DNA from: Domibacillus sp. DTU_2020_1001157_1_SI_ALB_TIR_016
GTDB lineage: Bacteria; Bacillota; Bacilli; Bacillales; Domibacillaceae
Direction of reading: 5' to 3'
Length of the DNA: 64,000 nucleotides
Assembly: GCF_032341995.1 (NCBI RefSeq)
Contig: NZ_CP135439.1
Span: 372,001-436,000, forward strand
In this document: positions 1-64,000 of the stretch, in pieces
Position numbering within the stretch: the first letter of the stretch is position 1
How the letters are laid out: the number at the start of each line of letters is the position of its first letter
Program-made: the position numbers and the translations under genes
The notes under the pieces: model-generated
The model's input: the letters and a program-made list of their open reading frames with translations, nothing else
Told to the model about the DNA's origin: nothing
The model's database searches: none

Positions 1-989
1 AATATGTAAACGTTCAGCCGCATTCAGGTGCACAGGCAAACATGGGTGTTTACTTTGCAGTATTAGAAGCAGGCGACACGGTTCTTGGCATGAATTTATC
101 TCATGGCGGCCACTTAACACACGGAAGCCCGGTTAACTTCAGCGGCGTTCAGTACAACTTCGTTGAGTACGGCGTAACAAAAGAAGAGCAAGTAATCGAT
201 TATGAAGATGTTCGCCAAAAAGCACTTGAGCACAAGCCAAAATTGATTGTTGCTGGTGCAAGTGCGTACCCGCGTGCAATTGACTTTGCTAAATTCCGTG
301 AAATCGCAGATGAAGTGGGCGCTTACTTAATGGTGGATATGGCACACATTGCCGGCCTTGTGGCAGCAGGCCTTCACCAAAACCCAGTTCCTTACGCTCA
401 CTTTGTAACGACGACAACACACAAAACGCTTCGCGGTCCACGCGGCGGTATGATTTTGTCAACAGAAGAGTTTGGCAAAAAGTTTGATAAATCAATCTTC
501 CCTGGTATTCAAGGCGGCCCGCTTATGCACGTCATCGCTGCAAAAGCTGTTGCATTTAAAGAAGCGCTTCAAGATGATTTCAAAACGTATGCGCAAAACA
601 TCATTGACAACGCAAGCCGTCTTGCAGAAGGCTTGAAAGCAGAAGGCATCGATATCGTGTCAGGCGGAACAGATAACCACCTTCTTTTGATCGATCTTCG
701 TTCCCTTGGCTTAACAGGAAAAGTAGCAGAAGCAGTGCTTGATGAAGTGGGCATTACGGTAAACAAAAACACGATTCCATACGATCCGGAAAGCCCATTT
801 GTAACAAGTGGTATTCGTATCGGTACAGCAGCGGTTACATCACGTGGATTCGATCTTGCTGCAATGGATGAAGTGGCTTCAATCATTGCAAAAACATTGA
901 AAAATCATGAAGATGAAGCAGTGTTGAAAGAGTCAGCAGAACGCGTTGTTGCTTTAACATCAAAATACTCACTTTACCAAGAAGCATAA
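1..989 (+). CDS. glyA: Serine hydroxymethyltransferase, 5' truncated by window
   Basis: Interconverts serine and glycine with tetrahydrofolate, supplying one-carbon units; cytoplasmic and PLP-dependent. The reading frame is open from base 3 (first residues [13 protein letters not shown]), so the ATG at 42 is internal and the gene starts outside the window. About 328 residues are present out of the roughly 415 usual for the family. Visible motifs are MVDMAHIAG, with the PLP-ring aspartate, and [14 protein letters not shown], with the Schiff-base lysine. It ends at a strong terminator, before upp, as in Bacillus subtilis. Identification is secure. Confidence 0.97.
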
Positions 990-995
990 TCAAAC

Positions 996-1027
996 AAAAA
1001 CTGCCGGCAAATGCCGGCAGTTTTTTT
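996..1027 (+). terminator. Rho-independent terminator of glyA
   Basis: Stem CTGCCGGCA/TGCCGGCAG with a two-base loop, flanked by A and T runs, 6 bases after the glyA stop. Confidence 0.93.
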
Positions 1028-1057
1028 ATGTTTCAAAGAAGCGCCCTGTCCCTTCGG

Positions 1058-1086
1058 TTGCCCGTCCTTTGCTTTTGGAGTAAAAT
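1058..1086 (+). promoter_or_regulatory. Sigma-A-type promoter for upp
   Basis: TTGCCC (1058-1063), a 17-bp spacer and TAAAAT (1081-1086). It lies just after the glyA terminator and about 43 bp before the upp start, so upp and mnaA probably form a separate transcript. Confidence 0.65.
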
Positions 1087-1128
1087 AGGGATGGTTTTGT
1101 ATGACCGTATAAACGAGGAGTGAACTTG

Positions 1129-1758
1129 ATGGGAAAAGTTTATGTATTCGATCATCCGCTTATTCAACATAAGCTGACAATGATTCGCGATAAAAACACA
1201 GGCACGAAAGATTTTCGTGAACTAACAGATGAAGTAGCCACACTGATGGCGTTTGAAATTACACGGGACCTGCCGCTTGAAGAAGTAACGGTGCAAACAC
1301 CGGTTTGTGATGCAAAAGCGATGGTGCTTGCCGGTAAAAAGCTTGGAATTGTGCCGATTTTGCGTGCAGGCATTGGAATGGTAGACGGTGTACTTAAGCT
1401 GATCCCTGCTGCAAAAGTAGGCCATGTCGGTTTGTACCGTGATCCGGAAACGCTTCAGCCGGTTGAATATTATGTAAAGCTGCCATCTGATGTAGAGGAT
1501 CGCGATTTTATCGTGGTAGATCCGATGCTTGCAACAGGCGGCTCTGCGATTGAAGCCATTCATTCCTTGAAAAAGCGCGGCGCAAAAAACATTAAATTTA
1601 TGTGCCTGATTGCTGCTCCAGAAGGGGTAGAGCTATTAAAAGAAGCACACCCGGACGTAGACATTTACATTGCATCACTGGATGAAAAATTAAACGAAAA
1701 AGGCTACATTGTACCGGGTCTCGGCGATGCCGGTGACCGTTTATTCGGAACAAAATAA
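1129..1758 (+). CDS. upp: Uracil phosphoribosyltransferase
   Basis: Salvages uracil to UMP with PRPP; cytoplasmic. I place the start at the ATG at 1129 and not the GTG at 1120, because the Shine-Dalgarno AGGAG at 1116-1120 overlaps that GTG and lies 8 nt before the ATG. This gives 209 residues ([16 protein letters not shown]...), the same length and N-terminus as the B. subtilis enzyme. The PRPP loop [14 protein letters not shown] and the C-terminal uracil site [18 protein letters not shown] are intact. It is followed 19 nt later by mnaA with no terminator between, so the two are probably co-transcribed. Confidence 0.97.
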
Positions 1759-1777
1759 AGAAAAGCAGGTGGAGAGA

Positions 1778-2926
1778 ATGGATCGCCCGATTAAAGTAAT
1801 GACGATTTTCGGCACGCGGCCGGAAGCAATCAAAATGGCTCCGCTCGTTTTGGAACTGAAAAAGCGTCCAGACGAATTTGAAGCCATTGTTACGGTAACA
1901 GCCCAGCACCGCCAAATGCTCGATCAGGTGCTGAACATTTTCAATATTACACCCGATTACGATTTGAATATTATGAAAGACCGCCAGACGCTGATCGATG
2001 TAACGACACGCGGACTTGAAGGACTTGATGGAGTCATGAAAGAAGTTCAGCCAGATATCGTACTCGTTCATGGTGATACAACGACCACATTTGTAGCCGG
2101 GCTTGCTGCTTTTTACAATCAAATTGCAGTGGGTCATGTGGAAGCGGGTCTTCGTACATGGAATAAGTATTCACCGTTCCCTGAAGAAATGAATCGCCAG
2201 CTGACAGGTGTAATGGCGGATCTTCATTTTTCACCGACGGCACAGTCTGAACAAAACTTATTAAATGAAAATAAGAAGCCGGAGTCTATTTTCGTAACAG
2301 GCAATACAGCGATCGATGCGCTGAAAACAACGGTTAAAGAAGAGTATACGCATGAGGTGCTTGAGAAGCTGGGCGATGACCGGCTTGTGTTAATGACAGC
2401 GCACCGCCGCGAAAATCTTGGCGAACCGATGAAAAACATGTTCCGTGCCATCAAGCGTCTTGTAGAGGATCACGAAGGCATTCAAGTTGTTTATCCGGTT
2501 CATTTAAACCCGGTTGTGCGTGAAACAGCGGATTCTATTTTAGGAAATGATCCGCGCATTCATTTGATTGAACCGCTTGATGTGATTGATTTCCACAACT
2601 TTGCTGAACGTGCCCATATCATTCTAACGGATTCGGGCGGCGTGCAGGAAGAAGCTCCTTCACTTGGTGTACCGGTTCTTGTACTGCGTGATACAACAGA
2701 GCGTCCGGAAGGAATTGAAGCCGGAACGCTGAAACTTGCCGGCACAGAAGAAGAGACGATTTACTCGCTTGCTTCTGAGCTGTTAACGGATCAACAAGCA
2801 TACGACAAAATGTCTAAAGCTTCTAATCCATATGGAGACGGAGAAGCATCACGGCGCATTTGTGATGCGATTCGCTATTATTTTGGAGCGGATCCAAACA
2901 AACCGGAACGGTTTGAAGTAAAATAA
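1778..2926 (+). CDS. mnaA: UDP-N-acetylglucosamine 2-epimerase (non-hydrolysing)
   Basis: Converts UDP-GlcNAc to UDP-ManNAc, the donor for wall teichoic acid linkage units and for ManNAc-containing secondary cell wall polymers. The ATG at 1778 follows AGGTGGAGAG; the longer frame from 1709 lies inside upp. The product is 382 residues, the family's usual length. Typical motifs are GTRPEAIKMAPL at the N-terminus, HGDTTTTFVAGLAAFY and GHVEAGLRT in the middle, and DSGGVQEEAPSLGVPVL with RDTTERPEG near the C-terminus (UDP binding). In this genome its product probably also feeds the UDP-ManNAc dehydrogenase at 41752 and the CsaB polymer locus. It follows upp as in B. subtilis. Confidence 0.95.
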   Translation: MDRPIKVMTIFGTRPEAIKMAPLVLELKKRPDEFEAIVTVTAQHRQMLDQVLNIFNITPDYDLNIMKDRQTLIDVTTRGLEGLDGVMKEVQPDIVLVHGDTTTTFVAGLAAFYNQIAVGHVEAGLRTWNKYSPFPEEMNRQLTGVMADLHFSPTAQSEQNLLNENKKPESIFVTGNTAIDALKTTVKEEYTHEVLEKLGDDRLVLMTAHRRENLGEPMKNMFRAIKRLVEDHEGIQVVYPVHLNPVVRETADSILGNDPRIHLIEPLDVIDFHNFAERAHIILTDSGGVQEEAPSLGVPVLVLRDTTERPEGIEAGTLKLAGTEEETIYSLASELLTDQQAYDKMSKASNPYGDGEASRRICDAIRYYFGADPNKPERFEVK

Positions 2927-2929
2927 GAA

Positions 2930-2965
2930 GAAAAAAGTCGTCCTAAATAACGGACGACTTTTTTC
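2930..2965 (+). terminator. Terminator of upp-mnaA
   Basis: A-run, stem GTCGTCC / GGACGAC with an 8-base loop, then six T, directly after the mnaA stop. Confidence 0.92.
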
Positions 2966-3057
2966 TATTCTACATAAATGTTCGGAAAAAAATGAAAAAA
3001 GTATGAGCATTTTGTGAAATATGTACATGATAACTTGAGGTTTTCGTTCCCAACACA

Positions 3058-3086
3058 TTGACATTGAAAAAGCCCTATTGTATGCT
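3058..3086 (+). promoter_or_regulatory. Sigma-A promoter of the atp operon
   Basis: TTGACA (3058-3063), exactly 17 bp, then TATGCT (3081-3086). The -35 is perfect and the -10 nearly so. It lies about 90 bp before the first gene of the operon and fits strong constitutive expression. Confidence 0.85.
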
Positions 3087-3178
3087 AACAAAGGGTAAGG
3101 ACAATGGGTTTTATACATAGTGTAACCGTTTTTTTCTGGTTCTTTTTTCGCCAATTTACCGAATCAGCGAGGTGCGGG

Positions 3179-3394
3179 ATGAACAACAAAAAGCCATTCC
3201 GATCCATAGCCATTTACACCACAATACTTACCCAGCTTGCTGGCTCTATGCTAATTGGCATTTTCGGGGGCCTTGCTCTTGATAAACGGTTGAGTACTAT
3301 GCCCCTCTTTTTAATTGTCGGACTGCTGGCAGGCCTTTTTGCAGGCGTTTATGCAATGTTCCGTACCCTTCATTATTTCAATTCAGGAGACTAG
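3179..3394 (+). CDS. atpZ: AtpZ/AtpI-type small membrane protein
   Basis: A 71-residue protein with two membrane segments, about residues 12-35 (TTILTQLAGSMLIGIFGGLAL) and 42-64. This is the AtpZ type found as the first gene of many bacterial atp operons, thought to assist assembly of the ATP synthase or Mg2+ entry; the exact role is not settled. The ATG at 3179 follows GCGAGGTGCGGG. The upstream in-frame ATG at 3104 would add an unrelated hydrophobic stretch and has no ribosome binding site. Confidence 0.75.
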   Translation: MNNKKPFRSIAIYTTILTQLAGSMLIGIFGGLALDKRLSTMPLFLIVGLLAGLFAGVYAMFRTLHYFNSGD

Positions 3395-3400
3395 CCATTT

Positions 3401-4520
<1,120 letters not shown>

Positions 4521-4577
4521 TATATCTAGCTGCTTGGAAATGAATCATTTCTAAGTAAATTAAGCTTTTAATAATAA

Positions 4578-6188
<1,611 letters not shown>

Positions 6189-6229
6189 ATGAAATCAGAA
6201 GCAAAATACATTTTACAAAAAGAAATTGA

Positions 6230-7750
<1,521 letters not shown>

Positions 7751-7756
7751 GAGCAG

Positions 7757-7796
7757 AAGAAGGGCGGTACCGTCTCATCGGACGTCCGCCCCTTCC
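7757..7796 (+). other. Inverted repeat between atpA and atpG
   Basis: GAAGGGCGG and CCGCCCCTTC flank a short loop and could form a GC-rich hairpin. The bases after it (CTGCGTTATC) are not T-rich, so it is more likely an mRNA stability or processing element than a terminator. Confidence 0.4.
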
Positions 7797-7824
7797 TGCG
7801 TTATCAAACACAAAAGGGTGGTGA

Positions 7825-8691
<867 letters not shown>

Positions 8692-8723
8692 ATTAAAAAT
8701 GGGCGGTTTACGTCCCGATATAG

Positions 8724-10160
<1,437 letters not shown>

Positions 10161-10183
10161 TATAGGGATCAGGAGGTTAAGTT

Positions 10184-10591
10184 ATGAAGACATTTAACGT
10201 CAATATCGTCACTCCTGACGGTCCGGTCCTCGATACAACGGTTGAACTCCTTAGTGCAAGAGCACAAAGCGGTGACCTCGGTATCATGGCCGGCCACGTC
10301 CCGATGGTCGCTCCCTTACAAATCGGTGTAGTCCGATTAGTAACAGGCGGCAAGCAATCGGAATTGGTCGCTATCAGCGGCGGCTTTCTCGAAGTTCGTC
10401 CGGATCAGGTAACGATATTAGCGCAGGCTGCTGAAAAAGGGGAAAATATCGACCTTTCCCGTGCACAAGAAGCCCAGCGTCGTGCTGAGCAGCGGCTTCA
10501 AGACAACCAGGATAACGTCGATTTTAAACGTGCCGAATTGGCATTGAAACGTGCGATAAACCGCATCAATGCTTCTCAAGGCAATTTATAA
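10184..10591 (+). CDS. atpC: ATP synthase F1 subunit epsilon
   Basis: Rotor-foot subunit and regulator of ATP hydrolysis. 135 residues: an N-terminal beta sandwich (about 1-85, with [35 protein letters not shown]), then two C-terminal helices rich in Arg, Glu and Ala. Last gene of the operon, directly followed by a terminator. Confidence 0.96.
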
Positions 10592-10592
10592 G

Positions 10593-10634
10593 AAAAAGCT
10601 GTCCGTCGCCTGGCGATTGTGACAGCTTTTTTCT
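10593..10634 (+). terminator. Terminator of the atp operon
   Basis: AAAAAGCTGTC and GACAGCTTTTTT form an 11-bp stem, with a smaller internal stem TCGCC/GGCGA. Confidence 0.92.
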
Positions 10635-10798
10635 TATTATAGGAAAGAAAAATGTTATGGTTTTTTGAGCTGCGCCTGCATTACGCAGCACATGCCTCGT
10701 TAGATCAGCAGCTTTCACATGACGGTGAACCACTCGCGTTGCAGGCTGCTATCACCTCTTATATACAATCACAATATATTAAATTAAGGAGAAATCAT

Positions 10799-11032
10799 AT
10801 GATTGAATCATTTGGACAGGAAGCACTGTTCAGTATGTTTCTCAGCCTTTTTTGCATCGGCTTGTCATTTTGGGCGCTGCAGTCGCTCCGGCTTGACCAG
10901 CTTTTTCGCAAAAACCAGGTGGCAAGGGCAAGAATGCTATATTTGCTGCTTTCCATTGCGATCGGATCTGCCGTCAGCAGCTTCTTTTTAAACTACCTGC
11001 AGTGGGCCCGCCAGCTTCCTTTACTGTTTTAA
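10799..11032 (+). CDS. ywzB: DUF1146 family membrane protein (YwzB)
   Basis: A 77-residue protein with two membrane helices (about 9-28 and 46-66) joined by a short basic loop RLDQLFRKNQVARARML. This is the YwzB/DUF1146 family found downstream of atpC in many Bacillaceae; its function is unknown. The ATG at 10799 follows AAGGAGAAATCAT. The longer frame from 10652 would add 49 residues with no ribosome binding site. Confidence 0.75.
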   Translation: MIESFGQEALFSMFLSLFCIGLSFWALQSLRLDQLFRKNQVARARMLYLLLSIAIGSAVSSFFLNYLQWARQLPLLF

Positions 11033-11339
11033 GCCCGGGTATACGTAGGATACTTGCCTTTTTGGGGAAAATCATTTAAATTGGATGAAGACAATTTGTG
11101 AAAAAACAAGCAATTTAGGTTTGTTCTCTCATTAGGCGGGAAAACAAAAAAAGGCGCCTCTTTTGAAATTTTTCACAAAGTCTCTACAAATTGTGAGGAA
11201 TTTCCCTTGTTAAACAAACAATTTGAATGGTAAACTTTAAGAAGTTTTGTCGAAGTTACGAAAAGACATTGGACAGGACTGGCACGTCAGTCCACTGATT
11301 TGAATATGTATAATAGAAAAGGACGCGGAGGGGAACAGT
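11033..11339 (+). promoter_or_regulatory. Gap upstream of murA with a promoter and palindrome
   Basis: No gene is seen in these 307 bp. A perfect -10 hexamer TATAAT lies at 11309-11314, about 26 bp before the murA start; no good -35 is placed 17 bp before it. That -35 position is partly covered by the palindrome GGACTG-GCACGT-CAGTCC (11276-11293), which could be an operator. AT-rich sequence fills the rest. Confidence 0.45.
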
Positions 11340-12629
11340 TTGGACAAAATTATCGTCCGCGGCGGCCGTCAGTTGAACGGTACCGTCAAAGTTGAAGGAG
11401 CAAAAAATTCGGTGCTGCCGGTCATCGCAGCAACTATGCTTGCAGGAGAAGGAAAGTGTGTCATTCGTGACGTACCTACTTTATCCGATGTATATACAAT
11501 TAATGAAGTGCTACGCCACTTAAATTGCGAAGTTACATTTGAAAACAATACCGTAACTGTTGATGCGACAAAAGAACTTCTTATTGAAGCGCCATTCGAA
11601 TACGTTCGTAAAATGCGTGCCTCTGTCCTAGTGATGGGCGCACTTTTAGCACGAAATGGGAAAGCACGTGTGGCACTGCCGGGCGGCTGTGCCATTGGTT
11701 CGCGTCCCATCGATCAGCACTTAAAAGGGTTTGAAGCAATGGGTGCCCGTGTTAAGGTAGAAAACGGTTTTATCGATGCTGAAACAGATGGACGCTTAAA
11801 AGGCGCAAAAATCTATTTGGATTTCCCAAGCGTTGGCGCAACTGAAAACATTATGACAGCTGCTGCGCTGGCAGAAGGGACAACGATCCTTGAGAACGCG
11901 GCGAAAGAGCCGGAAATCGTGGATCTTGCAAACTTAATCAACAAAATGGGCGGCAAAGTAATCGGTGCCGGTACAGAAACCATTCGGATTGAAGGCGTTG
12001 ATGTCTTGACTGGTGCAGACCACGCCATCATTCCAGACCGTATTGAAGCAGGTACTTTTATGACAGCGGCAGCCATCACAGGCGGAAACGTGCTGATTGA
12101 AGGTGCTGTAGCAGAGCATATGTCTTCATTGATCGCTAAAATGCGTGAGATGGGCATCGAAGTCATTGAAGAAAGCAATGGCATTCGTGTAATCGGTCCT
12201 GAAAAAATGAAATCGGTCGATATTAAAACGATGCCGCATCCTGGCTTCCCAACAGACATGCAATCACAAATGATGGCTCTTATGTTAAAAGCAGAAGGAA
12301 CAGGCGTCATTACCGAAACAGTCTTTGAAAATCGCTTTATGCATGTGGAAGAATTCCGCCGTATGAACGCAAATGCAAAAATTGAAGGCCGTTCTGTTAT
12401 CATTGACGGTCCGTCTGATTTGCAGGGAGCAGAAGTAGCGGCAACAGACTTACGTGCAGCTGCAGCATTGATTATCGCAGGTCTTGTGGCTGACGGCTAT
12501 ACACGCGTTACAGAACTAAAGCATCTTGATCGTGGATATGTGAATTTCCATGGCAAGCTTGCGGCGCTTGGTGCGGATATCGAGCGCGTATCAGAAGCAG
12601 CAGAAACACCAGTTGCGGTGAAAAGCTGA
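11340..12629 (+). CDS. murAA: UDP-N-acetylglucosamine 1-carboxyvinyltransferase
   Basis: First committed step of peptidoglycan synthesis: transfers enolpyruvate from PEP to UDP-GlcNAc. 429 residues, cytoplasmic. The catalytic, fosfomycin-reactive cysteine is C117 in [16 protein letters not shown]. The N-terminal signature [13 protein letters not shown] and a C-terminal [16 protein letters not shown] are intact. Translation starts at a TTG behind GCGGAGGGGAAC. Its place between the atp operon and spoIID matches the MurAA paralogue of B. subtilis. Confidence 0.96.
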
Positions 12630-12654
12630 ATTTATTTTTATTCCTACTTTTATG

Positions 12655-12684
12655 AAAACCGTCTGCAGATGCAGGCGGTTTTTT
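12655..12684 (+). terminator. Terminator of murA
   Basis: AAAACCGTCTGC-AGAT-GCAGGCGGTTTTTT: a 12-bp stem including one G-T pair, ending in a T-run. Confidence 0.9.
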
Positions 12685-12747
12685 ATGTTCGGTCATAATC
12701 ATTATAGTCGTGCATATCCCTTTTTATACAGCAAGGAGGGAAATTTG

Positions 12748-13677
12748 TTGAAAAAGCCGTTTTTCGCTTTTTTACTGATCGTCGTTACAGCTATTGCGAT
12801 TCCAGCTGCCGGCCTGTGGCTGACGGACGGACAAAAGACGGCGCCAAAGAAGGAGGAGAAAGAGCCGACTGTAGAGGTTATTCGGTCTGACACGCAAAAA
12901 ACTGAATCTGTTCCGCTTGAGGAGTATGTGGCAGGAGTAGTAGCAGCTGAAATGCCGGCTTCTTTTGAAAAAGAAGCGTTAAAAGCCCAGGCTGTCGCTG
13001 CGCGTACCTTTATTTTAACGGAAACGCTGAAAGGGCAGGACGTAACGGATACCGTAGATGACCAGGTATTTAAAGATGAGGATGACCAGAAAAAAATGTG
13101 GGGAGCCGATTTTAAGAAAAACAAAGAGAAGATTGAAGAGGCTGCAGATGAAACAGAAGGGGAAGTACTCGTGTATGATGGACAACCAATTACAGCTGCG
13201 TTTTTTTCCTCTGGCAATGGACAGACGGAAAATGCTGAAGAATACTGGCAGTCAGCAGCCCCCTATTTAATCAGTGTCGTGAGTCCATGGGATGAATCTG
13301 CCCCTAATTTTGAACAAGAACTCGTTCTGACCAAACAAGAAGTAGAGGAAAAGCTGGATGTGTCTCTGCCTTCATCGGGGGAAGTCGGTACGGTAGTGGA
13401 TAAAACAACTGGCGGGCGTATCGGCAGCATTTTAATTGACGGCCAATCATTTACAGGCCGGGAAATAAGAGAAGCCCTTGGCCTGCCTTCTGCGGACTTT
13501 AACATGACGGTTAAAGGCAGTGATGTAATCGTAGAAACGAAAGGATATGGACACGGAGTGGGGATGAGCCAATACGGAGCTAACGGGATGGCGAAAGAAG
13601 GGAAAAACTATAAAGATATTACAGCCCATTATTATCCGGGTGCCGAAATAGCAGATGTGCAGTCTTTCTTAAAATAA
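12748..13677 (+). CDS. spoIID: Stage II sporulation protein D (peptidoglycan lytic transglycosylase)
   Basis: Membrane-anchored enzyme of the engulfment complex that cleaves peptidoglycan glycan strands. The frame is open from 12652, but that ATG lies in the murA terminator; AAGGAGGG at 12733-12740 points to the TTG at 12748, giving 309 residues. There is one N-terminal membrane helix (about 5-24, FFAFLLIVVTAIAIPAAGLWL), then the SpoIID domain with VPLEEYVAGVVAAEMPASFEKEALKAQAVAARTF and the C-terminal GYGHGVGMSQYGANGMA. It is shorter than the 343-residue B. subtilis protein. Usually transcribed by sigma-E; I did not find a convincing sigma-E site. Confidence 0.94.
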   Translation: MKKPFFAFLLIVVTAIAIPAAGLWLTDGQKTAPKKEEKEPTVEVIRSDTQKTESVPLEEYVAGVVAAEMPASFEKEALKAQAVAARTFILTETLKGQDVTDTVDDQVFKDEDDQKKMWGADFKKNKEKIEEAADETEGEVLVYDGQPITAAFFSSGNGQTENAEEYWQSAAPYLISVVSPWDESAPNFEQELVLTKQEVEEKLDVSLPSSGEVGTVVDKTTGGRIGSILIDGQSFTGREIREALGLPSADFNMTVKGSDVIVETKGYGHGVGMSQYGANGMAKEGKNYKDITAHYYPGAEIADVQSFLK

Positions 13678-13683
13678 ACGAAA

Positions 13684-13714
13684 AAACACGTCCGCATTTA
13701 CTGCGGACGTGTCC
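13684..13714 (+). terminator. Terminator of spoIID
   Basis: ACACGTCCGCA and TGCGGACGTGT form an 11-bp hairpin (13686-13712). It overlaps the 3' end of the convergent gene. There is an A-run on the left but no clear T-run on the right, so it may act mainly for the minus strand. Confidence 0.7.
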
Positions 13715-14132
13715 ATTCACCGAAGCCTGCCAGCCAGCGGCCGATACGTGATTTGCGCTCGAAATAAAAATAATTAACAGCTAAAAATGCAATCGTAACA
13801 CCGGTTACGTCTTTGACTGCATCAATAAGCGTAGCCGACCGGTACGGTACGAATGCTTGATGGATTTCGTCAGTCAGTCCGTAAAAAGAAGCAAACATTG
13901 CTGCAGCCAGGCTGGTAAGCGGCGTCAGCTTTCCATTTGCTAAAAGAGCAAGCACAATCAGGCCGTACAAAATGGCAAATTCAACAAGGTGAAGTGATTC
14001 TTTTATAAATAAGTCTACTTTATTATTCGGTAAATCCATAATTGTATCGTGCGGAAGCCCTGACATGATCCAAATAGCAATCATATATAAAACAGGCAGT
14101 CCCATCATTAAAAACCGAATTCCTTTTTTCAC
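13698..14132 (-). CDS. VanZ-family membrane protein
   Basis: 144 residues with four predicted membrane helices. The VanZ pattern is present: HLVEFAILYGL in helix 2, then YGLTDEIHQAFVPYRSATLIDAVKDVTG between helices 3 and 4. VanZ of Tn1546 gives low-level teicoplanin resistance, but most chromosomal homologues have no known role. B. subtilis has a VanZ-like gene next to spoIIQ as well. The GTG at 14132 is preferred over the one at 14138, because GGAGGT ends only 2 nt before the outer codon. Confidence 0.8.
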   Translation of the reverse strand: MKKGIRFLMMGLPVLYMIAIWIMSGLPHDTIMDLPNNKVDLFIKESLHLVEFAILYGLIVLALLANGKLTPLTSLAAAMFASFYGLTDEIHQAFVPYRSATLIDAVKDVTGVTIAFLAVNYFYFERKSRIGRWLAGFGEWTRPQ

Positions 14133-14284
14133 TTCCACACCTCCATCTCCCTCTTTGATTTTACCATTCCAACGCAGTGAGAACCTTTATGATTGTGGCG
14201 TTTTTCGTACGATTTAGGGAATTTTATGGCATAAGTGTATAAAAAAACATCTGCCTGTCCAAAATGGTTGTCGAGGTGATAACT

Positions 14285-14941
14285 ATGAAAGAGGGCGGCA
14301 AAAAAACACTCCCCCCAAAATTAAAAGACTTCTTTATGAAGCGACGGGCACTGCCTGTGATTTATCTTGCTTGTGCTATTTTATTGATTTCCAGTCTTAT
14401 GTTTTACGAAGTAATGAAGCCTGAAAAGAAAGAGGATGCGGCCGTATTTGATCAGCCAGCAGAAAGTGTGAATGGCACTGTCGAGACGGAACAGATGATC
14501 ATGCCAGTTGTAGAAGGAGCGATTGCGAAAACCGCTTTTTACGATTCAAAAGCAAAAGCAGCCCAGCAGGAAGAAGCGCTTGTTGTATTTAACGACACCT
14601 ACTATGAAAGTACGGGTGTAGACTATGCGCTTGAAAACGGAAAAACCTTTGCCGTATCCGCACCGCTTTCCGGAACGGTTACGGATGTACGGGAAGATGC
14701 ATTCATTGGGAATTACATTGAAATTGACCATGGCAATGGGGCAGTCAGCACATTCCAATCGATCAAGGATATTCAAGTGAAAAAAGATGACAAGGTCAGC
14801 CAGGGACAAAAAATTGGCGAGGCCGGACGCAGCATTCTCAACGAATCAGCGGGTATTCACGTTCACTTTGAAATGACCAAAGATGGCGACCTGATAAATC
14901 CATCCGCGCTCTATGGAAAGGCCGTCAGTGAATGGAAATGA
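14285..14941 (+). CDS. spoIIQ: Stage II sporulation protein SpoIIQ (degenerate M23 family)
   Basis: Forespore membrane protein that pairs with SpoIIIAH across the intermembrane space to form the engulfment ratchet and feeding channel. The ATG at 14285 follows GAGGTGATAACT, giving 218 residues: a short basic N-terminus, one membrane helix (about 24-43) and a LytM/M23 fold. The second zinc-site motif HVHFEM is kept. The first (usually GxxHxGxD) is replaced by ENGKTFAVSAPLSG, so the protein is expected to be an inactive peptidase, as in B. subtilis SpoIIQ. Upstream of spoIIID. Confidence 0.92.
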   Translation: MKEGGKKTLPPKLKDFFMKRRALPVIYLACAILLISSLMFYEVMKPEKKEDAAVFDQPAESVNGTVETEQMIMPVVEGAIAKTAFYDSKAKAAQQEEALVVFNDTYYESTGVDYALENGKTFAVSAPLSGTVTDVREDAFIGNYIEIDHGNGAVSTFQSIKDIQVKKDDKVSQGQKIGEAGRSILNESAGIHVHFEMTKDGDLINPSALYGKAVSEWK

Positions 14942-15062
14942 ATATTTCCCAGGGAATGCGCATACTGTTAGTAAAAAGAAATGGGTCTACTTTCATTCGA
15001 TGAAACCTATGGCCGAACCATTCGACACCGCTCATCCCGTTTCCGCTGAAGGAGGCGTGTGC

Positions 15063-15314
15063 GTGCGCGAATACATCAAAGAAAGAGCGCTGAAGGCCGG
15101 GAAATATATCGTGGAAACAAACAAAACGGTCCGGGACATTGCAAAGGAATTCGGCATTTCAAAAAGCACCGTCCATAAAGATCTAACGGAACGGCTGCCG
15201 AATGTAAACCCGGAGCTGTCCGCTCGTGTCGAGCATATTTTGCACTATCATAAATCTGTCCGGCACCTGCGGGGAGGAGAAGCGACTAAACAAAAGTGGA
15301 AGCGGTCTGTTTAA
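15063..15314 (+). CDS. spoIIID: Stage III sporulation transcriptional regulator SpoIIID
   Basis: Small helix-turn-helix DNA-binding protein that tunes the mother-cell sigma-E and sigma-K regulons. I use the GTG at 15063 after AAGGAGG (7 nt spacing), giving 83 residues beginning VREYIKERALKAGKYIVE, which aligns with the start of B. subtilis SpoIIID (93 residues). The HTH is TVRDIAKEFGISKSTVHKDLTERLP. The basic tail HLRGGEATKQKWKRSV ends about ten residues earlier than in B. subtilis. The longer frame from 14913 overlaps spoIIQ and is not used. Decayed copies of its 3' end follow (see 15315-15571). Confidence 0.95.
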   Translation: MREYIKERALKAGKYIVETNKTVRDIAKEFGISKSTVHKDLTERLPNVNPELSARVEHILHYHKSVRHLRGGEATKQKWKRSV

Positions 15315-15571
15315 CACTCAATGTCAATATGACTTTGGGCGCTGGCTGCTGAAGCTAAGATGAAGCAAAAGCGAAAGCAGTCCATATAAGCTCGACTGGC
15401 ATCAGCATCATCAGCAGCGGTATTCTTGGACGCACAGCTGATGATACTTATGACTTCGAGACTGGCTGCTGGAGTCAAGATGAAGCAAAAGTGGAACCTG
15501 GCCTGTCTGGGCTCACACCGCGCAAATTGGGAACTGACATTCAAATGTTCTGATTGTTGAAACCTAATACT
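15315..15571 (+). repeat. Decayed direct repeats resembling the spoIIID 3' end
   Basis: Two copies of a roughly 48-bp unit start at 15329 and 15449, exactly 120 bp apart. Both contain CTGGCTGCTG and AAGATGAAGCAAAAG. Translated, the first copy gives AEAKMKQKRKQS, which resembles the SpoIIID tail GEATKQKWKRSV ending at 15314, so the repeats probably arose by duplication of that tail. No start codon with a ribosome binding site is seen; treated as non-coding. Confidence 0.55.
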
Positions 15572-15611
15572 AAAAAAGGACGTCTCTATTTTAAAAGAGC
15601 GTCCTTTTTTC
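15572..15611 (+). terminator. Terminator after spoIIID and its repeats
   Basis: AAAAAAGGACG and CGTCCTTTTTT form the outer stem, TCTCT/AGAG the inner. It lies about 260 bp after the spoIIID stop, beyond the repeat copies. Confidence 0.9.
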
Positions 15612-15655
15612 ATAGTCAAAAACGGATAATCATTGTCCATACTTTCCTAAATATA

Positions 15656-15664
15656 TGGTAAAAT
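15656..15664 (+). promoter_or_regulatory. Extended -10 promoter for mbl
   Basis: TGG-TAAAAT (15656-15664), an extended -10. The nearest -35-like hexamer, TTGTCC at 15633-15638, is 20 bp away, so recognition would rest on the extended -10. Confidence 0.5.
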
Positions 15665-15732
15665 AGATATTTGGAGCAAAAAAGCGACTTTCATAATAAG
15701 AATAGATAAAGCATATTCAGGGGGAATAAAGC

Positions 15733-16737
15733 ATGTTATCAAGGGATATTGGAATTGATCTTGGCACAGCTAATGTTTTGATTCATGTAAAAGGACAAGG
15801 AATTGTACTAAACGAACCATCTGTTGTCGCACTGGACCGAAGCACAAATAAAGTGCTTGCAGTAGGAGAAGAAGCTTATCAAATGGTCGGCCGGACACCG
15901 GGCAATATCGTAGCGATTCGTCCGCTTCGCGATGGAGTCATTGCCGATTTTGATGTAACCGAATCGATGCTTAGGCACTTTATTAATAAACTAAATGTAA
16001 AAGGCTTTCTATCAAAGCCGCGTATTTTAATTTGCTGCCCGACACAAATTACGGCGGTAGAGCAAAAAGCCATTCGTGAAGCAGCAGAAAAAAGCGGAGG
16101 AAAAACCGTTTATCTGGAAGAAGAGCCGAAGGTGGCGGCTGTTGGCGCCGGCATGGATATTTTTGAGCCGAGCGGAAACATGGTAATTGACATCGGCGGC
16201 GGTACGACGGACGTAGCGGTTTTGTCGCTGGGTGCGATTGTGACAGCTGAGTCGATTAAAGTGGCCGGCAACACATTCGACGCTGACATTATGAACTATG
16301 TGAAAAAGCAGTACAAGCTCTTGATTGGTGAGCGGACAGCAGAAGCGATTAAAATCAACGTCGGAACGGTATATCCAGGTTCTCGCAATGAAGAAATGGA
16401 GATTCGCGGGCGTGACATTATGACGGGACTGCCGAAAATTTTAACGATTACTTCTGTAGAAATTGAAGGGGCATTGCGTGAATCTGTCGCACAAATTGTC
16501 CAGGCCTCTAAAAATGTACTTGAGCAGACACCTCCTGAATTGTCTGCTGACATTATCGACCGCGGTGTGATGCTGACAGGCGGCGGAGCTCTTTTGCACG
16601 GCATTGACCAATTAATGGCAGATGAATTAAAGGTACCGGTATTTGTGGCCGAGAACCCAATGGACTGCGTAGCCATCGGTACAGGTGTTATGCTTGAGAG
16701 CATGGACCGGATTTCTTCCAAAAAAAGAAAAATATGA
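15733..16737 (+). CDS. mbl: Rod-shape determining protein Mbl (MreB family)
   Basis: Actin-like ATPase that forms membrane-associated filaments and directs cell-wall synthesis along the cylinder. 334 residues (B. subtilis Mbl 333). It begins MLSRDIGIDLGTANVLIHVKG, with the phosphate-1 loop; phosphate-2 is MVIDIGGGTTDVAVLSLG, and the adenosine motif GVMLTGGGALLHGIDQLM lies near residue 277. Its place next to spoIIID and upstream of flhO marks it as Mbl rather than MreB. Confidence 0.96.
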   Translation: MLSRDIGIDLGTANVLIHVKGQGIVLNEPSVVALDRSTNKVLAVGEEAYQMVGRTPGNIVAIRPLRDGVIADFDVTESMLRHFINKLNVKGFLSKPRILICCPTQITAVEQKAIREAAEKSGGKTVYLEEEPKVAAVGAGMDIFEPSGNMVIDIGGGTTDVAVLSLGAIVTAESIKVAGNTFDADIMNYVKKQYKLLIGERTAEAIKINVGTVYPGSRNEEMEIRGRDIMTGLPKILTITSVEIEGALRESVAQIVQASKNVLEQTPPELSADIIDRGVMLTGGGALLHGIDQLMADELKVPVFVAENPMDCVAIGTGVMLESMDRISSKKRKI

Positions 16738-16775
16738 ACAAATAAAGCTGCTTTTTATAAGCAGCTTTATTTATT
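16738..16775 (+). terminator. Terminator of mbl
   Basis: AAATAAAGCTGCT and AGCAGCTTTATTT form a 13-bp stem, ending in TATTTTCC. Confidence 0.88.
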
Positions 16776-16877
16776 TTCCCTCAAACTGTCTATTTTTCTT
16801 ATTATTTTCTGTTAATGCAGGGGGTGCCATTGTATAATGAAGACGGCATCTATTGCTAAAAAATTGAGGTGAAAAAG

Positions 16878-17678
16878 TTGTTTAAAGGGTTTTACACTGC
16901 TGCCTCAGGCATGATTGCCCAGCAGCGGCGCACTGAAATTTTAACGAACAACATGTCAAATGCGAATACACCGGGCTACAAAGCAGACCAGACAAGTGTA
17001 AGAGCTTTTCCGGAAATGCTTTTAAAGCGGATGGATAAAACATCTATACCGGTCGAAAATAAATTAAATGTGCCGCTTGAGCCGCAAATCGGCGCGCTCA
17101 ATACTGGCGTCTACTTACAAGAAACAATGCCTAATTTCCGTCAGGGTGACGTTCGGGAAACAGGGCTGAAAACAGATCTTGCTTTGCAGGGAGAGTCTGT
17201 TTTCTTTGCCGTTCAAAACGGAGCCGGTGAACCGCGCTATACAAGAAATGGAAATTTCACGCTGGATTTGGAAGGATACTTAACAACAGCTTCTGGCTTC
17301 TACGTACAGGATACAGAAGGACGCCGGATTCAGCTGTCTTCTGATCAATTTGAAGTAGACAGCTCAGGCCGAATCACGGAAAATGGACAGCAGGTAGCAC
17401 AAATCGGTGTTGCCTACGCCGAAAACCCAAATGATTTAATTAAAGAGGGAGACGGCCTGTACCGGATTGACGGAGCAGCTCTTCCAAATGCGTTCGGGAG
17501 CGAGGATGCCGTGTTTTCTATTCAGCAGGCGGCCCTAGAAGGATCAAATACGGATACAGCCCGAACGATGACCGATATGATGACAGCTTACCGTTCATTT
17601 GAAGCAAACCAGAAGGTGCTGACTGCTTACGACCGCAGCATGGAAAAAGCGGCGAACGAAATCGGGCGCGTAACGTAA
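16878..17678 (+). CDS. flhO: Flagellar hook-basal body protein FlhO (FlgF/FlgG family)
   Basis: Distal-rod-type protein of the flagellar basal body, exported by the flagellar type III apparatus. I prefer the TTG at 16878 because the GTG at 16869 overlaps the Shine-Dalgarno GAGGTGA. The result, MFKGFYTAASGMIAQQRRTEIL, aligns with the B. subtilis FlhO start (MLKGLYTATSAMIAQQRRTE) and gives 266 residues. The N-terminal motif NNMSNANTPGYKADQ and the C-terminal coiled-coil TARTMTDMMTAYRSFEANQKVLTAYDRSM are the paired rod signatures. In an operon with flhP. Confidence 0.93.
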   Translation: MFKGFYTAASGMIAQQRRTEILTNNMSNANTPGYKADQTSVRAFPEMLLKRMDKTSIPVENKLNVPLEPQIGALNTGVYLQETMPNFRQGDVRETGLKTDLALQGESVFFAVQNGAGEPRYTRNGNFTLDLEGYLTTASGFYVQDTEGRRIQLSSDQFEVDSSGRITENGQQVAQIGVAYAENPNDLIKEGDGLYRIDGAALPNAFGSEDAVFSIQQAALEGSNTDTARTMTDMMTAYRSFEANQKVLTAYDRSMEKAANEIGRVT

Positions 17679-17691
17679 AGGAGAACGCAGA

Positions 17692-18480
17692 ATGAACAGA
17701 ACTATGATCAATGCGGTCAATACGATGTCACAGCTTCAAAAAAAGATGGACGTAACGAGCAATAACATCGCGAACATCAATACAGCAGGATACAAACGAA
17801 GCGAAGCCACGTTTGCCGATTTGATTCATCAGCAGGCCAATAATATGGAACCTCAAAGCGAAGACGCAGGAAGACTGACGCCATCCGGCCTCCGTCTTGG
17901 GGTCGGTGCCCAGATGGCGCAGGCGCAAATGGTTGGAACGCAGGGCACGCTGCAGCAGACAGGACGCACATTGGATATTGCCCTATCCAAGCCGAATCAG
18001 TTTTTTAAAGTGCTGGTAGAGGATGAGCAGGGCAACAACCGCGTACATTACACACGAGACGGCTCGTTTTCTGTGACACCGGCTGGCGGAGGCAATGTGA
18101 TGCTCGTCACATCGGAAGGCTACCCCGTGCTTGATGAACGGGATAACCCGGTTGTGCTGCCTGAGAATGAAATGGAAAACCAGGCAGGGACCCTGGTTGG
18201 GCTCGTTCAAGTAGACAAGCCGCAATTTTTAGAGCGGGCGTCCCAAAATCTGCTTGTGCTGCCGGAGAACCCGGCCACAGCCGAAAATCAAATTCTGCGT
18301 AATTTGAATGCGGCTGAACGCCAGCAGGCGGGTATTCAAACAGGGGCCCTTGAAATGTCCAATGTTGACTTTTCAAAAGAAATGAGCGACCTGATGATTA
18401 CCCAGCGCTCTTATCAATTCCAATCAAAGGCGATTTCAATCGCTGATCAAATGCTTGGCTTAATTAACGGGGTCAGATAA
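17692..18480 (+). CDS. flhP: Flagellar hook-basal body protein FlhP (FlgF/FlgG family)
   Basis: Second rod-type protein, 262 residues, 13 nt after flhO with AAAGGAGAACGCAG as ribosome binding site. N-terminal NAVNTMSQLQKKMDVTSNNIANINTAGYKRSEATF; C-terminal GALEMSNVDFSKEMSDLMITQRSYQFQSKAI. It is needed for swarming and flagellar assembly in B. subtilis. No sigma-D promoter was recognised before the pair; TATAAT at 16833-16838 could drive them. Confidence 0.93.
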   Translation: MNRTMINAVNTMSQLQKKMDVTSNNIANINTAGYKRSEATFADLIHQQANNMEPQSEDAGRLTPSGLRLGVGAQMAQAQMVGTQGTLQQTGRTLDIALSKPNQFFKVLVEDEQGNNRVHYTRDGSFSVTPAGGGNVMLVTSEGYPVLDERDNPVVLPENEMENQAGTLVGLVQVDKPQFLERASQNLLVLPENPATAENQILRNLNAAERQQAGIQTGALEMSNVDFSKEMSDLMITQRSYQFQSKAISIADQMLGLINGVR

Positions 18481-18496
18481 AGGGGAAGGATTAATT

Positions 18497-18700
18497 GTGA
18501 CAAATGGATTGAAGCGGACGAAACAAACCCGCCTCACCCCCCTTGGCAGATTTGTTTTGTCATTGTTTTTCATTGTCCTGACCGCCATTATCGGTGCGCT
18601 GATTGGATACAGTATTATCGGGAGTGGAAACCCGATTGACGTATTTAAATGGGACACGTGGATGAATTTATATGACGTAGTCGTAAACAGTCTTTTTTAA
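18497..18700 (+). CDS. EpuA-like small membrane protein
   Basis: 67 residues from a GTG: a basic N-terminus [16 protein letters not shown], one membrane helix (about 18-42, [23 protein letters not shown]), and a short outer tail ending [18 protein letters not shown]. This is the pattern of the EpuA family, which databases label misleadingly as DNA-directed RNA polymerase subunit beta; it sits between flagellar rod genes and fabZ in many Bacilli. Function unknown. It lies 16 nt after flhP and just before fabZ, so it is probably part of one transcript. Confidence 0.6.
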
Positions 18701-18713
18701 GGTGGGTGCTAGT

Positions 18714-19133
18714 ATGGATATTCGTGAAATTAAAGAAACAATTCCGCATCGCTATCCGTTTCTGCTTGTAGACCGGATTCTTGAGGTCGAGGAAGGAAAG
18801 CGTGCGGTCGGCATTAAAAACGTGACCGCTAATGAAGAATTTTTTAATGGTCATTTTCCGGACTATCCGGTTATGCCGGGCGTATTAATCGTGGAAGCAC
18901 TGGCGCAGGTAGGTGCGGTCGCGATGTTGAAAAAAGAAGAAAACAAAGGCCGTCTTGCTTTTTTCGCCGGCATCGACAACTGCCGGTTTAAACGGCAGGT
19001 TATTCCGGGCGATCAGCTTCGCCTTGAGGTGGAGATGACACGCCTGCGCGGCTCGATTGGAAAAGCAAAAGCTACAGCGACAGTAGACGGCGAGCTTGTT
19101 TGTGAAGCAGACTTAATGTTTGCTTTGGAATAG
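18714..19133 (+). CDS. fabZ: 3-hydroxyacyl-[acyl-carrier-protein] dehydratase FabZ
   Basis: Dehydrates beta-hydroxyacyl-ACP in type II fatty acid synthesis. 139 residues. The ATG at 18714 follows AAGGTGG by 8 nt; the frame from 18702 is too close to it. It starts [22 protein letters not shown]. The hot-dog-fold active site is in [23 protein letters not shown], with the catalytic histidine near residue 47 and glutamate near 61. Intact. Confidence 0.96.
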
Positions 19134-19135
19134 AA

Positions 19136-19178
19136 GAAAGCGGTACTGCCATTTTTATATGGCAGCACCGCTTTTTTA
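19136..19178 (+). terminator. Terminator of fabZ
   Basis: AAAGCGGT(A)CTGCCAT and ATGGCAGCACCGCTTT form a long stem with one mismatch, followed by T7. Confidence 0.9.
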
Positions 19179-19287
19179 TTTTATACTTGTGCCTCTTTTA
19201 TAAAAAAACGGATATTTTGACCAATTGCGGGAAACAATACATCACGTAAGAGGATCAATTCTACAGAAATGAAAGGGGCTTTTTTAG

Positions 19288-19605
19288 ATGAATGCAAAGT
19301 TATTTAAATTAGTGGGCGGTTCTTTGCTTGTGACGATGATTTTAGCTGGGTGCGGCGGCGGTCAGGATGAGGAAGAGCAGCAGGAGGATCAGCAGGAACA
19401 ACAGCAGGAACAGCAGGATAATGGCACCGATACGCAAAATGACGTGATGGATGGCGAACAGGATATAGAGGAAGATGTGAATGAAGGCGAGCAGGATGTA
19501 GAAGAAGGTGTGGATCAAGGCGAGCAGGATCTGCAAGAGAATATTGATGAGGGTCAGGATGAGTTGGAAGATAACGGAAACAACAACAATAACAACAACC
19601 AATAA
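19288..19605 (+). CDS. Acidic repeat lipoprotein
   Basis: 105 residues from an ATG. The signal peptide ends in the lipobox LAGC (C22). After it comes a Glu/Gln-rich stretch, then four 11-residue repeats: DGEQDIEEDVN, EGEQDVEEGVD, QGEQDLQENID and EGQDELEDNG. The tail is poly-Asn and ends in Gln. The 11-residue spacing suggests an extended right-handed coiled coil on the outer membrane face. The protein is extremely acidic and has almost no aromatic residues. Function unknown; not a recognised enzyme family. Confidence 0.8.
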   Translation: MNAKLFKLVGGSLLVTMILAGCGGGQDEEEQQEDQQEQQQEQQDNGTDTQNDVMDGEQDIEEDVNEGEQDVEEGVDQGEQDLQENIDEGQDELEDNGNNNNNNNQ

Positions 19606-19607
19606 TC

Positions 19608-19650
19608 AAAAGAAAGCATCGGGCGCCAGCGTCTCCGATGCTTCTTTTAT
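19608..19650 (+). terminator. Terminator of the acidic lipoprotein gene
   Basis: GAAAGCATCGG and CCGATGCTTC form the outer stem, followed by TTTT. Confidence 0.85.
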
Positions 19651-19662
19651 TAACAAAAAATT

Positions 19663-19691
19663 TTGTCACCGGTTCAAAAGTATGATAGAGT
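19663..19691 (+). promoter_or_regulatory. Sigma-A promoter with extended -10
   Basis: TTGTCA (19663-19668), 17 bp, TAGAGT (19686-19691), with TGA directly before the -10. It stands before the frameshift gene at 19745. Confidence 0.65.
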
Positions 19692-19744
19692 ATAAGAGTT
19701 ATTATTCTAAAGAAGTCAATGAGGCTATTTCTAGGAGGTACCTA

Positions 19745-20155
19745 TTGGCAATGTCCATCTTAAGTGGTTTATCACACGGTATTAAAATTAGCATTACCCG
19801 TTCCATTACAACGGCGTTTGAACAATATATGGCCAATATCATGTGGGAGGAAGAAGCCTATAGCCCCGCTGATTTCATGAAGGAATGGCAGAGCTATATT
19901 CATAAGCATGCTTCCTGGTATCATGATGTGCCGGACGATGTGAAAAACGATCCGCGGTTTCATGAAGAGCTGGCTGGTAAAATCAATCAAGTCGTCGCAA
20001 AAATTTTCTCGGAAGAACCAACAGCCGAGCAAATTGAGACATTGAATGCACAGCAGGAAAAGCTTGGAACCGATTACGATTTCTCATGTAAAGCGGAAGC
20101 CCGTTTTTATATTGATTTTTTAAATGAATACGAAAAAAAAAAGCCGAAGGGCTAA
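19745..20155 (+). CDS. Hypothetical protein, zero-frame product of a probable frameshift gene
   Basis: 136-residue product not matched to a named family. AGGAGG at 19733-19738 supports the TTG at 19745 (6-nt spacing); the ATG at 19751 is 12 nt away. The sequence is helical and mixed-charge, beginning LAMSILSGLSHGIKISITRSI, with no signal peptide or membrane segment. It ends YEKKKPKG and stops at 20153-20155. Ten A residues at 20133-20142 hold A-AAA-AAG in the zero frame. A -1 shift there would join it to a 61-codon open stretch (20143-20328), giving 194 residues. The gene lies between the acidic lipoprotein and ywpF. Confidence 0.75.
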   Translation: MAMSILSGLSHGIKISITRSITTAFEQYMANIMWEEEAYSPADFMKEWQSYIHKHASWYHDVPDDVKNDPRFHEELAGKINQVVAKIFSEEPTAEQIETLNAQQEKLGTDYDFSCKAEARFYIDFLNEYEKKKPKG

Positions 20156-20180
20156 GTCCGGCCGATGAACAGGACTTAGC
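20137..20180 (+). promoter_or_regulatory. Putative -1 programmed frameshift site
   Basis: Slippery heptamer A-AAA-AAG (20137-20143), split into codons in the zero frame as known sites require. A 7-nt spacer (20144-20150) follows. Then comes a perfect 9-bp hairpin, GCTAAGTCC (20151-20159) with GGACTTAGC (20172-20180), and a 12-nt loop. The zero-frame stop (20153-20155) lies inside the hairpin. The same arrangement drives the E. coli dnaX frameshift. The alternatives are transcript slippage on the A10 run or a simple indel. Confidence 0.6.
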
Positions 20181-20328
20181 ACTGGCTTCGCTGCTGTATG
20201 CCGAGGTGTATGATGAAAATCTGCCGATGCAGTCATACACAAAACAGGATATCTCTTATCTTATCCAGCTGCTTCAGCAGACGCTTCAAACTGGCCAGGA
20301 CGGACTCCGGTCGGATATTATTCATTGA
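20143..20328 (+). CDS. -1 frame extension of the hypothetical protein
   Basis: 61 codons plus stop, with no start codon or ribosome binding site of its own. It reads AEGLSPADEQDLALASLLY..., with an amphipathic segment SYTKQDISYLIQLLQQTLQ and the end GLRSDIIH. Residue composition is that of a real protein, and it continues the helical, acidic character of the upstream frame. It is best read as the C-terminus of the gene at 19745, made after a -1 shift. Confidence 0.6.
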   Translation, partial: AEGLSPADEQDLALASLLYAEVYDENLPMQSYTKQDISYLIQLLQQTLQTGQDGLRSDIIH

Positions 20329-20331
20329 TTG

Positions 20332-20361
20332 AACGCTTTCCCTTAAAGGAAGGCGTTTTTT
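20332..20361 (+). terminator. Bidirectional terminator between the frameshift gene and ywpF
   Basis: AACGC(T)TTCC and GGAAGGCGTT around CTTAAA, followed by T8 on the plus strand. Confidence 0.8.
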
Positions 20362-20781
20362 TTATTGCTCTACTTTAGGGCGGCTGTGGAGAGCTTCTGT
20401 AAATGCCTCAAGCAGCTTTTCTCCAGAAAGGCCTTTTTCTACAAGAGAATGAAGAACCTGCTTGGCATATTCGTTTCGCATCTGGCGCAGCTGTGCATCA
20501 AATAAAATACTTGTACCGTCTTCCAAAAGCTCGAAGGAACGGATCGATACGGTAAACATCGCCGGGTCATTACCAGGATGTGAAATGGCGACACGTGCTG
20601 TCAGCTGCTCATCCTGTTCGAAAGTACGGACCAGCTGTACATCTTCTTCTTGTAAAAACAGCTCAATCAGCCATGAACGCTGTTCATCTTCACGGTTAAT
20701 AATGAGGCCGTCCTGAAGCGGGACTGGGGTCATCTCTCCCTTTTTTTCGAAAAAAAAGGCTGCTACTTTAAAGGTTTTCAA
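20362..20781 (-). CDS. ywpF: YwpF-like protein
   Basis: 139 residues beginning at a TTG at 20781 (LKTFKVAAFFFEKKGEMTPVPL), with AGAGGAG about 10 nt upstream. The longer frame to 20850 starts in a hydrophobic stretch that is not part of the family. YwpF-like proteins are soluble, of unknown function, and lie between fabZ and ssbB in Bacillus. The middle (SWLIELFLQEEDVQLVRTF) and the helical C-terminus fit the family. Single-gene minus-strand unit, converging with the frameshift gene. Confidence 0.8.
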   Translation of the reverse strand: MKTFKVAAFFFEKKGEMTPVPLQDGLIINREDEQRSWLIELFLQEEDVQLVRTFEQDEQLTARVAISHPGNDPAMFTVSIRSFELLEDGTSILFDAQLRQMRNEYAKQVLHSLVEKGLSGEKLLEAFTEALHSRPKVEQ

Positions 20782-21006
20782 GTCGTTCACGCTCCTCTCA
20801 AGAAAGCGATTTATTAAAGAAAGTATAACAAGAATTAAACGAAAAATCATTTTTTGACCAAAAGGGATCGCCTTCCATCAAACAGGAAAGAAAAATAGTT
20901 CCCATAATTAACCTAAAAATGGGAAGAACATAAAGGAAATGACCTTTGTGTAAACCCATGTTTTTCCTTTATGCTAAAGCCAGCCCAACGAAAGGAGGGG
21001 AGCGAG

Positions 21007-21384
21007 CTGATAAATCAAGTGACGCTTGTCGGCAGACTGACAAAGCATCCAGAGGTGAAACATACAACAGACGGCACACCGCTTTTACAGACAACGATTG
21101 CGGTCAACCGGCCGTATCGAAATGCAAAGGGCGAAACAGACACCGATTTTATTTACTGCACAGTCTGGGGGCGCCTGGCCCAAACGGCAGCCAAGTACAG
21201 TGAAAAAGGTTCTTTGGTTGCTGTACTCGGTTCGATTCAAACGCGCAACTATAAAGACTCAAGCGGTAAAACCATTTATGTAACGGAAGTGCTTGTCCAG
21301 ACGATTCGTTTTCTCAGTAAAAAGCAGGCTGACACGCAGACGGGTGAATCGCCCGGCGTCATTCAAACTGTACCGTTAATTTAG
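21007..21384 (+). CDS. ssbB: Single-stranded DNA-binding protein SsbB, CTG start
   Basis: OB-fold ssDNA-binding protein linked to natural transformation in B. subtilis (YwpH/SsbB). The sequence xINQVTLVGRLTKHPEVKHT aligns with the B. subtilis start MFNQVMLVGRLTKDPDLRYT, so the initiator codon is the CTG at 21007. A perfect AAAGGAGG lies 8 nt before it (20991-20998). No ATG, GTG or TTG is near; the ATG at 20971 has no ribosome binding site and would add 12 unrelated residues. 125 residues. It lacks the acidic DDDIPF-type tail of SsbA, as expected for SsbB. Confidence 0.9.
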   Translation: MINQVTLVGRLTKHPEVKHTTDGTPLLQTTIAVNRPYRNAKGETDTDFIYCTVWGRLAQTAAKYSEKGSLVAVLGSIQTRNYKDSSGKTIYVTEVLVQTIRFLSKKQADTQTGESPGVIQTVPLI

Positions 21385-21393
21385 AGGTGAACC

Positions 21394-21513
21394 ATGACAG
21401 AACAAGTTGAACGTGTGATCGAAGATGTGATTTTTCAGCTAGGCAAAGCAAAAGCCATTATTTATCAGCTTGAAGAACGAGTTCAAAGATTAGAACAGCA
21501 GCAGCAAAAGTAA
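21394..21513 (+). CDS. Small coiled-coil peptide downstream of ssbB
   Basis: 39 residues (MTEQVERVIEDVIFQLGKAK...), ATG at 21394 behind AGAGGTGAACC, 9 nt after the ssbB stop. Hydrophobic residues fall in a heptad pattern (VIEDVIFQLGKAKAIIYQLEERVQRL), ending in four Gln and Lys, so a short parallel coiled coil is likely. It is probably translated with ssbB. Function unknown. Confidence 0.65.
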   Translation: MTEQVERVIEDVIFQLGKAKAIIYQLEERVQRLEQQQQK

Positions 21514-21514
21514 A

Positions 21515-21538
21515 GGGCAGCCCGTCCTGGCTGCCCCA
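21515..21538 (+). terminator. GC-rich hairpin after the ssbB unit
   Basis: GGGCAG and CTGCCC (with GC extensions) form a stem 2 nt after the small peptide stop. No T-run; a weaker partner of the terminator at 21575. Confidence 0.5.
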
Positions 21539-21574
21539 ATCCCCTCATATCCCCATAACGGCGCCCGCCGCATA

Positions 21575-21613
21575 CCCCGCCTGCCATTCCTCTAGCGCAG
21601 GGCGGGGTTTTTA
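21575..21613 (+). terminator. Terminator overlapping the end of the helicase gene
   Basis: CCCCGCC-TGC and GCA-G-GGCGGGG form a strong stem followed by TTTTTAT on the plus strand. It closes the ssbB transcript and overlaps the 3' end of the convergent helicase gene. Confidence 0.7.
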
Positions 21614-24339
21614 TCTAAAGTAAACAATTCCGCAAGCTCCTGATCGGTCATGCTGGCAATAAAAGCACCGCTTTGAATAATTTCGCTGCTGGCCGCCTGC
21701 TTTGATTCAATCATGGCGTCAATTTTTTCTTCAATGGTGCCGGTCGTGATAAATTTATGAACGTGGACAAACCGGCTTTGCCCAATTCGGTAAGCCCGGT
21801 CGGTTGCCTGGTTTTCAACGGCTGGATTCCACCAGCGGTCGTAATGAATCACATGATTGGCCGCTGTTAAATTCAATCCTGTGCCTCCAGCTTTTAAAGA
21901 AAGAAGAAAGAAAGGAAATTCTCCGTTTTGAAACTGCATCACAAGCTTATCCCGCTCCTGCTTTGGCGTAGCTCCGTTTAAGAATGGAACCTGAATGCCA
22001 AATGCCCCGGACAACTCCCGCTGAATCATTTTCCCCATTCCGATATACTGCGTGAAAATCAAGCAGGCTTCTCCTTGTTCATAAATATTACCGGCAAGCT
22101 CCATCAGCTTCTCCATTTTCGAAGCACGGTCCTGCACATCTTGCGGGTCGTCTTCTTTTAAGTAAAGAGCCGGATGGCTGCACAGCTGTTTTAATTGATT
22201 AAGCAGACGGAGAATCAGGCCCCGGCGTTCAAAAGCGGTCAGCTGGCCGATTTGATCCATTGTTTCACGGACAGCCTGCTCATATAAAACAGCCTGCTCT
22301 TTTGAAAGAGGGCAGTATTCTTTTTGCTCGACTTTGTCCGGCAGACCCAGTGCCGCTTCCGGATCTGTTTTCGTCCGCCGCAGCAGAAACGGCCGGATTT
22401 TTGCTTGTAAAGCAGCCACTCGCCCGGCATCATGTTCTTTTTCGATCGGTGCCATGTATGTTTTTTGAAACTGTGCCAGAGTGCCGAGCCAGCCCCGGTT
22501 TGTAAAGTCAAAAATCGTCCATAGCTCAGATAAGCGGTTTTCCATCGGTGTGCCGGTCAGGGCAATGGCATGGCGGCTTTTCAGCTTCCGAACAGCACGT
22601 GACTGTTTTGTGCCGGCATTTTTAATGTTTTGCGCTTCATCCAGTGCCACTGTATTCCATTCTATTTTTTCGAGTGTGTCAAAATCAGAGTGAACAAGTC
22701 CATACGTGGTCAGGACAACGTCCGCGTTTGCGATGCTTTCTAAAAATGCTTCACCGCGCGGCCGGTCTTTTCCATAGTAAAGCATCACCGATAAATCGGG
22801 TGAGAAGGCGGCAAGCTCACGCTGCCAGTTGCCAAGAACAGATGTCGGGCAAATAATCAGGGCAGGTGTTTCCGGGCGTTCTCTTTTTTCCACATGCAGC
22901 AAATAGGAAATAAGCTGGACAGTTTTCCCGAGTCCCATATCATCTGCAAGACAGGCGCCAAAACCACATTCCCTCAGGAAAAGCAGCCAGCTCATACCAG
23001 CCAGCTGATACGGGCGTAATTCTCCGTGCAGCTTCTTCGGCGGCGAAAGAAGAGGGATATCTGCACCGCTTTTAAGCCGGTCTACCATCGCTTGAAGCGA
23101 GCGGTTAAGGCGAATGTGCACACGCGCTGCATCATCCGGGTCCGCAAATTCCTGATTCAGCACATCCACCACAGTTAAGCCTTCCTGTTTGGCGCGCTCC
23201 ATCAGTGTTTTAATTTTTCGGATCACATCGGGGTCCAGATGAACCCAGCGGCCGTTCGCCTTCACAAGGCGCGAGCCGGCTTCAGCGAGCGCTAAAAATT
23301 CTTCTTCTGTCATTTCTGCGCCGCCAAGCGCCACTTTAAAATCAAAATCCAAAATAGCGTTCATGCCGACAAAGGACTGCTTATTGCTATCACGCACGTC
23401 TGCGGCAACGGAAACAGCCGCCGAGCGCACAGATTCCCACCAGGGAGGCAGCAGCACCGGTATACCGAGGGCGGTGAGTTTTTCACCACGGTCAGTTAAA
23501 AAGGTGATCGCTTCTTCCTCGGATAAGAAACGTTTTAATTCGCCCTCATCATCAAGCTCCGGAAACAGACGAAGCCAGCGTCCAAGCTCTTCCTGCGCCG
23601 CTTCCAAAAACGGTTCTGCTGATTTCGGCAATTTTTTGTCCAGCTCATACACTTTTTCAGATGGCTTCCTGCGCAGTAAGATCGCCTCAAGCGTCCAGCT
23701 TCCGTCATCGGACTGCGGCTCGGATAATCGCAGTCCCGGTTCGAAGGCAGCCGGCTCTCCGTCGGCTAAGTACTCCTTAAGCCGTTCCGCGTCAAAATAA
23801 CGGTTTAGTTCATCCATCGTCAGTCGGGTGCCGACCGCATCGGTTACCGATGTGATATTAGGATGTGCCTCCGAGGCAAGAGCGGGGAAAATCCGCTCTA
23901 CAAACGACTGGCGGCTTTCGCCATAAATAGGCTCCCGCCAAAACGATTCGGCAAATTCATCGTATACTTCTTCCGGCACAGTCCATTGCACGCCATCTTC
24001 CTGAAAAGAAGGCATTACGTCAAAAACGGCTTCATAAAGAACGGGGGCGCATGCGAGGCTGAAATGGCCTGCTTCATCCCACTCAAAGCGGGCAAACCGG
24101 TTGAAATGCTCCGCTTTAAAAAGAGATGCCCATTCAAACGGCGTCAGCTGGACAGCCGGCTCTCCGTCTTGTTTAGCAATGGTCAGTTTTGTTCCATAAA
24201 AGCTTTCCGCGTGTCCGCCGAACAGGAGACGCGTCCAAGAATCAAAAGGCAATGGCGCACCGTTCGCATCCATTGCCCGCAAATAAAAAAAGCCTTGTTC
24301 AAATTGTGTAACAAGATGAACCGTTTTAAGATTAATCAT
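21592..24339 (-). CDS. ywqA: SNF2-family DEAD/DEAH helicase (YwqA-like)
   Basis: ATP-dependent nucleic-acid translocase of the Rad54/SNF2 type, 915 residues. The N-terminal half (about 1-440) is the bacterial SNF2-associated region (DUF3670-like). Motif I DDMGLGKTVQ is at about 461-470, motif II DEAQ at about 566 (DEAQNIKN), motif III GTPMENRLSE follows, and motifs V-VI are GTGLNLTAANHVIHYDRWWNPAVENQ and DRAYRIGQ. The ATG at 24339 overlaps the end of the upstream gene (GATGATTAA), so translation is coupled. The longer frame to 24399 lies inside that gene. Its biological role is unproven, with DNA repair or remodelling suggested. Confidence 0.92.
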   Translation of the reverse strand: MINLKTVHLVTQFEQGFFYLRAMDANGAPLPFDSWTRLLFGGHAESFYGTKLTIAKQDGEPAVQLTPFEWASLFKAEHFNRFARFEWDEAGHFSLACAPVLYEAVFDVMPSFQEDGVQWTVPEEVYDEFAESFWREPIYGESRQSFVERIFPALASEAHPNITSVTDAVGTRLTMDELNRYFDAERLKEYLADGEPAAFEPGLRLSEPQSDDGSWTLEAILLRRKPSEKVYELDKKLPKSAEPFLEAAQEELGRWLRLFPELDDEGELKRFLSEEEAITFLTDRGEKLTALGIPVLLPPWWESVRSAAVSVAADVRDSNKQSFVGMNAILDFDFKVALGGAEMTEEEFLALAEAGSRLVKANGRWVHLDPDVIRKIKTLMERAKQEGLTVVDVLNQEFADPDDAARVHIRLNRSLQAMVDRLKSGADIPLLSPPKKLHGELRPYQLAGMSWLLFLRECGFGACLADDMGLGKTVQLISYLLHVEKRERPETPALIICPTSVLGNWQRELAAFSPDLSVMLYYGKDRPRGEAFLESIANADVVLTTYGLVHSDFDTLEKIEWNTVALDEAQNIKNAGTKQSRAVRKLKSRHAIALTGTPMENRLSELWTIFDFTNRGWLGTLAQFQKTYMAPIEKEHDAGRVAALQAKIRPFLLRRTKTDPEAALGLPDKVEQKEYCPLSKEQAVLYEQAVRETMDQIGQLTAFERRGLILRLLNQLKQLCSHPALYLKEDDPQDVQDRASKMEKLMELAGNIYEQGEACLIFTQYIGMGKMIQRELSGAFGIQVPFLNGATPKQERDKLVMQFQNGEFPFFLLSLKAGGTGLNLTAANHVIHYDRWWNPAVENQATDRAYRIGQSRFVHVHKFITTGTIEEKIDAMIESKQAASSEIIQSGAFIASMTDQELAELFTLDKNPALR

Positions 24340-25633
24340 CCAACAGCCCGCCTTTTCTGCATTCTTCCTGAAACGCCCGCAGCCGCTTTGTTTCACCAAG
24401 GATCCATTCCAGCCAGCGGTCGAATTCGTCCGTTTGTTTGAGTTTTTTATAAATCGTGCGCATCCGTTTCATAAACCGGACGGCTTTTTTATAAGAAGAC
24501 CGGTTTTTTTCAGCAATAAAACCTCTAATTCCATGATGAAGAAGAGGAAGTGCCAGCTCGGGAGCTTCTTTTACGACACTTTTTAAGCCGGCCCGGTCAA
24601 GGTCTGTAATATCGGCATCAATGAGCAGCTGTAAGTCCACCCATTCGGCATAGTCGCCGCGGCCAATTAAAAAGTAGCTGAGCGACACATAGCTAAACGG
24701 CAGCAGGGAGGTGTACAGCTCCTTTACTAAAAGAGGAGCAAGCTCAGACGCTTCATCCTCCTCGACAAGGCGGATCAGCTGCCGGACCAACAAGCGCCGG
24801 CTGTATTCATTTTCAATCGTAAGCAGGCCGTCCCGCGCAAGGGAAGCGGCGCCTCGAAGAACGGCTATAAAACGGCTGGATCTTTTTGACGCCTGCAGCC
24901 AGTGCAGAAAATATGGAAAAATATCCGCCGGCGCAGAAGCCGATTGGGTGATAAACTGCTCCATGTCATTAAGCAGATACAGCTGATGCAAATAAGCGGC
25001 ATGCTGTACCGTACTGCTGCCGGGTGCCGGGGCGATCCGCTCAAGCTCTGCTGTCCGCCACTCGGTTCTGGTAAAAAGGGATTCCCATAATAAGCGGTAA
25101 ATATCAAGCCGTGCTGCCGGAAACTGCTCAAAAGGAAAACCGAGCAGGCGCCCTGCATCGTTGCGCAGCTGTTCAATATAAGATTCAAAAGCAAACGGCA
25201 GGGCACTGCCGGTCATTTTTGCAGCGTCATAGGCTTCATCGACAAAATAAAACAGCACGTCATAAGCAGCCCGTTCTGCCACTTCCGGTGCGAGGGACGC
25301 TTCGTCCAGCTGGTCCGCCAGCGCCGAGAAGGAATAAAACGCCGCAAACAAACGAAAAAGAACAGCCCATTCCCGATCTGAGGGTGTTTTTTTGAGAAGC
25401 GCCTGGTAAAGCTCCTTTGCCGCATACTCTGTCTGGTACGGCTCGGCCTTTATTGTTTGGGCTGAAAGACGGGTCCGAAAAGCAGACAGCACAAATTCCT
25501 TCCATTCGCCGGCAGAGGTTCCGCTTGAAGGAGCCGGCTTTAAATCGGAAGCCCGCATTACACCCGGAATAGAAAGCAAATCTGCCCGCTTTGGAGAAGA
25601 TGAATCAGTAAACAGCGATTTCGCCTTCGTCAA
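24332..25633 (-). CDS. ywqB: YwqB-like helicase partner lacking the SWIM zinc finger
   Basis: 433 residues, mostly alpha-helical (TPR-like rhythm), transcribed with the SNF2 gene. In Bacillus this position is held by YwqB, which carries an N-terminal SWIM zinc finger (CxC...CxH). Here no such motif is present: the protein starts TKAKSLFTDSSSPKRADLL and its only cysteine is near the C-terminus (EECRKGG). The frame is open to an ATG at 25672, but the -10 TGC-TATAAT overlaps that codon; AAAGGGTG then points to the TTG at 25633. I found no zinc-finger remnant upstream. Confidence 0.7.
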   Translation of the reverse strand: MTKAKSLFTDSSSPKRADLLSIPGVMRASDLKPAPSSGTSAGEWKEFVLSAFRTRLSAQTIKAEPYQTEYAAKELYQALLKKTPSDREWAVLFRLFAAFYSFSALADQLDEASLAPEVAERAAYDVLFYFVDEAYDAAKMTGSALPFAFESYIEQLRNDAGRLLGFPFEQFPAARLDIYRLLWESLFTRTEWRTAELERIAPAPGSSTVQHAAYLHQLYLLNDMEQFITQSASAPADIFPYFLHWLQASKRSSRFIAVLRGAASLARDGLLTIENEYSRRLLVRQLIRLVEEDEASELAPLLVKELYTSLLPFSYVSLSYFLIGRGDYAEWVDLQLLIDADITDLDRAGLKSVVKEAPELALPLLHHGIRGFIAEKNRSSYKKAVRFMKRMRTIYKKLKQTDEFDRWLEWILGETKRLRAFQEECRKGGLLDD

Positions 25634-25670
25634 AATAGATGGCACCCTTTCGATTCTGTAAGATTCCTTC

Positions 25671-25701
25671 ATTATAGCACGAAACCGTCCTGGTTAGGCA
25701 A
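25671..25701 (-). promoter_or_regulatory. Extended -10 promoter of the ywqB-ywqA operon
   Basis: On the minus strand: TTGCCT (25701-25696), a 19-bp spacer, TGC-TATAAT (hexamer 25676-25671). Start of transcription just inside the long frame supports the TTG start at 25633. Confidence 0.6.
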
Positions 25702-25881
25702 GGATAAGGAACATAAGTTCTAGTGTTTCTTCAATGTAACAACTGTTACAGATAAATTACATTTTTAGGGTAAAACTAACAAAATAGCGATTTGTCACGA
25801 AATATTAAAAAAAGAGATGTTTTTAGATTATATTTTCTGTGCTAGACTTAGGTGGTAAATTTTAAGAAAGGAGGCAGAAAG

Positions 25882-27273
25882 GTGAAGAAACGGTTTTTCT
25901 TTGTCGTATTAGCGTTTATTTTGACGGTTCCTTTGTTTAATTTTGGACAGAATGCCAGCGCATCAGGCTTCGTGGATGTTCCATACCGGGCGTCAAAAGA
26001 AGTCAATTATCTGGCGGAAGGGGGAATTGCCAACGGGTCGTCTGCAACAACTTTTGATTCAGAAAAAACGGTCACGCGAGCCGAAGCAGCCGCTTTTATC
26101 GGGCGGGCACTTCAGCTTAATGGCACACAACGTGAAACAAAATTTGTTGATGTCGGTTCAGGCAATTTCGCGTCAGGTTACATTCAGTCAGCTGTAGAAA
26201 AAGGCATCCTGTCCGGTTATGACGGGGGACGGTTTTTACCATATAAACAAGTAACACGCGGTGAAATGGCGGTTATGCTTTCGAAAGCATTTGGTTATTC
26301 ATTCGGCGGTACTTTATCCGGTGCGGCAAAAGCCTTGATGTCCCGTGGTATTGCAGATGGAATGGCAGACGGTTCGTTTGGTGCATCTTATCAAATTAAA
26401 CGGGTGGACTTTGCAGTATTTCTTGCACGGGCCATTGCTCCAACTTTCCGTACTGTTCAAACAGACGAATTTAAAAGAACGATGTGGACAAACACAGGCG
26501 ATCTTAATGTTCGTTCAGGCCCATCAACAGCATACGCACCAGTCGGAAAACTGGCGAAAGATGCACGTGTATCAGCAGCTCATTCAGTCGGAAGCTGGAC
26601 GTACATCCGCTCCGGCACCATTGTTGGTTTTGTAAACTCTTATTATCTGCGCAGCACAGAAACAACAAGTGCTACGACAGCCGACCCGCGTCTGGCTGAA
26701 CAAACGATTATCTTGGATCCAGGCCACGGCGGCAGTGATCCAGGTGCGATTGGCTTTGGTCTTCAGGAAAAAGATGTAGTGCTTACAACAGGCTTGAAAG
26801 TAAACAACCTGCTTAAAGACACACCATTTAATGTGAAAATGACGCGTTCGACAGATACATTTATTACACTGGCGAACCGTGCCGCATTTGCAAGCAAAAA
26901 TAACGGCGACATTTTCCTTAGCATTCATGCCAATGCTGCTTCTGCCAGCGCATCTGGTACAGAAACATTTTACTCGGCTGCATCAAACAGCGAGAACGCA
27001 GCGGACAGCAAGCTGCTTGCAACAAAAGTCCAAAGCCGTATGATCGCTGCGTGGAATTTAAACAACCGCGGCGTGAAAACAGCTGACTATTATGTATTAA
27101 AAAACAACACAGTGCCGGCTGCATTGCTTGAGCTTGGTTTTATTACAAACAAAACCGACAACGACAAACTGAAGTCAGATTACTGGCTGAACGTGATGTC
27201 TAAAGCAATTTATAACGGTATTTTGGACTATTACAAAGCAAAAGGTTACAATGTAACGTCGCTTTATAAGTAA
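25882..27273 (+). CDS. SLH-anchored N-acetylmuramoyl-L-alanine amidase
   Basis: Cell-wall hydrolase, 463 residues from the GTG at 25882 (AAAGGAGG 7 nt before). Signal peptide about 1-28 (FFFVVLAFILTVPLFNFGQNASA). Three SLH repeats fill about 30-190 (GGIANGSSATTFDSEKTVTR; GILSGYDGGRFLPYKQVTRG; a weaker third). An SH3b domain (GDLNVRSGPSTAYAPVGKL) is at about 205-265, and Amidase_3 at about 285-460. Zinc and catalytic residues are in ILDPGHGGSDPGA, GLQEKDV, SIHANA and ALLELGFITN. It should sit on the pyruvylated wall polymer and cut stem peptides from glycan. First of four SLH enzymes in a row. Confidence 0.93.
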   Translation: MKKRFFFVVLAFILTVPLFNFGQNASASGFVDVPYRASKEVNYLAEGGIANGSSATTFDSEKTVTRAEAAAFIGRALQLNGTQRETKFVDVGSGNFASGYIQSAVEKGILSGYDGGRFLPYKQVTRGEMAVMLSKAFGYSFGGTLSGAAKALMSRGIADGMADGSFGASYQIKRVDFAVFLARAIAPTFRTVQTDEFKRTMWTNTGDLNVRSGPSTAYAPVGKLAKDARVSAAHSVGSWTYIRSGTIVGFVNSYYLRSTETTSATTADPRLAEQTIILDPGHGGSDPGAIGFGLQEKDVVLTTGLKVNNLLKDTPFNVKMTRSTDTFITLANRAAFASKNNGDIFLSIHANAASASASGTETFYSAASNSENAADSKLLATKVQSRMIAAWNLNNRGVKTADYYVLKNNTVPAALLELGFITNKTDNDKLKSDYWLNVMSKAIYNGILDYYKAKGYNVTSLYK

Positions 27274-27323
27274 TAAAATAGGCCAATATATAAATAGAAT
27301 ATTGGATACACGCCGTGTACAAT

Positions 27324-27358
27324 AAAGAGGGGATCCCAAACAGGGCCTCTCTTTTTAT
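27324..27358 (+). terminator. Probable terminator after the SLH amidase
   Basis: AAAGAGG and CCTCTCTTT with GGG/CCC extensions, then T5. The stem ends about 25 bp before the next start codon. A second AT-rich hairpin, CCAATAT/AATATTGG, lies at 27283-27305. Confidence 0.6.
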
Positions 27359-27386
27359 TTTAGTTTTGAAGAAAGAGGTGACCAGC

Positions 27387-29309
27387 ATGAAGGCTATAAA
27401 ACTACCTGCTCTGGTTTTTGCAGCATTCTTTTTATTTTTTCACACACCATCCGCACCGAAAGCGGCGGTCCAGGACGGCAGGCAGGCCGTTATTATGTTT
27501 AAAAGCCAGGTAGACAAAGAGCTTTTGGAACAATTCTCCGAATCGGTTGACTACATATTTCAAGAAATCCCGGCCGCGTCCATTACCATAAGCGAGGCGC
27601 AGAGAAAAGCACTCCAAATGTCACCGGAGGTTGAATCGGTTTCTTATGATATGCCGGTTCAGTCGTCTGCACAAACGATTTCGTACGGTTACGAAAAAGT
27701 AGGCGTGAAAAATATGGTACCCTCTACACTAAAAGGAGCCGGTGTAAAAATTGGCGTACTGGATTCAGGCATTGATACACGGCATCCGGATTTGCAGAAA
27801 AGAGTGGTCGGCGGTACATGTACGATGACGATCGTTGATCCCGCCGGATGTCCGGATTCTTACAATGACAATGCCGGGCACGGCACACATGTAGCGGGAA
27901 TTATTGCAGCTAATAACAACACATTCGGCACAATCGGGGTGGCCCCGGCGGCGAGCTTGTATGCCATTAAAGTGCTCGATGAATACGGCGAAGGATCAAC
28001 AAGCACATTGATCGCCGGAGTAGAATGGGCGATTAAGCAGAAGCTGAATATTTTAAATATCAGCATTACCTCGCCTATTTATGAACCGGCGATGGAAGAA
28101 GTGATGCAAAAAGCATATGATGCGGGCATTTTACTTGTAGGGGCAGCCGGAAATACCGGGCCGCCCGTTTCAGGAAATGATTCATCGGTTGAATATCCAG
28201 CGAAGTTTGACAGTGTCATTGCGGTATCATCGATTGATGAGTATGACAAAATAGACAGCCAGTCTTCACTTGGAAAAGAAATTGAACTAACTGCACCGGG
28301 CGTGAAAATTTACAGTACGTATCCGGATTCCGATTACACAACATCAAGCGGTACCTCTATGGCAGCTCCGTACGTATCCGGCATGGCTGCTCTATACAAA
28401 GAAAAGTATCCTGAAATGACAAACAAACAGCTTCGCGCCCTGCTGCAGAAAAACGCGAAGGATTTAGGAGCAGCGGGCCGTGACCGTTATTTCGGCTTCG
28501 GTCTTGTACAAGTAGATAAAAATTTAATCAATCACGGGATTGAACTTCCTTACACGACGGACAGTAAAGGGAAACTGACTGTTGATACAAGCGACCTTGC
28601 TGCACGTTTCGGTACGTACAACGTATACCGTGGTGATCAGCTGGTCGGCAAAAACAAAACGGCAGCAGAGTGGACAGACTACGCTTCAGCAGGCACAGTC
28701 AGCTACTATTTCCATCCGGTTGTAAACGGAGTGGAAGATGAAACATCGTTTACAACATTAAAAGTAACGATTGCGTCTCCACAAATTAAAGATTTGCTTT
28801 CTTCTAAATGGTATGACCGTTACGTAACGTACTTGAACCACGAAGGAATTATGACAGGCTTTACGGACGGCACTATTAAGCCGGAATCCAGTATTACACG
28901 CGGAGAAGCAGCGATTTTAATCGGGAAATCACTCGGTTTAAACGGCACCCAGCGTGCGACATCGTTTAAAGATGTAACGGCAAATGTCAGCTCATCCGGC
29001 TACATTCAAAGCTTAGCAGACGCGGGCATTACAACGGGCTTTGGAGATGGATCTTTCCGTCCAGGCCAGCTGGTCACACGGGCTGAAATGGCCATCTTCA
29101 TTTCAAAAGCCTATCAGATCAACCCGGCTTCGACGAGTACATTAAAAGATATTACGGCAAGCATTACCGGCTACCAATATATTAACGGGGTAGCGGCAGC
29201 AGGCATTGCCGGCGGTTATGAAGACGGTACATTCCGTCCGCATACCCATATGAACCGTGCGCAGTTTGCGACATTTTTAGCACGTGCCATCAACAGCGAA
29301 TTGCGATAA
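27387..29309 (+). CDS. SLH-anchored subtilisin-like serine protease (S8)
   Basis: 640 residues from the ATG at 27387 behind GAGGTGACCAGC. Signal peptide about 1-27, then an I9-type propeptide (QAVIMFKSQVDKELLEQFSESVDYIFQEIP) to about residue 90. The S8 catalytic triad is Asp at about 126 (GVLDSGIDTRHPDL), His at about 167 (GHGTHVAGI) and Ser at about 323 (GTSMAAPYVSGMAALYKEKYP). A small beta domain follows, then three C-terminal SLH repeats (about 470-640) containing ITRGEAAILIGKSLGLNGTQ, VTRAEMAIFISKAYQ and MNRAQFATFLARAI. Probably processes surface or S-layer proteins, or scavenges peptides. Confidence 0.93.
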   Translation: MKAIKLPALVFAAFFLFFHTPSAPKAAVQDGRQAVIMFKSQVDKELLEQFSESVDYIFQEIPAASITISEAQRKALQMSPEVESVSYDMPVQSSAQTISYGYEKVGVKNMVPSTLKGAGVKIGVLDSGIDTRHPDLQKRVVGGTCTMTIVDPAGCPDSYNDNAGHGTHVAGIIAANNNTFGTIGVAPAASLYAIKVLDEYGEGSTSTLIAGVEWAIKQKLNILNISITSPIYEPAMEEVMQKAYDAGILLVGAAGNTGPPVSGNDSSVEYPAKFDSVIAVSSIDEYDKIDSQSSLGKEIELTAPGVKIYSTYPDSDYTTSSGTSMAAPYVSGMAALYKEKYPEMTNKQLRALLQKNAKDLGAAGRDRYFGFGLVQVDKNLINHGIELPYTTDSKGKLTVDTSDLAARFGTYNVYRGDQLVGKNKTAAEWTDYASAGTVSYYFHPVVNGVEDETSFTTLKVTIASPQIKDLLSSKWYDRYVTYLNHEGIMTGFTDGTIKPESSITRGEAAILIGKSLGLNGTQRATSFKDVTANVSSSGYIQSLADAGITTGFGDGSFRPGQLVTRAEMAIFISKAYQINPASTSTLKDITASITGYQYINGVAAAGIAGGYEDGTFRPHTHMNRAQFATFLARAINSELR

Positions 29310-29615
29310 ACGAAACAGCATCTGTCAGTTAATGACGGATGCTGTTTTTTATTTTGCTGAATTTTCAGTTTTATTTCAGAAACATGTCAATGTTACACGA
29401 TCATAAAAGAAACAAAATAAATACAGGATAAATAATGTCTATTCTCCTATTTTTTGATCAAAAAGCAATAAAAACCCCGTACTAGCAATGTCATGAAATG
29501 ATATTTGAATGTAATAGAAACGTAACCTATTTTTGGGTTTAAATTTGCTACAATATTTTCAATGAGAAAAAACACGAGAGAGAAATGATAGAAAGAGAAA
29601 AACTGGAGGTTTGAA
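29310..29615 (+). promoter_or_regulatory. Gap holding a terminator and an extended -10 promoter
   Basis: A terminator for the protease lies at 29313-29350 (ACAGCATCTGTCA / TGACGGATGCTGTTTTTT). The extended -10 TGC-TACAAT at 29546-29554 precedes the NlpC/P60 gene; there is no good -35. The middle 190 bp are AT-rich with no gene. Confidence 0.6.
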
Positions 29616-30638
29616 GTGAACAGGTATAAAAAAGCAATAACGGCTTTACTTGCCGCGGTCATGCTTTTGACTCTTTCACCGCTGACATCGTTTAAAACGG
29701 AAGCGGCGTCTGTTGGAGAATCAATCGTGGCTTATGGTAAAAAGTTTATGGGTGTCCCTTACGTCTTTGGAGGAACAACGCCAAGTGGGTTTGATTGTTC
29801 CGGCTTTACTCAATATATTTATCGTAACGCAGCAAATATTTCACTGCCAAGAACGGCAGAACAGCAATACAACGTTGGCACAGCAGTTTCAAAAAGCGAT
29901 TTACAAGTAGGCGATCTTGTATTCTTCAAAAATACATATAAAGCAGGGATTTCGCACGTAGGTGTGTATGCCGGCGGCAATATGGTATTGAATGCAACAT
30001 CAAGTCAAGGCATTGCGCTTGTTTCTCTTAGCAACACATATTGGGGACCAAGATATGCAGGTGCGAAACGTGTGATAAAAGCAGCGGCTGCACCAGTTAC
30101 TCCATCATGGTTTACAGATGTACCGACAACAGATACAACATATACAGCGATCAAAACGCTGACAGATAAAGAAGTCATCAACGGCTTTGAAGATTACACA
30201 TTCCGCCCGGACGCTAAAGTAACACGCGGACAGGCAGCGGCGATTATGAACCGCGTACTTGGCTTGAAGCCAGTTGTCATGAGCCACTTTACAGATGTGC
30301 CGAAAACCTATCGTTTCGCTTATGATATTGCCGCGATTCGTGAAGCAGGCATCATCACTGGATTCGACGATAAAACGTTCCGTCCAGAAGCGGAGATGAC
30401 AAGAAACGAAATGGCCGCTATTATCCAGCGCGCATTCGACTTGCAAATGTCACAAACGGCAGCTGCAAGTGTTAGATATTCAGATATTCGTGCAGATCAC
30501 TGGGCGTACGAAGGCATTGTAACAATGGCTTCAATCGATAAAACGGGCCTTTTCGAAGGCGATAAGTTCTACGGAACACATCTTGCAACACGCGAAGCGT
30601 TTACGGTTGCAATCTATAATGCAACAAACGCTCAATAA
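29616..30638 (+). CDS. NlpC/P60 endopeptidase with C-terminal SLH repeats
   Basis: 340 residues from a GTG behind GGAGGTTTGAA. Signal peptide about 1-31 (ALLAAVMLLTLSPLTSFKTEAA). The NlpC/P60 domain (about 33-150) has the catalytic cysteine C61 in PSGFDCSGFTQYIY and the histidine at about 114 in GISHVGVYAGGNMVLNAT. Three SLH repeats follow (about 158-335): EVINGFEDYTFRPDAKVTRGQ, GIITGFDDKTFRPEAEMTRNE, and a divergent third. Such enzymes cut gamma-D-Glu to diamino acid bonds in peptidoglycan. Wall binding through SLH and the SCWP is inferred. Confidence 0.92.
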   Translation: MNRYKKAITALLAAVMLLTLSPLTSFKTEAASVGESIVAYGKKFMGVPYVFGGTTPSGFDCSGFTQYIYRNAANISLPRTAEQQYNVGTAVSKSDLQVGDLVFFKNTYKAGISHVGVYAGGNMVLNATSSQGIALVSLSNTYWGPRYAGAKRVIKAAAAPVTPSWFTDVPTTDTTYTAIKTLTDKEVINGFEDYTFRPDAKVTRGQAAAIMNRVLGLKPVVMSHFTDVPKTYRFAYDIAAIREAGIITGFDDKTFRPEAEMTRNEMAAIIQRAFDLQMSQTAAASVRYSDIRADHWAYEGIVTMASIDKTGLFEGDKFYGTHLATREAFTVAIYNATNAQ

Positions 30639-30648
30639 GAAAGTAAAT

Positions 30649-30684
30649 CAACAGCCCCGGACCCTTACGCCGGGGCTGTTTTCT
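30649..30684 (+). terminator. Terminator of the NlpC/P60 gene
   Basis: AACAGCCCCGG and CCGGGGCTGTTTT form an 11-bp stem directly after the gene. Confidence 0.9.
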
Positions 30685-30745
30685 ATATATAGAGAAAGAT
30701 AGGCAATAAAAGGCCACCAACTATTGAAGGGAGTTTCAATCTAGG

Positions 30746-32698
30746 ATGAAAAAAGCAGTTTCAATTGTGATGGCACTTGTATTACTATTCCCACTTTTGC
30801 CATTCCTAAACAGTAAAGTGCAGGCTGCAGATGATGTAACCGGCATTACCCTTGAAAAAGAAATCCGCGCGGTCATCGCCGCTGGCGTGATGAGCGGATA
30901 TGAAGATGGTACATATAAGCCTGAAAACAATGTAACACGTGAAGAGTTTGCCACATTTTTAGCCCGCGCCCTCGAATTGCCGGCTGGACCGGCTATGTTT
31001 AATGACGTTTCGCCATCTGCAAAGCTGGCTCCTTACATTTACGCTGCAGCGGCGGCTGGCATTGTTAATGGCGGGTCGAACGGCAACTTCTCTCCGAAGA
31101 TGACGATTACCCGTAAAGACATGGCGCTGATGATCAGCAATGCCCTTGATTATTTGAAAAAAGAAGCGGTATATGTGCAGCCTGATTTTACCGACATCGA
31201 TAACTTAAGCTCCGCACACCGGATTGCAATCGGTAAAAGCGTCAACCTCGGCATTATTTCCGGTTATGGAGACGGCCGCTTTGGCCCGGAAGATAACGCA
31301 CGCCGTGACCAGGCCGCTGCGTTTATTTACCGCCTGCTTGACGGGGATCTGCCAGAGCCGCCTGCAAAGAATTATCAAACAGCGAATATTGACAGCAGCG
31401 GAACGATTACACGCGCTCCGATGCAATACGAATCGTTTGATCTCGCTAAACAGGCGATGACCAAAAGCGGTTCTGAGCTTGTCCTAAAAGACGGAAAAAT
31501 TATTTACATGAAGAACTATGCGGGTCTTGTTTTCGCCAAGCCTGCAAGCAATGCGACAACGGTTTCCCTATATACAGACCCAGCACTTACAAACGCTAAA
31601 ACGTATGTGACCGCATCGGCGATCGGAAGCAGCGGGATTTCCACTGAGCTGCAATATATTACATCAACTAATTCCTATGTAAAAGTGTATCTTGGCGGAG
31701 AATATTATTATATGAAACAAGCAGATGCCCGCCTTGTGCCATATGAAGGTGCGAAGGGGAGAGGCTATTACGCTGTTTCCGGCGGTATGCTCATTCATAA
31801 CATTTATAATGTCGACACAAACAAAACCGTTTCTTACACGGCCGGGCCGGCGCCTTCTTTTATGCAGGCAGGTTCAAAGTATTATAGCTGGGACGGCATT
31901 TCGTTTTATAATGCCAGCGGCAAGTCAGTCGGACGGGCTTATCAATACTTCCAGTTCTTATCCGGCCGCTCTACAACGAGCTACACGGCCGCACAGCTGG
32001 ACAGCTATATTAAAAAAGCGCTCGCGGAGCGACAGGCTACCGGCCTTGCAAAATACGAGAATGCCACAACGAAAAGTAAGCTGATTGGCCTTGGTACAAT
32101 CGCGAAAAAGATAGAAAGCCAGTATCACGTAAATGCGCTTTTAATTGTCAGCATGGCGATTCATGAAAGTGACTACGGAATAAGCGACAAAGCACAGCAA
32201 TTAAACAATCTTTTCGGGATTGCTGTGTATGACTCCGATCCGAGCGGCGGAAAAGCATTCCAGACGGTAGAAGAAGGCGTGGTCCATCTTGTTGACGCCT
32301 ACTTTAAAGGTACAGCCGGTGACTGGCGCGGCGGCTACTTTACACCAAATGACTGGCGTGCATACGGCGCAGCACCAGGCAACAAATCAAATGGTATAAA
32401 CGTCAAGTATGCGTCCGATCCATACTGGGGTGCGAAGCTGGCAGGACATATGTACAACGTTGACAAAGAAATGGGCGGCAAAGACTTTGGCCGTTACACT
32501 CTCGCTTTTACAAACAAAGCGGGCGTTCACGTACGTGTCAGTGCGGGAGGAAGTGCCGTATACACTTATAACTTAACGAGAATGCCTGTTACGATTACGC
32601 AGACAGGCGATTGGATGCAGGTGATCTCCGACGTTCCAACTCGCATATCCGGATACCTTCAGCGAAGCGAAGTAAATATACTGCCGATTGCAAAATGA
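30746..32698 (+). CDS. SLH-anchored endo-beta-N-acetylglucosaminidase
   Basis: 650 residues from an ATG (GAAGGGAG about 12 nt upstream). Signal peptide about 1-27. Three N-terminal SLH repeats (about 30-205): GVMSGYEDGTYKPENNVTREE, GIVNGGSNGNFSPKMTITRKD and GIISGYGDGRFGPEDNARRDQ. A beta-rich linker follows to about 410. The glucosaminidase domain has the catalytic glutamate at about 474 in SMAIHESDYGISDKA, then LNNLFGIAVYDSDP. The last 70 residues (GVHVRVSAGGSAVYTYNLTR) are SH3-like. It cuts the glycan backbone, so with its neighbours every main type of peptidoglycan bond is covered. Confidence 0.92.
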   Translation: MKKAVSIVMALVLLFPLLPFLNSKVQAADDVTGITLEKEIRAVIAAGVMSGYEDGTYKPENNVTREEFATFLARALELPAGPAMFNDVSPSAKLAPYIYAAAAAGIVNGGSNGNFSPKMTITRKDMALMISNALDYLKKEAVYVQPDFTDIDNLSSAHRIAIGKSVNLGIISGYGDGRFGPEDNARRDQAAAFIYRLLDGDLPEPPAKNYQTANIDSSGTITRAPMQYESFDLAKQAMTKSGSELVLKDGKIIYMKNYAGLVFAKPASNATTVSLYTDPALTNAKTYVTASAIGSSGISTELQYITSTNSYVKVYLGGEYYYMKQADARLVPYEGAKGRGYYAVSGGMLIHNIYNVDTNKTVSYTAGPAPSFMQAGSKYYSWDGISFYNASGKSVGRAYQYFQFLSGRSTTSYTAAQLDSYIKKALAERQATGLAKYENATTKSKLIGLGTIAKKIESQYHVNALLIVSMAIHESDYGISDKAQQLNNLFGIAVYDSDPSGGKAFQTVEEGVVHLVDAYFKGTAGDWRGGYFTPNDWRAYGAAPGNKSNGINVKYASDPYWGAKLAGHMYNVDKEMGGKDFGRYTLAFTNKAGVHVRVSAGGSAVYTYNLTRMPVTITQTGDWMQVISDVPTRISGYLQRSEVNILPIAK

Positions 32699-32699
32699 A

Positions 32700-32738
32700 A
32701 AAAAGCCCGCTCAGGCCATTGTCTGAAGCGGGCTTTCC
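32700..32738 (+). terminator. Terminator after the glucosaminidase
   Basis: AAAGCCCGCT-CAG and CTG-AAGCGGGCTTT form a long stem with T-rich ends on both strands, so it probably also ends the small minus-strand gene next to it. Confidence 0.88.
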
Positions 32739-32749
32739 TTATCAATCCG

Positions 32750-32872
32750 TTATTGGGAAGGGGGCATCCAGTAAGATTCAATTCCAGTAAAGGAATCCGT
32801 CAAGTGATGGGCCACCTCTTTGTCTGCGTCTCCATGGGCTAAAAATCCGTATAAGAAAGTGATCATTTTCAT
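32750..32872 (-). CDS. Small 40-residue hypothetical peptide
   Basis: ATG at 32872 with AAAGGAG 9 nt upstream. The peptide begins MKMITFLYGFLAHGDADKEV and ends DSFTGIESYWMPPSQ. It has no signal peptide or clear membrane helix, though the first ten residues are hydrophobic. It is the only sign of a gene between the glucosaminidase and murJ, and it shares a bidirectional terminator. A good ribosome binding site and protein-like composition support it; the function is unknown. Confidence 0.45.
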   Translation of the reverse strand: MKMITFLYGFLAHGDADKEVAHHLTDSFTGIESYWMPPSQ

Positions 32873-33070
32873 CTAGAAAACTCCTTTCGAAATAAGATGT
32901 ATGAAGAATGTATCTTAAATATAAAGCATGAATAAAGAACAATCTCGCTTTTTGTTAGTTTATCTTACACAGTTTCTTTCTGGGACGTTTTGGCAGATTG
33001 TCGCACAAAGCAAGGAAATGGGGTAAAATAAACGAGGAAATTTAATAGAAAACTGGGGTGTACGACGACT

Positions 33071-34588
33071 ATGTCTTTGAAAAAAACAGCGCTGTGGCTT
33101 GCCCTTTTTGCGCTTATTGTCAAGCTGTCCGGATTTGTGCGTGAAAGTATTATGGCGTACAAATTCGGTGTCAGCAGCCAAACCGATGGTTACTTGCTTG
33201 CATTCTCTTTTATTACACTGGCGATTGCCATGATTGCCGGAGGGTTTAACAATGTGTTCCTGCCGATGTATGTGAAAAACAGGCAGGCCAATCCAGAACG
33301 CACGGACCGGACGGCGAGTGCCATTATGAATGTCACGTTTCTTCTATTTATATTGATCTCTATTCTGGGCTACTTGTTTGCGCCCTGGTTCGTGCCGCTT
33401 ATTTATGGAAACATGACCGAAGCAACAGCGGAAACAGCCATTTCGATCACGCGGTTTTTCTTTGTATTTATGTCTTTTATCGCGTTGACGAGTATTTTAG
33501 ATTCCTATTTACAGGGACGGCGTATTTTTGTTCCATCACAGGTGGCAAAGCTGCTGCAGACCGTCTTTGGGGTTTCATTCGCACTTCTTTTTGCCGATCA
33601 GTGGGGCATTGCCAGCCTTGCATACGGCTTTATGGCCGGAACCATTTTGGGTATTTTCGTTCAATTTTATTATTTATTTCGAACCGATTATCGGTGGAAG
33701 CCGGCACTGTCCGGAGACAAAGAATTTCAGCATTCCTTTCTTGTGCTGCTCGCACCGGCCATTCTCAGCTCGGTTGTCGGACAGATCAACGTGTTTGTGA
33801 ATAAAAGCTTTGCTTCCGGCATTGGGGAAGGCCCGGTTACGTATTTGAACAATGCCCAGCTGCTTTCCTCGATTCCGCATACGATTTATGCCACAACGAT
33901 TGCAGTGATTATCTTTACGCTGCTGGCTGAACAGATTGATGACCGTCCGCGGTTTCAAAACACGTTTTTCAGCGGCATGCAAATTTCATTGCTCACGCTG
34001 GCGCCTATTGCGGCTGGTCTTTGGGTTGTAGGGGAGCCGGTGCTGTCTTTTATTTTTGAACGGGGGAAATTCACCTCAGCAGATACACATCAGACATACG
34101 TGGCGCTTGTGTATTATTTGCCGACGATTGTGACGCAGGGGATGCAGTATATTGTGGCCAAAGCGTTGTATGCACAGGGGAAAACAAAAACCGTTTTTCG
34201 TATCAGTGTATTTACCATTGCGATTAACGCTCTGCTCAATTGGCTGTTTATCGGGCCGTTCGGCTATCCGGGTCTGGCACTGACCACCTCTATTGTGTCT
34301 CTTTATTACTTAACAACCTGTACCGTATTTGTATATAAAGATTTTGATAAGTCAGAGCCTGCCCGCCTGATCGGTCTGTTAATTCGGACAGCTGTTGTAA
34401 CGGCATTTATGGCTGTGCCGCTTTATTTCGTTCGCCCGTTTATTGAAGATTTGTACTCTCTCTGGCAGCTGGTGATTCTTGTCCCGATTGGTGCTGCCCT
34501 TTATATGGCCGGGCTGTTTCTTTTTTACAAGGAAGGATTCCGGAAGCTGCTTAGCCTGGTGAAACGAAACAAAGGAGCGCTGTCGTGA
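33071..34588 (+). CDS. murJ: MurJ-like lipid-linked precursor flippase (MOP superfamily)
   Basis: 505 residues with about 14 membrane helices. The N-terminal MurJ/MviN pattern KLSGFVRESIMAYKFGVSSQTDGYLLAFSF is clear, and basic residues line the early helices. MurJ flips lipid II, and relatives can flip other undecaprenyl-linked polymers. Here it overlaps by 4 nt (GTGA) a surface lipoprotein gene and lies between SLH proteins and the csaB locus, so a role in exporting the secondary wall polymer precursor is possible. Which lipid it moves cannot be told from sequence. Confidence 0.85.
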   Translation: MSLKKTALWLALFALIVKLSGFVRESIMAYKFGVSSQTDGYLLAFSFITLAIAMIAGGFNNVFLPMYVKNRQANPERTDRTASAIMNVTFLLFILISILGYLFAPWFVPLIYGNMTEATAETAISITRFFFVFMSFIALTSILDSYLQGRRIFVPSQVAKLLQTVFGVSFALLFADQWGIASLAYGFMAGTILGIFVQFYYLFRTDYRWKPALSGDKEFQHSFLVLLAPAILSSVVGQINVFVNKSFASGIGEGPVTYLNNAQLLSSIPHTIYATTIAVIIFTLLAEQIDDRPRFQNTFFSGMQISLLTLAPIAAGLWVVGEPVLSFIFERGKFTSADTHQTYVALVYYLPTIVTQGMQYIVAKALYAQGKTKTVFRISVFTIAINALLNWLFIGPFGYPGLALTTSIVSLYYLTTCTVFVYKDFDKSEPARLIGLLIRTAVVTAFMAVPLYFVRPFIEDLYSLWQLVILVPIGAALYMAGLFLFYKEGFRKLLSLVKRNKGALS

Positions 34589-36087
34589 AAAAAGCGCTGC
34601 TTCTTTTGCTGGCTGTGATTATCATGGCTGGCTGTACAGAAACGAAGGAAGAAGAGCCGGCAGACAGAGCGGAAATCCCGCTCGGCAGCCGGATGCTCGT
34701 ATTGGAAGCGGAAGGGCTTCGGCTGGAGCAAAAATTTCAGCCAGAAGGACTTGACTCGCTTTACAAAGACACGGTTTATAAATTGGACGCTCAGTCCGCA
34801 AGTATTACCGTTCGGGTGCGCAAGTTGAATAATGGCGACCAGTTTGTGATGACACGGCTGAGCGGTAAAGGGACGATAAAAGCAACAATCTCGATTCCGG
34901 GTGCGGACGATTATTATATGATAGACTGGACAAAGGACATGCCGGTGCGTGAGCACAATAAAGTGACCGGTGTCGATCCGACCAAGCCGCCTGTAGGGCT
35001 GCTCCGCTACACGAAGAATCATGAGTTTGTGAACGAGCTTGTGATGAGCCACTCGTTTACATCAAAAGAACTGACAGAATTGTACGGGAGCGGACGGGAA
35101 AGCCGGCTGCATGAGCTGCTTGCCGAAAAAAACACCGTAACCCATTCCAAAGAAGGGGTTCAGTTTGAATTAACGTCGGAACGGGACCAAATGGCTGACC
35201 AGTGGTTTTTGCTGGCCGACCATCCGCTTTTTGACGAAAGCAGCCATTTAAATGACTGGATTACGTTTCAAAAAGAACATTATAAAGAAGTAAACAACTG
35301 GTTTGCGGTAGACGGGCCAATGAAAAAACTGCCCTGGTCTGTTGAACCTTTTACAAAAGACGGATACGGACTTTATTTAGGTACAATGATCGAAAAAGAA
35401 GCGATTGACCGTTTTTTTAGAGACCAGGACCGTTATTTTTATGATTTAACCGTGCAGTCTGCGGCGAATCTGTGGACGTACCGGACATCACGTAATGATG
35501 TCATATGGAAAACTGAATTTACAAGTACGTGGCTGAAGCAAAAGTATGATATTACCGCGCCCTATGTCGATACCCGCCATAATGAGCTGATCGCGCTTTA
35601 TCTGCACCGGATCGGCAAGGAGCTCGGGGTGCCTGAGCTTGAAGCTGCACTCACGGATTATAGCGATTATTTGCTCAAATTAATCAGTATTGATAACATA
35701 GTGCCTGCGGAGAAGGGCTACTACCCGGCTGATTACTACTCGCCGCAGCAGGGTAAACAGTTTATCCATGCTTCGCTCAACCACTCACTCGGCGAAGCCA
35801 ATATGTTTATCAAAGCGTACAAAGAAACGAAAGAAAAAAAATATTTATTGGCGGCCCGCAATATTCGCCAGGCAGTCGAGTCAACCGGCGAGAAATGGAT
35901 TCGCCCGAATGGCGATCTTTGGTATCAGATTAACAGAGACGGCACATTCGACGGCGGAGACTATGAACTGCTGACGCTTTACGACCTGCGCCGCCACGAG
36001 AAGAATTGGAAAGAGTTAGGCGGAAAAACGAGTCCGATTTTGCAGAAATTGATTGAAAGTAAAGAACAGTATTTAAATTCAAAATAA
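34585..36087 (+). CDS. Lipoprotein resembling D-glucuronyl C5-epimerase family
   Basis: 500 residues from a GTG overlapping the murJ stop. Lipoprotein signal with lipobox IMAGC (C16). The N-terminal half is beta-rich. The C-terminal half is helical with an alpha/alpha-toroid look: AANLWTYRTSRNDVIWKTEF, HNELIALYLHRIGKEL, FIHASLNHSLGEANMFIKAYKETKEKKYLLAARNI. That pattern resembles the C-terminal domain of D-glucuronyl C5-epimerases and other sugar-processing toroids. With the flippase and polymer genes around it, a role in modifying a uronic-acid-containing wall polymer is inferred. Family assignment is tentative. Confidence 0.55.
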   Translation: MKKALLLLLAVIIMAGCTETKEEEPADRAEIPLGSRMLVLEAEGLRLEQKFQPEGLDSLYKDTVYKLDAQSASITVRVRKLNNGDQFVMTRLSGKGTIKATISIPGADDYYMIDWTKDMPVREHNKVTGVDPTKPPVGLLRYTKNHEFVNELVMSHSFTSKELTELYGSGRESRLHELLAEKNTVTHSKEGVQFELTSERDQMADQWFLLADHPLFDESSHLNDWITFQKEHYKEVNNWFAVDGPMKKLPWSVEPFTKDGYGLYLGTMIEKEAIDRFFRDQDRYFYDLTVQSAANLWTYRTSRNDVIWKTEFTSTWLKQKYDITAPYVDTRHNELIALYLHRIGKELGVPELEAALTDYSDYLLKLISIDNIVPAEKGYYPADYYSPQQGKQFIHASLNHSLGEANMFIKAYKETKEKKYLLAARNIRQAVESTGEKWIRPNGDLWYQINRDGTFDGGDYELLTLYDLRRHEKNWKELGGKTSPILQKLIESKEQYLNSK

Positions 36088-36100
36088 GTTTCGTTATAAT
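36072..36100 (+). promoter_or_regulatory. Candidate sigma-A promoter for gndA
   Basis: TTTAAA (36072-36077), 17 bp, then a perfect TATAAT (36095-36100), 39 bp before the gndA start. The -35 lies inside the end of the lipoprotein gene. Confidence 0.55.
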
Positions 36101-36138
36101 GCTTAATTAAGGGGAAAAAAGAAAGGATGGATTTCTTT

Positions 36139-37554
36139 ATGACAAAACAGCAAATTGGCGTAATCGGTCTTGCCGTAATGGGTAAAAACCTGGCGCTTAA
36201 TATCGAAAGCAGAGGCTACTCAGTAGCAGTATTTAACCGTTCTGCAGATAAAACGACCGCTTTCCTTCAGGAAGAAGCACAAGGCAAAAACTTCAAAGGC
36301 GCATACAGCGTAGAAGAATTTGTAAACTCACTTGAAAAACCGCGCAAAATTTTGCTCATGGTAAAAGCAGGTGCAGCAACAGATGCAACGATTGATTCTT
36401 TGAAGCCATACCTGGACAAAGGAGATATCATCATCGACGGCGGAAACACGTTCTTCCAGGACACTGTACGCCGCAACAAAGAGCTTGCCGGCCTTGGCTT
36501 TAACTTTGTCGGCACAGGCGTATCCGGCGGTGAAGAAGGAGCACTAAAAGGGCCTTCTATCATGCCAGGCGGACAGCGTGAAGCATTTGAACTTGTTCGT
36601 CCAATCTTTGAAGCGATCGCAGCAAAAGTAGACGGCGAAGCATGTACTACATACATCGGTCCAGACGGTGCCGGCCATTATGTAAAAATGGTGCACAACG
36701 GTATCGAGTACGGCGATATGCAGCTGATCTCAGAAGCATACTTTATCTTGAAGCATGTGATCGGCTTGTCAACAGAAGAGCTTGCTGACACATTTGCCGA
36801 GTGGAACAAAGGCGAGCTTGACAGCTACCTGATCGAAATCACAGCGGACATCTTCACGAAGAAAGATGACGAAACAGGCAAGGCGCTTGTAGACGTGATT
36901 TTAGACGCAGCCGGCCAAAAAGGAACAGGCAAATGGACGAGCCAAAACGCGCTTGACCTTGGCGTTCCGCTTCCAATCATCACAGAATCTGTTTTCGCAC
37001 GCTTTATTTCTGCTCTTAAAGAAGAGCGCGTAGAAGCAAGCAAGCAATTAAGCGGCCCTTCTCCGAAAGAAGTAGATTCAGATCAAAAGAAAGAATTGAT
37101 CGAAGCTGTCCGCCAGGCGCTTTACATGAGCAAAATCTGTTCATACGCACAAGGCTTTGCACAAATGAAAGCTGCATCAGAAGAGTACGACTGGAACCTT
37201 CGTTACGGCGACATCGCGATGATCTTCCGCGGCGGCTGCATCATCCGTGCGCAGTTCCTTCAAAAAATCAAAGAAGCATTCGACCGCAACGCAGAGCTTC
37301 CAAACCTGCTGTTGGACGAATACTTCAAAGATATCGTTCAAAATTACCAAACGTCGCTTCGTAAAGTTGTATCTCTTGCGATCGAGACCGGCATTCCGGT
37401 TCCATCTTTCGCGAGTGCTGTGGCATACTATGACAGCTACCGTACAGAAACACTGCCTGCGAACTTGATTCAAGCGCAGCGTGACTACTTCGGTGCGCAT
37501 ACGTACAAGCGTATTGACAAAGAAGGTACCTTCCACACTGAGTGGATGAAATAA
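36139..37554 (+). CDS. gndA: 6-phosphogluconate dehydrogenase (decarboxylating)
   Basis: Oxidises 6-phosphogluconate to ribulose 5-phosphate in the pentose phosphate pathway. I use the ATG at 36139, giving 471 residues ([25 protein letters not shown]), which matches the B. subtilis N-terminus; the ATG at 36127 is only four codons upstream. The nucleotide fold [12 protein letters not shown], the cofactor motif FNRSADKT, the substrate motif [21 protein letters not shown] and the catalytic [10 protein letters not shown] are all intact. Single gene with its own terminator. Confidence 0.97.
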
Positions 37555-37563
37555 GAATAATCG

Positions 37564-37597
37564 TACAGCCAGGGACGAGTCCCTGGCTGTTTTTTTG
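37564..37597 (+). terminator. Terminator of gndA
   Basis: ACAGCCAGGGAC-GAG-TCCCTGGCTGT followed by T7. Confidence 0.95.
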
Positions 37598-37610
37598 TGG
37601 GTCGGCTCGG

Positions 37611-37630
37611 CTTGGGCCGGAAAATAAAAA
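37611..37630 (+). repeat. GGGCCGGAAAA motif, left copy
   Basis: CTTGGGCCGGAAAATAAAAA. The same 14-base core, differing only at the first base, recurs to the right of the broken NERD gene (38381-38394), so the remnant is bracketed by copies. Confidence 0.5.
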
Positions 37631-37631
37631 T

Positions 37632-38350
37632 ATGGATACCGTCGTGATTACGCAGCAGATGATCTTCATTTTAGACGCCAAGCATTTTAGCGGCCGCCTT
37701 GTTTTCGACCGGTTAACGAGGCAGCTGAGAAGAGGAAATGTCACCTATGATGACCCCATTACGCAGGTGCTTCGCCACAAGCGCGGGCTGGAACAGTGGC
37801 TGGATCAGCCCATCCCTATTATGGCTGCGGTCGTTCTAACCCATCCAAACGTCCGCATAGAAATCACTCCTCCGGATGCCTTTGATCATTCCCTTATCCT
37901 CTATGCACAGGAAATCTCCGCAAAAGTTCATGAATTCTTCAGGGCAAACAAACCATTTTAGCCAAAACACAAGTATACAAAATCGCCAGTGAGCTTGAAC
38001 GGCACAACAAACCCTATGATCCGGATATCATGAAACAATTTCGGATTGAGCCTGCACACCTTCACACCGGCATCCAATGCCCATATTGCCGGTGCTGGTC
38101 GATTGAACGCGTAAAAAAAAGATGGCTTTGCCGAAAGTGCAGCACTTCTTTAAAGAACCCGCATCTCCCGGCTTTGAAAGAATATGTGCGGCTGTTCGGC
38201 ACAAAAGCGGTGAACAAAAAAATCAGAGCCTTTACGGGCATCCAATCAGAATCAGTCGCCAAAAAATTGTTAAGAAAGTGGGCGGTTGAAAAGAAAGGGG
38301 ACACAAAAGGGAGAGTGTATCATCTGCCGGAAGAATGGAAATGGGAATAA
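37632..38350 (+). pseudogene. NERD-domain protein, truncated and frameshifted
   Basis: The first frame (37632-37961) reads MDTVVITQQMIFILDAKHFSG...VTYDDPITQVLRHKRGLEQWL, the core of a NERD (nuclease-related) domain, and stops at a TAG. The second frame (37961-38350) reads AKTQVYKIASELERHNKPYDP, then a CxxC zinc-ribbon-like CPYCRCWSIERVKKRWLCRKC tail typical of these proteins. One extra base near 37956-37959 (TTTT to TTTTT) would join them. The N-terminal part of the NERD domain is missing, and a terminator lies just upstream. Most likely a decayed gene; the frameshift alone could be a sequencing error. Confidence 0.75.
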
Positions 38351-38360
38351 ACCATACAGT

Positions 38361-38476
38361 CTTCGGCCGGAAAAAAGAAATTTGGGCCGGAAAATCACAC
38401 GCTTGAGCCGGAAAAAGAAAATACCGGCCCAGGCAGACCGAAATCCGGCCCAAACCAAAAGTTTCCGGACCAAACA
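38361..38476 (+). repeat. Cluster of GGCCGGAAAA repeats, direct then inverted
   Basis: Three direct copies begin at about 38361, 38381 and 38402 (CTTCGGCCGGAAAA, TTTGGGCCGGAAAA, CTTGAGCCGGAAAA), about 20 bp apart. Inverted copies follow (ACCGGCCCAGG, TCCGGCCCAAA, TCCGGACCAAA). TTTGGGCCGGA (38381-38391) and TCCGGCCCAAA (38444-38454) are perfect inverted repeats of 11 bp. No gene fits here. Confidence 0.6.
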
Positions 38477-38477
38477 C

Positions 38478-38512
38478 GAAAAAAAGCCTCCCATTAAAGG
38501 GAAGCTTTATAA
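38478..38512 (-). terminator. Terminator of the csaB-glycosyltransferase unit
   Basis: On the minus strand AAGCTTCCC-TTTAAT-GGGAGGCTT is followed by a T-run. It overlaps the last codons of the GT4 gene. Confidence 0.85.
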
Positions 38513-39660
38513 ATCGACTCGTATTTCTCGGCAGCTGCCGTATGCGAATACTCATCTTCAATTTTTTTCCGGGCAGCCGCTGCATACTGAGCGCCTTTTT
38601 CCGGATGATCCAGCAATTCAATCATCGCATCGGATAATTCCTCAACGTTTTTCTCTTCAACTAGAAGTCCGTCTACGCCGTGGTTCACGATTTCTTTTAA
38701 TCCGCCGACCGCGCAGGCGATCAATGGTGAGCCGGAGCCCATCGCTTCAAGAGCGGAAATCGAAGTGGCTTCTTCTACACCGGCCGAGAATACGCTCGGT
38801 ACAAGCACCACATCAGCCAGTGCGTAATATTCTTTAATGACACTGTGATCGACGGCACCGAGTAAGTGCACGTTTTTCTCAATGCCGCGTTCTGCGATCA
38901 GGCGCTTCATTTCGTCCATCGCTTCACCGGTTCCGGCAAAAATCAGCTGAGCGTTCGGGTATTTCTCCAGTACCGGCGGGAACGAAAGAATCGGATAAAT
39001 TACACCGTTTTTCTTTGTTAAGCGGCGCGGTACGAAGAAAACAGGCGCTGTTGCATCGACGCCGTGCTTCTGGCGGTAAGTCGCTTTGTTCTCAGAATCC
39101 GGTTTAAAGTCATCGACATTAATGAAGTTGCGGATCGCTGTTCCATCAATGCCGGCTTCTTTTTTCACGTAATTTTTAATGCGAGTATCTACGGTAATGA
39201 CTGCGCGTGTTTTCCGGTAGCCTTCGCGTTCGACTTCCATCAGCTTGTCCGCATGCTTCGAGCCTTCTGCGACCGAACCTTTGGAAATCCCTTCATACGT
39301 TAAGTAGCCGTGAACGGTTGTAACGGTCGGTAAGCCTGCATTGATAGAAGCGCGTGTCGCGAATACATCCTGCGCATTGACGATATCATACTTTGGGCAG
39401 TCCGGGCGCTTCAGCATTTCTTCTAGAAAAGCCTGGCGACGCTCCAGCGTCCACACATAACCGGCACCAAGAGATGCTTTGTTTAAAAGAAACGATGGGC
39501 CGCGTGCGATAAAGTCACGCTTCCATTTCGGCACATCGCTGAAAGACAGCGTATCAACCTCATGGCCGCGTGCTTCAAGACCAATTTTCAATGTCGCCAT
39601 ATGCGTCGACAATCCGCCAAGATGCGGGTAATCATACGAAGTAGCAAGTAAAATTTTCAC
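38494..39660 (-). CDS. GT4-family glycosyltransferase
   Basis: 388 residues from a GTG at 39660. GT-B fold: N-terminal acceptor half starting MKILLATSYDYPHLGGLSTHM, C-terminal nucleotide-sugar half with FVPRRLTKKNGV, LIFAGTGEAMDEM and the EX7E motif in FSAGVEEATSISALEAMGSG. Such enzymes are retaining transferases. It lies 2 nt after csaB in the same direction, so it probably builds the repeat unit of the secondary cell wall polymer that CsaB pyruvylates. Donor and acceptor cannot be read from sequence. Confidence 0.88.
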   Translation of the reverse strand: MKILLATSYDYPHLGGLSTHMATLKIGLEARGHEVDTLSFSDVPKWKRDFIARGPSFLLNKASLGAGYVWTLERRQAFLEEMLKRPDCPKYDIVNAQDVFATRASINAGLPTVTTVHGYLTYEGISKGSVAEGSKHADKLMEVEREGYRKTRAVITVDTRIKNYVKKEAGIDGTAIRNFINVDDFKPDSENKATYRQKHGVDATAPVFFVPRRLTKKNGVIYPILSFPPVLEKYPNAQLIFAGTGEAMDEMKRLIAERGIEKNVHLLGAVDHSVIKEYYALADVVLVPSVFSAGVEEATSISALEAMGSGSPLIACAVGGLKEIVNHGVDGLLVEEKNVEELSDAMIELLDHPEKGAQYAAAARKKIEDEYSHTAAAEKYESIYKASL

Positions 39661-39662
39661 GT

Positions 39663-40784
39663 TTATGATCTCCTTTTAGATCCGAACTTTTCTTTTAACA
39701 AGTCTAAATTCCGTAACGCTTCGCGGCGAAGCTCGACTACGTTTGGCGCGATAACCGCCTGTGCCTCTTTTTTATGGTCAAGCAAGTACAGCGCGTTTTC
39801 GAGCATTTTTTCCTGATCGATTTCGCCAAGGCGGAATGAGTAATCCCACATGCCGGAGCGCTTCAGGAAGCTTTCCACTTTTTTATCATAGCTGAGGCCA
39901 AGGTGCGGCACGTTTGACAGCGCAGCGAAAATAAGCGCGTGCAAACGCAGGCCGAACGTTAAATCCGAACGGCGGATAAAGTTTAAAAATTCCTCTGGCG
40001 AAAAATGAGAACCAAGCATCATCGTTTTATCCGCATGCTTCATTTTAGCCATGACATCTTCAGAAGCCGGCACATCGTATTTTCCTTCCATCGGCACGAA
40101 TACCGGCGTAACGCCACGGCGTTCAATCAGTTCATCGAGCACATAAGCCATTTTTTCAATGTAGTCCGGGTGGTCAAACCAAGGACGCACCGTCACGGCT
40201 ACAATTTTCTCGTCACCTTTTAATGGAAGAGTGTTGTACGCAATATCTTCTTCCTTCGATTGAAATGCAAATACGATATCAGCCGTCACAACAGATTCCG
40301 GGCGGTTAACGCCTAATGAATGAAGGTAATCTTTTGAATACTGGTCACGCACCGTTACAAAGTCCGCCATGTTCGCGAATACCTTCATTAAAATTTTGCC
40401 CCATGTTGAGGTAACCGGTCCAATACCCTGGGAGAAAAACATGACTTTTGCCCCGCAGAGTTTAGCCAAAAAGACAATCAGCAAATAATAAGGAAGCGGG
40501 CCGAATAAAAACTTCGTCGGATACGAATCCTGAAGCAGACCGCCGCCGCCGGAAATGAGCAGATCGGCTTTACGGAGCGCTTTTACTTTTTCTTTATTGT
40601 CATGACGCCAGCCACGGTAAAAGGACTTTACGTTATGCTCTTTCGCTGTTTTGTCGGGTGACAGGGAAAACACCGTAATATCGGGATTGTCGAGCTCTGT
40701 ACGCAGATTATCGACAATCGACTTTAAAATCGCTTCATCGCCTGTGTTGCCAAGACCGTAGAAGCCGGAAATCACAATTTTCAA
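39663..40784 (-). CDS. csaB: Polysaccharide pyruvyl transferase CsaB
   Basis: Adds a pyruvate ketal from PEP to ManNAc of the secondary cell wall polymer, the group that SLH domains recognise. 373 residues from a TTG behind GAGGAGG. The N-terminus MKIVISGFYGLGNTGDEAIL, KADLLISGGGGLLQDSYPTKF, FSQGIGPVTSTWGKILM and RSDLTFGLRLHALIFAALSNVP are hallmarks of the CsaB/WcaK family. Eight SLH proteins in the window depend on this activity. First gene of a two-gene minus-strand unit, divergent from the tagA-like operon. Confidence 0.95.
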   Translation of the reverse strand: MKIVISGFYGLGNTGDEAILKSIVDNLRTELDNPDITVFSLSPDKTAKEHNVKSFYRGWRHDNKEKVKALRKADLLISGGGGLLQDSYPTKFLFGPLPYYLLIVFLAKLCGAKVMFFSQGIGPVTSTWGKILMKVFANMADFVTVRDQYSKDYLHSLGVNRPESVVTADIVFAFQSKEEDIAYNTLPLKGDEKIVAVTVRPWFDHPDYIEKMAYVLDELIERRGVTPVFVPMEGKYDVPASEDVMAKMKHADKTMMLGSHFSPEEFLNFIRRSDLTFGLRLHALIFAALSNVPHLGLSYDKKVESFLKRSGMWDYSFRLGEIDQEKMLENALYLLDHKKEAQAVIAPNVVELRREALRNLDLLKEKFGSKRRS

Positions 40785-40817
40785 AGGTTCTTCCTCCTCG
40801 AGAATATATCTTGTAAA

Positions 40818-40846
40818 ATTCTATCACTTGTAACGTGTAGAGTAAA
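40818..40846 (-). promoter_or_regulatory. Promoter of csaB
   Basis: Minus strand: TTTACT (40846-40841), 17 bp, TAGAAT (40823-40818), with TGA directly before the -10. Confidence 0.55.
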
Positions 40847-40979
40847 ATGTTTCTTGAAGCGGCGCGGGCTGAATCGAAAATCGACCGAAAAGTCCTAATT
40901 CCCTGCCAGAAAAAGAAGGGATGCCCTTTATTCGACAAAAAACCGGTTCATTCAACGGGATGCACCCTTTCCGAAAATC

Positions 40980-40988
40980 TGCTATACT
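40980..40988 (+). promoter_or_regulatory. Extended -10 promoter of the tagA-wecC-galU operon
   Basis: TGC-TATACT at 40980-40988, about 40 bp before the start. No clear -35. Divergent from the csaB promoter about 135 bp away. Confidence 0.55.
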
Positions 40989-41028
40989 AAGAAAATTGAA
41001 AGCAAACGGAATAGAGGCTGGTAAGAGA

Positions 41029-41748
41029 ATGAAGGAAACATATCTTGGCGTGGATGTCTCGCCTTTAACATATGACCAAATTATCGCATCCCTCCGCGAG
41101 CGTATGGAGAAGCAGCAGCAGTCGACGATTATCGCGGTCAATCCGGAAAAAGTGATTGCCGCAAATCAAAACGACCAGGTAAAGCAGCTGATCAATTCGT
41201 CCACGTTTCAAATTGCGGACGGCGTCGGCATTCTTCTTGCGTCTAAATTAAAGGGAGGGCGCATCACATCGCGGGTAACCGGTGTGGACATGATGGCCCG
41301 CCTGCTTCGCTTTGCCGCAGAAGAAGGGCATCCGGTTTATTTTTACGGAGCGAAGGAAGAAGTTGTCACAAAAGCGATCGAAAATATAAAGAAAACAAAT
41401 CCGGGACTTGTCGTTGCGGGATACACGAACGGCTATGAAAAGAATGAAGAAGCACTGGTGCGCCGCATTCACGAAAGCGGTGCGCGCCTGCTGTTTGTGG
41501 CACTTGGCAGCCCGAAGCAGGAGCTGTGGATTCAGCGCAATATGCCAAACCTGCCGAATGTTCTTGTGTTTCAAGGCGTTGGCGGAAGCTTTGACGTGTT
41601 CTCGGGAATGGTTAAGCGTGCACCTGCCGCATTCCGCAAAGCAGGGCTTGAATGGCTGTACCGTCTCGGCTCTGATCCGAAACGAATCAAACGCCAAATG
41701 AATTTACCGCGCTTTTTAGTGCGCGTGTTAATAACTAAAGGGAGATAA
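41029..41748 (+). CDS. tagA: WecG/TagA/CpsF-family glycosyltransferase
   Basis: 239 residues from the ATG at 41029. The frame is open from 40921, but the promoter lies in that stretch. GT26 family: TIIAVNPEKVIAANQNDQ, ADGVGILLASKL, RVTGVDMMARLL, FVALGSPKQELWIQ and FQGVGGSFDVFSGMVKRAPAAFRKAGLEWLYRL are all diagnostic. TagA adds ManNAc to lipid-linked GlcNAc for wall teichoic acid; WecG adds ManNAcA. With a WecC-type dehydrogenase next to it, either donor is possible. First gene of a four-gene operon. Confidence 0.9.
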   Translation: MKETYLGVDVSPLTYDQIIASLRERMEKQQQSTIIAVNPEKVIAANQNDQVKQLINSSTFQIADGVGILLASKLKGGRITSRVTGVDMMARLLRFAAEEGHPVYFYGAKEEVVTKAIENIKKTNPGLVVAGYTNGYEKNEEALVRRIHESGARLLFVALGSPKQELWIQRNMPNLPNVLVFQGVGGSFDVFSGMVKRAPAAFRKAGLEWLYRLGSDPKRIKRQMNLPRFLVRVLITKGR

Positions 41749-41751
41749 GTC

Positions 41752-43023
41752 ATGAAAAAATCAATCTGTGTTGTCGGCCTTGGCTACATTGGGCTTCCGA
41801 CAGCGGTTATGTTTGCGAACCACGGCCATACGGTTTATGGCGTAGATGTAAATGAAAAAGCAGTCAATATGATTAACGAAAAGCAATTGCATATTGAAGA
41901 AAACGGCTTGCAGGAGCGTCTGGAAAAAGCGATCGATGCAGGCTTGTTCTCGGCTTCTACAAAGCCGCGCAAAGCAGACGTGTTTATCATTGCCGTACCA
42001 TCTCCAATTATGCCGGACAAAACGGCGAACCTGGAATACGTACGCGAAGCGACCGCTTCTGTTGTGCCATATCTTGAAAAAGGCAACCTGGTGATTTTGG
42101 AATCAACGGTTCCGCCTCGTACGGTGCAGGATGTGATGATACCGGAGCTTGTGAAGTCAGGCCTTGAGATCGGCACAGAATTGTTTGTTTCTCACTCACC
42201 GGAACGCGTTATCCCTGGCCGCGTGTTTGAAGAGCTTGTGTCAAATGACCGGATCATCGGCGGCTACACGGCGGAATCGGCTCACCAGACAAAAGAGCTG
42301 TACAAATCGTTTGTAAAAGGGCAGATGCACGAAACCGATGCTACAACGGCAGAGCTTGTAAAAGTCATGGAAAACACATACCGTGATATTAACATTGCTT
42401 TTGCGAACGAGCTGGCAAAACTGGCAGAGACTCTTGGCGTGAACATTTGGGAAGCGATTAAGCTTGCCAACTACCACCCGCGTGTAAACGTGCATGAGCC
42501 AGGTCCTGGTGTCGGCGGTCACTGCATCGCGGTTGATCCATGGTTCTTAGTCGAGCTTGCGCCGGAAACCGCACAAATGATTCACCTTGCGCGTAAGACA
42601 AACGACGGCATGCCAGGCTACACAGCTCAAATGACAGCGAGCATTTTAGATGCAAAAGGTATTAAAGATCCGAAAGTAGCGGTATTTGGCCTTGCCTTCA
42701 AAGGCAACATTGACGATATGCGCGAAAGCCCGTCAGTGGATGTGATTGAAGCAATGCGCGAACGCGGCATCGAGCTGAGCGCCTATGATCCGCATATTAA
42801 AGAAAACAATATTCCAGAACAGGTGCAGTCGCAGGAAGAAGCACTGCAGGATGCATCGGCGATCTTAATCCTGACCAACCATAATAAATTTAAAGAGATT
42901 TACCCGACAACACTTTCGAATATGAAAAACAAAATCGTCATCGACACGAAAAACTGCATTGACCGCGCGACGTGGGAATCGGCTGGCTTTGACGTGTACG
43001 TGCTCGGCGATTCGAAAAACTAA
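41752..43023 (+). CDS. wecC: UDP-N-acetyl-D-mannosamine dehydrogenase (WecC type)
   Basis: Oxidises UDP-ManNAc to UDP-ManNAcA with two NAD+. 423 residues. Rossmann motif [31 protein letters not shown] and [13 protein letters not shown] fit the WecC/TuaD group; catalytic cysteine in [17 protein letters not shown]-terminal [23 protein letters not shown]. The HCIAVDPWF form points to WecC rather than UDP-glucose dehydrogenase. Its substrate would come from MnaA at 1778. It starts 3 nt after the tagA stop. Substrate choice is inferred from motif similarity. Confidence 0.87.
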
Positions 43024-43037
43024 AGGGAGAGTTCGTC

Positions 43038-43913
43038 ATGAAAAAAGTACGCAAAGCCATTATTCCGGCAGCGGGGCTCGGCACCCGCTTCCTGCCGGCA
43101 ACCAAAGCGATGCCGAAAGAAATGCTGCCGATTGTCGACAAGCCGACGATTCAATATATCGTCGATGAAGCAATTGCATCCGGCATTGAAGATATTATTA
43201 TCGTAACCGGCAAAGACAAGCGTGCCATCGAAGATCATTTCGACTCCGCGCCGCTTCTCGAGCACAAGCTGGAAGAAAAGCAAAAGTTCGAGCTGCTGCA
43301 GGAAGTAAAGGACTCCGGCAAAGTCGATATTCACTACATCCGCCAAAAAGCGCCGCTTGGCCTTGGCCATGCCGTCTGGACGGCACGCAAGTTTATCGGT
43401 GACGAGCCGTTTGCTGTGCTGTTAGGGGATGATATCGTCCAGGCGGACCAACCGTGCCTCGGGCAGATGATCGAGCAGTACGAAGAAACCGGCTCATCTG
43501 TGATTGGCGTGATGGAAGTGCCGCCGTCTGAAACGCACCGCTACGGCATTATCGACCCGTCTGAACAGGTTGGCCGCCGTTATAAAGTAAACAAGTTTGT
43601 GGAAAAGCCGAAGCAGGGCACAGCGCCGTCTAATATGGCGATTATTGGCCGCTACGTGTTTACGCCGGAAATTTTCAATTACTTGAGTGAGCTTGAAATC
43701 GGCGCAGGCGGAGAAATTCAGCTGACGGATGCGATTGAAAAGCTGAATACGATCCAGTCTGTATACGGCTATGAAATTGACGGAAATCGCTATGATGTCG
43801 GTGAAAAGCAGGGCTTTGTGGAAACAACGATTGAATTCGCCCTCCAGCGTCCGGACCTTCGGGAAGGACTGCTTGATTATATGGAACAAAAACTGCGGGA
43901 GTATCGGAAATGA
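43038..43913 (+). CDS. galU: UTP-glucose-1-phosphate uridylyltransferase
   Basis: Makes UDP-glucose from UTP and glucose 1-phosphate. 291 residues: [37 protein letters not shown], the [12 protein letters not shown] and VLLGDDIV motifs, and the FVEKP motif. UDP-glucose could serve the two GT4 enzymes of the locus or glycolipid synthesis. Last codons overlap the next gene by 4 nt (ATGA). Confidence 0.95.
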
Positions 43914-45004
43914 AGCGTATTTTGCTTGCCGCGAACATGTACCCGAATGCCCAGTTTCCAAGCTACGGCGTGTTCGTGCAAAACACCGAGCGCATCCTGA
44001 AAAACGGCGGTTTTGAAGTCGACCGGGTTGTGCTTGAAAAAAAGACATCAAAAGCGGCGAAAGCTATTGGCTACGCTTCGTATTATGCGAACCTCGTACG
44101 TCAAGGCATGTCCGGCCGCTATGATGCGATCTATGTGCACTATGCGTCGCACAACGCGCTGCCGCTGCTGCTTTTAAAGCGGTTAAAGCCATCCGTCCGC
44201 ATTGTGACGAACGTTCACGGAAGCGACGTCGTGCCGGAAGTGCCGTCCCAGGAAAAATACCAGCCGTATGTGAAGCAGCTGCTTGAGCAGTCCGCGCTGA
44301 TCATTACGCCGTCTCACTATTACGAGTCACTTGTAAAAGAAAAGTATGGCGTGCAGACACCTGTGGCTGTTTTCCCGTCCGGCGGCGTCAACAAAGACGT
44401 GTTTCATCCGAAGGAGCGGGCACAGGCGCTGTCCGAGCTCGAGCTGGATCCGTCTTACCGCTACATAGGCTATGTCGGACGTTTAGACGTCGGCAAAGGC
44501 TGGGACCATTATTTGCATGCCATAAAACGGTACGTGGATGAAAAGCCGGACCACGGAACGAAATTTATCGCAGTCGGTTCCGGCAAGGACGAAGCGGCTT
44601 TTAAAGAGCTTGTGGCCGAGCTTGGCATTGGGGATGTGGTCATCCACTATCCATTAATGAAGCAATCCGGCCTTGCCAATGTATATAATGCTGTGGAAGC
44701 CTTTGTGTTTCCGACCACGCGTAAAGGCGAAAGCCTCGGCCTTGTCGGCCTGGAAGCGATGGCGTGCCGCACGCCGATTATCGCCAGCGCGATCGGCGGC
44801 ATTCTAGATTACGTGAAGCCAGGCGAAAACAGCTGGCTGTTCGAGCCGGGCAACCCGGAAGAGCTGAAAGAAGCCCTTCTTGCGTTTGACGACCTCCAGC
44901 AGGCCGAACGCGACCGAGTCGCCGAAGCTGCGTATCAGACGGCGCTTGAATACGAAGAATCTGCTGTTCAGCCTAAACTGATTTCAATTTTTAACCAATT
45001 GTAA
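43910..45004 (+). CDS. GT4-family glycosyltransferase
   Basis: 364 residues. GT-B fold: [36 protein letters not shown], then [34 protein letters not shown] and the EX7E region in [22 protein letters not shown]. The start overlaps the galU stop, so it is translated with it. It probably adds a hexose to the secondary wall polymer or a glycolipid. Acceptor not predictable. Confidence 0.88.
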
Positions 45005-45010
45005 TATTTT

Positions 45011-45047
45011 GCTCTGTCCCATTAACGGGACAGGGCTTTTTTTTTAT
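45011..45047 (+). terminator. Terminator of the tagA-galU operon
   Basis: GCTCTGTCCC-ATTAA-CGGGACAGGGC followed by a long T-run. Confidence 0.93.
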
Positions 45048-45366
45048 GAAAAATTTTTCGCTGTAAAGGCAGTAAAGGTTTTCAGAAAACAGGAAAAAAG
45101 CAGGGACGCGTTCTGTCTAATATATTGAATGAATTGTCAAATAGATTAAGAATGGAAAGAAAAATAAGTAATTGTATAGGAGTAAAAACTAATAAATTCT
45201 ATAAACTAGTAATTACGGATTATTTTAATTAATTATGTTTATTTAACCTGTAATAACAGGGTATATGCTGTAAAGTAATTGTTATTTTTCCGTAGTATTT
45301 AGCTTATTTACTTTAGAATTTATTTCATAAATTCGAAAAGGGAGGTTTTGTTACAAAGGGAAATCG
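45048..45366 (+). other. Gene-free AT-rich stretch before the SLH pseudogene
   Basis: 319 bp of mostly AT-rich sequence with no open frame worth naming. It probably holds the old promoter and leader of the decayed SLH gene that starts at 45367. Confidence 0.5.
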
Positions 45367-45854
45367 GTGAAACAATTGGCATCACAGCAAAACGTAACAT
45401 GAGGGAAAGCAGCCCTCATGCTGGCGGGAGCGTATGTGATTAGCACATCTACACAGATAATATAAAGAGGCTTACCGATGTCTTAAACCGCTGCTAGCGG
45501 CTGTCAGTCTACTGTTGAAAGCGGAATCATATTCAGTGAAGATAAGGATTCATTCGGAACGGAAGACCAGATCACACGCGGTAAATTTGCGATTTCCCTT
45601 AATTTTTTTGTGAATATTTACCTTAGTACCGGCTTTTTAAGAAGGTAACAGGTGGAGAGCTGCTTGATATAGAAGCGGCGGTTAGACGGATAGACAACCG
45701 GCGATGCGATTACAATTACGTCAAAAATCACATTCGGCAGCCAGGTGTCGACAAGAGAACCAACGTAATAGAATTTTCCAGAAGACTGCCAAACGGCCTG
45801 CATTACAGTGTTACAGGGCATGGGAGTTTCATGTATGTAAGTATTAGATTTTAG
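45367..45854 (+). pseudogene. Decayed SLH-domain protein gene
   Basis: A GTG at 45367 behind AAAGGG opens VKQLASQQNVT, a TGA, then in the same frame GKAALMLAGAYVISTSTQII: a broken signal peptide. After further stops, TDV at 45474 and ESGIIFSEDKDSFGTEDQITRGKFAISL (45517-45603, another frame) are the remains of an SLH repeat. The rest to the TAG at 45854 is open but unrecognised. A terminator follows at 45886. The gene has lost most of its length and is not functional. Confidence 0.65.
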
Positions 45855-45885
45855 ACCTATTTATGGAAAAAAAGGCTGATTTGAC

Positions 45886-45914
45886 AAGCTTTTGTTGGAC
45901 AAAAAAGCTTTTTT
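45886..45914 (+). terminator. Terminator after the SLH pseudogene
   Basis: AAGCTTTTGT-TGG-ACAAAAAAGCTT followed by TTTT. Confidence 0.75.
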
Positions 45915-46423
45915 CCACGTTATAAAAATATAACTAAATAATCATGAAAACGTGCCGATAATAACAAAGAACCATATGCAGAAGTTCAAGAGAATTGCAA
46001 CCTTGCTGTAATCTCTCAGCCCGCACCCCGTCTGGTTTTAAAGGAGATATGAAACAAAAATTACAAATCTTACAGGGGAAAAAACTTTAATTTTACCTAG
46101 CATATGGTATATAATGAATAAGCTATGAAACAAATTGGTTTTATTCGACAATTTATTTTCATTGTTTTGACAAGAATATATCAAATATTACTTTTTGAAT
46201 AAATTATGGAAATAACGAAAAACGGGTTGAAAAAACTTTCTTGTTTGATAGAATGTTACTTGTGAGTTACAGAGCTGTTAAATTCTCCTTGCAGTACATA
46301 ATGTTTCACTTTATGAGAAAAACAGTAAATAACTCAAACTTATTTCATACGGAACAATCAGCTTACCTGCTGTTTGATTTCATAAAAAAACCACAACCAC
46401 ACAAAACGGGAGGAACTAATTAC
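45915..46423 (+). promoter_or_regulatory. Long upstream region of the first S-layer gene
   Basis: The strongest promoter is TTGAAA (46227-46232), 16 bp, TAGAAT (46249-46254), preceded by TGA as an extended -10. This leaves a leader of about 160 nt. Further candidates are TATAAT at 46110-46115 and TTGACA at 46167-46172. Tandem promoters and long leaders are known for highly expressed S-layer genes. The ribosome binding site is GGGAGGA at 46408-46414. Confidence 0.55.
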
Positions 46424-49231
46424 ATGGCTTACCAACCAAAGTCTTATCGTAAATTCGTTGCTACAGCAGCGACAGCTACTTTAGTAGCAACTGCAGTTAC
46501 ACCTGCTTTTGCAGCAGAAACTGGTGCAGCAACAGACTTCACTGATGTACCTGAGCGTTACCTGACTGCAGTTGATTACCTTTTAGAAAATCAAATCACA
46601 AATGGTATCACTGATACTCAATACGGTACAGTTCAATCAATCAAACGCGTTGATGCGGCTGTTATGATTGCAAAAGCACTAAAGCTTGATCTTTCAGACC
46701 GTCCAGCTTCAGGCTTCTCTGATGTTCCTGATCGTGCTGCGGTTTACGTGAACGCACTTAAAGAAGAAGGCATCATCAATGGTAAAACAACTACTTCATT
46801 CGGTGCAGCAGACAACATCACTCGTGGTGAGATTGCATTGATTCTAGCGAATGCTTACAACCTTAGCGGTGATGCAGATGTGAAATTCACGGATGTTTCT
46901 TCACGTTACGCTGAAGCTGTTGAAGCGTTGGTAGCTAACAAAGTTACTGAAGGTAAAACAGCTACTTCATTCGGTACAGCTGATGCAATCACACGTGGTG
47001 AGTTTGCAATCTTCCTTCATAGAATCAGCCAAATCGATACTCCAGATGAAGACCCAGTAACAAATGCAGCAATTTCATCTGTAACAGCGATTAACGAAAC
47101 TCAGCTTGAAGTTACATTCAAAACGGCTCTTACTGACGAGCAAGTTGACTTCATCGAAGAAGCTGGAAACCGCATCGTAGTATTCGATTCTTCTGAAACA
47201 GCTCAAACAGCTAACCTTGTTTCAACAGTTGTTAGCTTCAGCGATGACAACAAAACAGCTACAGTTGTATTGGGCGACAACGAAAGCACTGATGAAGTAG
47301 AAACTGAACTAGTTGAAGGCCGTGCATACACTGTAGCGCTTGTAAGCCAATACGGTACTGACACAGCTCTTGCTGAAGTTGAAGCAAAATCAGCTTCTAC
47401 TGTTCTATTAAAAGGTCTTGAAGTTCCTGACGTCGAGCTTGCTGGAGACGAAGATACATTCGTATTCAACTTTGACGAAGAAATGACTGAAGAAGCTTTA
47501 GACGAAGCTAACTACACAGTTTACGATAAAAACAACGTTGAAGTTGAAGGTGTATTTGCAAACGGCGAATTTGTAAATGCAACTTCTAATGATGCTGTTG
47601 AATTCGATATTAACCCTGATGTATTGGAAGCGGGTCAAACTTATAAAGTTGTGATCGATGCAGCTGTAGAAGCAAAAGACGGTTCTCAACTGACAACTGC
47701 TCAAAGAACAGTAACACTTAAAACACCAACACTTGCTGAAGCAAAACCAAAAGCATCTGTAGCACGTGTTGTAGACCAAGAAACAATCGTTGTAACGTTT
47801 GATAAAGAGCTTGCAGAACTTCAAGGTTTAAACCTTAACCAGTTCTCTGTAACTCAAGCGGACGGCCGCGAGTTTGACGTAACAGATGTAGTTCTTGCAG
47901 ACAACGGTAGAGACGTTACTCTAACAGTAGCTCCATTAGAAGTGAATGGTGAAGAACAATACCTTCGCGATGGCAGAACATACAAAGTTAGCCTTCCTGC
48001 AGGTCTTGCTGTAAACGAAACATTCACAAACGCAACAAGCGATGCAGTGAATGATAAGAGTGTGGTAGCTGCTAACAATGCAGAAGTAACAGACTTCTCT
48101 GCGAAGTTCGTTCGTCAGACTGGCGAAAAAGATGCAGCAGATCTTCTAATTACTCTTAACCAGCCAGCAAACGTTACAGATGCTGCTGATATTACAATTG
48201 AAAACCTAGATGGTTCATCTAGTCTTGTAGATCCTGCTTCTATTGAAGTTTACGAAGGCGATTCAACTGGTAAAACATTTATCGTGCGTGACGTAGAAAC
48301 TGCATTTGATGGATTTGTACCAGAAGCAGGTGATACTTACAAAATCACACTTGCTGAAGGATCATTCAATTCAGTTACAACTACAGCTACACCTAACACA
48401 AATGACGAGCTAGATATTACACTAAACGGTCTTGATATCAGCGCTCCTGAGGTTGATTCAGTAACAGTTAACTCTGCTGAGAAAGTAACAGTAGAATTTA
48501 ATGAGGCAATCAATGTTTCTAACCTGGAAGAATCAGATATTCAAGTAACAGGTTTCATCAAGTCAGTAAATGGTTCTGTAGCACCAGCATTATTGACAGG
48601 GTCTAATCTGATCAAAGTATCAGCTGCGGGCGATACATTAACTATCACTCCAGCTTCTGATGCTGTTAAATTCACTACAGGCGCAGACTTGACAGTAGAA
48701 ATCGCTGAAGATTCACTTACAGATGTAAACGGCATCGAAAATGCTGCTTTCGATTCAGCTGATTTAGACGCTTCTGACTTCAACGATAAAGCAGCTCCAG
48801 TAATCGTTGGTACTCAAATCACTGGTACAGATTCACTAGCTGTTGTTTACTCTGAAGCTGTACGTTTTGAAGATGCTAACACTGCAACTGCTGGTGCACA
48901 ATATTCAGTATCTGGTGCTCTACGCAATGCAGCTGCAACATCTGCAGAAGTAGATGCAACAAGTGATTACATTGTTACCCTGACATTCGGCCAAGATGTC
49001 TTTGAAGCTGGAAAAGTATATGCAGCTGCAACATTAACATACCGCAGCAATACTACTTCTGCTCTAGAAGATCTTGAAGATATCAGACAAGCTTCTCAAA
49101 CAGTTAAGGGTCTTTCAGGCGTAGCTTCTGCCGAAGCTCCAGCGGATGAGCAAGCTCCAGCGGATGAGCAAGCTCCAGCGGATGAGCAAGCTCCAGCGGA
49201 TGAGCAAGCTCCAGCGAATCCTGAAGTTTAA
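46424..49231 (+). CDS. SLH-domain S-layer protein 1
   Basis: 935 residues from the ATG at 46424; the frame upstream to 46241 runs through the promoter and leader. Signal peptide ends at AVTPAFA (residue 30). Three SLH repeats (about 36-200) carry IKRVDAAVMIAKAL, ITRGEIALILANAY and ITRGEFAIFLHRI. The rest is a string of beta-sandwich domains of the kind found in S-layer proteins (VTFDKELAELQGL, VTVEFNEAINVSNL, AVVYSEAVRFEDA). It has no cysteine. The C-terminus has four perfect APADEQ repeats. Codon use is strongly biased, consistent with high expression. It probably forms the main surface lattice. Confidence 0.93.
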   Translation: MAYQPKSYRKFVATAATATLVATAVTPAFAAETGAATDFTDVPERYLTAVDYLLENQITNGITDTQYGTVQSIKRVDAAVMIAKALKLDLSDRPASGFSDVPDRAAVYVNALKEEGIINGKTTTSFGAADNITRGEIALILANAYNLSGDADVKFTDVSSRYAEAVEALVANKVTEGKTATSFGTADAITRGEFAIFLHRISQIDTPDEDPVTNAAISSVTAINETQLEVTFKTALTDEQVDFIEEAGNRIVVFDSSETAQTANLVSTVVSFSDDNKTATVVLGDNESTDEVETELVEGRAYTVALVSQYGTDTALAEVEAKSASTVLLKGLEVPDVELAGDEDTFVFNFDEEMTEEALDEANYTVYDKNNVEVEGVFANGEFVNATSNDAVEFDINPDVLEAGQTYKVVIDAAVEAKDGSQLTTAQRTVTLKTPTLAEAKPKASVARVVDQETIVVTFDKELAELQGLNLNQFSVTQADGREFDVTDVVLADNGRDVTLTVAPLEVNGEEQYLRDGRTYKVSLPAGLAVNETFTNATSDAVNDKSVVAANNAEVTDFSAKFVRQTGEKDAADLLITLNQPANVTDAADITIENLDGSSSLVDPASIEVYEGDSTGKTFIVRDVETAFDGFVPEAGDTYKITLAEGSFNSVTTTATPNTNDELDITLNGLDISAPEVDSVTVNSAEKVTVEFNEAINVSNLEESDIQVTGFIKSVNGSVAPALLTGSNLIKVSAAGDTLTITPASDAVKFTTGADLTVEIAEDSLTDVNGIENAAFDSADLDASDFNDKAAPVIVGTQITGTDSLAVVYSEAVRFEDANTATAGAQYSVSGALRNAAATSAEVDATSDYIVTLTFGQDVFEAGKVYAAATLTYRSNTTSALEDLEDIRQASQTVKGLSGVASAEAPADEQAPADEQAPADEQAPADEQAPANPEV
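49136..49216 (+). repeat. 18-bp tandem repeat encoding APADEQ
   Basis: Four perfect copies of GCTCCAGCGGATGAGCAA (49136-49207) plus half a copy (GCTCCAGCG), inside the 3' end of S-layer gene 1. In-frame copy-number change would lengthen or shorten an acidic Pro/Ala-rich tail without breaking the gene. Confidence 0.95.
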
Positions 49232-49773
49232 TAAACAAAACGTTGCTTTATAAGCCAGTGTAAATTGGTGAATTAAGCAGGAATTTATACCTCATGTCCA
49301 TTGTTGATAACTTAGCAATCGGGCATGGGGTATTTTTTCTTAATTGTTGCAGGTCATTTGGCAGGCGTAATTTCTACCCTTGTGGAGCAGTCCAATGCAT
49401 AAGTGCCTAATCCTTCTACATTCGGTGAGGCGCTGATAGCCGAAGGAGTGAAGTCAGGTGAAATCGTACCCGAAGAATCGGGGCAAGGTTCTTTAAAAGA
49501 TTGCTATGGTTAGGCAGGCGAATCCATGCAGGCAGGGTGAGCTAGTAAATGGTGCGAATCGCTAAGAGTTGAGTATTCATCCAATCATACGAAATGATGA
49601 GGTGGATCAGCATCAGTAATGCTGTAAAGATGGCTTCGGGTTTGTAGCAGTGAGGATCGCATGCCGTATGGATCTGCATGGTAACATGTGGAGAGGAGAA
49701 AACATGCGGGAGCGAAGAAACCCAGTAAGTGAAAAATTCTATTAAACTTATTTCCAAAAAAAGTTCAACACAC

Positions 49774-49811
49774 AGGCAGACAACCTGTTTGTCTAAGTTG
49801 TCTGCCTTTTG
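49774..49811 (+). terminator. Orphan terminator
   Basis: AGGCAGACAAC and GTTGTCTGCC form a perfect 10-bp stem with a 12-nt loop, then TTTT. No intact gene lies upstream within 540 bp. Confidence 0.8.
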
Positions 49812-49884
49812 TATGTTCTTTATCTCATTAATGGAGTAATAAATGTAAGAATAAATATATATTGTAGTTATGTATCAGATTATC

Positions 49885-49918
49885 GAGCCCTAATTCCTTT
49901 ATGGAGTTAGGGCTTTTC
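49885..49918 (+). terminator. Second orphan terminator
   Basis: AGCCCTAA and TTAGGGCT with further pairing around TTTAT, then TTTT. Confidence 0.75.
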
Positions 49919-50337
49919 CTATTTGAGGAGAAATATAAAATAGGAATCTATGACAGGAAAAACAAAACAAATTGAATTGCCAACCGTAAAGGAAATCAAT
50001 AAAAAGAAGCTTAGATTGTGACGCCTTTATCGTTAGTTATATCACTTAATACTAAAGATTAGTCGCACCTGTTATGTTAGCAGCTTAAACGCTGGCATAG
50101 TGCATTTGAATACATTCAGATTTATCTGCAAGCATTGCCAAGGTTCTTATTCCTATGTATTTAGTGAATGTATTTCAAATATTAATTGTAGTAACAATAA
50201 ATATCATAGGGAGGCACTAATTCTTTGTTAAAATAGATTTACATTTCTCTTTACTTTTCTGGACACAAAGCTGTAACTCTATTAATTTAAAAGCAAAATG
50301 GATATTTAAAGTATTGAAGGGGGTTACGGTCACTTAT

Positions 50338-53100
50338 ATGATTCCGCATGTAAAATTTTTTCGTAAAGTTTTTGTCTTTATGATAGTGGTGATAACAGCA
50401 AGTGCTATTTCTCCATTTACACTCGCTGCGAGTTTTACCGATGTAGAGCCAAGATATCAAGAAGCAGTGGATTTCCTGGTATCTAAAGGAATCAATGGAA
50501 GAGCAGATGGCACTTTCGGTACTCATCAAAATATTAAACGTGTTGATGCAGCCATATTTGTTGTGAAAGCACTGGATCTTGATATTGAATTAGCTCCAAC
50601 TTCTGGCTTTACCGATGTGCCGGAACGCGCAGCTAAAGAAGTAAATGCTCTTAAAGCAGCCGGCATTACAAGTGGAAAAACTAAAACTACTTTTGGGTCG
50701 AGTGACCTGATCACCCGTGGTGAACTTGCTGTATGGCTTACAAAAGCATTTGAGCTTGAGTCAGTCGATGTAGAACTTGTTTTCACTGATGTAGCAGAAC
50801 GATACATAAATGATGTTAAAGCTTTGGTATACAACGAAATTACTAAGGGAACTTCAGAAACGACTTTTGGAACACACGATAAAGCAAAGCGTGGAGACTT
50901 TGCTATCTTTGTATACAAGGCCTGCCAAATTAAAGACAAACTCAATGCTCCTGCTATTAAAAGTATAAACGCAGTTAATGGAAAACAAATCGAATTAACG
51001 TTTAGCACTGCACTTGATGTTGAAGAGGCTGCCTACATTGCAAAGACTGGAAATCGCATTGTTGTATATACTGCTAGTGAATCAGTGGCATCGGCTAACT
51101 TCATATCTGAAATGATTAGCTTCAGTGATGATAGAAAAACGGCTATGGTTATTTTAAAGCCAAGGACTGCCACGCAAGCTGATCAAGAGCTAGCTGAAGG
51201 TAAAGCATATACAGTTGCTTTGGTTAGTGACTATGGTGACCATTTAAGTTTTGCTCAGGTTGAAGCAAAATCTGATCCCGCTGTGCTTTTGAAAGGACTC
51301 GAGGTACCTAAAGTAGAAGTTAGCGAGGAACAAGACTATGTGATAGTGGAATTTAGTCAAAGGATGGACCAGGAAGTAAAAAACTTGGCAAACTATGAAG
51401 TGTTTGATAACTATGGTGTTATAGTTCAGGGTCCATTTTCACATGCCGAATGGATAGATGTAACGACTAAAACAGCTGTTAAACTTAAAATGAATCCAGG
51501 TGTATTATCAGCAGGTAAAACCTACAAACTAAAAATTAGCCCGAATTTAGAATCAGAAAGCGGTTCTAAACTGCCTCTTACTCAACTTGTTACAGCTTTC
51601 AAAACGCCAACAATTATTGAAGCACAGCCAAGAATAGAATTGGCACGTATAACAGGTACGAATGAAATAACCATTACTTTCGACCAAGATCTATTTAATA
51701 GAGTTATGAGTAATGTAAGTATGTTGGAAGTCAAAAGATTAAATAACACGACCATTGATGTAAACAAAATAAGCTTCTTAGATAAGAATTTAGTACTTAC
51801 TACAAGTGAAAAAGAAGCTTTTGATGAAGGATTTGCTTACACCATTTCTTTGCCATCTGGTATTGCGGTAAACGATCAATTCCGTAATGCTGTAAGTGAT
51901 ACTGTTAGTGATATAGAAGTAGTTGCAGTTAAAAATGAAGCAGCAACCTCAGTAAGGGCTGAATTTGTACGTGAAAAGAGAGACAAAGAAAAAGCGGATT
52001 TACATTTGGCTTTTGATCACGCGGTTAAGGTTGAAGACATAGCCGCAGGGGATATTAAGATTGAGAGTTATGGGAAAACATACTTTATTGCGGCTGACAC
52101 TAAAGTGGAAATTTTTGGAGAAGATCCCTCTGGTAAAACGCTAGTAATCAAGGACATTTCTAATGCGTTTGCAATGGATTATACTGATACCACCACAAAG
52201 GCTGCGACGAAGTTTGTTCCTGAAGATGGGGAATCTTATCGGGTAATTGTAGAAGGAAATGTAGCTAAATCCATTGCGCCTGTTATCGAAGAGGAACAAA
52301 AATCTAATCAAGCTGATTTACAAACGATTGTTGCTGGGATTGATATAGAAGCTCCGAAAATTCAAGAAGTAACATTACATTCGGCTGAGAAAATTACTAT
52401 TCAATTTAACGAAAACATTATAGCTTCTGGATTAGAGGATTCTGATATTAAGGTTAAAGGATTTATAAAATCCGCAGGTGCACGTTACGAAGCCGCTACA
52501 TTAACAGGATCAAGCTCGCTTGAATTCTCTGTAAGCGGAGATAAATTAACAATCACTTCTGCTGCTGATTCGGTTAAATTCCAAACAGGTGCTGTTGAAA
52601 TCGGTGAAACGATTATGTCAATAGGTGCAGATACACTGAAAGATGCTAATGGAATTGAAAATGAGAATATGGAATACATCATCACTGATAATGATACAAA
52701 TTTGTATGATAAAGCAGCTCCGATCATGATTGGCTCAAAAATAACGGATGTTTTATCCGGTGCGTTAGAAGTTACTTACAGTGAAGATGTGTACGCTAAG
52801 TCAGGGACTGGTGCAGAGGCGGCAAAACAATTTAATGTTAGCGGTGTAGAGAGAAATACAACCGGGGCTAGTTCTACAGTTTCGACTTCCGCTGGGGCTG
52901 CCCAAAATGTATTTGAAGTTATATTTACGAATAAGACTTTTACATTTAAAGACTATTCTTCTGCGAATTTAATTTATACCCATAACGTAAATTATACAAT
53001 ACAAGATGTGGAACAAAATCACCAGGCTTCTGGATCAGTTATTGGAATTTTGAACCCAACCTCTGCTTTTATAGTTAGTGCAGCTTCTACAAATAAATAA
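50338..53100 (+). CDS. SLH-domain S-layer protein 2 (paralogue of protein 1)
   Basis: 920 residues from the ATG at 50338; AAGGGGG lies 14 nt before it, a long spacing, and the TTG at 50314 is the alternative. Signal peptide to about ISPFTLAA. Three SLH repeats: GINGRADGTFGTHQNIKRVDA, GITSGKTKTTFGSSDLITRGE and EITKGTSETTFGTHDKAKRGD. The body aligns with S-layer protein 1 throughout (GNRIVVYTASES/GNRIVVFDSSET; VLLKGLEVPKVEV/VLLKGLEVPDVEL) but lacks the APADEQ tail. The DNA is more AT-rich and codon use less biased, so it may be an alternative or weakly expressed S-layer protein. Confidence 0.9.
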   Translation: MIPHVKFFRKVFVFMIVVITASAISPFTLAASFTDVEPRYQEAVDFLVSKGINGRADGTFGTHQNIKRVDAAIFVVKALDLDIELAPTSGFTDVPERAAKEVNALKAAGITSGKTKTTFGSSDLITRGELAVWLTKAFELESVDVELVFTDVAERYINDVKALVYNEITKGTSETTFGTHDKAKRGDFAIFVYKACQIKDKLNAPAIKSINAVNGKQIELTFSTALDVEEAAYIAKTGNRIVVYTASESVASANFISEMISFSDDRKTAMVILKPRTATQADQELAEGKAYTVALVSDYGDHLSFAQVEAKSDPAVLLKGLEVPKVEVSEEQDYVIVEFSQRMDQEVKNLANYEVFDNYGVIVQGPFSHAEWIDVTTKTAVKLKMNPGVLSAGKTYKLKISPNLESESGSKLPLTQLVTAFKTPTIIEAQPRIELARITGTNEITITFDQDLFNRVMSNVSMLEVKRLNNTTIDVNKISFLDKNLVLTTSEKEAFDEGFAYTISLPSGIAVNDQFRNAVSDTVSDIEVVAVKNEAATSVRAEFVREKRDKEKADLHLAFDHAVKVEDIAAGDIKIESYGKTYFIAADTKVEIFGEDPSGKTLVIKDISNAFAMDYTDTTTKAATKFVPEDGESYRVIVEGNVAKSIAPVIEEEQKSNQADLQTIVAGIDIEAPKIQEVTLHSAEKITIQFNENIIASGLEDSDIKVKGFIKSAGARYEAATLTGSSSLEFSVSGDKLTITSAADSVKFQTGAVEIGETIMSIGADTLKDANGIENENMEYIITDNDTNLYDKAAPIMIGSKITDVLSGALEVTYSEDVYAKSGTGAEAAKQFNVSGVERNTTGASSTVSTSAGAAQNVFEVIFTNKTFTFKDYSSANLIYTHNVNYTIQDVEQNHQASGSVIGILNPTSAFIVSAASTNK

Positions 53101-53611
53101 TCCAAAATATTGCTTTGTAAGTCAGTAACCTAGCGAAAGAAGTAAGAATCACACCCCATGAATATTCATGGGGTCTTGTTTTATATCTATATATAAAATG
53201 GCTCCTCTTTATCATTCATTCCAGTGTAATGAAGATAGAAATAGATAGTGACAGTTATGTACAGGATCATCTTAAGTCCAAATTCAGGTCCATCTCTGTT
53301 GCAGGGAAAAGCAAAGTAGAAGTATCTAAAGAAAACAAGTCAGGACAATGAGATTAAATGGAAGCAAAAGAATCTACATAATAAAGAACATATGCAGAAC
53401 TGATAAACATTAGGATACTAAAATGGGCAGAGACATCACTTTATTAGAACTACTGATAGTCTAATGTGTAAATTTTATGAATATTTTAATAATATTTATT
53501 AATGTATATCTTGTAAGTTTTCAAAGAGATATAGAAAATTTTGTTTGAATAGTTTAAAATTACTAATGGTGATAATTTTGTCTATTTTGTTAAAAACAGG
53601 AGGGAATAAAA
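53101..53611 (+). other. Gap between S-layer gene 2 and the repeat protein gene
   Basis: A perfect 22-bp palindrome at 53153-53174 followed by TCTTGTTTT ends S-layer gene 2. The first bases (TTGCTTTGTAAGTCAGT, 53110-53126) match those after S-layer gene 1 (49243-49259) at 15 of 17 positions. The remaining 420 bp are AT-rich without a gene. Confidence 0.55.
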
Positions 53612-55384
53612 ATGAGTATGGATAATTTTAACAAGAAAAAAGCGATGAATGTAAGAAACGTTTTGTCAAAGACGGTCATCTCTGGAGTTATAGTGTTGAG
53701 TGCAACTGCTTTTGGGACATCATCTGCATGGGCTCAAGCACCAGTAAGTAAAGTGACAGCAGCGGCCATTGAGCAGCCTATTTCTTATGAAGTGATTGAT
53801 GAAAACGAAACGATCGTTATTCTTTTTAATGAACCTATTGAGAATAATAAAAGAAATGATTCTGAATTAAGAAAACAAATTAAACTGGCTGCTAACGGAA
53901 CTTCTTTTAGAAGTTTAAGTTCAAGAGATGACGTTTCCGTGGAGGATAACGCACTTATTATCAATCTTTCAAAGCCAATCACAGGCAGCAAGAATAAAGT
54001 AAAGATTGCTAAGAATTCACTCAAATACTTATCCGGTAATGTAATTGATTCTGAGTTAATCACCGACTCTATTGAGGCTTTAGATATTACAGCGCCTGTG
54101 TATCAAGGAAGCACGATTAGTTCAGACAATAAAGAAGTTACACTTATTTTTAGTGAAGATATTTCCGGTGATACGGAGCTAAAAGAGGCGGTACATATCT
54201 CAACGGACGGCAGAGAATTCGGTTCTCTTCAAGAAGCCGACAGTGCTGAAATAGATGGGAATAAACTTGTGATTAGCTTTGCTGAAGGATTAAGAGGATC
54301 AAAAAATGTGATCCGAGTAGAAGAAGATACGCTAAAAGATGAGTCGGGAAATCTTCTAGACGAGCCTGTTGTAACGAAACCGATACAAGCACGCGATATT
54401 TACGCGCCGGAATATCTAGATTCAACAGTTTCGAATTCAAATAAAACGGTAACACTGTTCTTTGATGAAAATATTGAAAGCACTACAAGATCTTCGGCTG
54501 CATTAAAAAGTGCCATTCACCTTTCAAGCGATGGCGGTGAGTATACGGATTTAGGAGATAGAGATCGAGTTTCTATAAGAAATAACGCATTGACAGTGAG
54601 CTTTGCGAATGCAATTACTGGCACAAATGAGCTGAAAATTGATGGCGGCATATTAAGCGATAAAGAAGAAAATGTAATAGAAGAGTCTATTACAGCTGAG
54701 ATCAAGGCAGCCGATATTGAAGCACCTGAGTATACAGAAGCAATCGTTTCGGATGACAACCAAACAGTAACGCTTGTATTTGACGAAGATATTGCAGCGA
54801 ATAAAAGTGCTGCTTCTTTAAAAGCAGCCGTTAAAATTTCAACTGATGGAAAAAGATTTAGCAGCCTTAACGGAGCTGATCAAGTTTCTATTTCTGATAA
54901 CAAATTAGTTATCTATCTCTCAGAAGGCCTTTCAGTGGGTGAAAATTTTATAAAAGTTTCTTCATATACTCTTAAAGATGTGGCTGGTAACATTTTTAAA
55001 GATGAAATTGTGACTGAAGGTCTTTATGTAGCAGACACAATAGCTCCTGCACTAAGTAATATTTCAATCGGCGGTAAAGGCTTAGAAACTGTATACGGGG
55101 ATATAGAGGATGGTACCATTACGCTGGCTGGCATTAACCCTAATGCTAAATATACTACTGGAACGCTGTCACTGAGTGAACGTGCAACAGTTAAACTAGG
55201 TCGTGTTGAAGTAACCGTTCCTCAAGGTTCTAACTTTATAGAAATTCTGTCAGAGTTATTTGGTGTCAGCGGCTCAGTAGTTGGATCTGCATTCTCATTA
55301 CTTGACGGCAAAACTATCACACTTACAGATACTTCAGGTAATACCGTTACGTATACATTGGATATTCAATTCTCAACAAATTAA
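53612..55384 (+). CDS. Exported repeat protein with SwmB/Ig-like domains, no SLH
   Basis: 590 residues from an ATG behind CAGGAGGGAATAAAA. Signal peptide about 1-41 (ending SSAWA). Four repeats of about 105 residues follow, each containing a strand such as KEVTLIFSEDISG, KTVTLFFDENIES or QTVTLVFDEDIAA, then STDGREFGSL-like and NKLVISF-like strands, and an end like GNLLDEPVVTKPIQARDI. This is the SwmB/bacterial Ig-like pattern. The last 110 residues differ (YTTGTLSLSERATVKLGRVEVTVP). There is no SLH repeat, LPXTG signal or membrane tail, so it must be secreted or held by binding another surface protein. Confidence 0.8.
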   Translation: MSMDNFNKKKAMNVRNVLSKTVISGVIVLSATAFGTSSAWAQAPVSKVTAAAIEQPISYEVIDENETIVILFNEPIENNKRNDSELRKQIKLAANGTSFRSLSSRDDVSVEDNALIINLSKPITGSKNKVKIAKNSLKYLSGNVIDSELITDSIEALDITAPVYQGSTISSDNKEVTLIFSEDISGDTELKEAVHISTDGREFGSLQEADSAEIDGNKLVISFAEGLRGSKNVIRVEEDTLKDESGNLLDEPVVTKPIQARDIYAPEYLDSTVSNSNKTVTLFFDENIESTTRSSAALKSAIHLSSDGGEYTDLGDRDRVSIRNNALTVSFANAITGTNELKIDGGILSDKEENVIEESITAEIKAADIEAPEYTEAIVSDDNQTVTLVFDEDIAANKSAASLKAAVKISTDGKRFSSLNGADQVSISDNKLVIYLSEGLSVGENFIKVSSYTLKDVAGNIFKDEIVTEGLYVADTIAPALSNISIGGKGLETVYGDIEDGTITLAGINPNAKYTTGTLSLSERATVKLGRVEVTVPQGSNFIEILSELFGVSGSVVGSAFSLLDGKTITLTDTSGNTVTYTLDIQFSTN

Positions 55385-55423
55385 ACAAGTAACCATTTTG
55401 CTGATCAATTTCATATTTGCCGT

Positions 55424-55456
55424 AAAAAAACGAGGCCATCATGGGCCTCGTTTTTG
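55424..55456 (+). terminator. Bidirectional terminator
   Basis: AAAAACGAGGCC-ATCAT-GGGCCTCGTTTTT between two convergent genes; A and T runs on both sides serve both strands. Confidence 0.92.
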
Positions 55457-55462
55457 TGTGGT

Positions 55463-57871
55463 TTATTTTACTGTAACGCCATTTGCATCTTTTAATGCCG
55501 TCTGAGCGTCTTTGATTGCTACAGTTGGTGCAGAAGCTGGAGAAGAGGCAAGGTTGAATTGAACCTGCTTTTCATTTCCGCTCACGACTGTCACAGTTCC
55601 TGCTTCAGCCGTCGTGCTGCCCACTTTAATATCGAATACGTCGTTGGCATCTATTGCACTTTCAGCTGTTGCTCCTTCGACTTTTACTGCCTCTGAGAAT
55701 GTGACAACAACCGCTGTTCCGACTGTTTTCACATCCATTACAACTGCTGGCGTGTTATCCTTAACCGTTACAACAAAGTTTGCTGCAGTCATTACGTTTC
55801 CGGCTTTATCCGCTGCAGCGGCTACGTTTAGAACAGCAGGAGCGCCTGTTGACTGGTCGCCGATGTTAATCGCACCTTCAGGAAGCTCGATCATCACTGC
55901 TTTTTTCGTTGAATCAGTAAAGTAGATGTCTGTTCCAGCTGGCAGCGCTGTTCCGTCCAGGCGGTAGTTAGACAACGTTAGGGCAGAAGAAGTCACTTCT
56001 TCGTTAAATGTAACTTTAAATGTGTTTGTGCCTGCTGTTGTGACAGATGCTTCCGGTTTTACTGTATCTGTGCTTGTTGTTTCACCAATTGTAAACGTGT
56101 CTTTGATTGCAGCCGTTTTGTTTCCGTAAGCATCAGCAAAATAGCTGGATGGGAAAGACACCGTATACGTACCGGCAGCAATGGCTGCGTCAGCATCTGT
56201 AATCTTTACAGTGTATGTTTTTTTGTCTTCAGACAATGTGCCGCCTTTCGCTGTGAACTTTACACCGTCCGCATTACGGATATCGATGGCTGACAGCGAG
56301 CCAGACATGGTTACAGCTTCGTCAAATGTAAAGGACAGCGCCTTGTTTCCTTCTGTTACTTTAGAAGAAGCAAGGACTGGAGCCTGCGCGTCTTTTACAA
56401 ATGTTAAAGCAGCCTGGAACAAATCATTTTTTAAACCAGAAAGATCGCTCATTGCATCTTTCGCAATGTAAAGTGTAAATGTTTCGCTTGTTGAATCTTC
56501 GCTGAAAAGGTCACCTGCTACAGTCAGGTTATATGTTTTGCCGCTTGCGTCTGTTGTGTCTTTTACAAGGGTCACAGCTGTTTGGTCAGCGCCTTGCTGA
56601 AGGGTTGCTTTCACTGTGCCCTGTGTAATGGCTTCGCTTACCGTTACTTTCGCTGTGTTTTGGCCCGTAACCTCTACACCCGTTACATGCGGTTTGTTTG
56701 TATCAGTTGTTGGTGCTGAAACAGAACCATTGTACAAGTCCATTTCGTGTTTTGCTGCTGAAGCATCTGCTGCACCAGCGACATACAGGGAAGCAGAATC
56801 GCCTGCGTCAAGTGTTTTTGTAATTTCTACTTTTGTTTTGTCTGACGTGTTTAGTTTCACATCGCCTGCTGCAACCGGTGTGCCATCTACACGGATAACA
56901 GCTGGTGCTTCGCTTAATTCTTCAGAAAACGTTAACGTAATTACGCCATTTGAATAAGAAGTACCTGTGACAAATGGTTTTACTGTATCTTCATACGTAA
57001 ACACAGATGTGTATTTCGCTGTTTTAATTGCTGTATCTGCTTTTATAGCAATTGGGTTTACAACCAATACGCCGTCTTTGACTTCAGCGCCGCCATCAAA
57101 AGTTAAAAGAACGGTTTTGCCATCTTCTGAAAGAACGGCTTTTGAGGCAGCTGTGTTGTTTAATGTGAAAAGAGAAGCTGCAAGCGTGTCTTTATTCAAT
57201 TCTGTATTAAAAGTAACCGTGATTTGTTTCGCATTTTGTGGTTTAACAGACTTAACAGCCGGCTCCTCAATATCAATAGGCGTACGATATAAGAAGATGG
57301 CCATTTCGCCACGTTTAACCGGATCGTTTGTGCCGAATGAAGTAGCTGTTTTTCCCGTTGTAAGTCCGTTGTCCACAAGTGCTGCGACCGCTTCATCATA
57401 ACGGTCTGATACATCTGTGAACTTTAAGTTATCAACATCGCCTTTTAAATCGTACGCACGTGAAAGAATGATCGCAAGTTCACCGCGTGTAATATCCTGG
57501 TTTGAACCAAACGTTGTCGCTGTTTTCCCGTTAACAATACCTGCTGCTTTAAGGGCATTTACATAAGGTACAGCACGGTCAGGAAGATCTGTGAAGCCGG
57601 CGTTCGGTGCATTTGTTGTATCAAGCTCAAGTGCTTTTGCAATCATCACGGCTGCATCTACACGTTTAATTGTTAAGTTAGTTCCAAACTGAGTTTTGCT
57701 AATGCCGTTAGTAATCTGGTTATCTACCAGATATTCTACCGCTTCTGTATAACGGCCGGACACATCTGTAAACGGCAGTGCCGCAAAAGCAGGAGTTACA
57801 GCTGATGCAACAACTGTTGCCGTCGCTGCAGATGCTACAAATTTACGATATGAATGATTCTTGTATCCCAT
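55463..57871 (-). CDS. SLH-domain S-layer protein 3
   Basis: 802 residues. The signal peptide (KFVASAATATVVASAVTPAFA) is almost the same as that of S-layer protein 1 (KFVATAATATLVATAVTPAFA). Three SLH repeats (about 32-200): IKRVDAAVMIAKALELDTTN, ITRGELAIILSRAYDLKG and VKRGEMAIFLYRT. Then about six Ig/SwmB-like domains, with strands such as ITLTFSEELSEAPAVIRVDG, LSFTFDEAVTMSGSL, FKVTFNEEVTSSALTL and VVVTFSEAVKVEGA. No cysteine. It lies on the opposite strand from the other S-layer genes and has higher GC than gene 2, fitting separate regulation. Confidence 0.92.
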   Translation of the reverse strand: MGYKNHSYRKFVASAATATVVASAVTPAFAALPFTDVSGRYTEAVEYLVDNQITNGISKTQFGTNLTIKRVDAAVMIAKALELDTTNAPNAGFTDLPDRAVPYVNALKAAGIVNGKTATTFGSNQDITRGELAIILSRAYDLKGDVDNLKFTDVSDRYDEAVAALVDNGLTTGKTATSFGTNDPVKRGEMAIFLYRTPIDIEEPAVKSVKPQNAKQITVTFNTELNKDTLAASLFTLNNTAASKAVLSEDGKTVLLTFDGGAEVKDGVLVVNPIAIKADTAIKTAKYTSVFTYEDTVKPFVTGTSYSNGVITLTFSEELSEAPAVIRVDGTPVAAGDVKLNTSDKTKVEITKTLDAGDSASLYVAGAADASAAKHEMDLYNGSVSAPTTDTNKPHVTGVEVTGQNTAKVTVSEAITQGTVKATLQQGADQTAVTLVKDTTDASGKTYNLTVAGDLFSEDSTSETFTLYIAKDAMSDLSGLKNDLFQAALTFVKDAQAPVLASSKVTEGNKALSFTFDEAVTMSGSLSAIDIRNADGVKFTAKGGTLSEDKKTYTVKITDADAAIAAGTYTVSFPSSYFADAYGNKTAAIKDTFTIGETTSTDTVKPEASVTTAGTNTFKVTFNEEVTSSALTLSNYRLDGTALPAGTDIYFTDSTKKAVMIELPEGAINIGDQSTGAPAVLNVAAAADKAGNVMTAANFVVTVKDNTPAVVMDVKTVGTAVVVTFSEAVKVEGATAESAIDANDVFDIKVGSTTAEAGTVTVVSGNEKQVQFNLASSPASAPTVAIKDAQTALKDANGVTVK

Positions 57872-58164
57872 TTATTTATAAGCCTCCACGAAATTATGTT
57901 ATAGAATCCTATTTTCTCATACACTGGTTAAATTAAACAATAATTAAATTCAAAAAAATGTTACGATTTCAAGAAGAATGACCTGGGTAAATGTTATTAA
58001 ATGGTATTAAGTGGAAGGTGAAAAGACAGCGTGAAACCCCTCTGAAATACCCGACCATTTTTCTGAGAAAAGTAAGAAAAAAGAAGGGAATGGGAGGAAG
58101 ATGCCGAATGGCATAAGATTGAGGACGTTTATCCTATACATATAGTTTAAAAGGAGAGAAAAAA
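57872..58164 (+). promoter_or_regulatory. Divergent promoter region
   Basis: TTGAGG (58119-58124), 16 bp, TATAGT (58141-58146) can drive the SLH gene at 58165. The minus-strand S-layer gene must also start here; no clear promoter for it was found. The rest is AT-rich. Confidence 0.5.
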
Positions 58165-59226
58165 GTGAAAAAATATTTATGGGTGTTCACGATCTGCTTT
58201 TGCATCGTGAGCGGATTCCATTCACAGGTAAAGGCGGCGGCGTTCAGCGATTTGGGCGAAAGTCAGCGCTTTTACAAAGAAATGATGTATTTAGAAGGTA
58301 AAGCGATTATTTCAGGCTATCCGGACGGTACCTTTCAACCGGATGGACAGGTAACGAGAGCCGCAGCGGCGATTATGATCGGGCGGGCATTGGGGCTTGA
58401 TGGAACCCAGAAAGCGACAAAGTTTTCGGACGTAGGCGCCGATCAAAAAGCGAGCGGCTATATTGCTTCGGCAACAGCCCGCGGGATTATCAGCGGTTAT
58501 CCGGATGGGCGCTATCATCCGAACGAAGCGGTGACACGGGGACAAATGGCGATCTTTTTATCAAGAGCATTCGGGCTGACAAAAGAAGCGGCGGCTCCTT
58601 TTACAGACGTGTCCTCTTCCATGGCCAGCTATCCGCATATTAAAAGAATTATTGCTGAAAATTTGACATCCGGTTACGAAGACAATACATTTCGTCCGAA
58701 TGTGAAAGTCACACGCGCTCAATTTTCTGCTTTTCTGGCAAGAGCGTTAAACGATGACTTCAAAGTAGAACTGCCGCCTGCCCCGGTAAGCTATTTAAAG
58801 GATAAAAGCAAAACCTACTATTATAATTCCGATGACATGGGCAGCTACTCTTATAAATTCTCAGGCCGGAAATACTTTGAGTGGAATCTGTGGGATGTAT
58901 ATGAAGGAAGCAAAAACACCTATTCCATCGTAGAGAAAGAAGACAGCAAAGGCTATTACTTCGGCTATCCCGAATCAGAATCGTGGATGATGTTAAAATA
59001 TCCGGTTAAAGTGGGCCAAAAATGGAGTATTGGTTATCAAGGATTTGTGCATACATATGAAATCACATCTACCACAAAAACGATCACAACACGGGCCGGA
59101 ACGTTCCGCAATGTGATCGAAGTAACCGCAGATGATGGCGGAGTAGATTATTATGCACCGAACGTCGGCCTCATCAAAGTGATTTTTGAAGGAATTACAA
59201 AAGTAGAGCTGATCAAAATTCAATAA
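58165..59226 (+). CDS. Surface protein with three N-terminal SLH repeats
   Basis: 353 residues from a GTG behind AAAGGAGAGAAAAA. Signal peptide about 1-25. SLH repeats fill about 27-205: AIISGYPDGTFQPDGQVTRAA, GIISGYPDGRYHPNEAVTRGQ and NLTSGYEDNTFRPNVKVTRAQ. The last 140 residues form a beta-rich domain (YKFSGRKYFEWNLWDVYEGSK, TITTRAGTFRNVIEVTADDGG, YYAPNVGLIKVIFEG) of the kind seen in uncharacterised Bacillus surface proteins. No catalytic motif seen; function unknown. Confidence 0.85.
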   Translation: MKKYLWVFTICFCIVSGFHSQVKAAAFSDLGESQRFYKEMMYLEGKAIISGYPDGTFQPDGQVTRAAAAIMIGRALGLDGTQKATKFSDVGADQKASGYIASATARGIISGYPDGRYHPNEAVTRGQMAIFLSRAFGLTKEAAAPFTDVSSSMASYPHIKRIIAENLTSGYEDNTFRPNVKVTRAQFSAFLARALNDDFKVELPPAPVSYLKDKSKTYYYNSDDMGSYSYKFSGRKYFEWNLWDVYEGSKNTYSIVEKEDSKGYYFGYPESESWMMLKYPVKVGQKWSIGYQGFVHTYEITSTTKTITTRAGTFRNVIEVTADDGGVDYYAPNVGLIKVIFEGITKVELIKIQ

Positions 59227-59237
59227 ATCCATTGGGA

Positions 59238-59272
59238 AAGCGGGTTCCGCTCAAGGAACCCGCTTTTTTATC
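59238..59272 (+). terminator. Terminator of the SLH surface protein gene
   Basis: AAGCGGGTTCC-GCTCA-AGGAACCCGCTT followed by TTTT. Confidence 0.93.
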
Positions 59273-59303
59273 GTAAGAAAAGAAAGAAGAGATCAAGAAA
59301 GTA

Positions 59304-59460
59304 TGATAGAATACATAAAGCAGGGATCATCCCTGTTTTTGAATGATTATATCCATATAGGTACACATAAATAGATTGTAATTGTAAAAAGTCTGCATCC
59401 ATTCAGCGGCACAGCAAGAACGGCAGAGAGCCATACAACAGCTCTCTGCTTCTTTTTGCT
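59304..59460 (+). promoter_or_regulatory. Leader with an extended -10 promoter and two hairpin/T-run elements
   Basis: TGA-TAGAAT at 59304-59312 is followed by CAGGGAT-CATCCCTG-TTTTT (59321-59340) and then GCAGAGAGC / GCTCTCTGC with TCTTTTT (59423-59457). Both look like terminators, and both lie before the helicase gene at 59510. This could be an attenuated leader or a short non-coding RNA. Confidence 0.45.
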
Positions 59461-59509
59461 CAAAGGCAGCAAGAGAATCTTAAAGGAATAGTAAGCAGGT
59501 GAACATATC

Positions 59510-62500
59510 GTGCAAACGAGCTTAAAAACATACAGATGTCCACTGACGCTGACGAATAAAGCGAAGGAGAAAATGCGGGAGCTCGGGCTGGAGGAGCGCT
59601 CGTTTTTTTCGTTGGAAGCGTCTTTTATGGTTTATATAGAAAAGTATCCGCCGTCTGCGGACCGGCTTTTGTCTGTTGCGCTGTTTTTTGATAACAACGC
59701 CAATAAACGGCTGGCAACAGCGAGCGGCAATGCGGTCATTGTGCTGCACTGTGTAGCAGAAAAAGACCGGTTTATTGCGACAAATGTGACGGCGCGTGCC
59801 TCTCATACACCGGTGCAGACAAACTGGCGCCGCCCGGCTTCGATTGCCTTTCAGGAAACGCGGCGGGAAATGCCGCTTGATCTGCTTCGCGCCATTCATG
59901 ATATGCCGGTCGCAAAGGAAAGCTCGGAGTACGTGAAAAAGCGGATTGCGAGCTGGGAAGGCTATTTGACGATCCAGGAACGGGACGCAGATATTCCGGA
60001 TATTACAGCGGGCTATGCGGGACTGACCTTTAACGGCGACTTCAGTCGGGTGACGCTGACCGGCTGCCGGCTCAAGGAAGAGGAATGGAAGCTGCTCAAA
60101 GACTTAAGTGTCAAGTTTAGAGGAATGGACCAGGATGCCGGCAAAGTGCTGCGGGCAAACCGCGGCGCCGGGACGGTCGAAATTGAACTGAGCGGCCCAG
60201 TGGCGGAACGTGCGCGGAAGCAGCAGTTTACTACGGCGCAGAAAGAAATAGTGTTCAGCAACTTTGCCACATTAAGCCAGGTAAAGCGGCTACGGCAGGG
60301 GTTTAAGCATTTAGAGGAAGGGCTGGCAGCTAATCCGGATCTGGAACGGATTTTATTTGAGAAAAAGCCGCCGCTTCGGCCGCCGAAAAAGCTTGGTAAC
60401 CTGCAGTTTCATAACCGGCTGAACGAGTTTCAGCAGCGTGCGGTAACAGGTGCCATGGAGGCGGAAGACCTGTATGTGATTCAGGGACCCCCGGGAACCG
60501 GAAAAACAACTGTGATTTCGGAAATCTGCCTGCAAAACGCGCGGGCAGGGCTGCGTACGCTGGTCGCTTCCCAATCCAACTTGGCGGTAGATAATGCGCT
60601 AGGGCGGCTGTTAGCCAATAAAGATATCCGCATTCTCCGGGTCGGCCGCACGGAAAGCATTGAAGAAGAAGGCAAAAAGTTTATTGAAGAAAACGTCGGC
60701 CAGTATTGGAAGGATCATACGCTTCATGAAGTATCCGCTCAATTTGAAGCAAGAAAAAAAAGAGAAGCAGAGATCGAAGCGGAGTGGGCGGAAAATGAAC
60801 GAGAGCAGGAACGGCTGAAGCCTCTGTTGGCCCAGGCAGAAGCAGCCGTTGCCGAAAAAAAACGAGCAGCGGGCTTATATGAAGAGGGACAGTTCTTTCT
60901 CCAAAATGAACAACAGCGTCTGAAGGAAGCAGAAGCCGAACTCCTGGCATTGCAAAAGCGCGAGGAAGAAATCGAGCAGGCTCTCCGTCTATTAGCAGCT
61001 TCGATTGAAAAGGCTGAAGCGTTTCTGGCAGGTGAGCCGGGTCTTGACGATATCCAGCGTGAATGGGAAGCTCTTCAAAAAGAAATCGAAGCTCTTCATC
61101 ATTCGTTGGCCTGTGAAGAACTCCAGGAAGAGATCGAGAGAAAAGGACGATCGCTTCAAGAGGCAGCGGCCGATGAAGCGCATTACATCCAAGTTTTGCA
61201 GCAAGCAGAAGCCGTTTATGCAAAAGCATCTGACGTGAAACGGATCGATGCGTTAAAGTGGCTGATGCTCGAGCAAAATATTGAACGGTCGCCCCGTATT
61301 ATACAGCTGCTGGAGGAACTCGATCATCTTCGCGGGGAGATGAACCAGCTGACAAAGCTGAGAGCGTACAATGATCAGCTCAACAAAGCTGTTTCTTATA
61401 TGGAAGGGCTGCTCGCAAGATATAACATACCTTTAGGAGAGCTGCAGCAACGTGCAGGCCGCACATCTTCTTCCCACTCCGCAGAGGAAATCGACGGGTT
61501 TTTAAACCGGTTAAGAGCCGTGTTAAAAAGCGGGCCGAATATTGATCCGAGACGGGGTGCGGAGTTTTTAGAAGGGCTTTATATCCGTCGCCATTTCGTC
61601 TGGCGAAGAGCGAAACGACTGAGATCTTATGAGGAATACAAGCAAAAAGCACGGGATGCTTTCCTCTTTTTAAAGAGAAACGTGATCGAGCAGCTGCGCC
61701 AGAAGCAGGAGGATGAAAGAACAGCTTATGAATCACTGCGCCAAACACTCCACAGACAGCGGACAGAGCTTGAAGCACTTGAACAAAAGTACCGGCAGAT
61801 GGTGTCACTGGGCGAGCCGATTCCAAATGCGAAAGAAACACTCGATCAGCAGGAAACAAGAGCGCTTCTTTTAGAAAAGAAAAAGCAGAAACTTGAAGAA
61901 ACGGAACAGCGGATCGAAGAAGACCAACGTGAACAAGCGCAAAAATCTACCGAAAGAGAAGCAGCAGCCCAGGAACGTGCTCAGGTAGAAGCGCAAATGG
62001 AAACAATGCAAAATGCGATTCGAGAAAAAGAAGAAGAGCTGGCACCTCTTGAAGCGATCTTGAATACGAACCCAGAAGCAGAACATGAAGAGCTGCTGAA
62101 GCAAATGGCGAGTCTTTCTTTTACAAAGGAATCGCTCAAGCAGGAACGGCAGCGCCTGCCGCTTTTTCAGTCGATCCAAGGAGAATGGCTGTCTCTGCTT
62201 CAGGAAGCGAGCGATCACGATTTGGATGAAATCCGCAAGCTGTATGTAAAGCATGCGAACGTGATCGGCACCACCTGTGTGGCATCCGCGCGCAAGGACT
62301 TTATCGGCAGCTATCCGGTTTTTGATGTGGTTATTATTGACGAAGTATCAAAAGCGACGCCACCGGAGCTTCTTTTACCAATGCTAAAAGGAAAGAAAGT
62401 CATTTTAGTCGGTGACCATCACCAGCTGCCGCCGCTTTTAGGAAATGACACACTGGAAGAAACGCTGCAGGAGCTGGCGGAAGAAAACAAAGAGTTTGCC

Positions 62501-63286
62501 GGAAAAGCGGAGCTGAAAGGATTGCTTGAGGAGTCGCTGTTTGAGCGCTTGTTTAAAAGCGTACCGGACACGAACAAAACGATGCTCGCCATTCAGTACC
62601 GCATGCATGAAAATATTATGGAAACCATTACGCCATTTTATGAAGGGGAAAAAGACCGGCTTCAATGCGGCCTGCCGGACTCGGATGCAGTGCGCGACCA
62701 CCTCCTGGAATCGCCGCTCATCCGCCGGAACAATCATTTGCTGTGGCTCGATATGCCGAATGAGCCGGCATTTTTCGAGGAACGCATGAAAGGCGGCAAA
62801 AGCTTGTACAACCCGGCGGAGCTGCGGGAAATCGGTTCTCTGCTGAAAGAATTGGATGAAGCAACGGCACAGGCGATAGAAGCCGGCCGGATGAACGCAG
62901 AGGAAAAGAAAAGTGTCGGCGTAATCAGCTTTTACGGAGAGCAGGTGAAAAAGTTGAACCGTCTCATTGAACAGGAGTTAGGGCTGCAACACCTGACGAT
63001 TCGTACAGGAACAGTGGACCGGTTCCAGGGCATGGAGATGGACGTTATTATCTTAAGTATGGTGCGTAATCACCAAAACAAGCATGACGATATCGGCTTT
63101 GCCCGAGACTATCGCCGCCTGAACGTCGCCCTCTCAAGAGCAAGAGAGCTGCTTGTGTTAGTCGGCAGTACGAAAATGTTTACCGAGCGGACGAAGCAGG
63201 CGGGCACAAGAAAGATGTACAAGCACGTATTAGAAACGGCCGAGCGGCAAAACGGCGTGCGCGTGTTTGAAGAAAGCAGAGGATAA
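59510..63286 (+). CDS. Large SF1 (AAA_11/AAA_12, Dna2/Upf1-like) helicase with coiled coil
   Basis: 1258 residues from a GTG (AGGTGA at 59496-59501). The N-terminal 300 residues are of unknown fold. The P-loop GPPGTGKTT is at about 325. A long charged coiled coil (about 400-900) is inserted between the two halves of the first RecA domain. Walker B VVIIDEVSKATPPELL is at about 940, then VGDHHQLPPLLG, the second RecA domain GVISFYGEQVKKLNRLI, TVDRFQGMEMDVIILSMVR (about 1167) and NVALSRARELLVLVG. All core helicase motifs are intact. Probably acts on DNA or RNA with the next gene; biological role unknown. Confidence 0.9.
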   Translation: MQTSLKTYRCPLTLTNKAKEKMRELGLEERSFFSLEASFMVYIEKYPPSADRLLSVALFFDNNANKRLATASGNAVIVLHCVAEKDRFIATNVTARASHTPVQTNWRRPASIAFQETRREMPLDLLRAIHDMPVAKESSEYVKKRIASWEGYLTIQERDADIPDITAGYAGLTFNGDFSRVTLTGCRLKEEEWKLLKDLSVKFRGMDQDAGKVLRANRGAGTVEIELSGPVAERARKQQFTTAQKEIVFSNFATLSQVKRLRQGFKHLEEGLAANPDLERILFEKKPPLRPPKKLGNLQFHNRLNEFQQRAVTGAMEAEDLYVIQGPPGTGKTTVISEICLQNARAGLRTLVASQSNLAVDNALGRLLANKDIRILRVGRTESIEEEGKKFIEENVGQYWKDHTLHEVSAQFEARKKREAEIEAEWAENEREQERLKPLLAQAEAAVAEKKRAAGLYEEGQFFLQNEQQRLKEAEAELLALQKREEEIEQALRLLAASIEKAEAFLAGEPGLDDIQREWEALQKEIEALHHSLACEELQEEIERKGRSLQEAAADEAHYIQVLQQAEAVYAKASDVKRIDALKWLMLEQNIERSPRIIQLLEELDHLRGEMNQLTKLRAYNDQLNKAVSYMEGLLARYNIPLGELQQRAGRTSSSHSAEEIDGFLNRLRAVLKSGPNIDPRRGAEFLEGLYIRRHFVWRRAKRLRSYEEYKQKARDAFLFLKRNVIEQLRQKQEDERTAYESLRQTLHRQRTELEALEQKYRQMVSLGEPIPNAKETLDQQETRALLLEKKKQKLEETEQRIEEDQREQAQKSTEREAAAQERAQVEAQMETMQNAIREKEEELAPLEAILNTNPEAEHEELLKQMASLSFTKESLKQERQRLPLFQSIQGEWLSLLQEASDHDLDEIRKLYVKHANVIGTTCVASARKDFIGSYPVFDVVIIDEVSKATPPELLLPMLKGKKVILVGDHHQLPPLLGNDTLEETLQELAEENKEFAGKAELKGLLEESLFERLFKSVPDTNKTMLAIQYRMHENIMETITPFYEGEKDRLQCGLPDSDAVRDHLLESPLIRRNNHLLWLDMPNEPAFFEERMKGGKSLYNPAELREIGSLLKELDEATAQAIEAGRMNAEEKKSVGVISFYGEQVKKLNRLIEQELGLQHLTIRTGTVDRFQGMEMDVIILSMVRNHQNKHDDIGFARDYRRLNVALSRARELLVLVGSTKMFTERTKQAGTRKMYKHVLETAERQNGVRVFEESRG

Positions 63287-63291
63287 GCAGA

Positions 63292-64000
63292 ATGAAGAAA
63301 ACAATCGAAAAGCTGCGCGCAAACCTGCTCGAAAACCCGGCAGTGGAGATCAAAGAGTCAGCCGTATGGCAGTTGCCGGTCATTACTTATGCCGTCACGT
63401 TTAAACGGGTAAAGCGGCTGAAGATGGATATTTTAATGAAAATGCTGCTGCTCGCGTTCAACCAGACCGATATCCGCCGGGCGGCGAACCTGGCTGAAAT
63501 GCTGCTTGTCGAAGAGCTGTTTATTGAAGATTTAATTCAAAAGATGCTCAGGAGCGGCTCCATTCGGATGGAAAGAGAAGGCTACAAGCTGACAGAACGG
63601 GGCCAGGCACAGCTGGCAGAGGGCATTGTCGAAGAAGAAATGGATGAAGAAGAAACATCCCTTACCTACAGTCCGGTTCACGATGAGTTTTGGCCGGCAG
63701 CCGAAGAGCAGGAAGCAGGAGAGACGATCTACCGCTACCCAGCCGAACGGGAAATGACCGCTGAACGTCTGCTGCAGGCACTGGCTGAAGAAGACAATGA
63801 ACGGGCAGACGAAGAATTTCAAACACCCGTATCAGAAGTAACCGGGTTTGAAGAGCAGTTTACTTCACACGTTTCCTGCCTGGAGTTTCGGCTGTACAAC
63901 AAGGAGCAGGACGTTTTTTACGCGCGTGTCTGGAACACACATCTGGAGCACTGGGACGAAGCGCTCGAAAAACAAATCGAAGAACAAGAACGGCTGGAAT
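63292..64000 (+). CDS. Winged-helix-like hypothetical protein, 3' cut by window
   Basis: Open from the ATG at 63292 to the window end (236 codons seen), 5 nt after the helicase stop, with AGAGGA as ribosome binding site. After a start of KKTIEKLRANLLENPAVEIK it has a probable winged helix (about 40-105: LAFNQTDIRRAANLAEMLLVEEL, LIQKMLRSGSIRME, GYKLTERGQAQL). A very acidic stretch follows (EGIVEEEMDEEE), then a mixed domain (SCLEFRLYNKEQDVFYARVWN). I do not recognise the family. Tight coupling to the SF1 helicase suggests the two work together. Confidence 0.75.
   Translation, partial: MKKTIEKLRANLLENPAVEIKESAVWQLPVITYAVTFKRVKRLKMDILMKMLLLAFNQTDIRRAANLAEMLLVEELFIEDLIQKMLRSGSIRMEREGYKLTERGQAQLAEGIVEEEMDEEETSLTYSPVHDEFWPAAEEQEAGETIYRYPAEREMTAERLLQALAEEDNERADEEFQTPVSEVTGFEEQFTSHVSCLEFRLYNKEQDVFYARVWNTHLEHWDEALEKQIEEQERLE

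Follow-up and report, generated by a model that had tools for sequence, protein, structure and literature searches.

The locus considered here lies in a window of 64,000 nucleotides (the whole stretch of Domibacillus DNA that was analysed) and raises the question whether a single gene next to ywpF is programmed for two proteins with a common start and, if so, whether the ribosome or RNA polymerase changes the reading frame. An earlier note on this DNA had proposed a dnaX-type -1 ribosomal frameshift at a slippery A-AAA-AAG followed by a hairpin, with slippage by RNA polymerase on a run of ten A residues (A10) as the other option.

Results and discussion

The gene and its junction

The features of the locus are as follows.

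19733..19738, + strand: ribosome binding site AGGAGG, 6 nt 5' of TTG 19745 and 12 nt 5' of ATG 19751
19745..20155, + strand: zero-frame ORF for the short product, of 136 codons if TTG 19745 is the start and of 134 if it is ATG 19751, the more probable one
20133..20142, + strand: A10 slippage tract, with A-AAA-AAG at 20137-20143
20153..20155, + strand: zero-frame stop TAA, 10 nt past A10
20143..20328, + strand: -1-frame extension, 61 codons plus TGA (20326-20328)
20151..20180, + strand: 9-bp hairpin, arms 20151-20159 and 20172-20180
20331..20358, + strand: terminator-like hairpin plus T-run, starting 2 nt past the extension TGA

The zero-frame ORF ends in GAA AAA AAA AAG CCG AAG GGC TAA, the heptamer A-AAA-AAG being followed by a 7-nt spacer (CCGAAGG) and then by GCTAAGTCC (20151-20159), which is perfectly paired with GGACTTAGC (20172-20180). 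The A10, the phase of the heptamer, the spacer and the hairpin had been placed exactly in the earlier note, as was seen on re-reading the window; the -1 frame, described there as open for 61 codons past the zero-frame stop, has 61 codons only when counted from where the A-run ends; past the stop there are 56. The A10 is the longest run of A or T in the window, and exact A10 (8 genomes) or A9 (15 genomes) is found at the same place in 23 of the 24 genomes of the family; the tract at the junction is therefore more than chance. The sole other A/T run of nine or more in the window is T9 at 45037-45045.

In seven of the 24 family genomes (L021, L024-L029) a TAA stands immediately 5' of the conserved ATG in place of the GCA of the window, which makes ATG 19751, rather than TTG 19745, the probable conserved start. 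In six of the seven an in-frame TTG precedes that TAA, so that, apart from GTT-type variants, a one-codon ORF TTG-TAA separates the ribosome binding site from the start; AGGAGG and ATG are 12 nt apart in the genomes with this TAA. With ATG 19751 as the start, the products would be 134 and 192 aa instead of the 136 and 194 of the earlier note.

Conservation across family, order and class

The gene was found in all 24 family genomes, and two named Domibacillus loci encode the short product at 99% identity. In the 23 genomes with the exact tract, the zero-frame stop comes 1-10 nt past it and the -1 extension is 60-61 aa long. In the 24th genome (G021, locus L028) the run is A8, and it is the remaining frame in which the extension is open; since a database protein (P0023) is identical to the L028 product over the first 128 residues and carries an A9-type ending, KKKKSS, this A8 is either an assembly error or a strain variant.

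The order-wide search, in which at most 10 candidates were scored per genome, matched 60 of 397 genomes as a lower bound. All 46 order matches outside the family (44 genomes) were tabulated together with the 24 family loci, and these 70 loci consisted of 40 with the extension in the -1 frame, one in +1, three fused and 26 short. Each of the 40 tabulated -1 loci has an exact A9 or A10 at the junction and a zero-frame stop 1-16 nt past the run, and among the 26 short loci the longest A-run in the last 75 nt before the stop is A7. The 40 loci belong to nine families, the evidence for one of them (f12, L092) being a second gene copy from a genome for which 6% contamination is listed. When family f47 was searched more densely, 5 of 61 genomes matched; two short loci and two A9 loci in the -1 relation were added, and the -1 loci with exact A9 or A10 came to 42, from 10 GTDB families within a single order. 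The same kind of search in family f28 (7 of 36 genomes matched) added four short loci and one broken gene (L179, L180; G818), which is in pieces with internal stops, and in families f10, f25, f39 and f9 no additional genomes were detected. A search of the class matched 34 of 398 genomes, and 25 of the matching genomes lie outside the order. The 22 inspected among these 25 (all except G673, G508 and G435) were short, and no run of 8 or more A residues preceded their stop. Inspected homologues without the extension thus number 54 over the family, order and class searches, and the extension is therefore dispensable in many lineages. A poorly resolved tree built on 126 columns of the N-terminal part requires 11 changes among the slip, short and fused states; plausibly the extension arose once, with later losses and one frame switch.

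The comparison of homologues suggested in the earlier note has thus borne out the A-run, and the exact tract, the nearby zero-frame stop and the -1 extension recur together in all 42 loci. We conclude that one gene is very likely programmed for two products, by either route, as the earlier note had supposed of the short and the -1-extended form. A10 is an error-prone homopolymer, and one may think of an error in sequencing or of a one-frame gene recently hit by a frameshift mutation; however, the same run and frame relation are present in 23 of 24 family genomes and in 17 more tabulated loci, with six named Domibacillus loci among those sharing them, and an explanation of this kind has almost no probability left.

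The extension evolves as protein

In the -1 frame the extension has a pN/pS of 0.224 among 13 distinct genus sequences, close by the 0.205 of the zero-frame CDS, while for the two alternative frames of these bases (genus control) it was 0.99 and 2.0. With 23 family sequences the values were 0.280 for the extension and 0.256 for the zero-frame CDS. The extension evolves under protein-level selection and would form a conserved, mostly helical tail of the long product.

It might be supposed that the extension is a separate downstream gene, translationally coupled at the zero-frame stop. The two frames do overlap there, and in 19 of 40 loci an ATG, GTG or TTG is found upstream in frame or within the first 20 extension codons; in the other 21 loci, the window included, there is no such start codon, conservation begins already with the first extension residues, and two orthologues are fused in frame, so coupling is scarcely credible.

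When the fused product was searched against 5.8 billion proteins, 38 matches of 126-141 aa were detected, none of them covering more than 69% and none containing the extension. A fused relative used as query gave 10 matches, two of which were full-length (Bacillus solimangrovi and B. tianshenii). Save these two fused ones, the database relatives are annotated as a short hypothetical protein only. Among 131 fetched homologues, 105 end in KKK or KKN plus at most six residues, and many proteins annotated as 'hypothetical' or 'group-specific' may therefore miss a real C-terminal part.

Genomic neighbourhood and transcript end

In the window the gene is preceded by fabZ and a short acidic ORF and followed by ywpF (minus strand) and ssb, the Pfam E-values being 4e-38 (FabA-like), 9.8e-35 (YwpF) and 9.6e-31 (SSB). 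An ORF upstream (19288-19605) is short, lipoprotein-like and Q/E/D/N-rich, without Pfam match. The SSB-family protein beside ywpF (20971-21384) has the C-terminus TVPLI and no acidic tail; a main SSB is expected to carry such a tail. The gene often adjoins ywpF and ssb in its relatives, and several other families have different neighbours. Where the flanks reach far enough, short and extended forms occupy the same position between fabZ and ywpF/ssb, and many of them are therefore orthologues by position.

In 32 of 40 loci a terminator-like stem starts within 50 nt past the extension stop, and in none of the 40 does one start within 50 nt past the zero-frame stop, which places the end of the transcription unit with the long frame; in short loci a terminator-like stem follows the zero-frame stop in 15 of 26. 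The tract, the frame relation, the near stop, the extension as protein and the position of the terminator are all conserved here. On the minus strand, a terminator-like match at 20163-20142 ends on the A10 and faces the convergent ywpF. The A-run was accordingly considered as an antisense ywpF terminator and this was rejected, the stem being without conservation (mean z -0.58 over 36 distinct loci, with one strong case, L031, z -4.07).

Orthologues with the default product reversed

In two orthologues, L079 and L075 (Bacillus solimangrovi and B. tianshenii), the extension is in frame and the junction still reads GAA AAA AAA AAG with A10, so that the tract has outlived a change of the default product. 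They share GAA plus A10 with the window, the difference lying downstream of the run and not in its length. Modelled L079 and L075 mRNAs with one or two A residues more or fewer encode 131-138 aa, and the unslipped ones 194-195 aa. For the window the modelled mRNAs give the long product with A11 (192 aa) and A8 (191 aa), and short products with A9 (138 aa), A10 (134 aa) and A12 (139 aa). These orthologues with opposite default products, both with the tract retained, constitute a natural experiment.

An uninterrupted homologue without the slippery site, which in the earlier note was to count against recoding, was encountered only in the third of the fused sequences, a distant in-frame paralogue (L093/L169; G100, contig 8) of 196 aa. 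It reads AAA AAG AAG without any run, and the slip copy of that genome lies some 7 kb away. In both uninterrupted orthologues the A10 is retained.

The in-frame orthologues also bear on phase variation, in which the tract would change its length at replication and the long form would be switched on and off between cells. A long homopolymer inside a coding region suits such a switch, as does the A8 of L028 beside the A9-type ending of the database protein identical to it over 128 residues. Switching should, however, leave some loci in frame, and the -1 relation is common to 40 of the 41 out-of-frame loci tabulated, the A8 locus being the one exception; the two in-frame orthologues have the same GAA plus A10 and differ 3' of the run. 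We consider phase variation highly improbable.

Polymerase or ribosome

Programmed -1 ribosomal frameshifting, i.e. a tandem slip of tRNA-Lys(UUU) on A-AAA-AAA-AAG/C with some help perhaps from the hairpin in the window, would yield the same fusion. In its favour the window has the in-phase heptamer, the 7-nt spacer and the perfect 9-bp hairpin, and motifs of the A_AAA_AAG type are described as among the most efficient in E. coli when stimulators are present (PMC4066793). Derived from the codons, the heptamer in zero-frame phase is A-AAA-AAG in the window and A-AAA-AAA or neighbours elsewhere, and the presence of this nested ribosomal site (A-AAA-AAA and A-AAA-AAG/C) argues against the polymerase. 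The earlier note had assumed a single tRNA-Lys reading both AAA and AAG; with 150 of 354 tRNA candidates scored, all eight tRNA-Lys genes found read UUU, which would permit ribosomal slippage.

Some folding near the site is seen in close relatives (L012, z -4.13; window, z -1.18), but over 39 distinct loci the mean z against shuffles is +0.14 downstream and +0.14 upstream of the run (control -0.19), so that no conserved RNA structure was detected on either side and the loci fold like shuffles. The number of pairs in the window-type stem exceeded all 500 shuffles and slid versions, as can also happen when rows are related and one of them supplied the structure; in the 19 sequences compared, 68.4% of cells are paired and one of the nine pairs is broken in 12. 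In the 22 nt upstream, no more than 5 of 40 loci have a word of 4-5 nt resembling a Shine-Dalgarno (SD) sequence, and Rfam gave sub-threshold matches upstream only, none at the slippage site. The hairpin, whose conservation the earlier note had named as support for recoding, is thus present in the window and unconserved, and the fold z-scores and the stem pairing disfavour hairpin-driven ribosomal frameshifting as a general mechanism.

The run itself points the same way. The base following it is C in 6 of 40 loci, four loci have sites ending in AAC, and in two of 40 the run begins in codon phase 0, followed in both by C. Across these changes of phase and neighbouring bases the run stays at nine or ten A residues, although a ribosomal heptamer needs only seven bases, and where all 40 tabulated -1 loci have A9 or A10, none of the 26 short ones exceeds A7 near its end. 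In 38 of 40 loci an A occupies the third position of the codon that precedes the three lysine-type codons, whichever residue it specifies (E, L, I, V or R, with CGA and GTA among the codons), whereas A-ending codons make up only 7% of Val and 17% of Ile codons in the rest of these genes. In L060 and L067, the two loci with the differing phase, the preceding codon is CTT and the nine A residues come from three AAA codons. On the other side stands the A8 of one family genome.

Bacterial RNA polymerase is described as slipping efficiently on nine A or T residues (PMC5009743), and slippage on A9 of about 16% in each direction is given for a Firmicutes element, as is, for one such element, slippage on seven A (PMC6211511), from which it follows that nine are not strictly needed by the polymerase. 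In an E. coli reporter A9 is credited with 40% frameshifting (PMC3711429), and selection against A/T runs is stated to be evident at nine in many genomes (PMC1088944).

We propose that programmed slippage by RNA polymerase is probably the main agent; this second option of the earlier note fits better than the ribosomal shift. The dnaX-type shift with the hairpin as its cause, which that note had preferred, agrees poorly with the unconserved hairpin, the C after the run, the phase-0 runs and the tract of nine or ten A, and we regard a ribosomal slip as unlikely, though far less so than phase variation. RNA polymerase would slip on the A9 or A10 and produce a mixed mRNA population, in which unslipped mRNA would lead to the zero-frame stop a few codons on and to the short form of about 134 aa, and mRNA with one A more or two fewer would enter the downstream frame and encode the long form of about 192 aa. 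In the B. tianshenii/B. solimangrovi lineage the default would be reversed, the long form being in frame and slipped mRNA giving the short form. We infer that such slippage takes place in cells, with RNA polymerase as its agent, and that both proteins would be of importance.

The protein and the significance of the site

When the window products were searched against Pfam and NCBIfam, no match above cut-off was detected, and relatives gave scattered weak family matches, none above cut-off. PDB sequence searches brought no convincing match (best E 0.035, 0.48 and 0.072), and Foldseek no match at E 0.001 or better. The predicted fold weakly resembles the C-terminal domain of lambda Redbeta, which binds SSB and lambda exonuclease; the protein is on this account a candidate SSB binder, as a lead only. 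More speculatively, and with little probability in our estimate, selection might keep an isoform ratio set by polymerase slippage, the protein being perhaps an SSB-associated helical adaptor and the ratio following nucleotide pools or the state of the polymerase; if true, the tract would be a regulatory device and not merely a route to the extension.

Among the titles retrieved in literature searches none concerns the gene or its slippage, and the cluster may have been listed earlier. In Bacillales the site offers a clean place for telling slippage by the polymerase from slippage by the ribosome. To our knowledge, widely conserved slippage sites occur in few resident bacterial genes relative to mobile elements.

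Comparison with known systems

The closest parallel in mechanism is dnaX of Thermus thermophilus, in which RNA polymerase slippage on a 9-nt run gives tau and gamma (PMC5009743), a run of nine being found here too. Slipped dnaX mRNAs of that organism are reported to end soon in both other frames and so to give the short form (PMC5009743), which is exactly the layout of L079 and L075. The dnaX protein is unrelated, and in the 42 loci here it is the long form that needs slippage; T. thermophilus is also described as having two lysine tRNAs (PMC5009743), whereas the tRNA-Lys genes found here all read UUU. With E. coli dnaX, where a -1 ribosomal frameshift takes place on A-AAA-AAG plus a hairpin, the window shares heptamer, spacer and hairpin, and the tRNA-Lys genes found are of one type; unlike E. 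coli dnaX, the hairpin and an upstream SD are unconserved here, the run is 9-10 A, and in most loci the shift extends the product and does not truncate it.

Transposase genes of the IS1447 type in Firmicutes are described as joining two frames by transcriptional slippage on A9 (PMC6211511), as is proposed here; they belong to a mobile element and are productive in the +1 direction (PMC6211511), in contrast to the resident gene and the -1 relation of the present loci. Magnesium chelatase and other cellular GeneTack clusters are given as cellular genes with a frame transition at poly-A (PMC3711429), again as here, although their proteins are unrelated to the one encoded by this gene, whose annotated relatives are short-form except for the two fused ones. 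The gene next to ywpF would join this known class of slippage genes, with an unusual evolutionary record.
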